Of a DNA stretch of 64,000 bases, positions 1-64,000 are shown one piece after another; position 1 is the stretch's first letter, and every line of letters begins with the position of its first letter. A program made the position numbers and the translations under genes. The notes beneath the pieces are model-generated. The model was not told where the DNA came from and did not search any database. It saw only the letters and a list, made by a program, of their open reading frames with translations. Source of the stretch: Phycisphaeraceae bacterium. Its GTDB lineage: Bacteria > Planctomycetota > Phycisphaerae > Phycisphaerales > Phycisphaeraceae. Location: positions 1 to 64,000 of the forward strand of contig PBAS01000052.1 in assembly GCA_002716625.1 (NCBI GenBank). Reading direction: 5' to 3'.

Positions 1-1
1 C

Positions 2-460
2 AAAACACTTGATCGTTGGTTGTTCCAGCGTTCCATTGTCTTTATTGGACACGCTGATGATCGAAATTATTCGATCACGGCGGATGTCATGAGCGATGGC
101 AATCGGAGGCAGATGTCAGATGTGGGGCTGATCAACCAACGTTATATAATCACTTTGCGGGGCAATCCGCAGCAATTGGAAGTCAACTCCAACATTGAGC
201 GCCTGTCAGCGAAGGTCCCTTTTTCATGGAACCCCGGAATCTGGTACCGACTCGCGACCCGGGTCGATGTTAACCACGATGGTAGTGGAACCGTGAGGGG
301 CAAGGTTTGGCCGCGGGATGATGCACGGCCGTCTAGATGGAATATTGAAGTTCCCGTAAACCGGGTGCATACCAATGGTTCTCCTGGCTTGTTTGGTTTT
401 ACACCAAATATTAAGTTTGGGGTGTATATCGATAATATCAGGGTTGAACCCAACGAGTAG
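2..460 (+). CDS. C-terminal part of LamG-like domain protein (partial)
   Basis: The frame is open to the left edge of the window, so this is the 3' part of a longer gene; the TTG at 20 is only the first possible internal start. About 152 residues are visible. They look like a beta-sandwich (concanavalin A/laminin G or 3-keto-disaccharide-hydrolase type) with alternating hydrophobic strands, the segment YSITADVMSDG and the ending GVYIDNIRVEPNE. Similar domains sit at the C-terminus of planctomycete PQQ-propeller proteins. That fits the next gene, which is a PQQ propeller on the same strand 34 bp downstream. The domain probably binds carbohydrate or mediates contacts outside the cytoplasm, but no catalytic residues can be assigned. 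Confidence 0.6.
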   Translation, partial: KTLDRWLFQRSIVFIGHADDRNYSITADVMSDGNRRQMSDVGLINQRYIITLRGNPQQLEVNSNIERLSAKVPFSWNPGIWYRLATRVDVNHDGSGTVRGKVWPRDDARPSRWNIEVPVNRVHTNGSPGLFGFTPNIKFGVYIDNIRVEPNE

Positions 461-494
461 TTTTCGCTATTAGTAAACATCACGGGATCTTAGT

Positions 495-2210
495 ATGAAG
501 GTTTGTTCTGCCCCTCGAATCTTGAATTGTATTTCACTCACTCGCGGTCTTTTGGGACATGGGGCTGCAGGTGACCCTGGTCTCCAGCGGTATGTTTATG
601 CAGGAAGGTTCGGCCAGTCCTGTAAACGGTTGAGCATAATTGCTCTACAGCCAGGGTTTGTGTTCATGCTGTTGAACCTCGTGGGCATCGTCACTCTCAT
701 GGGATGTTCGGGATCAATGGTTGTGTCTGACTGGCCGCAATGGGGCCGTGATGCAACCAAGAACATGGTCGGGCCAGACGAGTATGGTATTCCCTCCAAC
801 TTTGATCCAAGTCGGAGGATCGGGCGCAGTAATAAAATTGACTTGGCAAAAACCAAGCACATTAAATGGATAGCTGAATTGGGTTCTAATACCTACGGCA
901 ACCCTACCGTGGCTAGGGGGCGTGTCTATATTGGCACCAATAATGACCTACCACGGGATCCCAAGCTTAAAGGTGACCGTAGCAATATTTACTGTTTGAA
1001 CGAGGAATCTGGCGACCTTATTTGGCAGTTTTCCGCGCCCAAACTGGGGGCAGGCAAGGTTGGTGATTGGGAATATTTAGGTATCTGCTCATCACCGACC
1101 ATTGACGGCGAGCGGGTGTATGCAGTGACAAATCGATGTGAGGTTATTTGTCTTGATGCGGCTGGCTTGGCGGATGGAAACGATGGCCCATTTCAAGATG
1201 AAGGTAAGTATCTGGCTGGTCCCAACCAATCGGCCATTGAAACAAGCACCATTGATGCAGATATTATCTGGCATTATGACATGGCGAGCGAACTGGGTGT
1301 CTTCCCTCATAATGTCACCAGTAGTTCTGTTCTGGTAGTTGGCGACACCGCGTATGCCACCAGTTCAAACGGCGTCGATTATTCGCACCGACATATTATT
1401 AATCCAAGAGCACCTGCACTGATTGCTTTAGAAAAGCATACCGGGAGACTGATTGGCGAGGAAATGTCCTCCATCAGTGGTCGTACATATCATGGCAACT
1501 GGTCGTCGCCATCATACGGGACGGTAAATGGAGCGAGCTATGTGTTTTTTGGGGCCGGCGATGGGTTTTGCTATGCCTTTTATTCACAACCAGTCCCCGA
1601 TGATGGCGGCTACGGTATCTTGAAAGAGCGTTGGCGTTTTGATTGCAACCCTCCACAGTACAAGGCCACCGAAGATGGCAAGGCGATCCGTTATCCTGCC
1701 TATGAAGGTCCTAGCGAGATCATTGCTTCCCCCGTGTTCTATAAAAATAAAGTTTATGTGGCCATCGGCCAGGATCCTGAACATGGCGAGGGCGTTGGTG
1801 CGCTAAGCTGTATTGATGCCACCCAACAGGGAGATATTTCCCGTTCGGGTCTCATATGGCAATACACCCAGATCAACCGGGCAATCTCAACCGTTTCAGT
1901 TGTCGATGACCTGCTTTACATTGCCGATTATGCGGGTGTCGTGCACTGTCTCGATGCCAACAGCGGCGGGGTCTATTGGACGCATGACACACTGGGGCAT
2001 ATCTGGGGTTCCACGCTGGTATCTGGAGGGAAGGTTTACATCGGTAATGAAGATGGTGTGTTTACGATTCTTGCAGCTGGTAAAAAGAAAAAAGTAATTG
2101 CCGAAATCATGTTTGATGGCCCTATCTATTCATCGCCAATTATGGCCAATGGGACCTTGTACGTGGCCACGATGTCACATCTATATGCAATTGCACACGA
2201 CGGACGATAG
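495..2210 (+). CDS. PQQ-binding-like beta-propeller lipoprotein
   Basis: This 571-residue protein carries repeated beta-propeller blades. Typical blade endings are YCLNEESGDLIWQF, VICLDAAG, LIALEKHTGRLIG, SCIDATQ and CLDANSGGVYWTHDT, the PQQ-repeat pattern shared with BamB and quinoprotein dehydrogenases. A hydrophobic stretch ending in LMGC at about residues 68-71 looks like a lipobox, preceded by a Lys-Arg pair. The start is uncertain: ATG 495 gives a long N-terminus, while ATG 666 gives only 13 residues before the lipobox cysteine. No quinoprotein catalytic residues are obvious, so I read it as a cell-envelope scaffold or sensor propeller rather than an enzyme. It follows the LamG-like gene on the same strand. 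Confidence 0.8.
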   Translation: MKVCSAPRILNCISLTRGLLGHGAAGDPGLQRYVYAGRFGQSCKRLSIIALQPGFVFMLLNLVGIVTLMGCSGSMVVSDWPQWGRDATKNMVGPDEYGIPSNFDPSRRIGRSNKIDLAKTKHIKWIAELGSNTYGNPTVARGRVYIGTNNDLPRDPKLKGDRSNIYCLNEESGDLIWQFSAPKLGAGKVGDWEYLGICSSPTIDGERVYAVTNRCEVICLDAAGLADGNDGPFQDEGKYLAGPNQSAIETSTIDADIIWHYDMASELGVFPHNVTSSSVLVVGDTAYATSSNGVDYSHRHIINPRAPALIALEKHTGRLIGEEMSSISGRTYHGNWSSPSYGTVNGASYVFFGAGDGFCYAFYSQPVPDDGGYGILKERWRFDCNPPQYKATEDGKAIRYPAYEGPSEIIASPVFYKNKVYVAIGQDPEHGEGVGALSCIDATQQGDISRSGLIWQYTQINRAISTVSVVDDLLYIADYAGVVHCLDANSGGVYWTHDTLGHIWGSTLVSGGKVYIGNEDGVFTILAAGKKKKVIAEIMFDGPIYSSPIMANGTLYVATMSHLYAIAHDGR

Positions 2211-2527
2211 AACCCGGGTTGTCTCTATCGGAAAATTGGATTTGCTGGGCTTTGTATTGCCGATTATTAAGTTGAGAAAGCGGGTTCTCCCGATCAGGTC
2301 ATTTGTATCCTGTCAAAACAGGTGGCCTAGGGGGTGAAAATCACGTTGGAAATCGGCTCATAAGTCGCAATGGAGCAGGCCGATGCGTATTCGCTGGGCC
2401 GCGGCGGTTTTTAGGTAATTCACATCCGCTCGGGGTTCTGCGATGTTATACTGGCGGTTGTCTTACAACAGTTATGAATAAACTTGCCGCAGACCGTTAG
2501 GATCACCGGACGTTGATTAAAGGCCTC
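2211..2527. other. Intergenic region upstream of the symporter operon
   Basis: This stretch of about 317 bp separates the PQQ lipoprotein from the DUF3311 gene. I see no convincing gene, tRNA or strong hairpin in it. Short open frames across it lack ribosome sites and family resemblance. It probably contains the promoter for the long plus-strand gene run that follows, but no -35/-10 pair with proper spacing stood out. Confidence 0.4.
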
Positions 2528-2776
2528 ATGAATTCACCAAATCAAGCTGCAAAGTTCATCTGGTTATTGGCGGTTGTGTTGTTTGTACTGCATCAGGACT
2601 ACTGGTGGTGGTCTGATCAATCAATTGTCTTTGGCTTCCTGCCCATAGGACTTGCATACCACGCGATCTATTCGCTGCTTGCCGCCGTGCTCTGGGCGTT
2701 GGCAGTCAAGTTTGTCTGGCCGACTGCATGGGAAACCTGGGCGGATGAGAAAGATCAAGAGAGGCCACGCCATTGA
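2528..2776 (+). CDS. DUF3311 small membrane subunit of SSS symporter
   Basis: An 82-residue protein with two hydrophobic segments (about residues 8-25 and 35-60). The motif FVLHQDYWWW followed by FGFLPIGLAYHAIYS is typical of DUF3311 proteins, which are encoded just before sodium:solute symporters. The stop overlaps the symporter start (TTGA at 2773), indicating translational coupling. I chose ATG 2528; TTG 2513 would add five residues. It is probably an accessory subunit for assembly or stability of the symporter in the inner membrane; its exact role is not known. Confidence 0.85.
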   Translation: MNSPNQAAKFIWLLAVVLFVLHQDYWWWSDQSIVFGFLPIGLAYHAIYSLLAAVLWALAVKFVWPTAWETWADEKDQERPRH

Positions 2777-4335
2777 CCCCATATATTCCCCTGTTTGTCA
2801 TTGGTGGTTATCTGATCGGTCTGCTTATACTCGGCCTTGTCAGCAACATGTTTTTTCGGGGCACAAGTGGCGATTACTTTGTGGCCAGCCGGTCAATCGG
2901 CCCTTTCATGCTGCTCATGAGTGTTTTTGGTACGACCATGACGGCCTTTGCCTTGGTGGGATCAACCGGCAAGGCTTATACCACGGGTATTGGGGTCTAT
3001 GGGCTCATGGCCTCGTGGTCCGGTCTTATCCACTCAGCCTGCTTTTTCCTTGTAGGGATCAAGCTTTGGGCGATAGGAAAACGTTATGGCTACACGACCC
3101 AGTGCCAGTTCTTTCGTGACCGTTTTGAGTCGCCAGCACTTGGTTATATGCTTTTTCCTGTGCTCGTTGCACTGATTATTCCCTACCTTTTAATTGGGTT
3201 GCTTGGTGCCGGTGCCGTGGTACGCGGGCTGACCATTAAGATGTTTCCCCATGTCTTTGCTTCGACCAATGGTGCGATTCCTCCATGGTTGACAGGCCTG
3301 GTGGTTTGTGGTGTTGTTTTGACTTACGTTTTTGTGGGTGGCGTTCGCAGTACTGCATGGGCCAACACATTTCAAACATTAGTCTTCATGTTGACGGGCG
3401 TCATCGCATTCTTCATGATTGCCAAGGCACTGGGTGGCCCATCAGCGGCCACACGAATTGTAGGCGAGCATTCGGATAAACATTCGCTTCTAATGCGCAA
3501 TGGCCATATTGGCCGTTGGCAATTCTTTACATACTTGTTCGTGCCACTGTCGGTCGGTATGTTTCCGCATTTATTCCAGCATTGGCTTACCGCACGTAGT
3601 GCCAAGACATTTCGCCTGACAGTCATCTTTCATCCCATCTGCATTATGATTGTTTGGGTACCCTGTATTCTGATCGGTGTCTGGGCTGCAGGCAAAGGTC
3701 TGGTACCCCCGCCAGGTGCCAACCAGAATGCCATTCTCGGCGTGGCAGTAAAAAGGCTTGTTGCATCGCCATGGTTGGCTGGGTTACTCACAGCAGGAAT
3801 TCTTGCCGCCATTATGTCATCGCTTGATTCTCAGTTTATGTGCGTTGGTTCGATGTTTACCAACGATATCGCCATTCGACTCTGTGGCTCGCAGTCATTA
3901 AGTGACCGGCAGAAGCTCAACCTGGCACGAGGCTTTGTCGTCTTTGTGGTCGTCGTTACGTATCTGATTTCACTGGTTACGACAAAACACATATTTGATC
4001 TGGCTGTTTGGTGCTTCAGTGGCTACGCAGCTCTTTTCCCAATTGTCTTGGCTGCCGTGTACTGGAAACGGGCAACAGGCTCTGCTGTGATTGCGGCAGT
4101 TTCTGTCACGGTCGTGGTTTGGGCCTTTTTATTCAAGCAATCAGGATATGGAGGCGAGTACCTGTTGTTCTCGCATTGGTTTGATGAAACAGATGGCATC
4201 ATGCCGGTGGCTGTCATTATCATGGCCTGTTTCTTGACACTGGTTGTTGTGTCCTGGATGACTTCGCCGCCTTCGGCCCAAACGGTGAGCAAGTTCTTTC
4301 CCGATTTCAAGAAAGAACAGGCGACTAAGCAATGA
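2773..4335 (+). CDS. Sodium:solute symporter (SSS family)
   Basis: A 520-residue polytopic membrane protein with about 13 hydrophobic segments and the SSS architecture. The N-terminal segment GDYFVASRSIGPF and the later SSLDSQFMCVGSMFTNDI are characteristic of this family. It uses Na+ (or H+) to import an organic solute; the substrate cannot be told from sequence. The start is TTG 2773 inside the end of the DUF3311 gene, and its own stop overlaps the next gene by 4 bp (ATGA). It is therefore translationally linked to the LuxE-like gene and may import a precursor for the downstream pathway. Confidence 0.9.
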   Translation: MTPYIPLFVIGGYLIGLLILGLVSNMFFRGTSGDYFVASRSIGPFMLLMSVFGTTMTAFALVGSTGKAYTTGIGVYGLMASWSGLIHSACFFLVGIKLWAIGKRYGYTTQCQFFRDRFESPALGYMLFPVLVALIIPYLLIGLLGAGAVVRGLTIKMFPHVFASTNGAIPPWLTGLVVCGVVLTYVFVGGVRSTAWANTFQTLVFMLTGVIAFFMIAKALGGPSAATRIVGEHSDKHSLLMRNGHIGRWQFFTYLFVPLSVGMFPHLFQHWLTARSAKTFRLTVIFHPICIMIVWVPCILIGVWAAGKGLVPPPGANQNAILGVAVKRLVASPWLAGLLTAGILAAIMSSLDSQFMCVGSMFTNDIAIRLCGSQSLSDRQKLNLARGFVVFVVVVTYLISLVTTKHIFDLAVWCFSGYAALFPIVLAAVYWKRATGSAVIAAVSVTVVVWAFLFKQSGYGGEYLLFSHWFDETDGIMPVAVIIMACFLTLVVVSWMTSPPSAQTVSKFFPDFKKEQATKQ

Positions 4336-5408
4336 GTGACGAAGCCTCAGATATTCTTGATGAGCACGTTCGCCAAATCATCGCGTGGCACTTTTCACCT
4401 GATACTGGAACTCCGTTCTGGCTAGAGTGGGCAAGGCAATCCAAGTTGGATGTGGTCAGCGAGATCAACTGTTTTTCTGATTTGAAAAAGCTTCCGCGAT
4501 TTGAAGATGTTTGGTTGCGCAAACTGGGGCACGATAAATGGATTCCGCATGGCTATAGGGGTCAACCATTCAAGGTGTTTGAAACCGGGGGTACAACAGG
4601 CATGCCTAAACAGCGGCTTAGTTGGGAAGACCATCTGGTCGACTATACCGAGTTCTCACGTATGCTGGATGATCACTATGCTGACGCATTTCCCCATGGG
4701 TCTAACTGGTTGATGCTGGGTCCCACTGGCCCGCGCCGACTACGGTTGTCGATTGAACATCTTGCCAATATACGCGGTGGTGCATGCTACTTTATTGATT
4801 TGGATCCACGGTGGGTTAAGAGCGAATTGTCGCAGCGTCGATCCGGTCAAGTTAAACAGTACATGAATCATGTGATCGACCAGGCGGCCCAGTTACTATG
4901 TCATCGGAACATTGCCTGCCTGTTTTCTACGCCGCGCCTGCTCGAAGCGTTGGGTGAGAAGATCAACGTTTCAGATTCAGGGATTAAAGGCGTATTCTGT
5001 GGAGGAACATCCATGACTCCACAGGTCATCCGGTTCTTGGTTGAGGAAATTCTTGGGAACAGGGCTGCCTTGGTCCCCACCTATGGCAACACGCTTATGG
5101 GACTGGCGGTGGCTAAGCCCGTGGCCGCTGAAGCGGACTATGCACTGACCTATTACGCCCCACAACCACGCGCAGTGCTCCGCGTGGTTGATACGGAAAA
5201 TCCTGATCACACCGTCAGGTATGATCAATGGGGTCGTATTGAACTGACAACACTGACGCGTGAATTTTTGATGCCCCGTTTTCTTGAGCGGGATGAAGCG
5301 GTCCGGCGTCATCCATGGATGGGGGAATCCGGGTGTCCGTGGGATGGTGTCGGCGAGGTGCGGCCCTTGGACGCACAGCAGCAGATGACGGTCGAAGGTG
5401 TATATTAA
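4332..5408 (+). CDS. LuxE/PaaK-like acyl- or aryl-adenylating enzyme
   Basis: A 358-residue member of the AMP-forming ligase superfamily. The phosphate-binding loop ETGGTTGMPK is at about residues 81-90, and an adenine-site-like GVFCGGTSMT follows near 220. The length matches LuxE-type acyl-protein synthetases (about 360-370) better than PaaK-type CoA ligases (about 430), and the small C-terminal ligase domain seems reduced. The next gene is an aldehyde-dehydrogenase-fold protein of LuxC length. LuxE and LuxC together activate a carboxylic acid and reduce it to an aldehyde, so a similar acid-reductase pair is plausible. The substrate is unknown; the chorismate-lyase-like gene nearby makes an aromatic acid a fair guess. 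Confidence 0.7.
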   Translation: MSDEASDILDEHVRQIIAWHFSPDTGTPFWLEWARQSKLDVVSEINCFSDLKKLPRFEDVWLRKLGHDKWIPHGYRGQPFKVFETGGTTGMPKQRLSWEDHLVDYTEFSRMLDDHYADAFPHGSNWLMLGPTGPRRLRLSIEHLANIRGGACYFIDLDPRWVKSELSQRRSGQVKQYMNHVIDQAAQLLCHRNIACLFSTPRLLEALGEKINVSDSGIKGVFCGGTSMTPQVIRFLVEEILGNRAALVPTYGNTLMGLAVAKPVAAEADYALTYYAPQPRAVLRVVDTENPDHTVRYDQWGRIELTTLTREFLMPRFLERDEAVRRHPWMGESGCPWDGVGEVRPLDAQQQMTVEGVY

Positions 5409-6848
5409 ATGGCGATTACGGTGCCACTGTTACGGATGGGTAAACCGTACGAGAGCCTTGCCACGGCTGATGTGATTAGTGCTCATGGCGGTGAGCCGTT
5501 GGCGATGGTGAGCCAGGCCAATCCGGGTTTGATTCGTCGGGATCTGGGGCAATTACAGCGATCAGTTCTTCAAGCATTTTCACTGGCAAATCTATTTGAT
5601 ATCTGTCGTCAAGCCGCCGTGCATTTTCGAGAAGATAACCTGCCGATTGGTAATGAAAGTCAAGGACAATCACCTCGTCAATATATTGAAATGCTATCAG
5701 CTACAAGTGGTCTACCCCATACACTATGCCATAGTAATGTCAATAAAATCTGCTATGTACTTTCAAATATGGCTCAGATCGTCGATGGTTTGACCCGCGG
5801 CATTGATCATCGGGCAATTGAGGCTGGCATGGGCACAAAGGGTGATATCCCCCTGGGCTATTTGCCGACGACAGATGCGCTGGGTGTTGTGTTACCAAGT
5901 AATTCACCCGGTGTGAATTCTATTTGGTTGCCGGCGATTGCGCTGAAAATACCAGTTGTGATTAAACCAGGGCGGGATGAGCCGTGGACCCCGCTGCGAA
6001 TTATCCGGGCATTGATTGCAGCTGGATATCCATCGCAGGCATTAGGGTATTATCCAACCGATCATGAAGGCGCCGATGTCATCGCCACCATGTGTGGCCG
6101 TAGCATTCTTTTTGGCGATGATCTGACCATGGCACGGTACGCAGAAAATTCAGATATCCAGGTTCATGGTGCTGGCCACAGTAAATGTATCCTCGGCCCG
6201 GATGTTATCGATCATTGGGGTGAATTTCTTGATGTGTTGGAAAGTTCCATCACGGATAACGGTGGGAGAAGTTGTATCAATGCGTCTTGTATTATTGTAT
6301 CCAGGCATGCCGACAAAATTGCTGATGGATTGGCACGGCGACTGGCACACATTCAGCCACGATCAGCCGATGACAGTCGTGCGCAGCTTGCTGCATTCAC
6401 AAATGCCAAGATCGCAGATACGATTGATCGATCTATTGACCGATGCTTGGAAACAAGTGGTGCCACCGATGTGACAGCATTGGCTAGGCGTAGTGCACGC
6501 AAAGTATGTTGCGATAACTTAAATTACCTGCAGCCCACAATCATCCGATGCCACTCGCTGGATCATCCCCTGGCGAATACCGAATACATGTTTCCCTTTG
6601 CAAGTGTTGTGGAAATGCCGATAGAGAAAATGACACAATGGATAGGCCCAACGTTGGTTGCCACCGTTGTGACCAACGATAAACCAGTGGCGGATCGTTT
6701 TCTCCATTGTCCACACATAGATCGTCTCAATATTGGTGCGATTCCGACCAGTCATGTTGACTGGAACCAGCCCCATGAAGGCAACCTGTTTGATTTCCTG
6801 TATCGTCGACGTGCGATTCGACACCAGATGGTTTCTATTGGCACATGA
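5409..6848 (+). CDS. Aldehyde dehydrogenase-fold acyl reductase (LuxC-like)
   Basis: A 479-residue aldehyde dehydrogenase superfamily protein. The nucleotide-binding region contains LGVVLPSNSPGVNSIW and VVIKPGRDEPWTP (about 155-195), and the likely catalytic cysteine lies in GGRSCINASC near residue 285. The start ATG directly abuts the stop of the LuxE-like gene, and the 3' end overlaps the alcohol dehydrogenase by 4 bp. It could reduce an activated acyl or aryl group to an aldehyde, or oxidise an aldehyde. The pairing with an adenylating enzyme and an alcohol dehydrogenase favours the reductive direction, but that is inference. It differs clearly from the CoA-acylating dehydrogenase of the BMC locus at 36.8 kb. 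Confidence 0.78.
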   Translation: MAITVPLLRMGKPYESLATADVISAHGGEPLAMVSQANPGLIRRDLGQLQRSVLQAFSLANLFDICRQAAVHFREDNLPIGNESQGQSPRQYIEMLSATSGLPHTLCHSNVNKICYVLSNMAQIVDGLTRGIDHRAIEAGMGTKGDIPLGYLPTTDALGVVLPSNSPGVNSIWLPAIALKIPVVIKPGRDEPWTPLRIIRALIAAGYPSQALGYYPTDHEGADVIATMCGRSILFGDDLTMARYAENSDIQVHGAGHSKCILGPDVIDHWGEFLDVLESSITDNGGRSCINASCIIVSRHADKIADGLARRLAHIQPRSADDSRAQLAAFTNAKIADTIDRSIDRCLETSGATDVTALARRSARKVCCDNLNYLQPTIIRCHSLDHPLANTEYMFPFASVVEMPIEKMTQWIGPTLVATVVTNDKPVADRFLHCPHIDRLNIGAIPTSHVDWNQPHEGNLFDFLYRRRAIRHQMVSIGT

Positions 6849-8023
6849 CCTTCTGTTCCTCATCATTTAATCTCGAATCACGGACGAAAGTCGTGTATGG
6901 CTGCGACGCCGTTGCGCGAGTCGGCCTACTGGCGCGTGAGTTGGATGGACAATCCGCCCTCCTGGTCACAGACCCAGGTGTGCATGGGGCCGGCCACTGC
7001 GATCATGTTAGGAAGATCCTGGAAGCTTCAGGTGTGAGGGTAAATATCTTTGATGGGGTTCATGAGAATCCTACAACCGACGATGTGAATGCCTGCGTTG
7101 CCAAAGCCCAGGCCGCCGACAGTCCGATTGATCTGATCGTTGGTCTTGGTGGCGGCAGTAGTCTTGACACGGCTAAAGGCTGCAATTTCTTACTTACCAA
7201 TGGTGGTGAGATGGTTGATTACTGGGGGGTTGGTAAGGCAGATCGGCCCATGCTGCCATTGATTGCAATACCAACGACAGCAGGTACCGGTAGTGAATGC
7301 CAATCGTTTGCCTTGATTGCTGATGCAAAAAACCACCAGAAGATGGCTTGCGGTGATCCTAAGGCTGCTGCCGCCATCGCGATCCTTGATCCCAAACTCA
7401 CCACCACCCTGCCCCCTTTGGTGACTGCATGTACTGGTCTTGATGCAATTACACATGCGGTCGAGTCCTTTGTGACGACCAGGCGAAATGCATTTTCGAC
7501 AATGGTGGCAGCACAATCATTTTCACTATTGATAAGCCATTTTCACTTGGTTTTATCAAAACCGGATGATCTGGAAGCTCGTGGTGCCATGTTGTGGAGT
7601 GCGTCATTGGCGGGAATGGCGATCGAGAACAGCATGTTAGGGGCGGCCCATGCGGCAGCCAATCCCTTGACCGCCCGCTATGGGATGACTCACGGACATG
7701 CTGTTGGGTTGATGCTGCCGCATGTGATCCGTTTTAACGCGCAGGATCACAAGACACAGATTCATTATGCCCAACTTGCCTGTAGTGCTGGTTGTGTGAT
7801 GCAGGATGCTGATGAGTCTACCGCCACCCATGCCCTGCTCGCCTGCATTGAGGAACAGTTAGGACTTACCGGCTTGTCTTGCACAATCCATGGATGTGGT
7901 GTCAAGGAATCAGCTATTGTGGATTTGGCTGATGAGGCCGTTCAGCAATGGACGGCCCAGTTCAACCCCCGCCCAATTGCCCGGAATGATTTTATTGCTC
8001 TCTATAAAGCCGCATTTAATTGA
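6845..8023 (+). CDS. Iron-containing alcohol dehydrogenase (group III)
   Basis: A 392-residue protein with hallmarks of Fe-dependent (type III) alcohol dehydrogenases. These are the NAD(P)-binding GLGGGSSLDTAKG (about 97-110), PTTAGTGSECQSFA (about 140-153) and metal-site histidines in DAITHAVESF and MTHGHAVGLMLPHV. It interconverts an alcohol and an aldehyde with NAD(P)H. ATGA overlap with the preceding acyl reductase suggests that acid activation, reduction to aldehyde and reduction to alcohol are coupled. The substrate is not determinable from sequence. Confidence 0.9.
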   Translation: MTFCSSSFNLESRTKVVYGCDAVARVGLLARELDGQSALLVTDPGVHGAGHCDHVRKILEASGVRVNIFDGVHENPTTDDVNACVAKAQAADSPIDLIVGLGGGSSLDTAKGCNFLLTNGGEMVDYWGVGKADRPMLPLIAIPTTAGTGSECQSFALIADAKNHQKMACGDPKAAAAIAILDPKLTTTLPPLVTACTGLDAITHAVESFVTTRRNAFSTMVAAQSFSLLISHFHLVLSKPDDLEARGAMLWSASLAGMAIENSMLGAAHAAANPLTARYGMTHGHAVGLMLPHVIRFNAQDHKTQIHYAQLACSAGCVMQDADESTATHALLACIEEQLGLTGLSCTIHGCGVKESAIVDLADEAVQQWTAQFNPRPIARNDFIALYKAAFN

Positions 8024-8104
8024 TGGCTATGCCGTGAATAAGTCATATTGGAATTGGGTTGCCTATACTTAATGGCAACCATGATCTTTAGAAGGTATAA
8101 GTTC

Positions 8105-9304
8105 ATGCAGCCTGTTTGGGTGCGAATATTTGTTGAAATGGTCGTTTGTGTTGTAATGGGAATTCCCGTCTCTGGTGATCCAAGCAAGTTACAGCCGACA
8201 CCGACATCGTGGCCTACGTATCGGGGCGGCAGTCAGTTTCATGGTGTGGCACCAGGCACGCTGGCTGACGATTATGAGTTGACCTGGACCTTTAAGACTG
8301 GCGGATCAGTAAAGTCCTCCCCGGTGGTCAGTCAGAATTTGGTGTTCATTGGATCCGATGACCAATGTTTGTATGCAATTGATTTGAAAAGTGGGGTTAA
8401 GCGATGGGAGGTGAAGACCAATGGCGCCATTGAAGCGCCGCCGATTGTTGTCGGCAATCATGTCTATGTGGGATCATTCGATGGCCAACTATACGCAGTT
8501 GAAGCAGCCACCGGTACTGTAGCCTGGAAATACCCAACGGAAGACAAAATTATCGGCAGTGCCAACTGGGCACCAATCGAGGGGAACGATGCAGGAGGAA
8601 TTCTGGTTGGTAGTTATGACAATCATCTGTATTTCATTGATGCTGTTACCGGAGAACTGTACTGGCGAGTTGCAACCGAAAACTATGTGAACGGTGGTGC
8701 TGCAGTTGATCAGGGCCACGCCTATTTTGGTGCCTGTGACGGTGGTGTTTACGTGATTTCTATTTCCAAGGGAGTACAGCTAACGCGAGTCGAATTAAAT
8801 GCTCCGATTGCCGGAACCATTGCCCTCAAAGGTCAAGCAGGCTACATCGGCCACTACGGAAACCAGTTTGTAAAGGTTGATCTACAGACACAGGACATCA
8901 AATGGAAGTTTGAGGATCTTGATTTTCCATTCTTTTCGTCTCCTGGTTTCTGGGAAGCAGGCTCAGCCTTGGTGTTTGGTTCCGCGGCCCGTCGCATCTA
9001 TTGTGTTAACCAGGAAAATGGCCGGTTGATTTGGAAATTTAACACCCGTGGCAAGGTTGAAAGTTCACCGGTTGTTTGTGGTGATCGGATGATTGTGGGG
9101 TCAGCTGACGGCTGGATTTATCTGCTCAGCATGGTGAACGGCAGTGTGATATGGACCTATCAGATAGGCGATAAACTGGTCAGTTCACCTGCGGTGGCGA
9201 ACAGTATGATTGTGATTGGTGGTGAGGATGGTGTGGTCTACGCGTTTGAGCCGATTCAATGCATATCTAAGGATGTTCGATTGGAGGCCACCAATGGCAG
9301 ATAA
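8105..9304 (+). CDS. BamB-like PQQ beta-propeller protein, exported
   Basis: A roughly 399-residue beta-propeller with six or more regular blades. The recurring pattern is LTWTFKTGGSVKSSPVV, CLYAIDLKSGVKRWEV, LYFIDAVTGELYWRV, IYCVNQENGRLIWKF and IYLLSMVNGSVIWTY. ATG 8105 is favoured because AGAAGG lies 8 bp upstream and an N-terminal hydrophobic segment (WVRIFVEMVVCVVMGIPVSG) then serves as a signal peptide; TTG 8048 is the longest alternative. It is probably periplasmic. It overlaps the radical SAM gene by 11 bp and so belongs to the same operon. Whether it acts in a pathway step or as an envelope scaffold is unknown. Confidence 0.85.
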   Translation: MQPVWVRIFVEMVVCVVMGIPVSGDPSKLQPTPTSWPTYRGGSQFHGVAPGTLADDYELTWTFKTGGSVKSSPVVSQNLVFIGSDDQCLYAIDLKSGVKRWEVKTNGAIEAPPIVVGNHVYVGSFDGQLYAVEAATGTVAWKYPTEDKIIGSANWAPIEGNDAGGILVGSYDNHLYFIDAVTGELYWRVATENYVNGGAAVDQGHAYFGACDGGVYVISISKGVQLTRVELNAPIAGTIALKGQAGYIGHYGNQFVKVDLQTQDIKWKFEDLDFPFFSSPGFWEAGSALVFGSAARRIYCVNQENGRLIWKFNTRGKVESSPVVCGDRMIVGSADGWIYLLSMVNGSVIWTYQIGDKLVSSPAVANSMIVIGGEDGVVYAFEPIQCISKDVRLEATNGR

Positions 9305-10637
9305 CGCCAGAAATCAGCTTGATATTCTCCCTCACCAGCGCGATGAAACGACAGTGGGTAATTACTTTGTTTCTAACTATCCCCCCTTTTCTCAATGGAG
9401 CACGCAGGGAGTTGGTGATGCTCTTGGGCAACTTGAATGCAAGGCCAGTGCCGCAACGCCTCTGGGGTTGTATCTGCATATTCCTTTCTGTCGCAAAAGA
9501 TGTCACTTCTGCTACTTTCGCGTTTATACGGATAAGAACAAAGATGATATTCGCCAATACCTTGATGCCATGATAAAAGAGGTGTCGCTACTGGCTGCCA
9601 AGCCATTTGTTTCCAAGCGTCGCCTCAAATTTATTTACTTTGGCGGTGGTACCCCCTCTTACCTGTCTGCCATGCAGCTTGAATATCTTGTTGCGGGGTT
9701 GCAGAAGGCTCTGCCTTGGGATGATGTGAAAGAGGTTACGTTTGAATGTGAACCGGGCACACTCAATGAAGGTAAGTTGGCTGCTATCCGCAGCTTGGGA
9801 GTGACCAGGCTGAGCCTTGGTGTTGAAAACTTTGATGATCATGTGCTTCGAACCAATAACCGTGCTCATGAATCAAAAGAAATCTATCGAGCATATGAAT
9901 GGGCACAATCGGCTGGATTCCCTCAGGTGAATATCGATCTGATTGCCGGGATGGTTGGTGAGACAGATGAGAATTGGCAAAAGTGCATTGATGAAACAAT
10001 TAACTTAAAACCTGATGCCGTCACCATCTATCAGATGGAGATCCCTTATAACACCACCGTGTTTCAGCAGATGCAGGGTAATCATGTTGAGGTCGCACCG
10101 GTTGCTGACTGGCCGACCAAACGCCGATGGGTAAGCGATGCATTCGATAGCCTTGAAGCAAGTGGCTATGCCATTGCAAGTGCCTATACGGCCATCCGCT
10201 ATCCAGAGAATACGGAATTTGTATATCGCGATGCTTTATGGAATGGCGCCGATATGTTGGGTGTGGGCGTTTCATCATTCGGTTATCTTGCAGGTGTGCA
10301 CTATCAAAACCAGGCGCATATGGCGCCCTATGTTTCTGCCATCGAAGACAAATCGTTTCCAATTTATCGTGCGTTGCGAACAACGCGGGAGGAACAACTC
10401 ATACGTCAATTTGTTCTCAAATTAAAGCTGGGACAGATTGATGCAGGAGAATTTATAAATAAGTTCGGCGTCAATGTGATTGACCGTTGGAGAGACGTAC
10501 TCAAGACCTATGAGAATGAGGAAATGATTGAAATTAAAGGCGGCCAGATTAAGTTGACAAGAAATGGTCTTCTTCAAGTAGATCGTTTGCTGTATGGGTT
10601 CTTTCTGCCGCAGCACCGTGGTATTCGCTATACATGA
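9294..10637 (+). CDS. HemW/HemN-like radical SAM protein
   Basis: A 447-residue radical SAM protein of the coproporphyrinogen III oxidase-like group. The 4Fe-4S site is LHIPFCRKRCHFCYFRVY (CX3CX2C, about residues 63-80). It is followed by FIYFGGGTPSYLS, EVTFECEPGTL and LSLGVENFDD, all family motifs, and a HemN-type C-terminal domain near VLKLKLGQIDAGEF. ATG 9294 is supported by GGAGG 7 bp upstream. HemW proteins act in heme handling and HemN proteins in heme synthesis, but the CYFRVYTDKN segment departs from typical HemW. Its place among aromatic-acid genes suggests a specialised role. The 3' end overlaps the next gene by 4 bp. Confidence 0.85.
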   Translation: MADNARNQLDILPHQRDETTVGNYFVSNYPPFSQWSTQGVGDALGQLECKASAATPLGLYLHIPFCRKRCHFCYFRVYTDKNKDDIRQYLDAMIKEVSLLAAKPFVSKRRLKFIYFGGGTPSYLSAMQLEYLVAGLQKALPWDDVKEVTFECEPGTLNEGKLAAIRSLGVTRLSLGVENFDDHVLRTNNRAHESKEIYRAYEWAQSAGFPQVNIDLIAGMVGETDENWQKCIDETINLKPDAVTIYQMEIPYNTTVFQQMQGNHVEVAPVADWPTKRRWVSDAFDSLEASGYAIASAYTAIRYPENTEFVYRDALWNGADMLGVGVSSFGYLAGVHYQNQAHMAPYVSAIEDKSFPIYRALRTTREEQLIRQFVLKLKLGQIDAGEFINKFGVNVIDRWRDVLKTYENEEMIEIKGGQIKLTRNGLLQVDRLLYGFFLPQHRGIRYT

Positions 10638-11218
10638 ATGATCAATACCAAGATGAATTGAAGACTAGTTTGGATTCGCAGTGGGCTTGCGACCCGTTGG
10701 AAAGCTTCTGTCGCCGTCATGGACGACCAGCACCTGATTGTCAGGTTCTGAATGTTGCGGATATTCCATCGCCCTACCACGATTTGCTTGTCCATAAAGA
10801 TGATATGACGCCAATTCTCCAGGCATATCACAAGCAACCGTTGGTTGTCCGCGTGCTCGATAAAGATATGGATCGGAACTGGTTGGTCCGCGAGGTGGTT
10901 CTCATTGGTGAACTGGATCAGGTTGTTGCAGAATATGGCGCCATACGAATCAGGTTAGATCGCTTTGATGCTGATCCGCGGGGGCTTATTACAGAGTGTC
11001 GTCAGCCACTGGGCGCCATCCTCGAACAGTTCCAAATTAAACACCAAAGTAGACCTACACAGTATTTCCGCGTGGAAGCTGATCATGTCATGCAGGATAC
11101 GTTGAGTGCATCGGTGGGCCAATGGCTTTTTGGGCGGCGTAATATCTTGTCTGATGCTGAAGGCGAACTGCTGGCCCTGGTGGTTGAAGTGTTGCCCCCG
11201 AATTTGGTGCCACGATAA
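10634..11218 (+). CDS. Chorismate lyase-like protein (UbiC/UTRA-like fold)
   Basis: A 194-residue protein resembling chorismate pyruvate-lyases, which convert chorismate to 4-hydroxybenzoate plus pyruvate. Visible family features are NWLVREVVLIG with the arginine expected at the substrate site (about residue 78), ECRQPLGAILEQ in the middle, and a C-terminal glutamate-bearing strand LALVVEVLPPNL. The size matches bacterial UbiC and related proteins. ATGA overlap with the radical SAM gene and a 13 bp gap to the flavoprotein gene tie it to the operon. If active, it would supply an aromatic acid for the two adenylating enzymes of the cluster. The assignment is from distant resemblance only. Confidence 0.6.
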   Translation: MNDQYQDELKTSLDSQWACDPLESFCRRHGRPAPDCQVLNVADIPSPYHDLLVHKDDMTPILQAYHKQPLVVRVLDKDMDRNWLVREVVLIGELDQVVAEYGAIRIRLDRFDADPRGLITECRQPLGAILEQFQIKHQSRPTQYFRVEADHVMQDTLSASVGQWLFGRRNILSDAEGELLALVVEVLPPNLVPR

Positions 11219-11231
11219 GGCTTGTAGGGAT

Positions 11232-12491
11232 ATGGAAAACGTTCATTATTACGATGTGGTTATTATTGGTGGTGGACCTGCAGGTTCAACGGCAGCCACC
11301 GTATTAGCTGAAAAAGGTCGACGCGTGGCGGTGCTCGAGAAGGAGCGTTTTCCTCGTTACCATGTCGGTGAATCACTTCTTCCCTATTGCTACTTTCCAC
11401 TTCAGCGGATAGGCATGATTGACAAGCTGAAGCAATCTGCATTTATAAAAAAGCATAGCGTCCAATTTGTTAGGTGCGATGGCCGTGTCTCTGCTCCATT
11501 CTATTTTTTCCAGCATCTGGATCATGAAGCATCTCAGACATGGCAGGTCTCCCGCAGCAAGTTGGATCAAATGCTCATTGAAAATGCCGAAGAATTTGGT
11601 GCATCCATATTTTATGAGACTGCGGCTAAACAGATTTTGACTCACGAGGATACGGTTATTGGTGTTCAAGCGCAGAAGCATGGTGGTGAGCGGGTTGTAT
11701 TCAAGGCACCAATTACCATTGATTGTAGCGGTCGTGACGGTTTTGCTATGACCCGAAATAATTGGCGGGTGCGTGATCCTCAGCTAAGTAAGATTGCCAT
11801 CTGGACCTATTATCGCGGGGCAGTTCGTGACCAGGGGATTGATGAAGGCGCAACGACGGTAGCCTATGTGCCGGAAAAGGGTTGGTTTTGGTACATCCCA
11901 CTGGCCGATGACATGGTGAGTGTGGGCATTACGGCCGAGCAGGCGTACCTGTATCGCCATGGGAAGGATCTTCAGGAAATCTTTACGCGTGAAATTTCCT
12001 CCAACATCTGGGTGGAGCAGCACCTTGCCCCGGCAGAGCGGGTTGAGCGATTTTGGGTAACCGGTGACTATTCCTACCGTTCACGATTTTGTGCGGTTGA
12101 TGGGCTTGTGCTAGCCGGCGATGCATTTGCATTTCTTGATCCGGTATTTTCATCTGGCATCTTTCTGGCTCTGCGTAGTGGCGAGATGGTGGCCGATGCA
12201 GTTGATTCAGCACTAACAGATGGGGACCTGTCTGCAGGTCAGTTTTCGGAATATAGTGAGCAATTGTGTGGTGGTATTGAAGCAATGCGAAAGTTGGTCT
12301 ATGCCTTTTATGACAAGTCCTTTAACTTTGGCCATTTACTTGATAAATATCCAGACTTGCGGGGGGATTTGACGGATTGCCTCATCGGCAACCTGTTTCG
12401 TGATTTTGATCCTCTATTTGATGCGATTGCCCAGTTTGCTGATATCCCCCGACCGCTGACCTATGGCGGGCCTCAACGCAAAAATATATGA
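11232..12491 (+). CDS. Flavin-dependent halogenase-like FAD oxidoreductase
   Basis: A 419-residue FAD protein with the N-terminal Rossmann motif DVVIIGGGPAGSTAATVLAE and FPRYHVGESLLP, typical of the tryptophan halogenase/geranylgeranyl reductase superfamily. It contains GWFWYIP (about residue 217), which matches the halogenase WxWxIP signature, and FLDPVFSSG (about 298), which resembles the second halogenase motif. Both favour a flavin-dependent halogenase acting on a phenolic or carrier-bound aromatic, needing FADH2 and O2. Many relatives in this superfamily are not proven halogenases, so activity is uncertain. The stop overlaps the glycosyltransferase start by 4 bp. Confidence 0.72.
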   Translation: MENVHYYDVVIIGGGPAGSTAATVLAEKGRRVAVLEKERFPRYHVGESLLPYCYFPLQRIGMIDKLKQSAFIKKHSVQFVRCDGRVSAPFYFFQHLDHEASQTWQVSRSKLDQMLIENAEEFGASIFYETAAKQILTHEDTVIGVQAQKHGGERVVFKAPITIDCSGRDGFAMTRNNWRVRDPQLSKIAIWTYYRGAVRDQGIDEGATTVAYVPEKGWFWYIPLADDMVSVGITAEQAYLYRHGKDLQEIFTREISSNIWVEQHLAPAERVERFWVTGDYSYRSRFCAVDGLVLAGDAFAFLDPVFSSGIFLALRSGEMVADAVDSALTDGDLSAGQFSEYSEQLCGGIEAMRKLVYAFYDKSFNFGHLLDKYPDLRGDLTDCLIGNLFRDFDPLFDAIAQFADIPRPLTYGGPQRKNI

Positions 12492-13792
12492 GAATTGTTT
12501 ATCTTACGCCTGGCACTGGTTATTTTCACTGCGGATCATGTTTGCGTGATGAGGCGTTGATCAAGGTTCTAAAAACCAATGGTCACGAGGTGACATGGGT
12601 TCCTCTTTATCTGCCATTGGTTTTGGATCAACTCGACAGCCCGACTTCACCCCAACCGGTTAAACATGTTCATCTAGGTGGTATCAATGCCTATCTCCAG
12701 CAGAAATCAGCATTTTTCCGAAAGACTCCAACTTGGATAAACCGGATTTTCGATGCACCTAGACTACTGCGGTGGGTATCCCATAAATCGAACATGACCA
12801 ATGCAACGGCACTTGGAGATCTGGCATGTTCGCTACTTCGAGGAGAAGATGGCAATCAACACAGGGAACTCCAGCGTTTGGTCAAGTGGTTGCAAACGAT
12901 TGGCCCGGTGGATGTACTCTGTCTTTCAAATGCATTATTGATTGGTTTGGCTAGCCAGATTAGGTCTAAGCTTGCAATCCCAGTTGTTTGTACACTTCAG
13001 GGCGAAGACGTGTTTCTAAATTCCCTCCGGTCACCATATCGTGAGGACTGTTGGCAGATCGTGAAAGAAGGTTGTAGGCATGTGGATGCATTTATTGCGG
13101 TCAGCCAATACTACGGTGACATGATGGCCAGCCGGTTGGAACTTTCAGCCAAGCGTATTCATGTTGTTTACAACGGCATTGATATAGATGGTTTCAACCC
13201 CGCCCCCTCCCCTCCTACGCCACCGGTGCTTGGCTATCTGGCCCGCTTGTGTCCTAAAAAGGGCCTGGATGTAATCATTGACGCCTTCATGATGCTAAAG
13301 GAGCGCGATCGGGTTAAAGGTCTGCGTTTACATCTGGTTGGTGCAATTACCGGGGAGGACCGAGAATTTGTTAATGCACAGAAAAAACGGCTTCAGTCAG
13401 CTGGTGTGATGGATGTTGTGGTGATTACGAGCAACCCCACACGGCATCAGAAGCAAGAAATTCTCATGGGTATGTCGGTGCTATCAGTTCCCGCAACATA
13501 CGGTGAGGCATTTGGTCTTTATGTTCTGGAGGCTTTGGCATCTGGTGTCCCGGTTGTACAACCACGCTGCGGTGCATTTCCGGAATTATTAGCTAAAACT
13601 GCTGGTGGGATCCTGTATGAACCGGATGACCTCTATTCACTGGTTGAAAATATTGAATTACTGTTGTTAGATGAACACCGTCGCAGCCAACTTGGAAAGG
13701 AGGGCAGGATAGGCGTTGCCGGGTATTTTGGTGCAGATCGAATGGGCAAGCAATTTGCAGATCTTTGTGCATCTGTGATAACAGAGGACTAG
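12488..13792 (+). CDS. Glycosyltransferase family 4
   Basis: A 434-residue GT-B fold enzyme. The C-terminal half holds the GT4 donor-site signature: LGYLARLCPKKGLDVII (about 250-266), then TYGEAFGLYVLEALASGVPVV with the E-x7-E glutamates (about 335-360). The N-terminus begins MRIVYLTPGTGYFHCGSC, a typical acceptor-domain Rossmann start. It would transfer a sugar from an NDP donor to an acceptor that cannot be identified here. ATGA overlap with the halogenase-like gene implies joint translation, so it may glycosylate the pathway product. Confidence 0.87.
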   Translation: MRIVYLTPGTGYFHCGSCLRDEALIKVLKTNGHEVTWVPLYLPLVLDQLDSPTSPQPVKHVHLGGINAYLQQKSAFFRKTPTWINRIFDAPRLLRWVSHKSNMTNATALGDLACSLLRGEDGNQHRELQRLVKWLQTIGPVDVLCLSNALLIGLASQIRSKLAIPVVCTLQGEDVFLNSLRSPYREDCWQIVKEGCRHVDAFIAVSQYYGDMMASRLELSAKRIHVVYNGIDIDGFNPAPSPPTPPVLGYLARLCPKKGLDVIIDAFMMLKERDRVKGLRLHLVGAITGEDREFVNAQKKRLQSAGVMDVVVITSNPTRHQKQEILMGMSVLSVPATYGEAFGLYVLEALASGVPVVQPRCGAFPELLAKTAGGILYEPDDLYSLVENIELLLLDEHRRSQLGKEGRIGVAGYFGADRMGKQFADLCASVITED

Positions 13793-13966
13793 TGTCGGCG
13801 ATCATTTCGGTTAATGGCTCATCGCTCCTTTAAGGATGGAAATTCGTGAAAATATTTTGTGACTGTCGAGCAATCGGAATTCCATTGGCTGATGGTCCAT
13901 GGTGACTGGACAAATCAGTCATTACACACAACACTGAGGGCTTCAAGTAACCGGATTAATGAAATT

Positions 13967-14419
13967 GTGAACATTTACGAGTTTAAATACCGTCGCCGAG
14001 TTGAGTTTTCTGAAACAGATAGTGCTGGCATTGTCTATTTCGCAAACTTCTATCGCTATATGGAAGAGGCTGAGCACGCATTCTTACGCTCGTTGGGGTT
14101 GTCAATTCATATCGAGACACCAGATGGTATTGTGACTGTGCCACTTGTTCGATCAAGCTGTAATTACTGCAAGCCACTTCGGTTTGAAGATGAGATTGAA
14201 GTTCACCTGATGGTTGCAAAGATTGGTGGCAAATCAATTAAATTCGATTTTCATATTAAGAAGACGGGCAATTCGGATATTCCAGCCATCCAGGTTGCTC
14301 GCGGTTCGTTAACAGTTTCATGTGTTCTGCTGGATTCAGATCGTATGTTTATACGTTCCGTCCCGGTTCCGGATCAGCTGAAGGCAAAGATTCAAGAAGT
14401 GCCTAGTGCTTCCGGATAA
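13967..14419 (+). CDS. Hotdog-fold acyl-CoA thioesterase
   Basis: A 4-hydroxybenzoyl-CoA thioesterase/YbgC-like hotdog protein of about 150 residues. The signature is RVEFSETDSAGIVYFANFYRYMEEAEHAFLRSLG, read here as its parts VEFSETDSAGIVYFANF and YMEEAEHAF, with the catalytic aspartate in ETDSAG. The frame is open from GTG 13859, but homologues begin near YEFKYRRRVEF, so GTG 13967 is the more likely start. It hydrolyses an acyl- or aryl-CoA thioester. Together with the neighbouring adenylating enzymes it could release or proofread CoA-bound aromatic acids. Confidence 0.82.
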   Translation: MNIYEFKYRRRVEFSETDSAGIVYFANFYRYMEEAEHAFLRSLGLSIHIETPDGIVTVPLVRSSCNYCKPLRFEDEIEVHLMVAKIGGKSIKFDFHIKKTGNSDIPAIQVARGSLTVSCVLLDSDRMFIRSVPVPDQLKAKIQEVPSASG

Positions 14420-14477
14420 CTATTAGGTTGAGGATTGGTTATTACCAGAAAATAAAACCTGCTAAAGTCTATATCCA

Positions 14478-15776
14478 GTGACTCGCGAACCGTTCACCAC
14501 ACCTTGCGCTATCAAACAGCATCAGCTTGGTGCTCTAAACCAGCTGATTACGACGATTGCATCCTCGAATCAGTTTTATGGCAGTCGTCTGGTCAAAGCC
14601 GGGCTTGATACGGGCGTGCAATCACTTGAGGAATTTTGTGAACGGATGCCGTTCACGCTCAAAATGGATTTGATTGACGATCAACACAGTACGCCGCCGT
14701 ATGGGACGAATCTTACCTATGCAATTGAAAACTATATGCGTTTCTGTCAAACCAGTGGGACTACGGATCAGCCTATGGTTTGCCTCGATACGCCTGAGGA
14801 TTGGCAGTGGATGCTTGATAATTGGCTGGTGGTCTTGGATGCAGCGGGCGTTCATTCGAGTGACCGGGCCCTTTTTGCCTTTTCATTCGGTCCATTTCTT
14901 GGGTTCTGGACTGCATTTGAAGCTGCGGCGCAGAAGCGCGTGTTGTGTGTCCCAGGTGGCGGCATGAGCAGCGAAGCTCGCCTGCGGCTTATTATCGACC
15001 ACGAGATGACTTTGCTCTTTTGTACTCCAACGTATGCTATTCGTCTTGCCGAGGTGGCACGGGAAACGGGTCTTGATATCAGCAGGACACGGTTAAAGCG
15101 GATCATCGTAGCCGGCGAAACTGGTGGAAGTGTCACATCAACACGGCGTCACATTGCCCGTCTTTGGCCCGGCGCAGATGTATTTGATCACCATGGTATG
15201 ACCGAGGTTGGCCCGGTCAGCTTTCAAAACCTCCAGCATCCCGGCGTGCTACACGTTATCGAGTCAGCATATATGGCGGAAATTGTGGATGCCGACAATC
15301 AACAATCTGTTCAGCCAGGGCAGGTTGGCGAATTGGTTCTCACCACTTTGGGCCGGCATGGTGCACCTTTATTACGTTACCGGACGGGTGACCTGGTGCG
15401 CCAGTCAACATTAGATTGTTCACGACTCGGTAGGCCAGAGATGGCCCTTGAGGGTGGAATTCTTGGCCGTTGTGATGACATGATTCTAGTTCGTGGTGTC
15501 AATGTATATCCCAGTGCCGTTGACCACGTGATTCATAAATATGATGAGATTGCCGAATATCAAGTTGAGGTTCACGATGGCCAGGGACTAACCGAATTAC
15601 AACTTTTGATTGAACCGCAACCGCAATGTCAGGACGTAGAGGATCTTTGCGGACGATTAAGCGGTGAACTGCGTAACGTATTTCAACTTCGGGTGCCGGT
15701 GATTGCTAAGGATCCGGGCGAATTGCCCCGGTTTGAGATGAAAGCTAAACGCTGGATTCGTATTGACCGAAATTGA
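14478..15776 (+). CDS. PaaK-like AMP-forming CoA ligase
   Basis: A 432-residue phenylacetate-CoA-ligase-like adenylating enzyme, the normal length for that family. The phosphate loop is RFCQTSGTTDQPMV (about 91-104; the usual SGTTG glycine is Asp here), with DHHGMTEVGPVSF (about 236-248) and the hinge region YRTGDLVR followed by GRCDDMILVRGVNVYPS (about 330-350). It activates a carboxylic acid with ATP and probably transfers it to CoA. It starts at GTG 14478 and overlaps the ABC ATPase gene. It is the second adenylating enzyme in the cluster and differs strongly from the one at 4.3 kb, suggesting two acid substrates or two steps. Confidence 0.85.
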   Translation: MTREPFTTPCAIKQHQLGALNQLITTIASSNQFYGSRLVKAGLDTGVQSLEEFCERMPFTLKMDLIDDQHSTPPYGTNLTYAIENYMRFCQTSGTTDQPMVCLDTPEDWQWMLDNWLVVLDAAGVHSSDRALFAFSFGPFLGFWTAFEAAAQKRVLCVPGGGMSSEARLRLIIDHEMTLLFCTPTYAIRLAEVARETGLDISRTRLKRIIVAGETGGSVTSTRRHIARLWPGADVFDHHGMTEVGPVSFQNLQHPGVLHVIESAYMAEIVDADNQQSVQPGQVGELVLTTLGRHGAPLLRYRTGDLVRQSTLDCSRLGRPEMALEGGILGRCDDMILVRGVNVYPSAVDHVIHKYDEIAEYQVEVHDGQGLTELQLLIEPQPQCQDVEDLCGRLSGELRNVFQLRVPVIAKDPGELPRFEMKAKRWIRIDRN

Positions 15777-15784
15777 GTCGACAC

Positions 15785-16489
15785 ATGTCAAATCACAATC
15801 CCATTTTGGAAATGGTTAATATCACCAAGAGATATGATGCGGTGAATGGCATGGATTCGCCATTGGTTCTGGACCAGGTCAATCTGTCACTTATGGCCTG
15901 CGATTCAGTTGCCATTATCGGCCCATCTGGATGCGGTAAGAGTACATTATTGAATCTGATTGGCGCTCTTGATCGACCCACGGCGGGGCAAGTGATTATT
16001 GACGGGACTGATTTAGGCACGCAGGATGAACCCAGTCTTGCCTGGCTGCGTAATCAGCAGATCGGATTTGTCTTTCAGACACATCACCTGCTGCCACAAT
16101 GTACCGCGTGGGAGAATGTATTACTTCCGACCTTGGTGCCTGGTTGCCGTTCCATGATGCCAGATAGGGTGGATACGGCCAAAAGATTGCTTGCTCGGGT
16201 CGGTTTGGTAGACCACATTCAGCATCGCCCATCACAGCTTTCCGTCGGTCAGTGCCAGCGGGTGGCGGTGGTTCGGGCACTGGTTAATCAACCGAGACTT
16301 CTGCTTGCAGATGAGCCCACTGGGGCCTTGGATCAGGACGCAGCTGATTCGCTGACGGAACTCCTGGTTGAATTGAATCATGAAGAAAAGGTTACGCTGG
16401 TTGTGGCAACACATTCGTCTGAACTGGCGGCCCGGATGGCACGAGTTCTGGAGTTGAAAAACCATACTCTTACCATGATTCACCATTAA
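15785..16489 (+). CDS. ABC transporter ATP-binding protein (LolD/MacB type)
   Basis: A 234-residue ABC ATPase with Walker A GPSGCGKST (about 44-52), signature LSVGQCQRVAVVRAL (about 145-159), and Walker B LLLADEPTGALD (about 166-177). The ADEPTGALD form is typical of LolD/MacB-type ATPases that pair with FtsX-fold permeases, and exactly such a permease follows after 3 bp. TTG 15773, overlapping the ligase gene, is an alternative start. The complex would extract or export lipids, peptides or small molecules rather than import nutrients. Confidence 0.92.
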   Translation: MSNHNPILEMVNITKRYDAVNGMDSPLVLDQVNLSLMACDSVAIIGPSGCGKSTLLNLIGALDRPTAGQVIIDGTDLGTQDEPSLAWLRNQQIGFVFQTHHLLPQCTAWENVLLPTLVPGCRSMMPDRVDTAKRLLARVGLVDHIQHRPSQLSVGQCQRVAVVRALVNQPRLLLADEPTGALDQDAADSLTELLVELNHEEKVTLVVATHSSELAARMARVLELKNHTLTMIHH

Positions 16490-16492
16490 CAC

Positions 16493-19400
16493 GTGAAGCA
16501 GTCGACTTTAATCTGGCGCAGCTTGCACCATTACTGGCGCACCCACCTGGGTGTGATGTTTGGTGCCGCGGTCGGTACGGCGGTCATCGTCGGGGCTTTG
16601 ACCGTTGGTGATAGCGTTCGGTACAGTTTGGAGAAAATGGCACTTGCTCGTTTAGGTGATATTCAACAGGCCATGGTCTCGAACATGCGATTCTTTCGTG
16701 ATGTCTTGGCCGATGAAATTTCTGCCGGGGTAAACCAGAATACCGCTGCTGTATTGCAGTTGTCCGGCATCGCTTCACGCCCCGATGGTGCCCGACGTGC
16801 AAACAATATTCAGGTGCTTGGTGTTGAGGACGATTTCTGGAAACTTGCGGCAAAACCAATAAGTCTACCAAAGATCCATGCCGGGCAGATCGTTGTGAAC
16901 ACGCACCTATCACGTCAACTGAATGTTGATGTCGGCGATGATTTGGTGATACGGGTGGAAACACCAGGGACATTGCCACGGGATATGCCGCTTGCGACTA
17001 CCGAGGATATTTTTACTATTCTCCGTGCGGAAATCGTAGCTATCGCTGACGCGGTACAACTTGGAGACTTTTCACTGCGGACCAATCAGTTGCCGGTATT
17101 TAATGTGTTTGTGTCGCGACACTGGCTTGCTGGTCATCTTGAAATCGGATCAAAGGCGAACATGTTACTCGTTGGTGGTCAGTCTCCAGGATCTGTTGGG
17201 GAACTTAATCGAAGGCTGAATGATTGCTGGCAACTGGCTGATGCGGAACTCGAACTTCATGCGGTTGCGGGAAACAAACAACTTGAACTCCGCTCGCGGC
17301 GTGTATTCATTGATCAGGTTGTAGGTCGTGAACTTGACTTACGGTCGATACAGACAGGTATTAATTCACGTTCGCAGGATAAAAGGACCAGCATTCTTAC
17401 ATACTTTGTCAACAACATTCGTGCTGGCGACAGGTCGACCCCCTACTCGATGGTCAGTGCTATTGAGCCGTCATGGATTGGCCGCACGGTGATTCCAGTC
17501 AATTTGGCCGATGACGAGATTGTTATCAACACCTGGCTTGCCGATGATCTTTCAGTTCAGGCCGGTGATTCACTTGTGCTCAGCTATTTTGTAATGGAAC
17601 CTTCTGCCCAACTGGTGGAACATTCAACGGGTTTTCGCATCAGGAAAATCATTGAAATTGAAGGTTTGGCTGCAGATCGTGAATTGATGCCATCGTTTCC
17701 TGGTCTTGCCGATGCCGAACATTGTCGCCAGTGGGAACCGGGTATCCCGGTCAACCTGGACCGTATACGCAATAAAGATGAGAGCTATTGGGATATTTAT
17801 CGTGGTACTCCGAAGGCATTTATATCACTGCAAGCCGGACAGAAGATTTGGGCCAATCGGTTCGGTGATCGTACATGCATACGAATTGATCCCGTGGAGG
17901 ATTCATTTCATCAGGTGGAACAACAAATTCTTGGTGCAATACAGCCAGAACAGGTTGGTCTGGCGTTTGATGATGTACGTTCAAGTGCGTTGGCTGCAAG
18001 CCGGGACTCTCTGGATTTTGGCATCCTGTTTCTTGCTCTCAGCATGTTTATCATGATTGCGGCCGTGTTGCTTACCATGTTGCAGTTTGCCTTTGGGGTT
18101 GATCAACGGGCAATTGAGATCGGTACATTGATTTCATTGGGTTGGCCAGTCAAGAGCGTGCGACGGGTACTGATGATCGAAGGCACCATTCTGGCGGTCT
18201 TTGGGTCGATCATTGGGTGTGTTGTCGGAATGATCTACACCCGCCTGGTGCTAGCCGCACTAGATGGCATCTGGAGCGGTGCAGTAGCAGGTGTAATGAT
18301 TACCTTCAGCCCGCAACCAAAGTCATGGCTGGTTGGGGGTATGGCGGGTGTTCTGGTTGCTCTGCTTGCCATGAATTACACACTGCGTTGCGCGACAAAA
18401 TGGTCACCCAAGCAACTCTTGTCAGGGGCTGGCCTGGTGGTGATCAAGGGAAATGTGAAATACTTTGGCCCGATATTCTGGGTTGTGGTTACATGTATAT
18501 TGGCATCAGTAGCCATTGTTTTAATGATCTGGCCCCAGCAGGTATCGAGCCGTTCATATACCGTTCAGTTTTTTATCACAGGTGTGCTTGTTCTAGCAGG
18601 AATGCTATGCCTGTGGAGATCTTTGATCGCGATGACCTGGCGTACCGAGAGGATTCATGATTTGTCACTGGCTTATCTGGCTCTACGTAATACGGCACGA
18701 CGTGCAGGACGTAGTGCGGCAACAATCATCCTGCTGAGTTGCGGCATCTTCATTATTATTGCAGTTAGTGCAAACCGTCTTGATATACAGGTAGATCAAT
18801 ATGATCGTAGTGCAGGTACCGGTGGATTTGCGCTCTTTGGACGTACGGCCCTCCCATTATACCAGGACCTCAATACCACGGATGGGCGCAAGTCATGGGG
18901 TTTTGATGAGCAGGATCTTCAGGACGTAGGTGTCGTACCCATGCGTATACGCCATGGTGATGATGCGAGTTGTCTGAATTTAAACCGAGCGCAATCACCG
19001 ACATTAATCGGCGTGAACCCCGGCCAATTGGCCGAACGAAATGCCTTTCATTTTACCAAGACGGCCTCCAGACATCTGCAGCGTGAGGGCTGGGATCTTC
19101 TTGATGTTGCGCTTGGTTTGCCTGATGTGATTCCTGCCATTGCCGATCAGGCAACTGTACTGTGGGCCCTGGGAAAAAAACTCGGTGATACCCACCGGTA
19201 CGTTGATGAGTATGGCCAACCTTTCCAAGTGAAGTTTGTTGGCCTATTGGAAAATTCCATTCTTCAGGGCAATATCCTGATCAGTGAAGATGAGTTTGTT
19301 GACCGGTTCCCGACCAGTAGTGGGTACCAGTTGTTTCTTGTTGATGCCCCGAGTCATTCCGTGGCAGTTGTGCATGATTCGCTGGCGCGGGCACTTGAAC

Positions 19401-19843
19401 CTATCGGGATGGAATTATCATCAACCTCCGAGCGGCTAGGAGCGTTCAATACCGTCCAAAACACCTACCTTGCCATATTTCAGGCATTGGGTGGCCTGGG
19501 AATGCTTTTGGGAAGCATTGGCCTGGGGGTGGTGGTGATGCGTAATGTCCTAGAGCGGGTCCCGGAATTGGCTCTCATGCGTGCGGTTGGCTTTAGCCGT
19601 TGCCAATTAAGACGCATGATCATGTCTGAACATGCTTTGCTTCTGGTGGTCGGTCTGTTTTGTGGAGTAACAGCGTCACTCATTGCCGTGATTCCCATGG
19701 TAAGATCAGGTGGACAAGACATGCCATGGGTATTGATCATTATGATTTGTGCAGCCGTGTTTGTCAGTGGTTTATTCTGGGTATGGGCTGCCTCGGCGCT
19801 TGCCCTTCGCCGTTACCTTCTTGATGCTTTACGTCATGAATAA
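16493..19843 (+). CDS. FtsX-like ABC transporter permease, large
   Basis: A 1116-residue permease that starts at GTG 16493, 3 bp after its ATPase. It has an N-terminal membrane helix (GVMFGAAVGTAVIVGALTVG) and a large extracytoplasmic region (about 40-500). A first FtsX domain follows (helices from about 505, with the IEIGTLISLGWPVKSVRRVL segment). Further helices, a second periplasmic part, and a C-terminal FtsX domain near VPELALMRAVGFSRCQLRRMI complete it. This two-domain layout, fused in one chain, resembles large lipid or lipoprotein exporters. In this operon it is the obvious candidate for exporting the product. Confidence 0.9.
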   Translation: MKQSTLIWRSLHHYWRTHLGVMFGAAVGTAVIVGALTVGDSVRYSLEKMALARLGDIQQAMVSNMRFFRDVLADEISAGVNQNTAAVLQLSGIASRPDGARRANNIQVLGVEDDFWKLAAKPISLPKIHAGQIVVNTHLSRQLNVDVGDDLVIRVETPGTLPRDMPLATTEDIFTILRAEIVAIADAVQLGDFSLRTNQLPVFNVFVSRHWLAGHLEIGSKANMLLVGGQSPGSVGELNRRLNDCWQLADAELELHAVAGNKQLELRSRRVFIDQVVGRELDLRSIQTGINSRSQDKRTSILTYFVNNIRAGDRSTPYSMVSAIEPSWIGRTVIPVNLADDEIVINTWLADDLSVQAGDSLVLSYFVMEPSAQLVEHSTGFRIRKIIEIEGLAADRELMPSFPGLADAEHCRQWEPGIPVNLDRIRNKDESYWDIYRGTPKAFISLQAGQKIWANRFGDRTCIRIDPVEDSFHQVEQQILGAIQPEQVGLAFDDVRSSALAASRDSLDFGILFLALSMFIMIAAVLLTMLQFAFGVDQRAIEIGTLISLGWPVKSVRRVLMIEGTILAVFGSIIGCVVGMIYTRLVLAALDGIWSGAVAGVMITFSPQPKSWLVGGMAGVLVALLAMNYTLRCATKWSPKQLLSGAGLVVIKGNVKYFGPIFWVVVTCILASVAIVLMIWPQQVSSRSYTVQFFITGVLVLAGMLCLWRSLIAMTWRTERIHDLSLAYLALRNTARRAGRSAATIILLSCGIFIIIAVSANRLDIQVDQYDRSAGTGGFALFGRTALPLYQDLNTTDGRKSWGFDEQDLQDVGVVPMRIRHGDDASCLNLNRAQSPTLIGVNPGQLAERNAFHFTKTASRHLQREGWDLLDVALGLPDVIPAIADQATVLWALGKKLGDTHRYVDEYGQPFQVKFVGLLENSILQGNILISEDEFVDRFPTSSGYQLFLVDAPSHSVAVVHDSLARALEPIGMELSSTSERLGAFNTVQNTYLAIFQALGGLGMLLGSIGLGVVVMRNVLERVPELALMRAVGFSRCQLRRMIMSEHALLLVVGLFCGVTASLIAVIPMVRSGGQDMPWVLIIMICAAVFVSGLFWVWAASALALRRYLLDALRHE

Positions 19844-19885
19844 TCTGTATTACGGTACTTGCCGTGAATTAGTGAGGAGATACAT

Positions 19886-20047
19886 ATGGATTTGGATGTT
19901 CCAACCGCCGAATACGAGCAGATTGAGAAAATGATTGCCAGCGATGCCAGCCCGGTTGGTATTGATGCCAAGAAGACGCATATTATTATCATTCGAAAGC
20001 TATTGGATATTGAGCGTCGTCTAGCATGCCTTGAAACGCAATCCTGA
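19886..20047 (+). CDS. Small conserved-looking protein of 53 residues
   Basis: A short gene between the permease and the decarboxylase-family gene. It encodes a 53-residue soluble protein beginning MDLDVPTAEYEQIEKMIASD and ending in a predicted helix KLLDIERRLACLETQS. A very good ribosome site (GAGGAGA, 6 bp before ATG 19886) supports translation. There is no signal peptide or membrane segment. The C-terminal heptad-like pattern suggests a short coiled coil and perhaps dimerisation. I do not recognise the family. It may be an accessory factor of the ABC exporter or unrelated to the operon. Confidence 0.65.
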   Translation: MDLDVPTAEYEQIEKMIASDASPVGIDAKKTHIIIIRKLLDIERRLACLETQS

Positions 20048-20127
20048 CCGGTTGTTGTATTCATGATAAAGGCAGGATCGACTCTTGGCTGCCGCCTGTG
20101 GAACCACTATGTTCTAGAGTTCACCAC

Positions 20128-20940
20128 ATGTACAACCTGAAACCTCATTATCCGTACACAATGCCAACGGTCAGCCTTTTTCGTGATCCCAAGCCGTGGG
20201 AACAGGGAGGGATGAGATATGGCCGAAACACGGCATTGTCAGTTACTTTTCTGACCGACCCAGACAAGGCGCAGCAGCTCTTACCGGCGCCATTTCGGTT
20301 GGGGGACGAACCGCTTGTCAGCGTTTCGGTCGTGCAGTGCGAAGACGTCGATTGGCTGGCAGGTAAGGCGTATAATCTGGTTGGTGTTGATGTGGCTGCG
20401 GTTTTTGATGGTAAGCAGGACAAGGACGTACGCGGTGCTTTCGCGGTGGTCATGTGGGAAAACATGACTGAGCCTATTATTGGTGGTCGTGACCACAGTG
20501 GTGTGCCAAAAGTCTATGCCGAGATTCCGAACCTCATGCGCCACGATGACGCCTGTAGTGGCGAGGTGTCCCATTTTGGTCATCCGATATTAGAGATATC
20601 TGCCACCGGCTTGGAGCCATCATCAGCTGCTGATCGCAAGAAAATTGAAACAGTGAAACGGGATGCTAATTGGATGAATCTCAAGTACTTCCCCAATGTC
20701 CAGAATGACGGGGCAGATGTGTGTTATGCCTGTACCTATCCCGCCAGCGGAGTCTGTGCCGATGCATGGAGGGGCAAAGGCCAGATCAGTTTCCACGAAT
20801 CTAGCTTTAAAGAAAACCCAACCCAGTATGTCCTTATCAATCTATTAGCGGATCTGCCCGTGCTTAAGGTACGTCATGCACAAATGATCGTTTGGGAGCC
20901 ATTTATGGCGCTTGATCGATTACCCCGCATATTACGCTGA
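20128..20940 (+). CDS. Acetoacetate decarboxylase family protein
   Basis: A roughly 270-residue acetoacetate-decarboxylase-fold protein. Family-like segments are VSVSVVQCEDVDWLAGKAYN, AFAVVMWENMTEPIIGGRD and GVPKVYAEIP, where the lysine of VPKVYAE sits where the Schiff-base lysine of this family is expected. Such proteins decarboxylate beta-keto acids or do other Schiff-base chemistry such as aldol reactions. The start is unclear: GTG 20098, ATG 20128 and ATG 20161 are possible and none has a strong ribosome site. It is the last gene of the long plus-strand run; whether it belongs to the pathway is not known. Confidence 0.75.
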   Translation: MYNLKPHYPYTMPTVSLFRDPKPWEQGGMRYGRNTALSVTFLTDPDKAQQLLPAPFRLGDEPLVSVSVVQCEDVDWLAGKAYNLVGVDVAAVFDGKQDKDVRGAFAVVMWENMTEPIIGGRDHSGVPKVYAEIPNLMRHDDACSGEVSHFGHPILEISATGLEPSSAADRKKIETVKRDANWMNLKYFPNVQNDGADVCYACTYPASGVCADAWRGKGQISFHESSFKENPTQYVLINLLADLPVLKVRHAQMIVWEPFMALDRLPRILR

Positions 20941-21066
20941 CCACTTATATTCCAGGTGCGAGTTTGGTGTTGTCTAGGTATGGGTTGATCTGCCGGGTGT
21001 GATCCCCACCTTTACGTCGTCCCTGCGTGTGACCTGCGGATACAAGGCCAGTTGGATTTATACTTG

Positions 21067-21993
21067 CTAGCTTTCCTGAACCATTCCCCATGCAGTTTCA
21101 ATACGGCGGTGGTTGTCTTCAATCCACTCATCCAGTGTTTTTCCGGGTACCGGTTGTAACTCGGTCAAAATGGAGTTGCGCCCGCCTCGTTTAAGGTAAC
21201 CCGTTTCGAGTAAGGTCGATAACGTTTCGGCAAGTTCGGGAATATCAATTTCACCATCGGTGTACCCAATCGGCGGATGCAGGTCGCCGTAGTAGGGATT
21301 TTCCTTGTTCTTGATCACGCAGTTACCTAGGTGAACGCGGTTTAGGTACGGTGCACACCTTCGAATAGTCTGTTCCAGAGATTCATTCAAAAGCCGGATG
21401 TGGGCCACATCAAGAAGCAGACCAATGTTATCCACATCTGGTTTTAATGCCTGGATCAATTGGACCGCTTCCTCGCTAGGTCCACAGAGGAACTTTTTAT
21501 CAACGTGACGATCAAATATTTCCAGCGTGGCGATCATGTCATGGTTGTGCAACTGTTCGCACAACCATCGGCACAGGGTTTTAAAACATTGTATTGCCTG
21601 CGGCCGTTCCTCTAGCGGAACATCAATTCCTGACATGAAGATAAACTGCCTGGCGCCAATTGTCATCGCGATGTCGATTTGATCAAGCAGGATCATTTTG
21701 ATCAGATCCTGCTGCTGTTTGTTTGTGGTTCCCAGGCAGATCTGTCGTGCCGGAAACAAGTGGATGGCATAGGCGGTGTCATGCAACCTTTCAGAGGAAG
21801 CACGGATTTTGGGGATTAGGCGGTGACGTAGTGCGTTATCCCAAGGCATGGACACATCAAAGGTGGCCATATCACGCCGCTGAATAAATTGTTCGAGTGA
21901 GTCAGCGTGGACCTGGGGATCGTGGACACAACTTGGGTAAAATAAATGGTGGACCAACCCAACCGTGGCGAAATTTTTCAGCGGTTCTTTCAT
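21067..21993 (-). CDS. Sugar phosphate isomerase/epimerase-like TIM barrel
   Basis: A 308-residue protein of the AP endonuclease 2/xylose isomerase-like TIM-barrel family. Characteristic segments are IATLEIFDRHVDKKF with a metal-site glutamate, DNIGLLLDVAHIRLL with Asp/His ligands, and LNRVHLGNCVI followed by the late ILTELQPVPG glutamate. These residues usually hold a divalent metal for isomerising or epimerising sugars, inositols or hydroxypyruvate. The substrate cannot be named. It is transcribed opposite to its neighbours, diverging from the PhyH-family gene at 22131, so a shared regulatory region lies at 21994-22130. Confidence 0.8.
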   Translation of the reverse strand: MKEPLKNFATVGLVHHLFYPSCVHDPQVHADSLEQFIQRRDMATFDVSMPWDNALRHRLIPKIRASSERLHDTAYAIHLFPARQICLGTTNKQQQDLIKMILLDQIDIAMTIGARQFIFMSGIDVPLEERPQAIQCFKTLCRWLCEQLHNHDMIATLEIFDRHVDKKFLCGPSEEAVQLIQALKPDVDNIGLLLDVAHIRLLNESLEQTIRRCAPYLNRVHLGNCVIKNKENPYYGDLHPPIGYTDGEIDIPELAETLSTLLETGYLKRGGRNSILTELQPVPGKTLDEWIEDNHRRIETAWGMVQES

Positions 21994-22130
21994 TGGTCGG
22001 GTATGGTAGCAATTAGTCGTGACGATCGACGGGTGTTGTCCAGCCTGCTAAAATAAAGTGGAAGACAACAGGGTCTATGTTGGGCAACAAACACATGTCT
22101 CAAAAACCATTTTAACGGATAGCTAGAGAA

Positions 22131-22970
22131 ATGCCTGAACTGATTATTGATGAGCGTGACTGGTCCGCATTAACGATTGGTGAGCAGATCAAACAAATCG
22201 AGGTAGAGGGCTATCTTGTCTTGCCCAATCTGTTGGATACCGAATACATTGAGCAACTCAAAGAGCAGCTTTCTGGTTTCGAGTATAAGGCGGTCGACTA
22301 TAGTATTTACCAGAAGGGTGTTAAGCGGCTCGAATTTCGAGGCGGTTCAATTACGGAACTCATCGGTTATCCACCGACGATCGCATTTCTTAAGGAATTA
22401 TTTGGCGACGAGGTGATCATGATGAGCTATACCACTTCGAGGAGTGAACCGGGGCATCCCGGTATCAGTCTGCACGCCGACGGTCAGCCATATGGCTCGG
22501 AAATATTTGGTTACCAGGGCAGTTGCCCATTCCTTGTTCGCGTGCTGTATTATCTCGATGACCTGACTAAGGAAATTAGTCCATTTCGAGTGGTGCCGCG
22601 GTCTCATCTGTGTCTGCATGAGCAGGCAAATCCTTACGGTCGTTATCAATCACACCCCGAAGAGGTCATGGTGCCCGTTAAAGCTGGTTCGGCCGTGCTA
22701 ATCAATCATCGTGTCTTTCACGGAAATTATCCGAATGTTGGTGACAAGCCTCGTTCCATGTTGGCAATTGCCTACCGTCCTGGTTGGGCTGGTCCGGTAC
22801 AGGAAGTTGAGCCATGGGAAACCGAGAAGCTTGCTGCTCTACCAGATCACGTTAAACCATTATTAGCCGATCCCAACACTCGACACTGGGATTTCGGTGG
22901 TAGCAATAAGCCAAAGGGCATGATAAGTGAAGCGCCGGGTATGAATCCCAGTCGCTGGGATCGAGTATAA
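22131..22970 (+). CDS. Phytanoyl-CoA dioxygenase family (Fe/2-oxoglutarate) protein
   Basis: A 279-residue non-heme iron, 2-oxoglutarate-dependent dioxygenase. The iron-binding H-x-D is in GISLHADGQPYG (about residues 115-126). The distal histidine lies in LINHRVFHGNYPNVG, followed by the 2-oxoglutarate-binding arginine in KPRSMLAIAYRPGW. It hydroxylates an unknown substrate; this family is greatly expanded in planctomycetes. It is divergent to the sugar isomerase-like gene and lies 13 bp before coaE, so the two are probably co-transcribed, though no functional link is evident. Confidence 0.87.
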   Translation: MPELIIDERDWSALTIGEQIKQIEVEGYLVLPNLLDTEYIEQLKEQLSGFEYKAVDYSIYQKGVKRLEFRGGSITELIGYPPTIAFLKELFGDEVIMMSYTTSRSEPGHPGISLHADGQPYGSEIFGYQGSCPFLVRVLYYLDDLTKEISPFRVVPRSHLCLHEQANPYGRYQSHPEEVMVPVKAGSAVLINHRVFHGNYPNVGDKPRSMLAIAYRPGWAGPVQEVEPWETEKLAALPDHVKPLLADPNTRHWDFGGSNKPKGMISEAPGMNPSRWDRV

Positions 22971-22983
22971 GAATATCCATTAG

Positions 22984-23622
22984 ATGGTTGGCGAACTGCG
23001 TAAACCGGTCATCGGTCTGATTGGCGGTATAGGATCCGGCAAGAGTCTTGTGGCCAGTCAGTTACAGGATCTCGACTGCGGGGTTATTGATGCAGATCAA
23101 TTGGCAAGGGCTGCCTTGGATGAGCGGGGAGTTAAAGCGAAGCTGCTTAAGTGGTGGGGACTAAAAATACTGGATTGTCACGGAGGTATCGATCGATCGG
23201 TCGTGGCTGGAATTGTTTTTGCCGATCCAGGCAAACGGCAACGGCTTGAAGGCATTATTCATCCGCTTGTGCACCACCAACGCATGATTCTTGGTCGCCA
23301 GTATGCAAATAACCCTCAAGTAGTTGCTGTCGTGGAAGATTGCCCGCTTCTACTAGAAGTGGGTCTTGACAAACAATGTGACACGGTTATCTTCATTGAC
23401 ACGCCCCGTCCGATCAGGTTGGCACGGTTGGCGGCCAGCAGGGGCTGGTCCGAACAGGACCTTGCTCAACGTGAGAAACATCAGATACCACTTGACAAGA
23501 AGATAAAAAGCGCCGATTATATAGTAGTCAACAATGCCACAAAAGCAGAATGCTTGGCACACGTTCGCGGCGTTCTTTCCCAAATACTCCGATTAGGCAA
23601 CGAATCACACGTCGGCAATTGA
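22984..23622 (+). CDS. coaE: Dephospho-CoA kinase
   Basis: A 212-residue P-loop kinase catalysing the last step of coenzyme A synthesis: ATP-dependent phosphorylation of dephospho-CoA at the 3' hydroxyl. The N-terminus VIGLIGGIGSGKSLVASQL holds the Walker A loop, followed by GVIDADQLARAAL, IIHPLVHHQ and DCPLLLEVGLDKQCD, all CoaE landmarks. The length is normal for the family. Start ATG 22984 lies 13 bp after the PhyH-family gene. Confidence 0.93.
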   Translation: MVGELRKPVIGLIGGIGSGKSLVASQLQDLDCGVIDADQLARAALDERGVKAKLLKWWGLKILDCHGGIDRSVVAGIVFADPGKRQRLEGIIHPLVHHQRMILGRQYANNPQVVAVVEDCPLLLEVGLDKQCDTVIFIDTPRPIRLARLAASRGWSEQDLAQREKHQIPLDKKIKSADYIVVNNATKAECLAHVRGVLSQILRLGNESHVGN

Positions 23623-23733
23623 ACCGACTCATCGCAGCGTACGTCACACAGACTGACCTTTTCCCGGAACTTTCTCAGGCTTTGTCAAACGGAATTGGCA
23701 CTGGTCATACCCCTTAGTGTTTTTAGATGATCG

Positions 23734-23765
23734 TTGCCGGCTACGTTGCCCACCCAAGCCGGCAA
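23734..23765 (+). terminator. Inverted repeat between coaE and rho
   Basis: A perfect 8 bp inverted repeat, TTGCCGGC at 23734-23741 and GCCGGCAA at 23758-23765, with a 16-base loop, lies in the 177 bp gap ahead of rho. No T-run follows, so it is not a classical intrinsic terminator. It could be a weak coaE terminator or a leader hairpin affecting rho, which is autoregulated in many bacteria. Confidence 0.4.
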
Positions 23766-23799
23766 ATCAATGACGCAGATTAATTAGGAGAGCCATTTA

Positions 23800-25230
23800 A
23801 TGGCAAAAACGCAGACTTATCGTAGTAAGAAGAAAAAAGGTGGCGATGATCCTTCGCCCGGTAATATTGCAAAAGCAAGTGGTGGGCGTACTGCCGTAGC
23901 CGAAAAGCCGTCAACAGATGAAGCGCTCGATGCGGAAACGCAGGCACGATACGAGCAAGCCAAGAAATCGGCCTTAACGGTGAGAGACCTTCAAAAGATG
24001 ACGGTCGATGACCTGCATAACCTCGCAAAAGAGGAAGGGGTTAATGACTACAAGGGGCTGAAAAAGCAGGACCTGATTTTCCAGATCCTTAAAGCCCATA
24101 TCAGCAAACAAGGCTTGATGTACGGTGAAGGAGTTCTGGAGATCCTGCCTGATGGTTTCGGCTTTCTACGCAGCCCGGAATACTCTTATCTGGCATGTCC
24201 AGATGATATTTATGTCAGTCCCAGTCAGGTTCGTCGTTTTGGGCTTAAAGCTGGTCATATTGTCCAAGGTTCAATCCGGCCGCCCAAAGAATCCGAGCGT
24301 TACTTTGCCCTGCTTCGTGTCGATGCAGTCAATGGGCAGCCCCCTGATACACTGAATGATATTTCCAATTTTGAAGATTTGACCCCACTGCATCCCGAAG
24401 AGCGGTTTATTCTAGAAACCACACCCGATCAGATTGAGATGCGGATCGTCGATTTGGTCACCCCTGTTGGTCGTGGTCAGCGAGGTCTCATTGTCGCGCC
24501 ACCAAGAACCGGCAAGACAATTCTACTTCAGAAGATGGCTAATTCGATCATCACGAATTTTCCGGATGTAAAAGTGATTGTTTTGCTCATCGATGAGCGT
24601 CCGGAAGAGGTTACTGACTTCCGGAACAACACACCGGATGATGTTGAGGTGGTCGCATCGACTTTTGATGAACAATCTGCACGCCACGTTCAGGTGTGTG
24701 ATATGGTCATCGACAAGTCCCGTCGTGCAGTCGAATTTGGTTCCCACGTTGTTATTCTTTTGGACTCGATTACCCGTATGGCCCGGGCATACAACACCGA
24801 GATGCCCCACAGCGGCAAGATTTTGACTGGTGGTCTTGATTCCAATGCACTGCAAAAGCCCAAGAAGTTCTTTGGCTCGGCACGAGCTATTGAAAATGGC
24901 GGCAGCCTCACGATTCTGGCGACGGCTTTAGTTGATACAGGCTCCAAGATGGACGACATCATCTTCGAGGAGTTTAAGGGCACTGGCAATAGTGAATTGC
25001 ACCTAGATCGCCGGCTCGTCGAAAAACGGGTTTACCCTGCGATCGATATTGCAGCATCCGGCACCCGGCGCGAGGAACTGCTGATGGATAGCAATGAACT
25101 CAATCTGATCTACCGTCTACGCAAGGTGTTGGCTGACATGAATGTTGTTGAGGCAATGGAACTTCTCAAAGGTAGGCTGCAGAAGGTTAAGACGAACGCG
25201 GAATTTCTGTTGACGATGAACCTTGATTGA
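23800..25230 (+). CDS. rho: Transcription termination factor Rho
   Basis: A 476-residue Rho factor, the hexameric RNA-dependent ATPase that terminates transcription. A Lys-rich N-terminal extension of about 60 residues precedes the Rho N-terminal helix domain ([18 protein letters not shown]). The cold-shock RNA-binding domain follows ([18 protein letters not shown]), then the ATPase with Walker [24 protein letters not shown], and the Q-loop/R-loop region [25 protein letters not shown] 23800 has AGGAGA upstream. The N-terminal extension is moderately longer than in E. coli Rho (419 residues). Confidence 0.97.
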
Positions 25231-25256
25231 TACCATGTTCTGGACTGTACATGGTA
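25231..25256 (+). terminator. Hairpin directly after rho
   Basis: A perfect 8 bp inverted repeat TACCATGT/ACATGGTA with a 10-base loop begins at the base after the rho stop codon. Only a short AT-rich stretch (AATTCTTAT) follows, so it is probably a weak terminator or an mRNA 3'-end stabiliser. Confidence 0.45.
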
Positions 25257-25434
25257 ATTCTTATCGCAAAGATGAATTAACCCATTGATTATTTGATCAT
25301 GGTGCCGGATTCACCGCGGTTGATCCGACTCATTTTTGAGTGGGCCATGTTGATCCCCTTGACGCCATGGTTAGGTCAAGGACTATGATCTATGGAATCT
25401 TTCGCCCCTTGTGGTGATTTGGTAGGATGAATTT

Positions 25435-26034
25435 ATGGAAGGTTTGATTCCCTTGGTCGTGGTGGCGGGTGTTTTCCTGATCCTCATTGTTTGGGTCGCC
25501 AAGATGTACAACACCTTGGTTGATTTTCGCAATCGGTTCAAAAATGCGTTCTCGCAAATCGATGTGCAACTGAAAAGACGCTACGACCTGATCCCGAATT
25601 TGGTGGAAACGGCCAAGGGTTATATCAAGCATGAGCGAGAGACCCTTGAAGCAGTGATTGCGGCTCGCAATCAGGCAGTATCAGCGGAGAAGACTGCCGC
25701 AAACAGTCCGGATGATGCCAATGCGATCCGCCAACTCATGGGTGCTGAAGGCGTGTTGACTGGTGCCATGGGCCGCTTGTTTGCAGTGATGGAAGCTTAT
25801 CCGGATTTAAAGGCCAACCAGAACATGATGCAACTAAGTGAAGAACTGACATCAACAGAGAACAAGGTGGCATTTGCCCGTCAGGCGTATAATGATGCGG
25901 TGATGCGCTACAACACATACCGGGAATCATTCCCGAGCAACCTTATCTCCGGGATGTTCAGCTTTAAAGAAGCACAACCTTTTGAGATTGAAGACCAGGC
26001 ACAGCGTCAGGCGCCGAAGGTTTCATTCACCTGA
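25435..26034 (+). CDS. lemA: LemA family protein
   Basis: A 199-residue LemA protein: an N-terminal membrane helix (residues 5-22) followed by a long helical domain. Family signatures are YNTLVDFRNRFKNAFSQIDVQLKRR, seen as NTLVDFRNRF and QIDVQLKRRYDLIPNLVETAKGY, and the distal TENKVAFARQAYNDAVMRYN. LemA function is poorly defined, but the gene is frequently next to an HtpX-type membrane protease, as here 38 bp downstream. The start is ATG 25435. Confidence 0.93.
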   Translation: MEGLIPLVVVAGVFLILIVWVAKMYNTLVDFRNRFKNAFSQIDVQLKRRYDLIPNLVETAKGYIKHERETLEAVIAARNQAVSAEKTAANSPDDANAIRQLMGAEGVLTGAMGRLFAVMEAYPDLKANQNMMQLSEELTSTENKVAFARQAYNDAVMRYNTYRESFPSNLISGMFSFKEAQPFEIEDQAQRQAPKVSFT

Positions 26035-26072
26035 TCAACGCATCCGATTTACCCCGTCTTTTACCGTGCATC

Positions 26073-28070
26073 ATGGATTTCTTCGGATACCAGGACGTTG
26101 CCCGAAAGAAATCAGGGATAATGGTCGTCCTGTTTTTCTGTGCCGTGATAGCCATTGTGGTGATGGCCTATCTGGTGGTTGCTTTTGGCATAAGTTTTTT
26201 GAATATCAAGGGACTGATCTCCCATGTGCCGGACAAGCAGTCTTCGTTCGGTTCGTCATTATGGCAGCCCAGGCTGTTTGTGAGTGTTGGGCTTGGGACC
26301 GTCGGTATTATTCTAATCGGCACGCTTTATAAGATTGCTGCGTTGCGCGGCGGTGGTCGCGTAGTAGCCGAGTCTCTTGGCGGGCGGCTCGTGGCGGCAT
26401 CTTCACGGGATTCCCAAGAGCGAAAAATACTGAATGTTATAGAAGAAATGGCCATTGCTTCCGGCATGCCGGTCCCCCCCGTATACCTTATGGACAAGGA
26501 AGCTGGAATCAACGCATTTGCTGCAGGGTATTCACCAGACGATGCGGTCATCGGCGTAACGCGGGGGACGATGGAATTGCTGGACCGTGATGAGTTACAG
26601 GGCGTCATCGCGCATGAATTCAGCCATATTCTTAATGGCGATATGCGTCTGAATATTCGGTTGATCGGTGTGATTCACGGTATCGTCATCATTGGAATTC
26701 TGGGGCACATTTTGATCCGGTCTACTTTCTATTCCTCAAGCCACCGTAGTCGCAGTAACGGACAGGGAAAGTTGGTTTTCTTGGGTATTGGCTTGGGGCT
26801 TATGGTGGTTGGTAGTCTAGGGGTATTCTTCGGCAAGCTGATCAAGGCCAATATTTCACGTCAGCGTGAATTCCTGGCAGATGCATCAGCAGTACAATTC
26901 ACAAGGGATTCCAATGGTATTGGCGGTGCTCTGAAAAAGATTGGTGGCTACACTTTCAGTACGACCATCACCAATCCCCGGGCCGAGGAAATGAGTCATA
27001 TGTTCTTTGGCCCAGGTCTGAAAAGCATGCTGGGATCCATTACCGCCACGCACCCCCCGCTGTTGCAACGTATCGAGCGTATTGATCCCGGTTGGGATGG
27101 CACCTACCCAAAGGTTAAGACGCCCAAGACTTTTGATCCAACATCGGCTCCAAAGTCCCGGTCCGCTTCCAAGTCACGTCGCATGGTTGGCGCAATCTCA
27201 TCTCTGGCTGGCTCACCACGATTGAACGCTTCGGTGGATTTGCAACCCGCCGCACATGCCATCGAACAAATTGGTCAGCCAACACGCGACCATCTTGAAT
27301 ACACTATTCGGTTGCTTGCCACGCTGCCTGAGCCAGTGACTTGTGCCGCCCGAGAACCATTCGGGGCCCGGGCGGTGGTTTATGCAATGTTGCTTCATGA
27401 ATCCGGTCCACATCAGAAAACTCAGCTTAAACGACTGCGCCATCATGCTGATACCTTGGTTTATAACACGACACTTCAGATCAAGCCTTTGATTAAGCCG
27501 CTTGATCCGTCTGTACGACTGCCGCTGATTGATATGGTGGTTCCAGCCCTCCGGGAGCTTTCGACCACGCAATACAGGGCATTTGAAGAGAATATTCGGG
27601 CATTAATTGCAGCTGATGACGGCTTGGATCTGTTCGAATGGGTCCTTCAGCGGGTTGTTATGCACCATGTTCGTCCTGGATTTCATCGCATTGATCCACC
27701 CAAGACAAGACATCGTTCCCTCAAGTCATTGGCAAACCAGTGTGCATTACTTCTTTCAGGGCTGGCATTCATTGGTAATGATGATCGATCGTGTGCCAAC
27801 CATGCCTTTACTCAAGGTACGGGCCCGTTGAGTAAAGCTGGCCTGGCTATCCGCCCCATTCGCGTCAAGTCATTGGCAGTCATTGATGGTGCTCTGGATG
27901 ACTTGTCCGAGGCTACACCTCGTCTTAAGCGGATCGTTCTTGAAGCTTGTGCGGCATGTATCGTTGCGGATAAGAATGTTACTACACGCGAGGCTGAAAT
28001 GTTGCGGGGAATCTCTGATTCATTGGGGTGTCCTATGCCACCATTGCTGCCTGGTCAGTCATTGACCTGA
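26073..28070 (+). CDS. M48 (HtpX-like) metalloprotease with long C-terminal extension
   Basis: A 665-residue membrane zinc protease. Two N-terminal helices are followed by the HExxH motif in VIAHEFSHILNGD (about residues 180-192), two more helices, and the third zinc ligand in QREFLADASAVQFT. HtpX-type proteases degrade misfolded membrane proteins and are usually near 290 residues. Here about 310 residues follow the catalytic part, ending in a TerB-like helical stretch (EACAACIVADKNVTTREAEML). The gene follows lemA closely. Confidence 0.88.
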   Translation: MDFFGYQDVARKKSGIMVVLFFCAVIAIVVMAYLVVAFGISFLNIKGLISHVPDKQSSFGSSLWQPRLFVSVGLGTVGIILIGTLYKIAALRGGGRVVAESLGGRLVAASSRDSQERKILNVIEEMAIASGMPVPPVYLMDKEAGINAFAAGYSPDDAVIGVTRGTMELLDRDELQGVIAHEFSHILNGDMRLNIRLIGVIHGIVIIGILGHILIRSTFYSSSHRSRSNGQGKLVFLGIGLGLMVVGSLGVFFGKLIKANISRQREFLADASAVQFTRDSNGIGGALKKIGGYTFSTTITNPRAEEMSHMFFGPGLKSMLGSITATHPPLLQRIERIDPGWDGTYPKVKTPKTFDPTSAPKSRSASKSRRMVGAISSLAGSPRLNASVDLQPAAHAIEQIGQPTRDHLEYTIRLLATLPEPVTCAAREPFGARAVVYAMLLHESGPHQKTQLKRLRHHADTLVYNTTLQIKPLIKPLDPSVRLPLIDMVVPALRELSTTQYRAFEENIRALIAADDGLDLFEWVLQRVVMHHVRPGFHRIDPPKTRHRSLKSLANQCALLLSGLAFIGNDDRSCANHAFTQGTGPLSKAGLAIRPIRVKSLAVIDGALDDLSEATPRLKRIVLEACAACIVADKNVTTREAEMLRGISDSLGCPMPPLLPGQSLT

Positions 28071-28174
28071 TGGTGTAATGAATTGTGCCGCGGTATCGAA
28101 TGATGTAAGTTAGTTCTGCGTCAGATTGGCGCTGGTCATCTTTGACCCGGTTAGATTGTTGTAAAGGGGTTCCC

Positions 28175-28534
28175 ATGTCCCATGCAGATTCACCACCATT
28201 CGTCGTGGAACATCGCGGGGGCATCCATGTAATCCAGTTCACATCCGAGAGCCTGATAGATCAAGCGCAAATCCAAGAGGTGGGGTCAGAGCTGGAAAGA
28301 ATTATTGTCAATAGCGGACATCCCAAGATTATTATTGATCTGTCAACCCTTTCGCAAGTTTCATCCGCCATGCTTGGCGTGCTCATCAATCTGAACATGA
28401 AGGCGCGGAGTATGAAGGGGCAGATACGAATAGCGTCTGTGCCCACGTCAATCATGGAGGTTTTCAAGCTTACGCGTCTGGACAAGCTTCTCAAGATCTA
28501 TGAAACGACGGAAGCAGCCATGCTGAAATTCTAG
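28175..28534 (+). CDS. STAS domain protein (anti-sigma factor antagonist-like)
   Basis: A 119-residue single STAS domain, as in SpoIIAA. IIIDLSTLSQVSSAMLGVLINLN contains the beta-strand/helix with the usual regulatory serine region, read as DLSTLSQVSSAMLG. Such proteins are controlled by phosphorylation and bind anti-sigma factor kinases. ATG 28175 is chosen over an in-frame start at 28142 because an AAAGGGG ribosome site lies just before it. No cognate kinase is visible nearby. It converges on the BMC shell gene with only 7 bp between stops. Confidence 0.85.
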   Translation: MSHADSPPFVVEHRGGIHVIQFTSESLIDQAQIQEVGSELERIIVNSGHPKIIIDLSTLSQVSSAMLGVLINLNMKARSMKGQIRIASVPTSIMEVFKLTRLDKLLKIYETTEAAMLKF

Positions 28535-28541
28535 GAGTTGG

Positions 28542-29165
28542 TTATTCCGGTAGGAGCTTTGCCATGGCTTCATGTGGTCGGGCAATCACATGTGCAGCCA
28601 CAAGCGTGCCAACTTTTTCGACTGCGGCCTGTCCGGCATCTAGTGCGGCAGTTACCGCCGCCACATCACCTCGCACCATCACGGTGACGTGTGCTGCTCC
28701 GATTTTCTCCTTGCCGACCAATTCGACGTTTGCCGCTTTGAGCATTGCATCAGCGCCTTCGATAACGCCAGTCAGTCCCTTGGTTTCCAATAGTCCCAAT
28801 GCTTGCATTGTATTTCCTTTCGTTTCCCCATCATCACGAGGTCGCATGTGGAGATAGCCCTGTGATATTGGGCTATATTCCTGCGGGCTATTGATCATGG
28901 GTACGTTTTCGTTATCTTCGTAATGCAGCAGGAGTGTAGCTGTACATTCTGCATGCATATGACTTGAAATCTGCCTTGCAATTTCAACTGCACGCTGGCA
29001 ATGTGCCGCATCACCAACCATCTTTACCACGCATCGTTCGCCTGCATCTCCTTCGATGTCGATGATCTTCACCTGTGCACCTTTAATCGCTTGATCTGCG
29101 ATTACAAGTGCTGGCGACAAGCCGACCACATCGATCATGGCAAGGTTGTATCTGGTTCGTGTCAT
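28542..29165 (-). CDS. Tandem BMC-domain shell protein (BMC-T type)
   Basis: A 207-residue protein with two BMC (Pfam 00936-like) domains. The first, residues 8-95, is divergent ([20 protein letters not shown]). The second, residues 120-207, is a canonical one ([20 protein letters not shown], ending [17 protein letters not shown]). Tandem-domain proteins form trimeric pseudohexamers in microcompartment shells. The pore loop of the second domain reads KIGAAHVT rather than the GSG/GGG of the three BMC-H proteins at 38.6-40.8 kb. An in-frame ATG with its own ribosome site precedes the second domain. It lies in a transcription unit with the DHDPS-like aldolase and RraA-like genes. Confidence 0.88.
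28806..28820 (-). promoter_or_regulatory. Internal ribosome site and start codon inside the BMC-T gene
   Basis: On the minus strand AAAGGA (28820-28815) lies 6 bases before an in-frame ATG (28808-28806). Initiation here would give an 88-residue protein that is exactly one complete BMC-H domain. The layout recalls PduB/PduB', where an internal start yields a second shell product. Confidence 0.55.
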
Positions 29166-29323
29166 GACCGAGGGGTGAAAAAGGTGTGTTTCCTGTATCT
29201 ATCCTCGTCAAGGTGGGACGCCTGGGTGCTGTCGAGGTTTCTTAGTGGAAAACAGTCAATCTGCTATCTGAACAATCGATGATTAATTGTTAATTGGTTT
29301 CGAGTGAGTTTTAAAAGCCTTGT

Positions 29324-30340
29324 TTAGGCTAATTTTCCCCCCCCAAAACGCTCCACCACCTGTGATACGATTGCTTGGATCGTCTGGTCATCGACCTGTG
29401 ATATTCCACAACCACCAGGTGGTTCGCTGACTAGGCCATGTTCGGCAATCAGGCATTGAATGGTTCTTGTGAGGCGATCAATGTCCAACTGTGACCTGGC
29501 TGACTGGTGTTGACGTCCGCGACCCATATCGAATCCTCGGACGGTCATGCCAGAACGAAAACCTTCGGGGAAATCAACGCCATTTAGCATGGCCTCGATC
29601 AAATCAAGCATCTGGTACTGAATCTTGATTGCTTCGTCATGGTGTCCGGCGCGATAAAGGTTGTAGAGTTTCATAACCACTTCGGGTACGACGCCGGACG
29701 TGGCAATCGTGCCACCATCCCCCCCCATCATCAACGTGGGAAGCAGGATTTCCTCACAACCGACCAGGAATGAGAAATCCGACCGTTTAGGGCGGATCCG
29801 GTTAATCGTTGCCAGAAACCTAGGCATGTCCCGAGAAGAGTCTTTGATGCCGATAATCCTAGGATGCTGGCAAAGTTGTTCAATCGTATCAATGGAAATT
29901 TCGTTGGAGAATTGTGGGATATTGTAGAGCACGATATCTATCTGCGCACGGTTAGCGACTTCCTCGAAATAGGTGCGCACATTTTCTTGACTCATTTTGT
30001 AATAGTGTGGTGCAATAAGTGCTCCGGCACGGCAACCCAGATCAGCGTAGTAGTTTAATGCATCCAGGGTAACTTCAATGTTGGCCTCATAGGCACCGGC
30101 TAGCACAGGTACATCACGACCGGCACGACTCGCCTGTTCTTGAACAATTTCAATGATCCGTCGCCGTTCGGTGTGGGTCATTCGGGTGAACTCACCAGTT
30201 GAGCCGTTCGGGTAGATGCCGGTGATGCCCCGTTCGATCAGAAAGTCGATGATTCTTCGAAGCTCTGATTCATTGAGTCGGTCCTGGTGGTCTAAGGGGA
30301 TGACATGCGGGCAGAAGATTCCTTCAATCTTATGACTCAT
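29324..30340 (-). CDS. DHDPS/KDG-family class I aldolase with encapsulation-peptide-like tail
   Basis: A 338-residue TIM-barrel Schiff-base aldolase/lyase of the DapA/NanA/KDG aldolase family. Active-site landmarks are PNGSTGEF (about 43-50), the tyrosine in VLYNIPQFSNE, and the Schiff-base lysine in IIGIKDSSRD. It probably splits or forms a 2-keto-3-deoxy sugar acid with pyruvate as one product; DHDPS itself is less likely from context. The family core ends near residue 300. A Gly/Pro-rich linker (EPPGGCG) and an amphipathic helix VDDQTIQAIVSQVVERF follow, like the peptides that target cargo to microcompartments. It lies between the RraA-like gene and the BMC-T gene. Confidence 0.85.
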   Translation of the reverse strand: MSHKIEGIFCPHVIPLDHQDRLNESELRRIIDFLIERGITGIYPNGSTGEFTRMTHTERRRIIEIVQEQASRAGRDVPVLAGAYEANIEVTLDALNYYADLGCRAGALIAPHYYKMSQENVRTYFEEVANRAQIDIVLYNIPQFSNEISIDTIEQLCQHPRIIGIKDSSRDMPRFLATINRIRPKRSDFSFLVGCEEILLPTLMMGGDGGTIATSGVVPEVVMKLYNLYRAGHHDEAIKIQYQMLDLIEAMLNGVDFPEGFRSGMTVRGFDMGRGRQHQSARSQLDIDRLTRTIQCLIAEHGLVSEPPGGCGISQVDDQTIQAIVSQVVERFGGGKLA

Positions 30341-30427
30341 ACCTGGTCGTTTGCTCCATTTTAAAGTTGAATTTTTCGCTGGCGTCGTCCGACCCGTCCT
30401 ATGACAGTCGACGAGGTCTGGGGGGTG

Positions 30428-31174
30428 TCAACGTTTTAGCCGGTAACGCACGGCCAAGTTATTCATCTGTCGCTTGGACTCTTCCATCGCCTGGCGATAC
30501 CCCGATGGTGTGCATGAGCCCTGCTTGAGGTAGTTCAATACTGAACCTTCAGCTGCCACCAAGCCTGCCGCCGCTTCAGCTACTTCCGATGCGATCTCGT
30601 TAGGGATGGTGGTAATACCATTTCGGTCACCATGAAGCAGGTCACCGGGCCGGACGGTCATGCCACCTACACGCACGGCGACATCAATAGCACGAATCTG
30701 GGTATAGGCATGAGCGCAAAGTGTTGACCCGATGAATGCAGGGAATTTGAGTGCCTCCACCTGATCCAGATCGCGCCCACCACCTGATGTGACAATCCCA
30801 ACCGCGCCAAAGGCCTGGTAGGTAGCGCACATCACTTCGCCAAAGGTTGCGGCTACGGGGGGATCATCAAGATCCTGAAACACCATTACAGGGGGGGCTT
30901 GGAGCTGTGCGAGGGTTTCAATTTGTTCATTTAGCCGATCGTAGGTTGAGGGGCCGTCAGCCGGTGCGTCTGAACCAAACGTTGCTGTTGTTGCGTAACC
31001 CACCATCGGTGGGAAATGCTCAAAGCAACATTGGATACGCTGATCCATGTATCCAGCATTGCGTGGCCGTACATCAAACAGCTCAATGGCATTGCAAATC
31101 GTTGGCGTGTCATATTTCGCCAGTTCTGCAAGTTGCTGCTGTGATAGAACCCTATTTGGTGTGCCAATAGACAT
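30428..31174 (-). CDS. RraA-like / HMG-aldolase family protein
   Basis: A 248-residue protein of the RraA/4-hydroxy-4-methyl-2-oxoglutarate aldolase family. Key residues are in VTSGGGRDLDQVE (substrate Arg and metal Asp, about 125-137), and HGDRNGITTIPNEIA corresponds to the family's D-x-D-G-V-V-V-P region. Members cleave 4-hydroxy-2-keto acids to pyruvate or decarboxylate oxaloacetate, with a divalent metal. The start ATG 31174 has a GGAG ribosome site; an in-frame start at 31198 is possible. It heads the unit with the DHDPS-like aldolase and BMC-T genes, so a role in keto-sugar-acid breakdown is likely. Confidence 0.83.
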   Translation of the reverse strand: MSIGTPNRVLSQQQLAELAKYDTPTICNAIELFDVRPRNAGYMDQRIQCCFEHFPPMVGYATTATFGSDAPADGPSTYDRLNEQIETLAQLQAPPVMVFQDLDDPPVAATFGEVMCATYQAFGAVGIVTSGGGRDLDQVEALKFPAFIGSTLCAHAYTQIRAIDVAVRVGGMTVRPGDLLHGDRNGITTIPNEIASEVAEAAAGLVAAEGSVLNYLKQGSCTPSGYRQAMEESKRQMNNLAVRYRLKR

Positions 31175-31311
31175 ATTTTTATCTCCATTTAAAATCAACG
31201 GTTAATATCATGGGGTTTGACCCGTGGTATACCATGCACTGTTTGTTAACTGTCCTGTGTTTATGATTCAAGTGATTCATCCTTGGATTAATTCGCCTTC
31301 CTTCGACATCC

Positions 31312-31941
31312 ATGCGAGAAGATACTTCCCCCAAATTCCAAGGTGACGAGAAGCTGACCGCAGAGGTGCTCATCTGGGGTTACAAAAACGGATTGTTTCC
31401 CATGGCCAACGGAGTGGATGGCGCCATTCAATGGTTTGGTCCGGATCCTCGAGCTGTTTTGCCGTTGAACAGGTTTCATGTGTCTCGTTCGCTCAGGCGC
31501 CGAGTTCAATCCCATACTTTCCATGTCACGGTCGACCAGTGTTTTACACGTGTTGTGCAATGTTGCGCGGAGGTCATGCCGGGCCGGCGTGAGACATGGA
31601 TTAGCCCACGAATGATCGACGCCTACTCGACGCTTCATGGCATGGGTTTTGCCCATAGTATTGAAGCGTGGACGAATAATCTTTGTCGAGAACTGGTCGG
31701 TGGCCTTTACGGCGTAGTCCTTGGCAGCGCATTTTTTGGCGAATCGATGTTCAGCCGTGCTACGGATGCATCTAAAGTTTGTCTTGTTCATCTGGTTGAG
31801 CATCTTCGTTGCCAAGGTTTTACTCTTTTGGACACCCAATTCACCAACCCCCACCTTGAGCAGTTTGGTGTTGTTGTGATTCCACGTTCCGATTATCTTT
31901 TGAAGTTGAAAAAAGCACTTTCTGTTTCAATTAATTGGTAG
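31312..31941 (+). CDS. aat: Leucyl/phenylalanyl-tRNA--protein transferase
   Basis: A 209-residue Aat enzyme of the N-degron pathway, which transfers Leu or Phe from aminoacyl-tRNA to proteins with N-terminal Arg or Lys. Signatures are GYKNGLFPMANG, IQWFGPDPRAVLPL, ETWISPRMIDAY, LVGGLYGVVLGSAFFGESMFS and LLDTQFTNPHLEQFG. The gene is plus-strand and lies between two minus-strand units of the BMC region, overlapping the end of the LysM gene by 11 bp. It looks like an unrelated housekeeping insertion. Confidence 0.93.
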   Translation: MREDTSPKFQGDEKLTAEVLIWGYKNGLFPMANGVDGAIQWFGPDPRAVLPLNRFHVSRSLRRRVQSHTFHVTVDQCFTRVVQCCAEVMPGRRETWISPRMIDAYSTLHGMGFAHSIEAWTNNLCRELVGGLYGVVLGSAFFGESMFSRATDASKVCLVHLVEHLRCQGFTLLDTQFTNPHLEQFGVVVIPRSDYLLKLKKALSVSINW

Positions 31942-32371
31942 GCACTTCGGAAAGTTGCTCGCTTAAGTCGGGTAACATGACTTTGTCCCCAATATGTAGT
32001 TTTTGGGGGTTAATACCAGGATTGGCGCGGCGAATGGACCGCCATCGCTGTCCGTCCCCGTATGTTTTTTCTGCAATAGACCAGAGTGTGTCGCCGGGGC
32101 GGATCACATGAATGATTGGCTCTCGTGGTGGTGATGATGTCCTACCCGTCGTTGTCACCACAGGGCCTGGTTCCAATTGCGGAGCAGGGTCCGACTCCGA
32201 TGTCCCTGCCAGTGTTTCATTGGAGTTGATATCGGTATCCTCGTATGTCAGCTCGATTGGTTCAGAAAAGCCTTCGCTGTTACCAGCACCTGTCAATTGT
32301 TTCCACTGGTTGCAACCACCGATACCAGTCATTATCAGAATCATTACCATGAGTTGTCTGATCTGTGTCAT
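31931..32371 (-). CDS. LysM-domain lipoprotein
   Basis: A 146-residue exported protein. An N-terminal signal ends in a lipobox-like GIGGC (about residue 20). A low-complexity acidic/proline linker follows, and then a single C-terminal LysM module, IHVIRPGDTLWSIAEKTYGD through KLHIGDKVMLP (about 87-135). LysM binds peptidoglycan, so it probably ties the outer membrane or periplasm to the wall. Its stop overlaps the aat stop in convergent orientation. No enzymatic domain is visible. Confidence 0.88.
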   Translation of the reverse strand: MTQIRQLMVMILIMTGIGGCNQWKQLTGAGNSEGFSEPIELTYEDTDINSNETLAGTSESDPAPQLEPGPVVTTTGRTSSPPREPIIHVIRPGDTLWSIAEKTYGDGQRWRSIRRANPGINPQKLHIGDKVMLPDLSEQLSEVPTN

Positions 32372-32421
32372 GTGTCTTGTACTCCATTTGGTCAGTCGTG
32401 AATTCTTGAAACTCCCATGTC

Positions 32422-33186
32422 CTATTGCGCGTAGGGTTCTGCCACGCGTATCTGTGTATCTAAACGCTGTTTCCAGTCTAGGCCAACGTGTGCATCCGTA
32501 ATGATCTGGTCAACTTCATTTAACCCGCACACCCGCACCAGGCTTTTGCGGCCAAACTTGGTGGAGTCCATTAAAAGGATATTTTTGGCAGCTTGGCGCA
32601 TCATGACCTGCTCGACCTGTGTCATGGGTAGATTGATGTTGTATGCCTCTTGGTCGTAAATTCCAGCTAGGCTAAACAGCAGCAGGTCTGCGTGTAAATC
32701 TGCCAGACAACCGGTGGCAATTGCACCAACGGTTGTTCCGGTTCTTGGATACAGGTCGCCGCCAATCATGACGAGTTCGACCTTGTCATCTTCAACAAAG
32801 TGGCTGGCAATAAGCAAGCTGTTGGTGACAACTTGGATCGGTCTTGCGATGACCTGTTGTGCTGTGTAGACGACTGTTGACCCTCCATCCATGAGTACGG
32901 TCATATGGGGTTGAACCAATTGTGCAGCCACGGATGCGATGGCCTGTTTTTGTTCAATCTGTTCATTCATGCGGCCGGCTTCGTCAACATTTGGTTCATC
33001 AACCGATTCTCGGTAGATGGCACCAGCTCGTGTGCGGTCAACCTTTCCGCGTGATTCCAGGTGCTCCAGGTCGCGCCGGATCGTTGATGAACTGACATCC
33101 AGTTCCTGGGCTAATTCCTCAAGCTGGACCGTTTTTCTCATCTTGAGAATATTCAATACGCGTTGTTGACGTTCGACAATAAGCAT
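32422..33186 (-). CDS. DeoR-family transcriptional regulator
   Basis: A 254-residue DeoR-type repressor. The N-terminal winged helix is VQLEELAQELDVSSSTIRRD (about 20-39), followed by HLESRGKVDRTRAGA. The sugar-phosphate-binding DeoRC domain includes VLMDGGSTVVYTAQQV and a late MDSTKFGRKSL. Start ATG 33186 is preferred to an upstream start at 33222, which would overlap the neighbouring gene. These regulators sense phosphorylated sugars. Placed at the 3' end of the BMC operon, it probably controls the BMC genes in response to a sugar phosphate such as fuculose- or rhamnulose-phosphate; its operator was not identified. Confidence 0.9.
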   Translation of the reverse strand: MLIVERQQRVLNILKMRKTVQLEELAQELDVSSSTIRRDLEHLESRGKVDRTRAGAIYRESVDEPNVDEAGRMNEQIEQKQAIASVAAQLVQPHMTVLMDGGSTVVYTAQQVIARPIQVVTNSLLIASHFVEDDKVELVMIGGDLYPRTGTTVGAIATGCLADLHADLLLFSLAGIYDQEAYNINLPMTQVEQVMMRQAAKNILLMDSTKFGRKSLVRVCGLNEVDQIITDAHVGLDWKQRLDTQIRVAEPYAQ

Positions 33187-33193
33187 TGGTCTG

Positions 33194-34378
33194 TTATCCA
33201 AGGACACGCTGCCAGCGGTCAAGGCTCCATTTCACTTTTTCATTTTGGGGGATTTTCTCAACAGTCGGATCCCGGGTGGGGGTCGTCGACGCGTTAGTTG
33301 TTGTTGGGCTTGCCGTCGTGTTTCCATAAGCTGCAAGGCGACGTGTACTTATCAGGTCATCCTCGATGGATCGATATGGCTGGACGCCGTTGTTCTGTAG
33401 TGCGGCGTGATAGGATCGGACCGCTTCTTCCGGGTTATTGAGGTCACCGTCGGCCAGCCATCGCAGATGTTGAATGAAACTGGCTTGGTGTTCACTATTG
33501 TTGATCATTCGACCATATAAGGCCGCACGCGCGCCATGTTTTTTGGCTTCCCACAATTGGAAAAATGCATCAAAGGTCGTACCTGACGAACCACCCAGAA
33601 TGCCCGGAATCAGTGTCCGATCATAGCTAGCCAGTTGCTCCATCGCCTCCGGGCCGTGATATGGAATCTTTAGGAAGATGGGCTTTCCCTTGCCGACCAC
33701 GCCGGCCAGCGTTCGGGCAATTTGATCATTGATAAACCGTCCAAGGTCTTCTGGGCAGTAATTACCACAGGCATTAGGATTGAACACTTCTAGGAAATGG
33801 CGAAATCCCTTGGTTTCAGCTTCGATCCGAAATGTGCCATAGGCTTCCAGGGTTTCCAGGTCGCGCTCAATATCATTATTAAAGGTTACTGAATAGAGTC
33901 CTAGGTCTGCACCAAGTACGCGTTGTGCGGGGTTGCAGTCGGCATGGCCACACATGATGTGGTCAATGGTTGCAGTTCGAAATGGGCGGCTGGGTTCATG
34001 TGCATAATTGCTACCGGTGGCCAGATGAATGTCGGTCGTATCATTGACGCGAGCAGCTGGTGTGGTTGACGACTGATCGAATATCCGTTCCTTGACCGTC
34101 AGTAATTCATTTGTCGAAGCACTGGTTAGCATGATGTCGAGCAGACCCTGTTGGACATTTTCGCGAACCAGTTGCCGGTATTCCTGCAGCGAACGGAACC
34201 GCCCTTCCTGTGCGTGATGCTCTGGCGACTGCCCTGGGGCGGCAATTCCAAATGCCATGTCAGCGTCCTTGGCGTCTGCAATAATGAAATCACCGCATGT
34301 TGGATCAGCGAGTATTCGAGCCAGTTTGGTGTCGAGAGATTTTTGCATGCCGTGTATCGATTCCGGTCCTAGTTGCAT
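33194..34378 (-). CDS. TIM-barrel aldolase-like protein of the BMC operon
   Basis: A 394-residue protein that looks like a class I (DhnA/LacD/DeoC-type) TIM-barrel aldolase. Visible segments are DFIIADAKDADMAFGIA near the N-terminus, PIFLKIPYHGPEAM with a lysine on a predicted strand (about 255), and LIPGILGGSSGTTFDAFF. These are followed by ARAALYGRMINNSE, a typical phosphate-binding barrel end. A Thr/Pro-rich linker (residues 360-375) and a basic tail end the protein. It sits between the class II aldolase and the DeoR gene in the BMC operon. The exact reaction is unknown; a sugar-phosphate or keto-sugar aldolase is my best guess. Confidence 0.6.
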   Translation of the reverse strand: MQLGPESIHGMQKSLDTKLARILADPTCGDFIIADAKDADMAFGIAAPGQSPEHHAQEGRFRSLQEYRQLVRENVQQGLLDIMLTSASTNELLTVKERIFDQSSTTPAARVNDTTDIHLATGSNYAHEPSRPFRTATIDHIMCGHADCNPAQRVLGADLGLYSVTFNNDIERDLETLEAYGTFRIEAETKGFRHFLEVFNPNACGNYCPEDLGRFINDQIARTLAGVVGKGKPIFLKIPYHGPEAMEQLASYDRTLIPGILGGSSGTTFDAFFQLWEAKKHGARAALYGRMINNSEHQASFIQHLRWLADGDLNNPEEAVRSYHAALQNNGVQPYRSIEDDLISTRRLAAYGNTTASPTTTNASTTPTRDPTVEKIPQNEKVKWSLDRWQRVLG

Positions 34379-34394
34379 GTTTCCAGTGCTATTA

Positions 34395-35300
34395 TCACCC
34401 TATTTTCGCCATGATTTGGTCAGTGATTGCCTGCACGATTGGAGTTAATGCATCGTCTGTAACATCCGTCGGTCTTGTTTGGTTTATTGCTGGCGGTGGC
34501 GTCTGGTGGGTTATTGTGTGCCCGCCGTTACATTGACAGGTTGCGGTGGTCGGTCGCACATCGAATGTCGCTAGAAAATCTTGGTTGTCCGATGTGATGC
34601 AACCCTGTGGTGCGCACATGAGACGATCATCTTCAAAGCCAAATTTCTTTTTGACTTCCAGCAGTTCGGTTACCTGTGCAACATCAAGTACGTTTGTTTT
34701 CCCCAATTGCTGGCACAGGATCAAAATCCGGCAATAGTTATCCAAGATCTCCAGCCTGTAGTAGGCATCTATCAGGTCTGTTGAAAAGCTGACGGATCCA
34801 TGATTGCCCAGAAGAACTGTATTGGTCTGGTCTCCAATCAGGGGAATAATGCTGTCGGGTAGTGCCTGTGTTGAGGGCATGGCAAACTTTGCGGTTGGTA
34901 CTTTCCCTAGAAATATTTCAGCTTCAGGGTGAATGCCCTGTGGTAACGCCACATCGGCAACGGCAAAGGCGGTGGCATGTGGTGGATGGCTGTGTATCAC
35001 AGCCCGCACATCGGGTCGATGCTTGTAAATTGCTAAATGCACCAGGACCTCGCTGGTTGGTCTTTGCTGATTTTGGTTTAATTCAATCTGTTGGCCTTCA
35101 AGGTTGATGATGCAGATGTCATCAGGTTCAAGAAACCCCTTGCTTATCCCCGTGGGGGTACATAACACCCGGTCTTGTCCAATACGGACAGAATGATTGC
35201 CTTCATTGCCAGCGCAATACCCACGTCGCCATATGCGACGGCCCACTTCGCACATTTGCTCCTTAAGTTTTTCGATCGATATGTCCATCTCTGTTCTCAT
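34395..35300 (-). CDS. Class II aldolase (fuculose/rhamnulose-phosphate type) with C-terminal targeting tail
   Basis: A 301-residue zinc aldolase of the class II aldolase/adducin family. The zinc histidines lie in AVIHSHPPHATAF (about 92-104), the catalytic glutamate in HPEAEIFLG and another His in LLGNHGSVSF. The start ATG 35300 overlaps the preceding BMC-P stop (ATGA). L-fuculose-1-phosphate or L-rhamnulose-1-phosphate would give DHAP plus L-lactaldehyde, as established for PVM-type microcompartments. After the core, a Pro/Thr-rich linker leads to DDALTPIVQAITDQIMAKIG (about 282-301), an amphipathic helix typical of encapsulation peptides. This is probably a signature cargo enzyme. Confidence 0.9.
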   Translation of the reverse strand: MRTEMDISIEKLKEQMCEVGRRIWRRGYCAGNEGNHSVRIGQDRVLCTPTGISKGFLEPDDICIINLEGQQIELNQNQQRPTSEVLVHLAIYKHRPDVRAVIHSHPPHATAFAVADVALPQGIHPEAEIFLGKVPTAKFAMPSTQALPDSIIPLIGDQTNTVLLGNHGSVSFSTDLIDAYYRLEILDNYCRILILCQQLGKTNVLDVAQVTELLEVKKKFGFEDDRLMCAPQGCITSDNQDFLATFDVRPTTATCQCNGGHTITHQTPPPAINQTRPTDVTDDALTPIVQAITDQIMAKIG

Positions 35301-35608
35301 GAATTTGTTACCGTAATTTCGTCCAATATCGCCGAGCAATAGGCATCAATTGCTACCGGCTGGGGCTTAAACGGCATGCTTGCCTCGCCACCTTCGCTGA
35401 CCGCAACAATATGCCCAAGGCCGGCACCGAGCTGATCGAAAATAATTAATGATTCAGGCATTGGATGCGAACGCGGCGTCTGCTCACCAAGGTTAGATAG
35501 TGCCGTATGATCCAAGGTTTCTGCCAACAGAAACCGGCCCGGTTTGAGATGTGTAACCATCCGGTTCATCGTTACGGTTCCAATGATTCGAGCAATTCTC
35601 ATAAACAT
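35297..35608 (-). CDS. BMC-P pentameric vertex shell protein (EutN/CcmL family)
   Basis: A 103-residue EutN/CcmL-type protein: MRIARIIGTVTMNRMV at the N-terminus, then FDQLGAGLGHIVAVSEG and the C-terminal AAIDAYC/SAILDEI-like ending (here VAIDAYCSAILDEITV). Pentamers cap the icosahedral vertices of microcompartments. The stop overlaps the class II aldolase start, while the unknown protein gene ends 4 bp upstream. Two initiation codons (35608, 35602) are close together. Confidence 0.92.
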   Translation of the reverse strand: MFMRIARIIGTVTMNRMVTHLKPGRFLLAETLDHTALSNLGEQTPRSHPMPESLIIFDQLGAGLGHIVAVSEGGEASMPFKPQPVAIDAYCSAILDEITVTNS

Positions 35609-35612
35609 CCCA

Positions 35613-36473
35613 TCAGCAACGATGCAAGTCAGCTAATTCCCGTTGTACCAGTGGCGGCACTGTCGGGACCGACAGTAACATTCGATCCACCATCACCGCC
35701 ATCGACCGTGGAGTGATATGAGGGTATTCGAGGACCAGTACGTTTGCCCCCAGTTCCGTGATTCCCTGCTCAACCGCTTCTTCGCACGTGCCGATCACAG
35801 CGCGGATTGACTGGCAGCGGTTGACCATGCACATGATCCTCGCTGCATTTTCAACGAACAGGAATCCACCGGTTACCTGGCCGGTACCGATGGTAAGGGC
35901 CAAGTCACGCACGACCTGGCTTAAGGGAGTGGTACGACCACTACCACCCAGTGGTCGCAGGTATGATGTCCTTTGCTGGGCAACTTGGTTCACGGCATTG
36001 CAATGGCCACCTAGCCACCAGGCCCATGGACGAACTTGACCGCCACCTTGGGTTGTGAGTGGTGCTGTGGCGCTGCCGCGGCTGACCTTTTCGGGGTTCT
36101 TGCGGGCGAAGTCACTGGCTAATGGGGTGAGTCTGGCGTCACCAGCAATCACGGCCACTGCATCCGGTGAGGCATTAATCGCTTCCTGTAGCTGGTTGGC
36201 CGTTATGATGCCGTTTAATGGGATAGGGGTGGGTAAAGGTGTAATGGGCTGTGATTGCAAGCCTGGGGAGTCCGGCATGGCATCAGCTTGCCCACCTAGA
36301 CCGCCACGCAGTTCTGGAAACTTGGAATAATCACCGGTGCATGTGCCGATTGGCGCGTGAATTGCTGCTGTTCGATCATCTATGGATGGCGTATCGATCA
36401 GGCCGCGATCAGCCAGGATCTTGATCACCTCTTGGGTTATGCGCTGGATCAGTTGTTCGCGTTGCGTATCCAT
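35613..36473 (-). CDS. BMC-associated protein of unknown function with N-terminal targeting helix
   Basis: A 286-residue protein I cannot assign to an enzyme family. Residues 3-25 (TQREQLIQRITQEVIKILAD, then RGL) form an amphipathic helix like N-terminal encapsulation peptides. A variable Pro-rich linker follows, with the motif GTCTGDYSKFPEL. The C-terminal domain (about 105-286) has alternating strands and helices: NGIITANQLQEAI, AVAVIAGDARLTPLASD, and a Cys-containing MCMVNRCQSIRAVIGTCEEAV. It lies between two BMC-P genes in the core of the operon, 4 bp from the next one, and so probably has a structural or catalytic role inside the shell. Confidence 0.75.
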   Translation of the reverse strand: MDTQREQLIQRITQEVIKILADRGLIDTPSIDDRTAAIHAPIGTCTGDYSKFPELRGGLGGQADAMPDSPGLQSQPITPLPTPIPLNGIITANQLQEAINASPDAVAVIAGDARLTPLASDFARKNPEKVSRGSATAPLTTQGGGQVRPWAWWLGGHCNAVNQVAQQRTSYLRPLGGSGRTTPLSQVVRDLALTIGTGQVTGGFLFVENAARIMCMVNRCQSIRAVIGTCEEAVEQGITELGANVLVLEYPHITPRSMAVMVDRMLLSVPTVPPLVQRELADLHRC

Positions 36474-36495
36474 ATTTTACCCGGCCCAGCCAAGG

Positions 36496-36753
36496 CTATT
36501 CATCCACAATTCCCAGGGTCCACCATCGAACCGGGCTGTTGTTATCATCAAGCAACTTCCGCAGTCCCTGCCCGTCACTGGTCAAAATCACTCGATCACC
36601 AAGTCCGGCGCCGAGTTGGTCGACCGCCAATACCGGATCACCTGACGGAGTATCGGCTACCCCCAATATCTGGCAGATGAGCAATTTTGCACCCGTGAGG
36701 GATGGGTGCTTGATCGTACTTGTTGCTCGTCCCTTAACCATGGCCAACTGCAT
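36496..36753 (-). CDS. BMC-P pentameric vertex shell protein (EutN/CcmL family)
   Basis: An 85-residue EutN/CcmL protein with MQLAMVKGRATSTIKHPS, LLICQILGVADTPSG, VDQLGAGLGDRVILTSDG and the final TLGIVDE, the canonical pentamer pattern. ATG 36753 has an AGGAAGG ribosome site 6-8 bases upstream; an ATG at 36768 would add five residues. It is one of three different BMC-P proteins in this locus, consistent with PVM-type microcompartments. Confidence 0.93.
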   Translation of the reverse strand: MQLAMVKGRATSTIKHPSLTGAKLLICQILGVADTPSGDPVLAVDQLGAGLGDRVILTSDGQGLRKLLDDNNSPVRWWTLGIVDE

Positions 36754-36793
36754 GCTCGCCTTCCTCATAGTGTGAGGTTTTTTAGGATTTCAA

Positions 36794-38233
36794 TTACACA
36801 ATACGGAGCGCCCCGCTCACGCTCATCCGGCGGAAACGTGTGAACGTTAATGGGTTGGTCACGCCTTCACCGGTTGGTGTGGCGATCGAATAACTTGCAT
36901 ACCCTTCACCACCAATACCCAGGCATGCCGTGGATGGACCATTAGCCACGAACAAGGTTGTGTTGCAGGCCCGCCCCATCCGCGTAATGTGGTCCAGGTC
37001 GTTCGAGTGAATAATCGTGGTATGTCCAAATCCATGTTCGTATTTAATGGCCAGGTCCATGGCTTGTTCAAAGTTGGACACACGAACAAATGGTACGAAC
37101 GGCATCATTTGTTCTTCACTGACAAAGGGGCTGGATTCGTCCGTCTCACCAAAAACAATGTCGACACCAACCGAAACATTTGCTCCGCACAGTTGCCCCA
37201 GTATGTGTGCGTCTGCGCCCACGTGTTCCTTCTTGACGGCGTAATGGTCCTGCTCAAAGGTAAAGACCTCCTGGGCCAGCTTTTCTATTTCCTGGTGTCC
37301 CAACTCAACTGCACCGGCGCGACGCATGGCGTCCATCATCTTGTCAAAGACCGATGCCACCACAAAAACTTCTTTTTCCCCAATACATAACAAATTGTTG
37401 TCAAAGCCCGCACCGCTGATGATTGATCGAGCCGCATTATCAAAGTCGGCCGTTTCATCAACTACGACTGGTGGATTACCCGGCCCGGCAACGATTGCAC
37501 GCTTGGCCTGTTTCATGGCGGCTCGTGCAACAGCGGGGCCCCCGGTAGCAACCAGGAGAGGGATGCCCGCATGTCGAAAGATCTCTTCGGCACTTCGCAG
37601 GGTTGGCGGATCAATGACGCAAATTAGGGGATCGATGTTGAATTCTGTCTTGATGGCCTTGTTGTACTCTGCGGCTGCCATTGCGGCGCACTTGGCTCCG
37701 GATGGATGTGGATTCACAACCATTGAATTTCCAGCTGCAAGCATGTTGATCGCATTGGAGGTTAAGGTTGGAATAGAGTGGGTGACGGGTGTAATCACTC
37801 CCAGCACTCCCCATGGTGCAGCTTCATCCAGGCTGATCCCCGCGTCACCGCTATGGGCGGCGCTTCGCAAAAACTCAACACCAGCCACACCACTGAGCAT
37901 CTCCAGCTTGGCAATTTTGTGATCCAACCTGCCGATCTTCGTCTCTTCAAATTCAATACGCCCCCAATCCTGGGCGTTTTCTTTTGCCATTTGTTTTAGT
38001 AAACAGCAGATCCCATCACGCACCTCGAGACTTGCCGTGGCGAGTTGCCGCTGCGATACGGTAGCCTGGTTGACCGCGGCATCCACATCGCCAAATAGGC
38101 CGAGACCGTCAGCGGTCTGTTGTAGTGGTGCAGTTGGCGCGCCGGGCATCACCGTCTGGGTCCCGTCAGCCCCTGGTGCCAGTTGCTTGAGAACTTCCTC
38201 AACCACACTTCCTATGAGTTGTTCCTGGTTCAT
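36794..38233 (-). CDS. CoA-acylating aldehyde dehydrogenase (PduP/EutE-like), BMC cargo
   Basis: A 479-residue CoA-dependent aldehyde dehydrogenase. Residues 1-18 (MNQEQLIGSVVEEVLKQL) form an encapsulation peptide helix, followed by a linker. The catalytic cysteine is in GFDNNLLCIGEKEVFV (about 268), and ATGGPAVARAAMKQAKRAIV and GPGNPPVVVDETAD surround the nucleotide site. It oxidises an aldehyde to acyl-CoA with NAD+; in this context lactaldehyde to lactoyl-CoA, or glyceraldehyde or propionaldehyde. ATG 38233 is chosen, with ATG 38245 the alternative. NADH and CoA are presumably recycled within the shell via PduL and a dehydrogenase. Confidence 0.93.
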   Translation of the reverse strand: MNQEQLIGSVVEEVLKQLAPGADGTQTVMPGAPTAPLQQTADGLGLFGDVDAAVNQATVSQRQLATASLEVRDGICCLLKQMAKENAQDWGRIEFEETKIGRLDHKIAKLEMLSGVAGVEFLRSAAHSGDAGISLDEAAPWGVLGVITPVTHSIPTLTSNAINMLAAGNSMVVNPHPSGAKCAAMAAAEYNKAIKTEFNIDPLICVIDPPTLRSAEEIFRHAGIPLLVATGGPAVARAAMKQAKRAIVAGPGNPPVVVDETADFDNAARSIISGAGFDNNLLCIGEKEVFVVASVFDKMMDAMRRAGAVELGHQEIEKLAQEVFTFEQDHYAVKKEHVGADAHILGQLCGANVSVGVDIVFGETDESSPFVSEEQMMPFVPFVRVSNFEQAMDLAIKYEHGFGHTTIIHSNDLDHITRMGRACNTTLFVANGPSTACLGIGGEGYASYSIATPTGEGVTNPLTFTRFRRMSVSGALRIV

Positions 38234-38275
38234 AACCCGTTCCATCCTGGCATTGCGTTGTGCGCAAATATTGAA

Positions 38276-38605
38276 CTAGTTGATTCGTTGGCCGTGTACA
38301 ATCGCCTCATCCACGATGCCGACGACTGCCGCGTCGACCGGTGTTTTGTTGAAACCTTCTGCCATACGTGCACTGGACCCTTGAACGATCAGCACAAGTT
38401 GACCCTCTCCTGCGCCGATTGAATCGAGCGCGACGATTGCCCGTCCGGTGACTTCGAAACGTCCGCCACCCTTATTGGTACTGCCGGCGGTTGTGGGTTG
38501 GTCATAATCCACTTTAAGTGGCTCAACGATCAGGAACTTTTGTCCCTGGACCGCCGGGTCCTTTGCGGTGGCTACAACATGTCCCTTTACACGCGCAAGA
38601 AACAT
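38276..38605 (-). CDS. BMC-P pentameric vertex shell protein (EutN/CcmL family)
   Basis: A 109-residue EutN/CcmL protein: MFLARVKGHVVATAKDP, QKFLIVEPLKVDY, a Gly-rich insertion (GSTNKGGGRFEV), then IVALDSIGAGEGQLVLIVQG and AAVVGIVDEAIV. AGGAG lies ahead of ATG 38605. The insertion makes it longer than the 85-residue paralogue at 36.5 kb. It lies between the BMC-H and aldehyde dehydrogenase genes. Confidence 0.93.
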   Translation of the reverse strand: MFLARVKGHVVATAKDPAVQGQKFLIVEPLKVDYDQPTTAGSTNKGGGRFEVTGRAIVALDSIGAGEGQLVLIVQGSSARMAEGFNKTPVDAAVVGIVDEAIVHGQRIN

Positions 38606-38633
38606 GGTTGGCTCCTGACAACGGATGCGGGAA

Positions 38634-38897
38634 TCAGACCCGTGTCACATCATCATGTGGTCGGGCAATAACGTGTACGCTAACGACTTCGCCAACGCGG
38701 CGTGCCGCTTCGGCGCCAGCGTCGACACCGGCCTTGACGGCAGCTACATCACCTTCAATGGTGATCGAAATTAGCCCGCTTCCGACCTTGTCCTGTCGCA
38801 CATATTTGACGTTTGCGGCTTTGAGGGCAGCGTCCAGCGCCTCAATTGCGCCGATCATTCCACGTGTTTCTACCATTCCGATTGCCTGCTGTGCCAT
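38634..38897 (-). CDS. BMC-H hexameric shell protein
   Basis: An 87-residue single BMC-domain protein starting MAQQAIGMVETRGMIGAIEA at ATG 38897, with GAGGAG upstream. The frame is open to 38942, but that start lacks a ribosome site. The pore loop is KVGSGLIS, and the C-terminal HVIARPHDDVTRV is standard. Hexamers tile the shell facets and their pores pass small substrates. It follows acetate kinase and precedes a BMC-P gene. Confidence 0.95.
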   Translation of the reverse strand: MAQQAIGMVETRGMIGAIEALDAALKAANVKYVRQDKVGSGLISITIEGDVAAVKAGVDAGAEAARRVGEVVSVHVIARPHDDVTRV

Positions 38898-38956
38898 GTT
38901 GTTAACTCCTCGTGGCGATGTTGTCGTAACCACTTGCTGCATAGCCGATGGCTCGG

Positions 38957-40159
38957 TTATGCAGCCTGTTTACTAAGGACTTGCACGGTTTGCCGCGCAA
39001 CAATGAGTTCCTCATTGGTTGGGATAATCCAGACTGCGACCTTCCCACTGTGAATTTGTGATTCCTGGTTCCCGGTACCGGTTGGGGTGGTCATGTTCTT
39101 ATCAGGGTCAATTTCAATGCCGGCAAAGTCGAGGTTCTTGCAGATTGCAGTGCGGATGTCGCGTCCGTTTTCTCCAATGCCGCCCGTGAAAACAAGAGCA
39201 TCGACACCATTTAGAATTGCCAGATAAGCGCCGATGTAATGCTTAACCGATTCAACGAAAGCATCCACGGCAAGCTTTGCCCGTTCATTGCCAGCGTGGG
39301 CTGCTTGCTCCACTTCTCGCATGTCGGCACTGACCCCTGAAAGTCCCTTCAGGCCCCCTTCCTTGCCCAGTTGTTGCCAGATGGTGTCAAGATCAAATCC
39401 AGACTTGAGCAATTGCAAAATGGCAAAGGCATCAAAATCCCCAACCCGTGATGCGTGTAGGACGCCAGTCTGGGCCGTCATTCCAAAGCTGTTGGCGACA
39501 CTTTGCCGGTCTTGAATCGCACAGATGGAACATGAGCCACCTAGATGGCAACTGATTACCCGCTTGGCCTCCGGGGCAATCTGCGCCATGCGGGTGGCAA
39601 TATAACAATGGCTGGCACCATGGAAACCGTAGCGTCGCATGCCATGATCTTCAATCCATGCAGCCGGGATGCCATAAACCTGGCGTGCCATCGGTATCGT
39701 CTGGTGGAACGCGGTCTCAAAGGCTGCAACCTGGGGAATACCCGGGAGCCGCTCCATGAATGCCCGCATGGCATCGATGTAAGGCGGGTTGTGTTGTGGG
39801 GCGACTTCAGCAAACTGGGTCATCACTTCAAGCACCTGATCGTCCACTTGAATTGGTTTACTGATTGGGCCGCCATGCACCGCTTTAAAGCCAATTGCCT
39901 CAACATCGGTCATTGCCGTGATTGCCTTGGATTGAACCAATTCATGTAAATGTAGATCAATCGCTTCGCCATGGTCTTCCAGGTCCACTTCACCGTTGCG
40001 GGTATATTCCTCGGCGGTGACCGACCATGTACTTCGTCCTTGGCCGATACGATCAGCATCGCCCTGTGCAAGAACAGTTTCAGTGGTGCCTGCGCGGTCG
40101 ATATCAAACAGCTTATATTTAAAGCTGGTTGAACCGAGGTTGGCCACCAGGACAATCAT
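38957..40159 (-). CDS. ackA: Acetate/propionate kinase-like enzyme
   Basis: A 400-residue acetokinase-family enzyme. Landmarks are VLVANLGSTSFKYKLFD at the N-terminus, AVHGGPISKP, FHQTIP, YGFHGASHCYIA, ISCHLGGSCSICAI and VFTGGIGENGRDIR. It makes ATP and a carboxylate from an acyl phosphate, the step after PduL. ATG 40159 begins the conserved sequence; the frame is open to 40324. There is no obvious targeting peptide, so it may act on the cytosolic side or enter by piggyback. It is embedded between BMC-H genes. Confidence 0.94.
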   Translation of the reverse strand: MIVLVANLGSTSFKYKLFDIDRAGTTETVLAQGDADRIGQGRSTWSVTAEEYTRNGEVDLEDHGEAIDLHLHELVQSKAITAMTDVEAIGFKAVHGGPISKPIQVDDQVLEVMTQFAEVAPQHNPPYIDAMRAFMERLPGIPQVAAFETAFHQTIPMARQVYGIPAAWIEDHGMRRYGFHGASHCYIATRMAQIAPEAKRVISCHLGGSCSICAIQDRQSVANSFGMTAQTGVLHASRVGDFDAFAILQLLKSGFDLDTIWQQLGKEGGLKGLSGVSADMREVEQAAHAGNERAKLAVDAFVESVKHYIGAYLAILNGVDALVFTGGIGENGRDIRTAICKNLDFAGIEIDPDKNMTTPTGTGNQESQIHSGKVAVWIIPTNEELIVARQTVQVLSKQAA

Positions 40160-40193
40160 GTTTGGTCCGCCTGCAAGGATTCTGTTATGGAAC

Positions 40194-40457
40194 TTAAAAC
40201 GTGTCCAGCAATTGGTCGTGTGGACGCGCAATGACATGTGCGGAAACAAGTTCGCCAACTCGACCAACTGCTTCAGCACCGGCGTCGACGGCTGCTTTAA
40301 CCGAACCAACGTCACCCTTGACAACCACGGTGATTAAACCACCACCGATGGGAACTGACTGGACCAATTCGACGTTTGCTGCTTTGAGCATCGCGTCAGT
40401 GGCCTCGACGATGCCAGTGTGGCCTCGCGTCTCTATCATGCCTACTGCACTACTCAT
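40194..40457 (-). CDS. BMC-H hexameric shell protein
   Basis: An 87-residue BMC-domain protein: MSSAVGMIETRGHTGIVEA, pore loop PIGGGLITVV, and C-terminal [22 protein letters not shown] precedes ATG 40457. It differs from its neighbours mainly at the pore (GGG versus GSG) and helix 2, suggesting different permeability. It is one of three stand-alone BMC-H genes in the locus. Confidence 0.95.
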   Translation of the reverse strand: MSSAVGMIETRGHTGIVEATDAMLKAANVELVQSVPIGGGLITVVVKGDVGSVKAAVDAGAEAVGRVGELVSAHVIARPHDQLLDTF

Positions 40458-40522
40458 GATCTAACTCCTTGCTTGCCGCCTGTTGCATTATCAGCAGGGA
40501 CAAAACGAAAAAAATGGACAAC

Positions 40523-40822
40523 TTACTTCGAGATCTTGCTTTTATTTTTGGGCATGGGCATCATCGCCGCTAACTCCTCATGTGGTCTTGGGATGATGTG
40601 CACCCCGACGAGTTCCCCGACCTTGCTGGCCGCACCAGCTCCGGCATCAACTGCTGCCTTGACCGCGGCGACATCGCCGCAGACAAAGCCGGTGACCATG
40701 CCGCTTCCGACCTTGTCCCAACCTATCATCTCGACATTCGCTGCTTTCAGCATTGCATCACTCGCTTCAATCAGCGCGATCAGACCCTTGGTTTCTACCA
40801 TTCCCAACGCTTCTTGTGCCAT
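40523..40822 (-). CDS. BMC-H hexameric shell protein with extended tail
   Basis: A 99-residue BMC-domain protein: [20 protein letters not shown], pore loop [10 protein letters not shown], and [22 protein letters not shown] at the end. The Lys-rich C-terminal tail is about 12 residues longer than in the other two BMC-H proteins. AGGAG lies before ATG 40822. It is the second gene of the operon after pduL. Confidence 0.95.
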
Positions 40823-40872
40823 TTTGCAGACTCCTGCTTTCCCGCATGATTGCGGGTGGTTTCAGTTGACGT

Positions 40873-41571
40873 TCACGATGCCTTGATCAGTTCCATACGC
40901 GTGGCCGTTGACAGGTCGCACGCGTTACCTTCATCCGTATCAATGTGCACTTCCAGCTTGACACGCGGGTGTTCACGAACCTGCATGTCATCAAACGTTA
41001 TTCCGCATGGGCCTTCAATTTTCAATTTCATTAAATCGCCATCGGCCACGCCATAATGGGCCAAGTCTGCGGAATGCATGTGGACATGGCGCTTGGCGCG
41101 AATCACGCCCTGTTTTAGCGTGACTGCCCCATGCGGCCCCACAAGAATACAGCCAGGCGTGTTTTCATGATTCCCGCTGATTCGTAGCGGCAGATCAATT
41201 CCCAAAAACACACCATCGGTATACGACAGTTCAACCTGCGTGTAGTCGCGGGTGGGTCCAAGGATTCGCGTGCCAGGAATCATGCGATTGCGGGGTCCCA
41301 CGATGTTGACCTGTTGTTCAGAAGCAAACTCACCATCCTGGTAAAGGTCTCGTAGTTTGGTGAGTTGGGCGCCAGGCCCGAAAAGTTGAAGCAGGTCGTC
41401 TTGGCACAGGTGGATATGCCGCGCTGAGATATTCACAACCAGCGGGTTGGGTCCCTCGTGATCGCCCGCGCGGGTTTGACCATCACGCCGCTGTGCGAGG
41501 CGGCTGTGTAGAGCGTGGCGTACCAGTTGTTCAACGCGCGCCCGGTCAATGCCGTTGGTTGTCGTGATCAC
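40873..41571 (-). CDS. pduL: PduL-type phosphate acyltransferase, BMC cargo
   Basis: A roughly 232-residue PduL enzyme that converts acyl-CoA plus phosphate to acyl phosphate and CoA, recycling CoA inside the shell. Two PduL half-domains each carry zinc histidines: VNISARHIHLCQDDL (about 55) and RAKRHVHMHSADLAHYGV (about 165). An N-terminal helix, DRARVEQLVRHALHSRL, resembles an encapsulation peptide. GTG 41571 is chosen because GGAG lies 6 bases upstream; TTG 41583 is the longest alternative. It is the first gene of the main BMC operon. Confidence 0.92.
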   Translation of the reverse strand: MITTTNGIDRARVEQLVRHALHSRLAQRRDGQTRAGDHEGPNPLVVNISARHIHLCQDDLLQLFGPGAQLTKLRDLYQDGEFASEQQVNIVGPRNRMIPGTRILGPTRDYTQVELSYTDGVFLGIDLPLRISGNHENTPGCILVGPHGAVTLKQGVIRAKRHVHMHSADLAHYGVADGDLMKLKIEGPCGITFDDMQVREHPRVKLEVHIDTDEGNACDLSTATRMELIKAS

Positions 41572-41587
41572 GGCGAACTCCAAATGA

Positions 41588-41613
41588 GAGGTGGAATATT
41601 ATAATTTCACCTC
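41588..41613 (-). promoter_or_regulatory. Near-palindrome in the leader of the BMC operon
   Basis: A 26 bp near-palindrome with perfect outer arms GAGGTG/CACCTC and an AT-rich centre lies 17 bp upstream of the pduL start. On the minus strand its arm forms AGGAGGTGA, a near-perfect anti-SD complement placed too far from the start to be the usual ribosome site. It could be an operator (for example for the DeoR regulator) or an mRNA hairpin that affects initiation. Confidence 0.4.
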
Positions 41614-41968
41614 CTGTCTGAGTCTACAAAATATGCCATATTTTTGCAATACCTATCATTAATTTCCAGTTGATACCGCCTCTAGTCACTACGAAATTGT
41701 CATGTTAGATGTAACTTGTTCTTTTTAAAATAGTTACGTGCTTATTGGGGCTTGGCGGGAATTGGAGCTTGTTGGCGAGCAAGATGTTTGTGTTGGGACT
41801 GTGGGCGTTTTTGGGGCTTCCATAGGGTTGGAAGCCTTGGATTTAAGTTGCCACTAGGAGCTAGGGGATGCCCTGGGCTCCCGAGCCTGGACGGGCATAG
41901 CCGTTATGGTCCGGTAAGTACCATGACCGAGCATTGGGTGACGTAATTAATGGCCGGTTCAATGATGG
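41614..41968. other. Intergenic region with several hairpins between the BMC operon and the uxuA-like gene
   Basis: There is no credible gene in this roughly 355 bp. Its left part (41630-41740) is AT-rich and is the likely promoter area of the BMC operon. Its right part holds three successive hairpins. They are GGCTTCCA/TGGAAGCC (41815-41836, perfect 8 bp stem), ATGCCC/GGGCAT with an inner GGCT/AGCC (41868-41898), and ATGGT/ACCAT (41906-41924). None is followed by a T-run, so a structured leader or small RNA is possible besides a uxuA terminator. Confidence 0.4.
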
Positions 41969-42913
41969 CTAATTCGTGCGGGTTGTTGCCGCTTCGATTA
42001 ATCCCCGCATGTAACCCACTGCAAATAATCGCCCAAGCATCGTATACCCGGGATTCTCATCTGCAGATTCACCTTCTAAAACGGGGACATGATCAGGACG
42101 CATCACGCCCTTGTATCCGATGGCAGCATATGCTTTCATCGCCGCTAACATGTTGGTTTTACCATTGTCATGGAACGTCTCTTGGAACTTGGGCATGGTT
42201 CCCTCGACGTCCCTGAAGTGGACATAGTGGATGCGGTCAGCAAAATGATGAATGGCATCAACGATTGGCTCGCCAATTTGAGAAAAACTCCCCTGGCAGA
42301 AACACATGCCATTTGCACTGCTCTTGCTTAGATCAAACAAGCGTTCGTAAGCCTGCGGGCTGGTAATGATTCGCGCCTGGCCCCTTAGCTTTGCAACTTG
42401 TGGGTCATCAGGATGCAGTGCGAGTTTTACCCCCACTTCCTCGGCGACGGGCAAGACGCGGCGTAGGAAATATTCCAGGTTATCCCACATTTGATCTTCC
42501 TCGATAGGGCCACCGGGGCCAATTGACTGATGGTCATCCAGGTCCAGGTCGTAGCTGCTAACCAGAGCTCCGCCACGGCCATGTGTCTTGAATGATGTGC
42601 GTGACCAGTCATCATCGGGCATGAAGTTATAACAACAGATCGATATGCCGAGATGCCCCATATCCTGCAAGAGACTGATGAATCCCGCTATCTGCTCATC
42701 TCGCTGTGGCGTGCCATGGACAATATGGTTATGGGGAATATAGCCTTCGACAACGGTCAACTTCAATCCGGCGGCATCAACCCGGATCTTAATCTGCTCC
42801 AGCGTTTGGCCGTAATGGCCTGGAAATCTGCAGACGATGTCGGTGACTCCGACTTGTGCCGCCAAACGCAGATTCGCATCACTAAGGGGGGTGAGTACGG
42901 TTGCAATGCGCAT
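41969..42913 (-). CDS. Mannonate dehydratase-like (UxuA family) enzyme
   Basis: A 314-residue protein of the UxuA/xylose-isomerase-like family. Diagnostic segments are LALHPDDPQVAKLRGQARI (about 175-193), MCFCQGSFSQIGEP, YVHFRDVEGTMPKFQETFHD and the C-terminal MRPDHVPVLEGES with GRLFAVGYMRGLI. UxuA removes water from D-mannonate to give 2-keto-3-deoxy-D-gluconate. A related sugar-acid dehydratase is also possible. ATG 42913 is favoured over starts at 43027 and 42937. Its product type is exactly what the DHDPS-like aldolase at 29.3 kb would cleave, linking it to the BMC genes downstream on the same strand. Confidence 0.83.
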   Translation of the reverse strand: MRIATVLTPLSDANLRLAAQVGVTDIVCRFPGHYGQTLEQIKIRVDAAGLKLTVVEGYIPHNHIVHGTPQRDEQIAGFISLLQDMGHLGISICCYNFMPDDDWSRTSFKTHGRGGALVSSYDLDLDDHQSIGPGGPIEEDQMWDNLEYFLRRVLPVAEEVGVKLALHPDDPQVAKLRGQARIITSPQAYERLFDLSKSSANGMCFCQGSFSQIGEPIVDAIHHFADRIHYVHFRDVEGTMPKFQETFHDNGKTNMLAAMKAYAAIGYKGVMRPDHVPVLEGESADENPGYTMLGRLFAVGYMRGLIEAATTRTN

Positions 42914-43060
42914 TTTTTTTTCCAAGAATACCCTCATGAGGGTAATGGGTTTCTTCGCTTCCTGCCAATCTTTACTTAATGATGTATTGTTAACCGCCAC
43001 TGTACTTTGTTGACTGTGTTTGTGCATTATAGTTCAAAGCCAGCAAGGAGGTTATGGGTC

Positions 43061-44125
43061 ATGTTAACCATGCATGCAGATCATTTGAGGAAGATAAGTA
43101 CATCAATATTTGTTGCCGCTGGTGTGAATGAGGAGAAGGCCGGGCAGGTGAGTCAGATCATCGTGGATAATTGTCTGTACGGTCACGATAGTCATGGCAT
43201 GGCTTGTGTGCCACGTTTTGTTGAGGATGTTGAAACGGGAAAGATCCACCCAGATGCCAAACCAACTGTAGTGCGTAATGGACCAGGCGCCGCGATCGTA
43301 GATGGCCATCGCGGTTTTGGTCAATTAACCATGGAGCATTCGATGCAGTTGGCAATACAGATCGCTTCGCAGCAGGCGATTGGTGCCGTAGCGGTAATGA
43401 ACTGCAATCACATTGGAATGCTCTGGAGCTATGCAAAAACAGCGGCTGAAAATGGGATGGTCTCATTTATATGGTGCGTCTGTGGTCCAGATGGTGGTGG
43501 TGGCGTGATGGCACCATATGGAGGCGCCAAGACTGCCATTGGCGCAAATCCCATTGCGGTGGGGATCCCTGCCGGGCAATGTCCCCCCTTTGTCCTGGAT
43601 ATTGCAACATCTGTCGTGTCCAGTGGCAAGGTCTTATGGCATGGCCAGCAGAACAAGCCGATCCCGGAAGGCTGGATTATTGATCAGCACGGTAATCCCA
43701 CCACCGATCCAATGGAATTATTTGGCCAGGGCATCCGGAAGATTGCTGGTGCATTGTTGCCGATGGGTGGTCACAAGGGTTTTGCGCTGGGGTTGGCATC
43801 GGAAATTATTGGTGGTGTGTTGACCCGATACGGTACAGGTAATCAGTCCGCTTTCCGAGAGGGTAATGGCAGCATGATCATTACGATCAACGTAGAAAGC
43901 TTCATCCCCCTTTCCCTGTTTGTCGATCAGGTTGACCAACTGCTTCGGTATATCAAGGCGATACCCACGGATCAAAACACTGACGAGATATTTATTCCTG
44001 GCGAACTGGAACTACGCACCTATGCGGATCGTGAAAAGAATGGAATTCCCGTCACGGAAGGTTTATGGGGGCAATTACAGGAAGTCGCAAAGAAATACTC
44101 AGTGGGAATCGATATGTCTGGCTAA
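43061..44125 (+). CDS. Malate/L-lactate dehydrogenase (Ldh2) family oxidoreductase
   Basis: A 354-residue NAD(P)-dependent 2-hydroxyacid dehydrogenase of the Ldh2 family. Visible landmarks are GHDSHGMACVPRFV (about 35-48), VMNCNHIGMLWSYA, APYGGAKTAIGANPIAVGIP, the LDIATSVVSSGK segment and LLPMGGHKGFALGLA. It interconverts a 2-keto acid and a 2-hydroxy acid, such as pyruvate/lactate or a diketo sugar acid. AAGGAGG sits 9 bases before ATG 43061. The gene diverges from the uxuA-like gene, sharing about 150 bp of promoter DNA, and could balance NADH from BMC metabolism. Confidence 0.88.
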   Translation: MLTMHADHLRKISTSIFVAAGVNEEKAGQVSQIIVDNCLYGHDSHGMACVPRFVEDVETGKIHPDAKPTVVRNGPGAAIVDGHRGFGQLTMEHSMQLAIQIASQQAIGAVAVMNCNHIGMLWSYAKTAAENGMVSFIWCVCGPDGGGGVMAPYGGAKTAIGANPIAVGIPAGQCPPFVLDIATSVVSSGKVLWHGQQNKPIPEGWIIDQHGNPTTDPMELFGQGIRKIAGALLPMGGHKGFALGLASEIIGGVLTRYGTGNQSAFREGNGSMIITINVESFIPLSLFVDQVDQLLRYIKAIPTDQNTDEIFIPGELELRTYADREKNGIPVTEGLWGQLQEVAKKYSVGIDMSG

Positions 44126-44327
44126 ACGACGGGTTTATCCAGCAGTGCAGTAAAAATAGACCATGTGCCCATCCAATTCACTGGTATAACCTAACGGACA
44201 CTGTGGAATTACAGGCAAGCCAGGGACGAGTTCAATTTGGTTCTACGCGATACGGGTTCTTGAAATTTGGCAGCCGTACCGGGGTTGCGAGTTGTTCTTC
44301 AGCTGGTTTTGGGTCAACAATAGTGAT

Positions 44328-44898
44328 CTAGCTTGCATGGTCCACTCGGATTTGAGGGCGTTTGCGATATGTTGTCACAGCTCCCCGCACCTGAATGGTC
44401 TTGTTTAGAAAATAGTCCTGTGGTGACTGGGGCCATGCGTCTAGCGATGCGCCAAACAGCACGACATAAAATGAGTCTCTTCGGTCTGATGAGAAGTTTA
44501 GGAAACATGCTGATCCGATGTGTTATGCGACTCTCGACGATGAGGGTTTGTCCCACGTATTCTTTGGCTTGGTACCAGGGAACGACTGGGCCATCGAGAT
44601 TGATTGGTCGGTCCGGTGGGGCCTGCTCCAATTGGGTGTGCCCCATGGGCTTACCAAAAGTCTCGTGGGGCTGGGGTAACGGGCTTCGTCCTGCGGGGAG
44701 CAGATAGGGTGTTGGGGAGATCGCAGTCATTGCAGTTGAGTCGGTCTTGTGATCCACGATTGCTTTCCTGTCACGGTGTATGGCGGGGGTATTTAGCTGG
44801 TTTAGCGTATCGGGTGCAACCGGGGACAGCATGCCGCAGATTATGCCCGCTACCAACGCCAATCCGATCAGGATGAAGGGGTATCGGTTCCCGTGCAT
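44328..44898 (-). pseudogene. OB-fold (nuclease-like) membrane-anchored protein, frameshifted
   Basis: The gene starts at ATG 44898 with an N-terminal membrane/signal segment (FILIGLALVAGIICG), then a Pro-rich linker. It enters an OB-fold-like domain with VPWYQAKEYVGQTLIVESRI. The family sequence then continues in another frame: GSACFLNFSSDRRDSFYVV, DYFLNKTIQVRGAVTTY, and KRPQIRVDHAS to a stop at 44328. A one-base insertion (or two-base loss) near 44515-44520 explains this. The uncorrected frame runs to 44314 and loses resemblance. It may be a true pseudogene, a sequencing error or programmed frameshifting. Confidence 0.65.
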
Positions 44899-44999
44899 GT
44901 GTTCTGGCTTCCTTGGGGTTTAAAATATGTAGATGCAGAGAGTATGTTCCAGTTGGTGCTTGCCCGTCTCAGTTCCATGATCGGTTAGAATAGGTGGAA

Positions 45000-46139
45000 A
45001 TGGATCAAATCATAGGCCAACATCGAGCCTTAGAGGTGCTTCAGTCGGCGTTTGTGGCCGATCGCCTGCATCATGCTTATATCTTTCATGGCCCACAAGG
45101 GATTGGCAAGTTCACAACCGCAGTGTCCTTTGCCAAGGTTTTACTTTGCCATGAAGCCATAACCGATCACCAAGCACAATCACCGGCTAAGGTTGGTGCT
45201 TGTGGGGCATGTGCTTCCTGCAGGTTACTGCAGGGTCTTGAATCAAGCACGCATCCAGATCTGCATGTTGTTAATAAAGAATTGGCTCGATTTAGCAAGG
45301 ATCCAGCCATCCGGAATCGGAAGTTGACATCCCTTCCCGTAGATGTGCTGCGAACCGCGTTGATCGATCCGGTTTACCGTGCTCCGCAACTGGGTCACCG
45401 AAAAATTTTTATAGTGGATGATGCAGACCTGATGCAGCCAATGGGCCAGAACCTTCTGTTGAAAACACTTGAAGAGCCACCCCAAGGCACCATTATTTTC
45501 CTGATCACTTCAAGTGAAGATAGGTTGTTGGCAACCATACGCAGCCGGTGTCAGCGTGTTGGATTTAGTCCCTTGGGCCACGAAGCGGTTCAGAAGTGGC
45601 TGCAGTTGCAGAAGGTGAAGGTAGCCAAGGAGCACCGTGATTGGTGGTTGGATTTTGCTGATGGTAGCTTGGGACGTGTGCAACTTGGCCTGCAATATGG
45701 AATTGCCGACTGGGGTGATGCAACCCGGACTGCATTCGATGCAATGGCACGCGGTCAATATCCTGTTGACTATGGATCTCAGATCGCCGGTCAGATTGAT
45801 GACTTTGCCAAGCAATGGGTTGATAAACATGATAATGCATCCAAGGATGCCGCTAACCGGCAGGGTGTTGGGCTCATGTGGTCAGTCATTAATTTGTACG
45901 CTTGCCGGCAGCTACGCAATCAGGCGAATCAGGGTGAACCAGGTGAATCAGGAGCGGCCGAGGAGAAATTTCTACCTTGGTTGGAGGTCATCGAGGCGTT
46001 GCATACAACCGAGCAGGAAATTGCCAGTAATGTCAATATGGGTTTGGTGGCAGATCACCTCGTGTCGTTGATGTATCAAGCCTTAAATCCTGGCAGGAAT
46101 CAGATACGGCTGCCCGCCGTTCTCCAGATGCAATCTTGA
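45000..46139 (+). CDS. holB: DNA polymerase III delta' subunit
   Basis: A 379-residue clamp-loader AAA+ protein. The N-terminal IIGQHRALEVLQSAF, Walker A FHGPQGIGKFTTAVSFAK (about 30-47), zinc-ribbon cysteines in CGACASCRLLQG, and the Walker B/SRC region IFIVDDADLMQP through RLLATIRSRCQRV identify delta'/DnaX-like. Delta' helps load the sliding clamp. ATG 45000 follows AGGTGG; GTG 44994 is the longer alternative. The length and zinc cysteines fit HolB better than DnaX, which would be longer. Confidence 0.87.
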   Translation: MDQIIGQHRALEVLQSAFVADRLHHAYIFHGPQGIGKFTTAVSFAKVLLCHEAITDHQAQSPAKVGACGACASCRLLQGLESSTHPDLHVVNKELARFSKDPAIRNRKLTSLPVDVLRTALIDPVYRAPQLGHRKIFIVDDADLMQPMGQNLLLKTLEEPPQGTIIFLITSSEDRLLATIRSRCQRVGFSPLGHEAVQKWLQLQKVKVAKEHRDWWLDFADGSLGRVQLGLQYGIADWGDATRTAFDAMARGQYPVDYGSQIAGQIDDFAKQWVDKHDNASKDAANRQGVGLMWSVINLYACRQLRNQANQGEPGESGAAEEKFLPWLEVIEALHTTEQEIASNVNMGLVADHLVSLMYQALNPGRNQIRLPAVLQMQS

Positions 46140-46219
46140 ATCGGCTGGGTGTTACTGGTCTAGTATGAATCATGCCTTTGCGGTTGCGGGTTGGGTCCCA
46201 TGCATTTGAAGTTTCCAAT

Positions 46220-47080
46220 ATGAGATACCGGATGATTGCTATTGACCTCGATGGAACACTGCTGAATCAGCATGTTCGCATCAGTCAACGCAATATAGAT
46301 GCAGTCAAAAAGGCCCAGGACGCGGGTGTTTTGATTGTTCCTTGTACCGGGCGCGCATGGCGGGAATCGATCGGCCCTCTTGACGGAATGCCGCCGCCTC
46401 CGGTGGGGATTTTTGTCAATGGTGCTGTAGTGACGGAGATTCCAAGCGCTGAATCGCTGAGCTTGGTGGTGATGGATCCGGGATTGGTATCGCAGGTTAT
46501 TGAGATTTTGTACAACGAGCCTGAGGCCGTCCTTGTTTTTCGTGAAGGTAATCTGGCGGGTTATGACTACCTGGTTACCGGCGGCGGTGAACTGGCCTCC
46601 AATTCAACCTGGTGGTTTAGAACGAGTAATGCGCGGGTGCACTATCTTTCAGCCCCGTCGACGGACGATCTGCTTCACTGTCTGCGGATCAGTATCGTTG
46701 CAGTGCAGCCCAGGATCGTGCAGATCATTGATCGCCTTGATCAGAAATATGGGCCGCAACTTTCAATGCACCATTTCCCAGCGGTGCAGTTGCCCTCAGA
46801 TCGGGAAGTTCTACACGTTCTGGAAATCTTTAATGCCGGCGTGGATAAATGGCGTGGTATAAATTGGATCGCAGAGCGGCACCAGATTGATATAGCGGAG
46901 ATTGCCACGGTTGGTGACCAAGTTAATGTCTTGGCCATGATTCAAAATGCTGGATGTAGCATTGCCATGGGCAATGCGGTCGAATCAATCAAAGCAGCCG
47001 CCGATTACATTACGTTTGACAATGAATCTGACGGCGTTGCCCATGCCATTGACCATGTATTGGATGGGGTATGGGGGTAG
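46220..47080 (+). CDS. Cof-type HAD hydrolase
   Basis: A 286-residue HAD phosphatase of the Cof/YidA group. Motif I is AIDLDGTLLNQ (nucleophile Asp near residue 8), motif II VPCTGRAWRES, and motif IV VATVGDQVNVLAMIQNAG followed by SIAMGNAVESIKAAADYIT. Members dephosphorylate sugar phosphates or cofactors; the substrate is unknown. ATG 46220 is chosen as the conserved start; ATG 46172 is possible. The stop lies 1 bp from the stop of the small convergent lipoprotein gene. Confidence 0.9.
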   Translation: MRYRMIAIDLDGTLLNQHVRISQRNIDAVKKAQDAGVLIVPCTGRAWRESIGPLDGMPPPPVGIFVNGAVVTEIPSAESLSLVVMDPGLVSQVIEILYNEPEAVLVFREGNLAGYDYLVTGGGELASNSTWWFRTSNARVHYLSAPSTDDLLHCLRISIVAVQPRIVQIIDRLDQKYGPQLSMHHFPAVQLPSDREVLHVLEIFNAGVDKWRGINWIAERHQIDIAEIATVGDQVNVLAMIQNAGCSIAMGNAVESIKAAADYITFDNESDGVAHAIDHVLDGVWG

Positions 47081-47081
47081 C

Positions 47082-47270
47082 CTAGGATCGGATGTGAACG
47101 GAATGGGTTTGGGCATTGGAGGACGGTTCACCCGTTTTGGATTTGCCCTCCAGGAGCTCCTGGGTGTGTTGGGCGATGTCATGTGTATCTTTGGCTAATC
47201 CCTTAACTGCATGGCAGGCTGTCAGCGATAGCAAAGCGGCCAAGGTAGCGGCCAAGGCGATTGGTTTCAT
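47082..47270 (-). CDS. Entericidin-like small lipoprotein
   Basis: A 62-residue exported peptide: MKPIALAATLAALLSLTAC is a lipoprotein signal with the lipobox cysteine at residue 19. It is followed by HAVKGLAKDTHDIAQH, close to the entericidin pattern NTVKGAGKDI. GGAGAG lies 6 bases before ATG 47270. Entericidins are small membrane lipoproteins, in enterobacteria linked to a toxin/antidote lysis module; here only one copy is visible. The C-terminal tail is polar and longer than usual. Confidence 0.78.
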   Translation of the reverse strand: MKPIALAATLAALLSLTACHAVKGLAKDTHDIAQHTQELLEGKSKTGEPSSNAQTHSVHIRS

Positions 47271-47399
47271 CACAGGCTCTCCGTTGTAGGGGCAAAGGGC
47301 GACTAGGTCTTGTTATCGGTCCGAGTGTGGTATTGGGTCCAATTGGTATTGACCGCTTGGTTCGCTCCCCAGTCTATGGAGTGTATCATTATCCCCCAC

Positions 47400-47858
47400 A
47401 TGGCGCAAAGAATTCAGGTACCCATCAAACGTTTAGCTGGCCAGGAAGACTTGCCGCTACCGGCTTATCAATCTGAGTTGGCGGCGGGGATGGATCTTTA
47501 TGCTGCAGTACCGGCCGATAAGCCGCTTACCATGGATCCCGGGCAGATTATTCTCGTGCCCACGGGGATCGCAATCGCGGTGCCGCCCGGGTTCGAGGCT
47601 CAGGTTCGTCCTCGATCAGGCTTGGCGCTGCGTCACGGCATTACCTTGGCAAATACCCCCGGTACGATTGATGCGGATTACCGTGGCGAAATTCGTTTGA
47701 TTTTGATCAATCTTGGCCCTGATCCGTATGAGATAACACGTGGGATGCGTATTGGCCAAATACTGGTCAAGCCGGTTCCCGTGACCCAGTGGTTTGAGGT
47801 CAGCCAACTTCCGTCGACCGACCGCGGTGACGGTGGATTTGGGCATACCGGCAGCTGA
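47400..47858 (+). CDS. dut: dUTP diphosphatase
   Basis: A 152-residue dUTPase that hydrolyses dUTP to dUMP and diphosphate. The five family motifs are seen: AGMDLYAAV, RPRSGLALRHGI, NTPGTIDADYRGEI, RGMRIGQILV, and the final P-loop-like RGDGGFGHTGS. ATG 47400 matches the family's usual length; an earlier start at 47310 gives an unlikely N-terminus. Confidence 0.95.
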   Translation: MAQRIQVPIKRLAGQEDLPLPAYQSELAAGMDLYAAVPADKPLTMDPGQIILVPTGIAIAVPPGFEAQVRPRSGLALRHGITLANTPGTIDADYRGEIRLILINLGPDPYEITRGMRIGQILVKPVPVTQWFEVSQLPSTDRGDGGFGHTGS

Positions 47859-47959
47859 ATTCTCCGCTGAAACTTTGTCGTTGGCAGCAGTCCGTTGCCG
47901 ATACGCCAAGCGGCGACCCTTCCTGATCCAAATATCCGATAAGTACTTCTGTTAGCGAT

Positions 47960-50668
47960 ATGAAACACCGTCCATCTAATCCCACCGAGCGTCAGATCTG
48001 GTTCTATCTGCTGTGGGCAGTGTCTGCAGGTGCATGGCTACTGCTCGTGGCGGCTTTAGTGAGTTATGATCCGGCAGATTGGCCGGGGCAATTTGTGGTG
48101 CCACATAACAATCCCCCATCGAATTGGATTGGACATGTAGGGGCTTGGTGTGTCGACCAACTTTTGGCAATGGTTGGACCTGGAGTCTGGTTCCTGGTTG
48201 CAGGCGGACTGGTTGTACTTGTTTGCATTCAGCGTCAAAGAAAGCTTACACAGCCCATTCTGCGTGCCATGGGATTGGTCCTTATGTGTATTTCGACAAG
48301 CACGATTATTGGCATGACCGTTGCTGGTCAGGCTGCTAGCCCATTGGGTGCCGGTGGTCTAATTGCCAACTTTATCAGTCATCAACTTGTGATGCGGTTT
48401 AGCTTCCTGGGCACACTGATTCTCATGCTGGTCTGTTTCTGGGTCGGAGCCGTGCTGGCAGTGGATCATATCCTGACATGGCTTGGGAGCCTGGTGATCC
48501 AGGGGGCCACCTTGATTGGTGTAGGAATGAGGCGTCCCAAGGCATTTCTAGAAGCGTTGCAGGTGAAGTTCGGTCCCATCCTAGCTGGTGTGGGTTTGGG
48601 TGATGGAATTCAAACACGATCTGGTTACTCGTCGGTTCCTATTCGATCTGGTGGCCAAACACGTGAGGCCATTGGGCGAAAAGGTTCGGATGATGATGTT
48701 GATCCGGGGGCCGGTGGCCTAGGCGCTACAGAGTCATTCGATGAGGAACTCGATGATTCCCTTGGCGAGATTGATGACGAGCAAGAGGTGGAAGACGAAG
48801 CCTATATTGAAGATGAAGAGGCTGATGATGAATCAAAAGCCCAGTCGTTTACCACGGAAGAACTTCGGGCAAAGATCAAATCGCTTCCAATTAACTTTGC
48901 GGCGTCAAGCCAGGCGAAGGCTCCACCTCCGCGTGAAGTGGATTTGTCGGGCTATCGTTTCCCTGACATCGCATTGCTTGAGGATCCTGAGTCAAGCTTT
49001 ACGCGCCAGATGGAACAACTTGTACGGGACCAGGCGGTTCAGCTGGAAGCAGCTTTGCATCAGTATCGGATTGCTGGCGAGGTGGTTGGGATCGATTCGG
49101 GCCCGGCAATTACCATGTTCGAGGTCCGTTTGGCACCGGGTACCAAGGTTGCACAACTGAACGCAATATCTAGTGATATTGCCCGAGCACTCAAGGCGCA
49201 AAACGTGCGGATCGTCTCCAATATGGCTGGCAAGGATACGATTGGCATCGAGGTACCCAACTTGAAAAAGGAGAAGGTACGACTCAAGGATCTGATGACT
49301 GCCAATGACGATTCGGTCAGGAAAATGAAACTTCCGATGTGGCTTGGCAAGGATGCTTCGGGTAATCCCCTAATTGCTGATCTGACCACGATGCCTCATA
49401 TGTTGATTGCCGGCACAACTGGATCCGGTAAGAGCGTGTGTATCAACAGTATTGTCGTTTCCTTCCTGTTTATGAAGCGGCCTGATGAACTGAAGCTTGT
49501 ACTCGTCGATCCCAAGATGGTTGAAATGACTATGTTCAAGCAGATTCCTCATCTGATGTGTCCGGTCGTTACTGAGGTTGCGCGAGCAGCATCAATTCTT
49601 GAATGGGCAACAAACAAGATGGATGAACGTTATGAAATTCTTGCCGAGGCAGGTGTTCGTGACGTGGCCAGCTATAACGAACTTGGTTGGGAGGAACTCA
49701 AAGAGCGGTTTAATCCAGTAAGTGAGGAAGCTGAGGCGCGGATTCCTAAGAAACTGCCCTACATCGTCTTCATTATTGATGAACTTGCTGACCTGATGAT
49801 GATGAACAAGGAAGTGGAAGGGTATATCGTACGTCTGGCACAAAAGTCACGTGCCATTGGCATGCACCTAATTTTGGCAACACAGCGTCCACAGGCCAAT
49901 GTTGTCACCGGCTTGATCAAATCCAATATGCCCTGTCGCATCTCCTTCAAGGTCGCTTCAGGTATGGATAGTCGCATTGTGCTTGACCAGAAAGGTGCCG
50001 AGTTGCTGCTCGGTCAAGGTGATATGCTTTATCTGTCGCCGGGTACCAGCAAGATCTCCCGTGTCCAGGGCACGTTGGTGGAAGATTCAGAAATACGTCA
50101 AACAGTAAGGTTCCTCAAGAACGTGGCAGAGCCAAGTTTTGAGCCACAACTGGTTCAGATCAAGTCAACCAATCTGGATGATGACAGCGAACGCGATCCG
50201 CTTTTCGAAGATGCGGTGCGGATCGTGCTTGAAAGCCGTCGCGGTAGCGTGTCGCTGTTACAGCGACAGCTGACTGTAGGGTATAGTCGCGCATCACGTT
50301 TAATTGAACAGATGGCGGCAGCTGGAATCATCGGTGAATACAAGGGGTCGCAGGCACGGGAAGTTTCCATGACCCTAGAAGAATACGAAGCGATTTGTGC
50401 CCAGGCCCAGGCGGATGCCTCTACGGATGGTTGGCCAGGTAAGCCGAATGCTGCAGGAGCGGTTGAGCAGGAAAGTACGCAGGCCACGGAAGAAGTCGAG
50501 GATGAGGAAGAGGAAGAGGAAGAAGGCGGGGATGACGAGGGCGAGGTTGAAACACGGGCGTCAGCAAAGGAGGATGATGAATATGAATATGAGTACGAGG
50601 AAGGCGAGGAAGAATACGAGGAAGAGGAATACGCGGAAGAGGACGAAGACGACGAATCCGTCACTTGA
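47960..50668 (+). CDS. ftsK: FtsK/SpoIIIE DNA translocase with acidic tail
   Basis: A 902-residue DNA translocase for chromosome dimer resolution at division. Four or so N-terminal membrane helices (residues 12-190) are followed by an acidic linker (about 245-300). The motor has Walker A AGTTGSGKSVCINSIV, Walker B VFIIDELADLMMM, and ILATQRPQANVVTGLIK. A gamma winged-helix follows (RRGSVSLLQRQLTVGYSRASRLI). Unusually, the last 60 residues or so form a Glu/Asp/Tyr-rich tail. Start ATG 47960; the stop lies just before the sodC ribosome site. Confidence 0.95.
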   Translation: MKHRPSNPTERQIWFYLLWAVSAGAWLLLVAALVSYDPADWPGQFVVPHNNPPSNWIGHVGAWCVDQLLAMVGPGVWFLVAGGLVVLVCIQRQRKLTQPILRAMGLVLMCISTSTIIGMTVAGQAASPLGAGGLIANFISHQLVMRFSFLGTLILMLVCFWVGAVLAVDHILTWLGSLVIQGATLIGVGMRRPKAFLEALQVKFGPILAGVGLGDGIQTRSGYSSVPIRSGGQTREAIGRKGSDDDVDPGAGGLGATESFDEELDDSLGEIDDEQEVEDEAYIEDEEADDESKAQSFTTEELRAKIKSLPINFAASSQAKAPPPREVDLSGYRFPDIALLEDPESSFTRQMEQLVRDQAVQLEAALHQYRIAGEVVGIDSGPAITMFEVRLAPGTKVAQLNAISSDIARALKAQNVRIVSNMAGKDTIGIEVPNLKKEKVRLKDLMTANDDSVRKMKLPMWLGKDASGNPLIADLTTMPHMLIAGTTGSGKSVCINSIVVSFLFMKRPDELKLVLVDPKMVEMTMFKQIPHLMCPVVTEVARAASILEWATNKMDERYEILAEAGVRDVASYNELGWEELKERFNPVSEEAEARIPKKLPYIVFIIDELADLMMMNKEVEGYIVRLAQKSRAIGMHLILATQRPQANVVTGLIKSNMPCRISFKVASGMDSRIVLDQKGAELLLGQGDMLYLSPGTSKISRVQGTLVEDSEIRQTVRFLKNVAEPSFEPQLVQIKSTNLDDDSERDPLFEDAVRIVLESRRGSVSLLQRQLTVGYSRASRLIEQMAAAGIIGEYKGSQAREVSMTLEEYEAICAQAQADASTDGWPGKPNAAGAVEQESTQATEEVEDEEEEEEEGGDDEGEVETRASAKEDDEYEYEYEEGEEEYEEEEYAEEDEDDESVT

Positions 50669-50688
50669 AAATAAATGAGGAACTTGTC

Positions 50689-51255
50689 ATGAAGGATCGA
50701 TCCATCCTGAGCGTTGCTGTACTGTGTGCTTTGGTTTTTATTGGGAGTACGGGGTGTGCCCATCTCCATGGGCATGGTGAGTCATGGTCCTCGATTAACC
50801 AGGCGGTTGCTGTGATGCATCCCACCTTGGACAGTAATACGCGTGGTACGGTTACGTTTACCCAGGTTTCCGGTGGTGTGTACATCAGTGCGAATATCGA
50901 AGGTCTTAATCCGGGCGCCATGCACGCAATTCATATTCACCAGTATGGAGATGCCCGGGATCCAAAAGGCAAGAGTGCTGGTGGTCATTACAACCCCCAG
51001 AATCATCCACACGCCGGGCCTGCTGCGGCAATGCGTCATGCCGGTGACCTGGGTAATCTTGAAGCAGATTCCACTGGTCGCGCTCACTACGAGCGGCTTG
51101 ATACCCAGATATCGATTGCCGGATTAAAGAACCCTGTCATTGGCAGCGGCGTTATCATCCACGCCGGAGCCGACGATCTGACCACCCAGCCAACCGGTGC
51201 TGCTGGCGCCCGAATTGCTATTGGCGTCATCGGGGTGGCCAAGCCGGCCAACTAA
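50689..51255 (+). CDS. sodC: Cu/Zn superoxide dismutase, lipoprotein
   Basis: A 188-residue exported Cu/Zn superoxide dismutase. The signal peptide ends in FIGSTGC (lipobox). Metal ligands are seen in AIHIHQYGD, GGHYNPQNHPHAGP, RHAGDLGN and SGVIIHAGADD, with the final catalytic Arg region GAAGARIAIGVIG. It converts superoxide to O2 and H2O2 in the envelope. ATG 50689 is preferred (GAGGAA upstream) over 50665, which overlaps ftsK. Confidence 0.93.
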   Translation: MKDRSILSVAVLCALVFIGSTGCAHLHGHGESWSSINQAVAVMHPTLDSNTRGTVTFTQVSGGVYISANIEGLNPGAMHAIHIHQYGDARDPKGKSAGGHYNPQNHPHAGPAAAMRHAGDLGNLEADSTGRAHYERLDTQISIAGLKNPVIGSGVIIHAGADDLTTQPTGAAGARIAIGVIGVAKPAN

Positions 51256-51279
51256 GCTCTATTCAGTCAATGTGCAAAT

Positions 51280-51313
51280 CCTGGTATGTGGGAGTACACC
51301 AGCGTATACCAGG
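51280..51313 (+). terminator. Terminator-like hairpin after sodC
   Basis: A perfect 8 bp inverted repeat CCTGGTAT/ATACCAGG (51280-51287 and 51306-51313) lies 25 bp past the sodC stop and is followed by a pyrimidine-rich TCTTTCCTTCT. It is probably an intrinsic terminator, although the T-run is interrupted. Confidence 0.55.
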
Positions 51314-51341
51314 TCTTTCCTTCTGGTAGCCGGGCAAGGGT

Positions 51342-52367
51342 ATGGCTGCGTGGATGGGCACGTTGGTCTATGATTTCATTCTTATTTCATGGGGTTTTGC
51401 CATGGGGATGGTCCGGATGAATTCGGGATTAGCGACTGTGGATATAGACATACCTTGTCCGCACAAGGATCGCAGCATTCCGCTGGTGTTTTTTGGATCT
51501 GGCTTGTTGTTACTGGGCGCTTTCTGCGGTTGCCTGGCGATTGCTACGCCAGTTGGGATGGTGTTGGGGTTGCCTGGGGCACAAACGTCCTTCGTCGAGG
51601 TAAGCCAGGTGGTGATGGCGTTTATTCTTTATGTGGCACTCATGGTGGTGTTTTCGGTTCTCGGTATTGGTTCGATCCGTGCACGGCGGTGGGTCCGATC
51701 GATCATGATGAGCATTGGTTGGATCTGGCTGCTCGTGGGTATTTTAACCCTTCCCGCGCTGGTGCCCGGTATTTACCAGATGCTCGTTGAGCGGTCTTCG
51801 CCAATTCCAGATACGTCGGTAACAGGACTACTTATTTTGATTGCTATCTTCGTTGCTCCATTTGCATCCATCCTCATCGTGGTCCCTGCTCTGTTCATCT
51901 GGTTTTATAGTCGCCCTACTGTCAAGAAGACTTGTGAGGATAGAAACCCTCTAACAAGTTGGTCTGACCGTTGCCCCACGCGGGTGGTGGCACTGGCCGT
52001 TGGGTTGGTCGTGGTTGTGTTAGCCCTGTTGCCACAACTTGCTGATCCGGTGGTGCCAGCATTTGGCTTGATGATGACCGGTTGGCTGGCATTGGTGGTG
52101 ATCCTGTTTGTTCAGGCCATTTTGTTGATCTTGGCCTTCTGGTTGATCCAACTGAAACCCGCCGGCTGGTGGTGTACGATGGCGGTCCTGATTCTGGTGG
52201 TTATGGATATTCTAGTAATGCTTTTGGCAGGTGAACCTGGCAGCAAACTGGCTTACGATTGGAGGCTTTGGTTTCTTGCGCCGGTTAGTGTGTTATTAAT
52301 TCTCTACACGGCGGTCATACGAAAGTCCTTTGGGGTCAGTATGAATAAGATGCTACAGGTGGAGTGA
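51342..52367 (+). CDS. Polytopic membrane protein of unknown function
   Basis: A 341-residue protein made up almost entirely of membrane segments, about eight. Examples are LVFFGSGLLLLGAFCGCLAI, VVMAFILYVALMVVFSVLGI, WIWLLVGILTLPALVPGIY, GLLILIAIFVAPFASILIVV and VVALAVGLVVVVLALLPQLA. A basic loop (SRPTVKKTCEDRN) splits it in two halves. I recognise no transporter or enzyme motif. The start ATG 51342 has no strong ribosome site. No operon partner is clear. Confidence 0.75.
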   Translation: MAAWMGTLVYDFILISWGFAMGMVRMNSGLATVDIDIPCPHKDRSIPLVFFGSGLLLLGAFCGCLAIATPVGMVLGLPGAQTSFVEVSQVVMAFILYVALMVVFSVLGIGSIRARRWVRSIMMSIGWIWLLVGILTLPALVPGIYQMLVERSSPIPDTSVTGLLILIAIFVAPFASILIVVPALFIWFYSRPTVKKTCEDRNPLTSWSDRCPTRVVALAVGLVVVVLALLPQLADPVVPAFGLMMTGWLALVVILFVQAILLILAFWLIQLKPAGWWCTMAVLILVVMDILVMLLAGEPGSKLAYDWRLWFLAPVSVLLILYTAVIRKSFGVSMNKMLQVE

Positions 52368-52555
52368 CGTGGATGCGTGGCCAGTACAACAAACAAACAC
52401 TGAAAATACCGCTCTATACTTATTCATGCAAGCTTTCTACGGGACAGGATGGTAGGAATTGAACCCGAATCGATGACGGTGAGCTATCAGGAAAATGTTA
52501 ATATGCGGCGGAGATAACCCTTGTGCCCCCAATAGCCAGATCAAAGTAGAGAATT

Positions 52556-53479
52556 ATGAATACAGATTGCCTTACCCACTGTCTTCAGGCATCAGAACGA
52601 CAGCAGTTTGAAAGTCAGGGCTATCTGGTCGTTGCCGATGCAATTCCACCAGATCAACTCAAAAGAATTAGCGACGCTTGTGATCGACTGCATGACACCA
52701 AACGACAAGCGGGGTTGGGACCACATATGCCGTTTAGTCATGGTGATATTATTGGCTATGACTCGGTGTTTGTTGATATGGCCGATTGTGCAGCCACGTT
52801 TCCCAAGGTTTGGGGCATTCTTGGTTGGAATATATATCTTTACCATTCTCATTTGGATGTGACGCCACCGTGTGACCCCAACCGATCAACCCGCGAACCC
52901 ACTGTGGCGTGGCACCAAGACAGTATGCGGGTGAATGATGAAATTGAGAGCAGCCCACGGCCACGATTGTCCTTGAAGATTGGCTATTTCATTAGTGATG
53001 TGTCATGCCCGCAGCGTGGGAATACGCTCATCGTGCCCGGGTCACACCTGCAGGACCATATTGAATTGGCAGGGGACGGGCAGTCCAATCCACCCGGTGC
53101 TGAGCCCCTGTGTGTTTCACCTGGTACCGCGGTGCTCATTGATCGGCGAATCTGGCACAGCCGAAGCCTCAATCAATCGGACATGACCCGTAAGGTTCTT
53201 TGGATGGGCTACAGCTATCGCTGGTTACAGCCCAAGGACGATATGACGGTAGAACATCTGTACCCCCAGCTTGACCCAATCCAGCGGCAGATACTGGGTG
53301 ACCGTGTATGCAATAATGGTTGTTACGCCCCTGAGGCGGATGATGTACCATTACGTACCTGGCTTGGTGAACATTGTCCAGCAGATGCTGCTTGGTCCCG
53401 CGCTGGGCAGAGGCAATCGTATCCACCAGACGCAGCGAATATGATCGTCAGCAATCAGCCCGGTGGACAAAAGCGTTAA
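52556..53479 (+). CDS. Phytanoyl-CoA dioxygenase family (Fe/2-oxoglutarate) protein
   Basis: A 307-residue 2-oxoglutarate dioxygenase with the iron H-x-D in TVAWHQDSMRVNDE (about residues 118-131). The distal His is in DRRIWHSRSLNQSDMTR, and the downstream Arg region RKVLWMGYSYRW binds the cosubstrate. The sequence LIVPGSHLQDHIEL is typical of PhyH-like enzymes acting on small polar molecules. It is not closely similar to the copy at 22.1 kb, so a recent duplication is unlikely. The substrate is unknown. Confidence 0.88.
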   Translation: MNTDCLTHCLQASERQQFESQGYLVVADAIPPDQLKRISDACDRLHDTKRQAGLGPHMPFSHGDIIGYDSVFVDMADCAATFPKVWGILGWNIYLYHSHLDVTPPCDPNRSTREPTVAWHQDSMRVNDEIESSPRPRLSLKIGYFISDVSCPQRGNTLIVPGSHLQDHIELAGDGQSNPPGAEPLCVSPGTAVLIDRRIWHSRSLNQSDMTRKVLWMGYSYRWLQPKDDMTVEHLYPQLDPIQRQILGDRVCNNGCYAPEADDVPLRTWLGEHCPADAAWSRAGQRQSYPPDAANMIVSNQPGGQKR

Positions 53480-53524
53480 GCTGATTCCGGTGAGTCTAGG
53501 GGTGTAATTCACGCCACGACCAAT

Positions 53525-54709
53525 CTACCTTGAGGCAGCCGGGGTGGTTTGTAATTCGGGTGCAGTATTTGTCAGTTCGAGCATTCGATTCAGCGCCACC
53601 AGCGACCAGTGCTTGACCTGCGGTTTGACGCTGATCTGGTTAACGATCTTTCCTTGTGAAAGTTGATCAAGAGTCCACAGCAAGTGTGGCATATCGATGC
53701 GATACATGGTCGTACAAAGGCACTGACAGTCGCTGAGCATTCGCACGGTGACACCCCGGTCTGCGGCCTGCTGGGCCAGGCGATGCACCATATGTACCTC
53801 GGTTCCAACCGCCCAGCGTGTGTCGGGCTCGGCTGCTTCAATGATTGTTTTAATTCGCTCAGTTGAACCGGTCAGATCGGCTTTGGCCACTACTTCATGA
53901 CAGACCTCGGGATGTACCAGAACAGTGACATCAGGCCATTGGGCGCGAATCTGGTCGACATGCTCAGGTCGAAATAACTTGTGGACCGAGCAGTGGCCTT
54001 TCCACAGCAAGAATGAGCTGTTTTCAATCTGTTGGGGATCGCAGCCACCGAGGGCCTGTGTTGCTTTAGGATCCCAGACACACATGTCCGTGTGCACGTC
54101 GTAGCCCATTGCTGCTGCGGTATTACGCCCCAGGTGCTGGTCAGGTATGAAGAGAACCTTGACAGGACCATTACCGCCCAACGCCCCGCCATTGAGGGCC
54201 CAGTCAAGGATCTGCTGGCAGTTCGAACTGGTGCATACCGCCCCACCATGCTCACCACAAAACGCCTTGATTGCAGCACTACAGTTCATGTAGCAAATAG
54301 GGACCACGGTCGTATCTCGATTCACCAACTGGTGATGAATCTGCTGCCATGCGTCAATCGTGTCCTCGTAGTCCGCCATGTCCGCCATTGAACAGCCAGC
54401 GGATAGATCTGGTAAAACCACCGCCACATCGTCTTCAGTGAGGATGTCGGCACTTTCAGCCATGAAATGTACACCGCAGAATATGACGTACTTGGCCCCC
54501 ACTTTCTTGACACGTTCAGCTGCGAGTTGGCTGAGTTTGAAACTATCACCGGTAAAGTCGGCAAAACGAATCACATCATCCTGCTGGTAGTGATGGCCGA
54601 GGATGACCAACTGGTCACCTAGATCAGCGCGTTGTGCATCAATCTCCGTAATCAGCTGATCATCCGTCAGGTTCGTATAACGCTTGGGTAGCGGCGGTTG
54701 CCACAACAT
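53525..54709 (-). CDS. nadA: Quinolinate synthase A
   Basis: A 394-residue NadA enzyme that condenses iminoaspartate with dihydroxyacetone phosphate to quinolinate in NAD synthesis, using an oxygen-sensitive 4Fe-4S cluster. Motifs are ILGHHYQQDDVIRFADFTGDS (as ILGHHYQQDDVI), YVIFCGVHFMAESADIL, PDLSAGCSMAD, CYMNCSAAIKAFCGEHGGAV, TSSNC and the late DCQCLC. Cluster cysteines are present. No nadB or nadC is in the window. Confidence 0.95.
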   Translation of the reverse strand: MLWQPPLPKRYTNLTDDQLITEIDAQRADLGDQLVILGHHYQQDDVIRFADFTGDSFKLSQLAAERVKKVGAKYVIFCGVHFMAESADILTEDDVAVVLPDLSAGCSMADMADYEDTIDAWQQIHHQLVNRDTTVVPICYMNCSAAIKAFCGEHGGAVCTSSNCQQILDWALNGGALGGNGPVKVLFIPDQHLGRNTAAAMGYDVHTDMCVWDPKATQALGGCDPQQIENSSFLLWKGHCSVHKLFRPEHVDQIRAQWPDVTVLVHPEVCHEVVAKADLTGSTERIKTIIEAAEPDTRWAVGTEVHMVHRLAQQAADRGVTVRMLSDCQCLCTTMYRIDMPHLLWTLDQLSQGKIVNQISVKPQVKHWSLVALNRMLELTNTAPELQTTPAASR

Positions 54710-54932
54710 GGTTGGTTATCTCCGTTCAGCATTGCATTATAGAGCTGATCGGTTGTGGAAGCCAAGAAATGTCCGACCATTATGGTGTTTGCAGCTTGGA
54801 TCATGTGGTCTGTGGAGTGTGGTGCCATGGCCGATCAATCAGTCTATTGAACCAGTTGAAGGGCAACCGGTTGGGAAACCCGCATCAGGAGGGATCTATC
54901 ATCCAGCCCGACTCTTTCGTACACTCTTAGCC

Positions 54933-55676
54933 ATGACTCAGGTGCTTGAAGTACATGATTTGGTAAAGCGTTTTAGTGGGCGGACGGTTGTGGACCACGT
55001 TTGCTTTGAAGTGTCTGAGGGGCAGATCGTCGGTTTGTTGGGACGCAATGGGGCGGGGAAAACAACGAGTTTTCGTGCCACCATTGGGATGATTACACCC
55101 GAAGACGGGCAGATTATCTTCAATGGCCAGGACGTGACTCGCCTTGCGATGTACGAGCGTGCACAACGCGGTATGGGGTATCTGTCACAGGAACCAAGTA
55201 TCTTTCAACGTCTTACGGTGGAGCAAAACCTGCTTGCAATTCTCGAAACACGCCCGTTGACACGTGGGCAGCGGTACGATCGTGTCACGGAACTGGTCTG
55301 CCAGTTTGGCTTGCAGCATAACCGCAACCAACAAGCCCGGACTCTTTCCGGCGGTGAGCGTCGAAAACTTGAGATTGCCAGGGCACTGATTACCGAGCCA
55401 TCGTTGGTTCTTCTGGATGAACCATTTAGTGGTGTTGATCCTGTGGCAGTCGAAGAACTTCAGCGTGAGATCCGGCGCCTACGAGATGAACATCACATTG
55501 CCATGTTGATTACCGACCATAATGTGCACGACATCCTGTCGGTCTGCGATCGTGTGTATGTTATTTTTGAAGGCAAGGTCTTTGCCGAGGGGACACCAAG
55601 AGAAATCATTACGAATCCACTGGTTCGGCAACGCTACCTTGGATCAACATTTAAGGGCGATGAGTTTGACCGATAG
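54933..55676 (+). CDS. lptB: LPS-transport-type ABC ATPase (LptB-like)
   Basis: A 247-residue ABC ATPase: Walker A GLLGRNGAGKTTSFRATIG, signature TLSGGERRKLEIARALI, and Walker B LVLLDEPFSGVDPVAVEEL. The latter, and HNVHDILSVCDRVYVIFEGK, match LptB, the ATPase that powers lipopolysaccharide transport to the outer membrane. ATG 54933 opens the conserved MTQVLEVHDL; the frame is open to 54684, overlapping nadA. Partner genes lptF/lptG or lptC are not visible here. A branched-chain amino acid transporter ATPase is less likely. Confidence 0.88.
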   Translation: MTQVLEVHDLVKRFSGRTVVDHVCFEVSEGQIVGLLGRNGAGKTTSFRATIGMITPEDGQIIFNGQDVTRLAMYERAQRGMGYLSQEPSIFQRLTVEQNLLAILETRPLTRGQRYDRVTELVCQFGLQHNRNQQARTLSGGERRKLEIARALITEPSLVLLDEPFSGVDPVAVEELQREIRRLRDEHHIAMLITDHNVHDILSVCDRVYVIFEGKVFAEGTPREIITNPLVRQRYLGSTFKGDEFDR

Positions 55677-56017
55677 CTTGGACCTGGTAGCCAGTGGCCA
55701 GTGAATATTGAACTGAGGTGGAGTCGCATACCTGGCCTGACCTGACCTGACATGATCGTGACCTGATGTTCGGATTGGTTCCTGGAAACCCATGAGTCGG
55801 ATCGTTTGTCATTCCTGGTAAATAAAATGGTTGCTGGTGAGGAAAAGGTCGTTCGCGCAATGGGTATAGGTAGATTGATTCATCGTGTTTATGTGTTTCC
55901 TGTTCGATATTCCTGTCATGGGGCTTGCAGGTCTTATGGCTTTTTCGTTGTGTGCCATATGGATGATCAATCAGTCGGCAACGGTTCTTCGCGTACAGAT
56001 TCCAGTCGGAGAAGTCG
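55677..56017. other. Intergenic region with short CCTGA repeats
   Basis: These 341 bp between the lptB-like gene and the pseudouridine synthase hold no convincing gene. Around 55733-55765 the pentamer CCTGA/TGACC recurs four times. A 60-codon open frame (55885-56067) with one hydrophobic stretch overlaps the next gene's start and has no ribosome site of note, so I leave it out. Confidence 0.4.
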
Positions 56018-56905
56018 ATGAGCCGTTCACCGCGGGCAAAGAGTCCTGGTTGTGGCACAGAGGATGATTCTCGTAAGCCGGTTGCTGCTGCGGCCGAAAA
56101 GGGTTTGCGCCTGCACAAGTTTTTGGCCGAGGCTGGTGTGGCTTCGCGGCGCAAGTGTGAGGAACTGATTCTTGCCGGACGTGTAAGGGTCAATGGTCGA
56201 CTCGTCAACACATTGCCTGCTTGGGTGAACCGCGACCATGATCATGTTGAGGTTGATGGGCAGGTTGTTAGACCACCGGGTGCCAAGGGGCCGACCTCCG
56301 GTCATTTATACATCGCTCTTCATAAGCCCAAGCGTGTCATATCAACTGTCAGTGATACCCACGGCCGTACCACCGTGATGGACCTGGTGGATCTTCCAAA
56401 CCGTCAATCGCGGAGGATCTTCCCCGTCGGCCGACTGGATGCTGATTCCACGGGCCTCATATTGCTGACAAGTGACGGTGAATTGGCTCAGCGGCTGACC
56501 CACCCCAGGCATGGCATTACCAAGAAATACATGGTTGAGATTCGCGGCAGGGTTTCAAGTGATGATCTGGGAAAACTTTCGGGCGGACTGTTTCTGGCAA
56601 GGCCAATACGATCCGGTGGCAGTCGGCCGGGGGCAAGGCGGGCAACCACATCATCGGTGAGAATGATTGGTCGCCCGCAATTGAGGAGTTACGGTGAATG
56701 TACGAAACTGCTCATGTCACTTCGCGAAGGTCAGAACCGTCAAATCCGACGAATGTTTGCACGTTTGGGGCTACCTGTACGTCGTCTGCAACGGATTACG
56801 ATTGGTCCGGTGAGTATCAAGGGATTGGCTGTCGGGCAGTGGCGATTCTTGGATAATCGTGAGCGGCAGGCAATGATGCGCGCGGTAAAGTTAAAGCCGC
56901 GTTGA
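56018..56905 (+). CDS. RluB/RsuA-family pseudouridine synthase
   Basis: A 295-residue enzyme that isomerises uridine in rRNA. An S4 RNA-binding domain (RLHKFLAEAGVASRRKCEELI, seen as KFLAEAGVASRR, about 31-90) precedes the catalytic domain with the aspartate in VGRLDADSTGLILLTSDGEL (about 150). GQNRQIRRMFARLGLPVRRL and IGPVSIKGLAVGQWR follow. GGAGA lies just before ATG 56018. A short basic insertion near residues 195-220 (SGGSRPGARRATTS) is unusual. RluB-type specificity is likely but RsuA or RluF cannot be excluded. Confidence 0.9.
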   Translation: MSRSPRAKSPGCGTEDDSRKPVAAAAEKGLRLHKFLAEAGVASRRKCEELILAGRVRVNGRLVNTLPAWVNRDHDHVEVDGQVVRPPGAKGPTSGHLYIALHKPKRVISTVSDTHGRTTVMDLVDLPNRQSRRIFPVGRLDADSTGLILLTSDGELAQRLTHPRHGITKKYMVEIRGRVSSDDLGKLSGGLFLARPIRSGGSRPGARRATTSSVRMIGRPQLRSYGECTKLLMSLREGQNRQIRRMFARLGLPVRRLQRITIGPVSIKGLAVGQWRFLDNRERQAMMRAVKLKPR

Positions 56906-57096
56906 TTATTTTCTGCTGTGGTATTTTCACCATCTTTTTTATTACAACCAATTCTGTCGACAATTACAGCGAACCAAATCACTGCCTTATACGTATTGTC
57001 TGGTAGTGCCTCCCAGGGCCTTTGCGGGGGTCTGCCTGTGGTCCTGATGGCGGAAAATGACCGAACTGAACCAATCAATTTGAAGGGAAAAGGTCA

Positions 57097-57324
57097 TTGA
57101 ATATCAAACTGGATGGAATTGAATCCGCAGGTTGGCTTCTACTGGATGTGGCTGAGTTTCTTGGTCAGGGGCCTTCCCTCTCCACTGCTGAGAAATCAAT
57201 ACATAACGCGCTGCGTACCAAGATTTCAAGGCAACTGCGACAGCAAGAACGCGAGGGGGATCCCTTGCAGTTAGTGTCCCATGTGCGTGATATGTTGGCC
57301 GCCACGACGGATCACCGCAGATAG
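57097..57324 (+). CDS. Small hypothetical protein (75 residues)
   Basis: A short frame starting at TTG 57097 with AAAGG six bases upstream. It encodes a helical, charged protein (MNIKLDGIESAGWLLLDVAE... ending HVRDMLAATTDHRR) without signal or membrane segment. I do not recognise a family. It lies between the pseudouridine synthase and the convergent prepilin-like gene, where no other gene fits. The unusual start codon keeps confidence moderate. Confidence 0.45.
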   Translation: MNIKLDGIESAGWLLLDVAEFLGQGPSLSTAEKSIHNALRTKISRQLRQQEREGDPLQLVSHVRDMLAATTDHRR

Positions 57325-57330
57325 CTTACA

Positions 57331-58242
57331 TTAACCATCCGGGACAAGGCCCCTGGGGGCAATCCAGTCCGGTCCACCGAAGTTGTCGTCACCGAGGGGG
57401 TTAGACGGGAGGTTGCCCCATGGTATTTTTTTGTTGGGTGCATCAGCCCAAGGTAAAGCGTCATTGCCGTATTGTCCTGCATCAGGGATCAGGCGGGGGA
57501 TATCCACATGGCCATCCACATAGGCCATATTGACCTGTCCTTGGTGGCGATAGTCGACGTAAAAAGTTGGCTCATGCGCCCGGCCGCCAAAGTGAAGTGG
57601 CCAGTACAGGCCATGTGTTGCGTGGGTCCCCCATGGATGGGAAGGTGAAGTATCTGTGTACAGGTAGGTTGCGGCAGGGTAGGAAAACTCAGCATGTTTT
57701 CTAAGGTGTGGAGCCAACGAGTTGGCGGCACCAAAATCGTTCATCCCATAGGTTCGATCACTTGGTGGGCTCCATAAATATCCAGCCCGCCCCGGGATTG
57801 TATTGGACGGAATGTAAGTCGACTGTTCAGGACACCAAAAATCAGATTTAAAGCCAGTCGTCGATCCCTTTTGCTTGCCCTTTTCTCTGTATTTTAAATC
57901 AAACCCCATCACCCCTCTTACCACCTGGTCGAACCAGTTGTACTCGCCGTTCATATAATAAGGCAAAGGCAGGTAGCCATCGTGATCGACCACGTATATA
58001 TGGGTTCCCACGCCCAACTCCCGTAGTGATGCCTGGCATTGAGTCATCCGAGCGGAAAGTCTTGCCTGTTCGAGTCCTGGAGTCAGCATTGCGATGAGTA
58101 GTGCGACAATTGAAATGACCACGAGCAGTTCCATCAGCGTAAAAGCGGCAAGTGCCTCCGCGTGGTAATCACTTCGACACCACAACTTGCCTGTGTCATG
58201 TTCGGGTTGGGCGGTTTGGTTTAACGGCAATAGTTCAGCCAA
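57331..58242 (-). CDS. Prepilin-like protein with H-X9-DG motif
   Basis: A 303-residue type II-secretion/pilin-like protein of the kind hugely expanded in planctomycetes. The N-terminal methylation motif is AAFTLMELLVVISIVALL (about 33-50) after a long leader. The C-terminal motif HQGQVNMAYVDGHV is a perfect H-X9-D-G. Between them lies a Trp/Tyr-rich globular part (YYMNGEYNWFDQVV). Such proteins are assembled by a pseudopilin system or displayed on the surface; their function is mostly unknown. It ends 7 bp from the small hypothetical gene. Confidence 0.87.
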   Translation of the reverse strand: MAELLPLNQTAQPEHDTGKLWCRSDYHAEALAAFTLMELLVVISIVALLIAMLTPGLEQARLSARMTQCQASLRELGVGTHIYVVDHDGYLPLPYYMNGEYNWFDQVVRGVMGFDLKYREKGKQKGSTTGFKSDFWCPEQSTYIPSNTIPGRAGYLWSPPSDRTYGMNDFGAANSLAPHLRKHAEFSYPAATYLYTDTSPSHPWGTHATHGLYWPLHFGGRAHEPTFYVDYRHQGQVNMAYVDGHVDIPRLIPDAGQYGNDALPWADAPNKKIPWGNLPSNPLGDDNFGGPDWIAPRGLVPDG

Positions 58243-58422
58243 GGTTTAATCCGATATGTTTTTGCTCATTGAAGTACATTCAATGGTGATTATAGCCGCC
58301 GCTGGAGAATTATCTTCTTCGTGGCGTGCAAATAGATCATTGTATGGGCGCAGTTTGAGAAGCATGATCAAAAACAGAAACGTCAGTTGAATTATCAATC
58401 GAGATCTTGGATAGTGTAATAG

Positions 58423-58878
58423 ATGACGAGCTTTACCGTATGGATTCTTGCAGGAACGTTTGCCTTGCTCTGGCAGATCATTGGTGCGCTGGTTTTGATG
58501 TATCTCTTGTACGCCTTGATGATCGTTGTTAGGTACGTTTTTCTTTGGCGCCACGCGCAACGGGTTGGGGCGCCGATGGGGTTGGGAGAAGTGGTTAGCC
58601 TTCGATGGCAGCGTGTCAACGTCAATGAGATCATTGACGCCTGGGAACTGCTAGGTCAATCCGAACTTGGTATTTCAATTCAAGACCTTGTGCGACATCA
58701 TAAGCAAGGTGGCCGGATCGGTCAGGTTGTCGAGGCATTGTGTCTGGCCCGATCCCGTGATATGCGGGCTTCCTGGAAAGATCTGTGCAAGCGTGACCTG
58801 CAGGGCGAAAACGTCGTCGCGGCGATTGAACAGCGGGTTGCAGAAGCAGACAAGGTGAAGAAAGTGCGCGGTATTTGA
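58423..58878 (+). CDS. FloA-like N-terminal domain protein, short
   Basis: A 151-residue protein with one or two N-terminal membrane segments (residues 5-38). A domain follows that resembles the N-terminal part of flotillin-like FloA (YqfA): GAPMGLGEVVSLRWQRVNVNEII, then ELGISIQDLVRHHKQGGRIGQVVEALCLA and LQGENVVAAIEQRV. Full-length FloA proteins are about 330 residues and scaffold functional membrane microdomains; this protein lacks their C-terminal half. It may be a stand-alone variant or a remnant. It sits alone between divergent and convergent genes. Confidence 0.6.
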   Translation: MTSFTVWILAGTFALLWQIIGALVLMYLLYALMIVVRYVFLWRHAQRVGAPMGLGEVVSLRWQRVNVNEIIDAWELLGQSELGISIQDLVRHHKQGGRIGQVVEALCLARSRDMRASWKDLCKRDLQGENVVAAIEQRVAEADKVKKVRGI

Positions 58879-58899
58879 CCTGCCGCAATGGACAACATG

Positions 58900-58930
58900 A
58901 AGCATCCCACGCAACCTGTCGTGGATGCTT
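58900..58930. terminator. Bidirectional terminator-like hairpin
   Basis: AAGCATCCCACG and CGTGGATGCTT pair over 11 bp with one bulged base and an 8-base loop. The hairpin lies between the convergent FloA-like and OmpA-like genes and could end transcription from both sides. Confidence 0.6.
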
Positions 58931-58998
58931 TGATACCGGGCACAACTGTATCCCGATGATTTTGTGTTGTTGATTGTAGGACGCGGGCGTTTGTGGAC

Positions 58999-59838
58999 TT
59001 ATTTGATCGGGTCACTCACCTTCACCGCCGGTGCCCCCACGGGTTCCGCTGCTGGGGGTGTCGATGATGCAAGGTTCTGGGGGATCGATGAAGCCACGAG
59101 ATAGATTTCCACTCGGCGATTGGAACGGTTTCCTTTATCGCTATTGGGTTGGATCGGGCGATATTCACCGTAGCCGGATACGTTAAGGCGAACGGGTGTA
59201 ACCCCTGCAGACTCCAGGATATTCTTGACAGCAATTGAGCGGTGCGTTGAAAGATGCCAGTTGGTTGGATGTTTCTGTTTTGTCTCAGTGTTTTTGATCG
59301 GCACATTATCAGTATGGCCCACTACACGGACCTCGTACTTCGAGGCATGTGGTGTCGAAAGAATTGTTGCGAGTTTCTGCAGTCCGGCAACTGCTGTGTC
59401 ACTGACTTGGTCGCTGCCAAGTGGGAAGGTTAGGTCGCTGGTAAGTCTTACCATTCCAAGGTTCTTATCATAGTTCATTAACGCCGGATCCGAAGCAGCC
59501 AGTTGTTCCAGTTCGTTATTGAGTTCCGGTGGCAGCGGTGTTTGACTTGTCGCCAGTTCCCGAATCTTTATCTCTGCGTCATCCAATGCCTGCTTGAGTT
59601 GGTCAACTTGGACCTGACTGGCCGTAAGTTGTCCCACCAGTTCCGGATCAGGGACCTTCGGCGCATTTTGCATTGCCGAGATATGTGAATTGGCCTGATC
59701 CAGTTGGTTCTTCAGTTCTTCATTTTGTTCTAGACTGGTACGATAGAGCGTTTCGAGATCATCATGCTGACCTTGAGCAACGCAACCACCGGCAACAAAT
59801 GCAACCAGATATAATCCACATAGAATGAGCTTCTTCAC
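58999..59838 (-). CDS. OmpA/MotB-domain lipoprotein
   Basis: A 279-residue envelope protein. GTG 59838 starts a lipoprotein signal ending FVAGGC. A coiled-coil region (about 25-105: ETLYRTSLEQNEELKNQLD, ADAEIKIRELAT-like) follows. Then comes an OmpA-like peptidoglycan-binding domain with VRVVGHTDNVPI, HRSIAVKNILESAGV, VSGYGEYRP and GNRSNRRVEIYLV. It probably links the outer membrane to peptidoglycan, like Pal. The frame is open to 59916, but GTG is preceded by AAGGAA. A Pro-rich tail ends it. Confidence 0.9.
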   Translation of the reverse strand: MKKLILCGLYLVAFVAGGCVAQGQHDDLETLYRTSLEQNEELKNQLDQANSHISAMQNAPKVPDPELVGQLTASQVQVDQLKQALDDAEIKIRELATSQTPLPPELNNELEQLAASDPALMNYDKNLGMVRLTSDLTFPLGSDQVSDTAVAGLQKLATILSTPHASKYEVRVVGHTDNVPIKNTETKQKHPTNWHLSTHRSIAVKNILESAGVTPVRLNVSGYGEYRPIQPNSDKGNRSNRRVEIYLVASSIPQNLASSTPPAAEPVGAPAVKVSDPIK

Positions 59839-60089
59839 GTTGGGTTCCTTTCCTTCGTTGACCCCGCCATCGACTACCATGAACGTCCGACCCGAGCGAA
59901 CACCCGGATGACCCATACACCCCCCTTCTTTACATCCCCGGTACCGCTTGGCCCAGAAGGCCTTGGGCAGCTATGCACTGCTTCCCACCCAAGCTACCTT
60001 TTACTCAGCCAAAATCAAACTGGCCCCTTTGTCAACGGCGATGACGGTGCTGGGATCTTGGGGCCAATGGTAAACGAGCCACCTGATTA

Positions 60090-61328
60090 ATGTCGAATTT
60101 ACAGATATTTACCTATGAAGCCGGTGCAATCACCGATGCGGTATCCCAGGTCATTCGCCCGGGTGCAGTGGCGATCCAAGGTGGGGAAATCATTTCTTTC
60201 GGTGATCAAAGCCAGGTCCGTCGTGAGGTGGGCAGCCGTGAGGCAGTGCGTCAACTTGGAAACTACCTGATATTACCGCAGTTCGTAAATGCACATGCCC
60301 ATCTTGATCTGACCTCGGTCGGGCAGATGAGCTACAGTGGCGCTTTTGTTCAATGGCTTCAGTCCGTGATGAACGCAAGGCCCCAAACTGATGAGGCATT
60401 GAATGCGTCCATGCAAAAAGGGGTGTGTGCATCTGCCAAAGCAGGTGTTGGCTGGATTGGCGATGTCGTGAACAGTCCCGGTGCCATTGCTGCCCGCAGC
60501 GAGGCAAAATTGGCGGGGATCAGTTTTCTCGAGTGCTTTGGGATGGGAATGGGTCAGGAGGAAGGTTGTTTGCGATTGGCCAGTCAACTTCAGGATCTCG
60601 ATGCCAGCGCGAATCAACTTGGTCTCCAGCCTCATGCGCCTTACTCGGCAGGTCATCAGGTGTATCAACGTGCCGTTGACCTTGCGATCCAATTCGAATT
60701 TCGTCTTAGCACTCACTTGGCCGAATCAAAAATGGAAGAGCAATTTCTTGTCGATGCCAGCGGTCCGATCGTCGATCACTTAAAGGCGATTGGCAAATGG
60801 GATACGAGCATCAAGGCCTCGGGCTTGCATCCAGTTGACTGGATGAAGCCGTATTTGAAGAAAGCTGAATGGTTACTTGCACACTGCAACTATGTGGATG
60901 ACGACCATATCAAGCTCATTGCGGATTGTGGCGCTTCGGTGGCGTATTGTCCTATTGCTAGTGATTACTTTGGTCACCACCATCATCGCTACCGAGATAT
61001 GATGGCAGCCGGCGTAAACGTATGCCTGGGAACCGATTCAATTCTCTGTCAACCTCGCAATGAATTCCAGCCCCTGAGCATTTTGGCCCAGATGCGACAT
61101 CTTTATCGCCGTGACCGCACATCGCCACGTGTGTTACTTGAATTGGCCACGATTAATGGGTGCCGGGCCCTTGGTCTTGATCCATCGCTTGCCACACTAC
61201 AGCCAGGTGTTCAGGCTCGCATGTGCGCGGTGCCAATCGATCCTGATAATTCGAATGATCCACTCGCACAGGTCCTTGAGAATGATTATCCTGTCCGATC
61301 GATTGGTTTTTCGGAGACCTTATTATGA
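60090..61328 (+). CDS. Amidohydrolase (SAH/aminofutalosine deaminase-like)
   Basis: A 412-residue amidohydrolase-superfamily enzyme. Metal and catalytic residues are in VNAHAHLDLT (about 64-73), LQPHAPYSAGHQVY, STHLAESKMEEQF, AHCNYVDDDHI and LGTDSILCQP. The E and D positions match adenosine-type deaminases such as the S-adenosylhomocysteine or 6-amino-6-deoxyfutalosine deaminases. The substrate cannot be decided; no menaquinone genes are in the window. The stop overlaps the next gene by 4 bp. Confidence 0.85.
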   Translation: MSNLQIFTYEAGAITDAVSQVIRPGAVAIQGGEIISFGDQSQVRREVGSREAVRQLGNYLILPQFVNAHAHLDLTSVGQMSYSGAFVQWLQSVMNARPQTDEALNASMQKGVCASAKAGVGWIGDVVNSPGAIAARSEAKLAGISFLECFGMGMGQEEGCLRLASQLQDLDASANQLGLQPHAPYSAGHQVYQRAVDLAIQFEFRLSTHLAESKMEEQFLVDASGPIVDHLKAIGKWDTSIKASGLHPVDWMKPYLKKAEWLLAHCNYVDDDHIKLIADCGASVAYCPIASDYFGHHHHRYRDMMAAGVNVCLGTDSILCQPRNEFQPLSILAQMRHLYRRDRTSPRVLLELATINGCRALGLDPSLATLQPGVQARMCAVPIDPDNSNDPLAQVLENDYPVRSIGFSETLL

Positions 61329-62242
61329 GTAGTGCAACCTTGACAAACGAAGTTCAGAGAATCGGTTACATCGGTATGGGCATCATGGGGGCGGCGATGG
61401 CTGGAAATTTGGTCAAAGCTGGTTTCGAGGTGATGGTTTGGAACAGAACCGCTTCCAAGTGCCAACCCCTGGCCGATTTGGGTGCGGCGGTTGCTGAGTC
61501 GCCGGCTGATATGGCAGCCAAGTCGCTTGACGCCATTTGTATCAACGTGACGAACACCCCTGATGTTGATGAGGTGTTGTTCGGTCAAAATGGTATTGCC
61601 GGTTCTGCTGCTACAGGATTGATCGTGATTGACAACTCAACGATCAGTCCGGTTGAGACGCAGCGCTTTGCTGCTGAACTGGCGAAGAAGGAAATTACGT
61701 TTCTGGACGCGCCTGTTTCGGGTGGTGATGTGGGTGCTAAGAATGGGACGTTGAGCATTATGGTGGGTGGTGATGAATCGGCTTTCGATCGCTGCAGCCG
61801 GATGTTTGATGTACTGGGTAAATCGGCTGTCCTCCTGGGACCTGCAGGGATGGGGCAAGTCTGCAAGGCATGTAACCAGATTGCCGTTGCCTGCAATTTG
61901 ATCGGTGTGTGTGAGGCCCTGGCCTTGGCGAAAAAAAGCGGTCTGGATATGACAAAAATGATAGATGTTGTATCCGGTGGTGCAGCTTCGTCATGGCAAT
62001 TGGCAAATTTGGGTCCGAAGATTATGGAAGGCGACCATGCCCCCGGATTTATGATTGACTTGGTGTTGAAGGATCTGTCACTTGTTGCTGATGCTGCACG
62101 CGAACACAAGTTGCCCCTGAATGCGGTCGCACTGGCTGAGGGTTACTTTCGCGCGGCGGCGGCCGGGGGTGCCGGGCAGTTGGGCACACAGGCCATGGCA
62201 AAAACGATTGAACAATTAGGTGGTTTTGAGTTTGCGAAGTAG
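61325..62242 (+). CDS. 3-hydroxyisobutyrate dehydrogenase-family reductase (GarR-like)
   Basis: A 305-residue NAD(P)-dependent beta-hydroxyacid dehydrogenase. The Rossmann motif is IGYIGMGIMGAAMAGNLVKAG, then NRTASKC. The catalytic loop DAPVSGGDVGAKNGTLSIMVGG and the lysine in AGMGQVCKACNQIAVACN follow. Members reduce tartronate semialdehyde or succinic/glyoxylic semialdehydes, or oxidise 3-hydroxyisobutyrate. ATGA overlap joins it to the amidohydrolase gene, suggesting a shared unit but no obvious shared pathway. Confidence 0.9.
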   Translation: MSSATLTNEVQRIGYIGMGIMGAAMAGNLVKAGFEVMVWNRTASKCQPLADLGAAVAESPADMAAKSLDAICINVTNTPDVDEVLFGQNGIAGSAATGLIVIDNSTISPVETQRFAAELAKKEITFLDAPVSGGDVGAKNGTLSIMVGGDESAFDRCSRMFDVLGKSAVLLGPAGMGQVCKACNQIAVACNLIGVCEALALAKKSGLDMTKMIDVVSGGAASSWQLANLGPKIMEGDHAPGFMIDLVLKDLSLVADAAREHKLPLNAVALAEGYFRAAAAGGAGQLGTQAMAKTIEQLGGFEFAK

Positions 62243-62265
62243 CGAGGGATCACGTGGAGTGGGAT

Positions 62266-63891
62266 CTAATTTTGCTTGGGCAGTCGTACCACGGCCACGT
62301 TTAGGATTCCTGGTCTTTTTGCGAGCCCGTCGATTAGTGCCTGAGGTAGATCATCGTCAACATTTAAAAGCATGAGCGCTCGTTTGTCGCGCCGGCTTAA
62401 GGTCATATCCGCGATATTGACGTTGGCATTACCAAATTCGGTTCCTACCACCCCGATCATGCCAGGGCGGTCGTCATTGCTGATGAGAATCATGTTGCCA
62501 GCTGGGATCATGTCCATGCGGTAACCATTGATTTCAACCACACGCGGCTGCATATCAGAATAGACACAACCGACGATCCGGTGGGTTCGATCCGGGCACT
62601 CAACGTCTAGTGCCACCTGGGGCCCGTGTATCTGCTGTTCCTCGATATGGACAGTTCGCAGGTGGATCCCACGTCGTTCTGCCAAATGGCGTACGTTGAC
62701 CAGGTTAAGCCGTGCGTCCATATGAGGCTGCAAAAGGCCAATCAGTGCCATCCGTTCGATGGTCACTTCCACAGCAGTCAGTGCCTCACCGGCCAGTTCC
62801 AAGGTTACGCCCATGATCCCACCGCAAAGCATGGGGTTCACCAAGTGGGCCATCCGCTGTGCCAAATCGACGAACCGTTGTTGCAGCGGGTCAAGATCCA
62901 TTCGCAGATCAGACACGTTTACTGCACCACGCACGCCATGACCCCGAAGGAACTCCATCAAGGCCACCGCCGCGTCTGTGCTGACGGCTTCTTGGGCCTC
63001 GATGGTACTGGCCCCCAGGTGCGGCGTTGTAAGAATCTTGGGGTGATTGCGAAGGCCAGGATCACCCCCTGGTCCGTTGTCCGCCGGGGGTGGTTCGGTT
63101 GAGAAGACATCCAACGCTGCGCCACCACATTGGCCCTTGTCAATTGCGACCAGTAGGGCCTGCTCATCCACAATGCCGCCCCGCGACGCATTGACAACCA
63201 ATAGCCCCTTCTTGGCATACTTTGAAAAGGCTTGGGCATCCAGCATGCCCCGGGTTTGATTATTCAGTGGGACGTGAAAACTCACCACATCTGCGTGGGG
63301 CAGCATCTGCGTGAAATTGCGGTACATTTTTACAGTACCGTTCAGCATGGTGGGCGTATTAATAAATGGGTCGTGGGCAATCACCTTCATATCAAAAGCC
63401 AGCGCCCGTTGGGCAACCGCCTGACCGATACGACCAAAACCCACGATGCCAAGTGTCTTGCCCGCCAGCTGTATACCTTGAAATGCCTGGCGTTCCCAGC
63501 GGCCCTCGGTCATGGTCTTGTAGGCTGGCCCAATGTGACGGGCCAAGGCAAGCATCAGCGCAAAGGCATGTTCTGCAGTCGTTACCGTAGATGCTTCAGC
63601 GGAATTCATGACCAGGACGCCCGCTTCAGTTGCTGCGCTTAGGTCAATGTTATCAACCCCGACACCGGCTCGGGCAACGGCTTTAAGCTGGCCGGACTTG
63701 GCAAACACCTTTGCGGAAACCTGTACGCCACTACGCACAATTAATCCATCAAAGGTGCCGACAATACTGGCCAGCTCCTGCTCACTGATTCCAGGTCGAT
63801 CGGTAAGTTCCGCATCGTCCTGGGCGCGAATATAAGCAAGTCCCTCGTCCGCCAGCTTATCGGCCGCGAGGATTTTGAACGGTTGAGTCAT
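62266..63891 (-). CDS. serA: D-3-phosphoglycerate dehydrogenase
   Basis: A 541-residue SerA of the long type, catalysing the first committed step of serine synthesis. NAD-binding GKTLGIVGFGRIGQAVAQRAL (split here as LGIVGFGRIGQAVAQ), the RGGIVDEQALLVAI segment with catalytic Arg, and His in LTTPHLGASTIEAQ are present. An intervening domain and a C-terminal ACT domain (LISNDDRPGMIGVVG, about 470-540) follow, giving serine feedback control. It begins only 6 bp after the stop of the upstream partial gene, so they form an operon. Confidence 0.95.
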   Translation of the reverse strand: MTQPFKILAADKLADEGLAYIRAQDDAELTDRPGISEQELASIVGTFDGLIVRSGVQVSAKVFAKSGQLKAVARAGVGVDNIDLSAATEAGVLVMNSAEASTVTTAEHAFALMLALARHIGPAYKTMTEGRWERQAFQGIQLAGKTLGIVGFGRIGQAVAQRALAFDMKVIAHDPFINTPTMLNGTVKMYRNFTQMLPHADVVSFHVPLNNQTRGMLDAQAFSKYAKKGLLVVNASRGGIVDEQALLVAIDKGQCGGAALDVFSTEPPPADNGPGGDPGLRNHPKILTTPHLGASTIEAQEAVSTDAAVALMEFLRGHGVRGAVNVSDLRMDLDPLQQRFVDLAQRMAHLVNPMLCGGIMGVTLELAGEALTAVEVTIERMALIGLLQPHMDARLNLVNVRHLAERRGIHLRTVHIEEQQIHGPQVALDVECPDRTHRIVGCVYSDMQPRVVEINGYRMDMIPAGNMILISNDDRPGMIGVVGTEFGNANVNIADMTLSRRDKRALMLLNVDDDLPQALIDGLAKRPGILNVAVVRLPKQN

Positions 63892-63897
63892 TAGTTA

Positions 63898-64000
63898 TTA
63901 ACTTCGGGTATCGGGCGGGGTTTCTGTTGATCGTGATTCGGACACGGCCACAAAGGCATGGTAAGCCGCATCAATTGTTTGTTGTATGCATGGTTCATCA
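63898..64000 (-). CDS. C-terminal end of a gene upstream of serA (partial)
   Basis: An open minus-strand frame enters from the right edge and ends with stop 63900-63898. The last 33 residues read CIQQTIDAAYHAFVAVSESR and then a Pro/Thr-rich tail. The position directly before serA suggests an amino-acid enzyme, for example a class V aminotransferase, but too little sequence is visible to say. Confidence 0.5.
   Translation of the reverse strand, partial: DEPCIQQTIDAAYHAFVAVSESRSTETPPDTRS

Follow-up and report, generated by a model that had tools for sequence, protein, structure and literature searches.

The stretch of DNA analysed here (64,000 nucleotides from a Phycisphaeraceae bacterium, hereafter the window) raises the question of why an aldolase of the DHDPS/NAL superfamily, encoded beside a bacterial microcompartment (BMC) locus, should end in an additional helix, and what it might cleave. 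The gene, the parts of its product and its two neighbours are as follows.

29324..30340, minus strand: tailed aldolase gene, 338 aa from an ATG start, a PF00701 class I (Schiff-base) aldolase with a C-terminal tail
29441..30340, minus strand: catalytic domain, residues 1-300, a TIM barrel with C-terminal helices (AlphaFold2 model, Foldseek)
29390..29440, minus strand: flexible Gly/Pro-rich linker, residues 301-317, of low pLDDT in the AlphaFold2 model
29345..29389, minus strand: amphipathic encapsulation-peptide-like (EP-like) helix DQTIQAIVSQVVERF, residues 318-332 (AlphaFold2, conservation, tail profile)
28542..29165, minus strand: tandem BMC-domain shell protein (BMC-T), PF00936 twice, the downstream partner of the aldolase
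30428..31198, minus strand: RraA-like aldolase/decarboxylase family protein (PF03737), 87 bp upstream of the aldolase

In a profile search, PF00701 covered residues 5-274 of the aldolase at 6.4e-52 and scored 176.5 bits against a cut-off of 22.1, which places the product among the class I aldolases of the superfamily. The motifs NGSTGE, LYNIP and GIKDSS, on which the original prediction had relied, were all present, and the key residues, including the catalytic K166 and Y139, were invariant in a 12-sequence alignment. The AlphaFold2 model (pLDDT 76.9, pTM 0.79) showed a TIM barrel with its final canonical helix at residues 281-300; the top fold match found by Foldseek was YagE (2v8z, TM 0.90 by target), with further matches to structures of DHDPS, N-acetylneuraminate lyase (NAL) and KDG aldolase.

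Among curated models, the aldolase remained below the dapA equivalog (133.5 bits against a cut-off of 206), both nanA equivalogs (123 bits for a cut-off of 382, and 149 bits for one of 281) and the archaeal KDG/KDPG aldolase model NF040954 of NCBIfam (92 against 390 bits). The genome encodes ten PF00701 proteins, and its true DapA was located at G000:C79:8256-9107. Both proteins share the PF00701 fold and the Schiff-base lysine, whereas DapA carries GTTGE and YNIPGRT where the tailed aldolase reads GSTGE and YNIPQFSN, without the Arg. The earlier suggestion of a pyruvate-producing sugar-acid aldolase, not a DHDPS, is supported, and we propose that the product is a 2-keto-3-deoxy-L-fuconate/rhamnonate aldolase.

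Upstream of the aldolase, the same strand carries a complete PVM-type microcompartment locus, as judged by its BMC-H genes, BMC-P triplet, AldDH, PduL, acetate kinase, class II aldolase and DeoR. Its genes are listed below, and their order recurs in the main loci of related genomes.

40873..41583, minus strand: PduL phosphotransacylase (PF06130, NF011652), with an N-terminal EP-like stretch at 41494-41544
40523..40822, minus strand: BMC-H shell protein (PF00936)
40194..40457, minus strand: BMC-H shell protein (PF00936)
38634..38942, minus strand: BMC-H shell protein (PF00936)
38957..40324, minus strand: acetate kinase-family acyl kinase (PF00871 from residue 58)
38276..38605, minus strand: BMC-P vertex protein (PF03319)
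36496..36768, minus strand: BMC-P vertex protein (PF03319)
35297..35608, minus strand: BMC-P vertex protein (PF03319)
36794..38245, minus strand: CoA-acylating aldehyde dehydrogenase (AldDH, EutE/PduP type; 532 bits on NF011927 against a cut-off of 403), with an N-terminal EP-like helix at 38174-38224
35613..36473, minus strand: ORF286, a conserved PVM protein with an N-terminal EP-like helix at 36408-36458
34395..35339, minus strand: class II aldolase (PVM signature enzyme, PF00596), with an EP-like C-terminal helix at 34407-34457
33194..34378, minus strand: ORF394, a conserved PVM gene, 57-65% identical in other main loci
32422..33222, minus strand: DeoR-family regulator of the PVM locus (PF00455, PF08220)

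With the microcompartment of the Planctopirus limnophila type (Erbilgin 2014, cited in PMC4207490 and PMC8857213) this locus has in common the shell genes, AldDH, kinase, class II aldolase, DeoR and the lactaldehyde intermediate, and the window adds to them a class I pyruvate aldolase with an EP-like tail and a tandem BMC protein. The adjacency of the aldolase to a shell gene, also predicted originally, was borne out by this tandem gene (28542-29165, minus strand), which begins 158 bp beyond the aldolase gene on the same strand and whose product is matched best in the PDB by 6ner (1.1e-49), a BMC-H tandem fusion protein. The same arrangement, in which a tandem BMC gene follows the aldolase without a change of strand, was found in ten other genomes, in eight of them within 250 bp.

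On its other side, the RraA-like gene (30428-31198, minus strand) forms an apparent operon with the tailed aldolase, and its true start is probably an internal ATG (MSIGTPNR). No RraA match was detected in 31 neighbourhoods of aldolase relatives; it was therefore rejected as a partner of the aldolase and, being absent beside the aldolase elsewhere, probably lies outside the conserved unit.

The substrate was approached through the gene context of relatives, which is that of a fucose pathway in four lineages. In the window's own family group (L064), a GH29 alpha-L-fucosidase, an Ldh_2 protein, a GntR regulator, a fuconolactonase-family hydrolase (best model L-fucono-1,5-lactonase, at 258 bits under the 400 cut-off) and an SDR stand directly before the aldolase. 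In Akkermansiaceae (L012), the aldolase follows an SDR, an L-fuconate dehydratase matching solved L-fuconate dehydratases in the PDB at about 1e-101, a GH95 fucosidase-family protein, an SSF symporter and a RhaM-family mutarotase. The aldolase lies between an SSF symporter and a lactonase in Opitutales (L011), and within about 10 kb of a tandem BMC gene, a lactonase, a Zn-ADH and an aldo-keto reductase in L066 (genome G049). The L-2-keto-3-deoxyfuconate aldolase FucH was reportedly first described by Watanabe in 2020, and the FucH-type set of L-fucose dehydrogenase, lactonase and dehydratase is partially present in these same four loci but was not recovered in the window's genome. The enzyme of the window resembles FucH (PMC11199699) in the proposed reaction and in the lactonase, dehydratase, SDR and transporter of its relatives, and differs from it in being tailed and in belonging to BMC genomes; the likeness is one of proposed reaction and gene context.

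The last step of route 1 of non-phosphorylating L-fucose metabolism is an aldolase reaction in which 2-keto-3-deoxy-L-fuconate yields pyruvate and L-lactaldehyde (PMC11199699). For the PVM compartment, too, the aldehyde has been inferred to be lactaldehyde (PMC4207490). The fucose genes of the relatives, the product of this route and the PVM aldehyde, taken together, lead us to propose a second lactaldehyde feed into the same compartment. Our preferred reading, to which we give a probability of about 0.62, is that the protein would be an encapsulated aldolase for 2-keto-3-deoxy-L-fuconate (and/or its L-rhamnonate epimer) and a cargo of the PVM. Among the substrates named by the original prediction, context favours these two sugar acids, and KDG, which that prediction named first, is the weaker candidate.

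The possibility that the encapsulated enzyme is instead of the KDG type, cleaving uronate-derived KDG to pyruvate and D-glyceraldehyde that would be oxidised in the compartment, seems unlikely, even if the window offers a candidate source of KDG in the first of two genes found beside the BMC locus.

41969-43027, minus strand: UxuA-like dehydratase, PF03786 mannonate-dehydratase-like, adjoining the BMC operon
43007-44125, plus strand: Ldh_2 dehydrogenase, beside the BMC locus

In favour of KDG are this dehydratase gene, the top fold match YagE, whose PDB annotation is that of a probable 2-keto-3-deoxy-galactonate aldolase, and the place among the top PDB relatives of the Picrophilus torridus KDG aldolase (4uxd), which shares with the window enzyme the fold and the motifs YNIPQF(T/S)N and KDSS. 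The identity to 4uxd is, however, 26% in a structural alignment of the catalytic domain only, where 4uxd has no counterpart of the tail, and the archaeal KDG aldolase model is far from reached, as given above. Furthermore, the sugar genes of the relatives are those of fucose and not of uronate, and in the relatives the UxuA-like gene does not accompany BMC genes consistently, being absent or unlinked in most genomes with a tailed aldolase, so that it was rejected as a pathway partner. As a separate observation, the UxuA-like and Ldh_2 genes lie on opposite strands with overlapping ORF ends.

Somewhat less probable again is an encapsulated superfamily aldolase acting on another 4-hydroxy-2-oxo acid that varies by lineage. 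No curated equivalog model was passed, and L-fuconate dehydratase is patchy among the carriers of the tailed aldolase, many of them having none. The window genome (88% complete) has no L-fuconate dehydratase of the L012 type and only a weak lactonase relative (27%), and in the genomes examined of family f32 (Pirellulaceae-type) the aldolase mostly lacks sugar genes as neighbours and is flanked instead by genes for a Na+/H+ antiporter and a sensor kinase. Because of the missing dehydratase and of these f32 neighbours, the substrate may vary by lineage, or enzymes of other families may carry out the missing steps. Against an unrelated substrate stand the fucose-pathway context in four lineages and the uniformity of the catalytic-domain motifs across the clade.

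The preferred reading also places the enzyme inside the shell, as inferred from sequence. A Gly/Pro linker and an amphipathic helix past the usual C-terminus had been predicted originally, and in the AlphaFold2 model a low-confidence linker (residues 301-317) leads to a separate helix (318-332). An encapsulation peptide is defined as an amphipathic helix of 15-20 residues joined by a flexible linker to a terminus (PMC8217296), and the model, the conservation and the tail profile together place the aldolase tail within this definition. Linker and helix were kept in 51 of 52 extracted homologues from Planctomycetota, Verrucomicrobiota and Omnitrophota. The linker itself varies greatly in length and sequence; in 20 representatives, the helix motif is separated from residue 300 by 18 to 54 residues (an example of a helix is DVSQIVQRVVAELNRR), whereas motif positions 4, 7, 8, 11, 12 and 15 are hydrophobic and near-invariant in the same set and the exposed positions vary. 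The helix of the window aldolase is less amphipathic than most of its homologues' (shuffle p 0.09). With the tail kept in 51/52 homologues and six near-invariant hydrophobic positions, it is more than chance. The sole exception, L009 2119-3048 (plus strand), has a genuine stop ahead of the tail, and its genome still has three BMC domains.

To compare the tail with other termini, a score matrix was built from aldolase tails only, excluding that of the window, and run on the termini of 20 BMC-region proteins of the window (19 besides the aldolase). ORF286 and the aldolase ranked first, followed by PduL, class II aldolase and AldDH, so that the four best of the 19 non-aldolase proteins were ORF286, PduL and AldDH, each by its N-terminus, and the class II aldolase by its C-terminus. 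The chance that four named proteins fill the top four of 19 is 1 in 3876, a figure whose list of expected cargo draws partly on general knowledge of BMC cargo. As the matrix derives from aldolase tails alone, the likeness to other cargo termini was not built in. In 12 further main PVM loci, the N-termini of AldDH and ORF286 scored positive with one exception, and those of PduL and the C-termini of class II aldolases gave mixed scores, from about -7 to +15. Most scores were well below zero for AckA, ORF394 and the shell proteins, and below zero for DeoR. The resemblance to the class II aldolase tail (DDALTPIVQAITDQIM, residues 295-310 of 34395-35339, minus strand) that had been noticed originally was thus recovered by this ranking. 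That fuculose/rhamnulose-phosphate aldolase shares with the tailed enzyme the EP-like C-terminal helix and, under the proposed reaction, the L-lactaldehyde product, but belongs to an unrelated family, takes a phosphorylated substrate and releases DHAP instead of pyruvate.

The distribution of the gene was followed in two ways. An independent scan of the genome collection returned 11 relatives from Verrucomicrobiota and Omnitrophota, all 11 from genomes with BMC, and whole-genome searches added many further homologues in Planctomycetota. In that phylum, BMC domains were present in 38/38 genomes with a strong aldolase match compared to 127/392 overall (Fisher p 3e-21, an overstated value, as relatives are not independent), and the single BMC-less carrier among close relatives is a 51% complete genome. 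The gene is often distant from shell genes in Planctomycetota (0.5 Mb apart in genome G083), and nearly all genomes with a tailed gene have BMC shell genes, the unlinked cases included. Within f32, 140 genomes had both traits, 6 the aldolase only, 12 BMC only and 2 neither (Fisher p 0.15); both traits being near-universal there, the test is powerless and was dropped as support.

In a maximum-likelihood tree, the 26 sampled members of the BMC-linked group formed one clade with support 98/99, or 83/91 once the tails were removed, and none of 23 PF00701 paralogues, DapA included, had an EP-like terminus. Counted among these 23 are the nearest homologues outside the clade; they lack the tail, and the two genomes that encode them, both of genus g283, gave no BMC match. 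The untailed 301-aa homologues L121 6306-7208 and L122 6146-7048 (both minus strand) come from BMC-less genomes and share an antiporter/kinase/regulator neighbourhood with some tailed copies of the same family, a hint that they possibly represent natural loss of the tail together with the organelle. The untailed G399 and G483 copies have the synteny with antiporter, kinase and regulator genes, and AU tests did not reject their orthology with the copies of Pirellulaceae (p 0.10 and 0.21). The free tree nevertheless sets them outside the tailed clade, and the attempt to prove them to be orthologues with a lost tail failed.

As the tail is conserved, confined to the BMC-linked clade and similar to the termini of AldDH, PduL, ORF286 and class II aldolase, and as paralogues and the nearest untailed homologues, from BMC-less genomes, lack it, the original proposal of a tail targeting the protein to the microcompartment is strongly supported by sequence comparison. 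By the same evidence, it is improbable that the enzyme is cytosolic (a DHDPS, an NAL or another), with a tail that serves in oligomerisation or as a linker and has nothing to do with the compartment. Such a reading would agree with the frequent separation of the gene from shell genes in Planctomycetota and with the one homologue without a tail; it would have to explain why the tail follows the BMC-linked clade and looks like other cargo termini of the same loci, and why the two nearest untailed homologues come from BMC-less genomes. Against it also stand the DapA that the genome encodes elsewhere, its further paralogues without a tail, and the DapA and NAL models under cut-off. A synthetic role, in which the aldolase would serve as a detoxification valve by joining leaked lactaldehyde to pyruvate, is very improbable, since clustering with lactonase, dehydratase and transporter points to catabolic cleavage, even if class I pyruvate aldolases are reversible and the gene persists in genomes without a detected fuconate dehydratase.

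Under the preferred reading of an encapsulated methylpentose sugar-acid aldolase, linker and amphipathic helix would act as the encapsulation peptide of this class I pyruvate-dependent enzyme. A non-phosphorylating methylpentose pathway would supply 2-keto-3-deoxy-L-fuconate and/or its L-rhamnonate epimer, to be cleaved inside the PVM compartment to pyruvate and L-lactaldehyde. The latter would pool with the lactaldehyde of the class II fuculose/rhamnulose-phosphate aldolase and pass through encapsulated AldDH and PduL, then the kinase, to lactate and ATP. With less confidence, we infer that the adjoining tandem BMC protein may be an extra shell tile tuning permeability to the sugar acid.

The sequence data suggest that these organelles could receive a toxic aldehyde by a second, phosphate-free route. 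The idea that the aldolase takes PVM chemistry beyond fucose and rhamnose phosphates held in part, as the route leaves phosphates but, from gene context, probably stays with methylpentoses and the same L-lactaldehyde. A broader view, in which the PVM is a dual-input organelle with a conserved, often unlinked tailed-aldolase module, with or without a tandem BMC protein as sugar-acid gate, is tentative and falls a little short of an even chance. If true, one shell would take both phosphorylated and non-phosphorylated methylpentose routes, forming L-lactaldehyde together with DHAP or pyruvate.

A search of the accessible full texts returned no paper that connects DHDPS-family proteins to BMC cargo, and PF00701 goes unmentioned in the main texts of two BMC catalogues. 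Part of the link between pathway and microcompartment may already be known, because, according to PMC12263773, the non-phosphorylating fucose pathway was reported in sponge-associated Verrucomicrobia by a study titled on microcompartment-based sugar use. What appears to be new is a tailed class I aldolase as a proposed cargo of the PVM, widely conserved and often encoded apart from the shell operon. BMC types are catalogued from the genes that adjoin shell genes. Such catalogues would miss a tailed cargo enzyme whose gene usually lies at a distance from the shell operon, leaving the described PVM chemistry incomplete. The PVM type is among the commonest BMC types in the environment and matters for the turnover of algal fucose.

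Cofactor balance inside the compartment, for which two competing scenarios exist (PMC6620236), would likewise be affected by an input that yields pyruvate. In relatives L079, L085 and L087, an Ldh_1 gene (lactate/malate dehydrogenase, PF00056/PF02866, the predicted NAD+ recycler of PVM loci) lies between ORF394 and the class II aldolase, whereas the window has no lactate/malate dehydrogenase gene at that place (34378-34395, minus strand). The specificity position of the relatives' Ldh_1 proteins reads R (LRRKPDESR), as in malate dehydrogenases. With R at this position and the gene missing at the window site, pyruvate as a PVM Ldh_1 substrate closing a redox loop was left unsupported. A 2-hydroxyacid dehydrogenase beside L006, L068 and L069 was considered as an encapsulated NAD+ recycler and set aside, the L006 protein having no EP-like terminus by eye.

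Some minor features of the PVM locus were also recorded. The kinase ORF (38957-40324, minus strand) is too long at its start, and its true start is probably near MIVLVANLGSTSFKYKL. ORF394, with no match in Pfam or PDB, ends in a low-complexity linker and a Trp-containing stretch with the consensus DFSxMTxxEKIAWNxxRWxRVL in several relatives; this C-terminus, unlike a usual encapsulation peptide, is possibly a second kind of targeting tail. ORF286 gave no Pfam match and no significant PDB match, is conserved in position in related PVM loci at 39-50% identity, and has at its position in the f32 locus L087 a 230-aa protein with an ORF286-like N-terminus. It carries the strongest EP-like N-terminus of the window locus, and by its sequence is a probable unannotated cargo protein.
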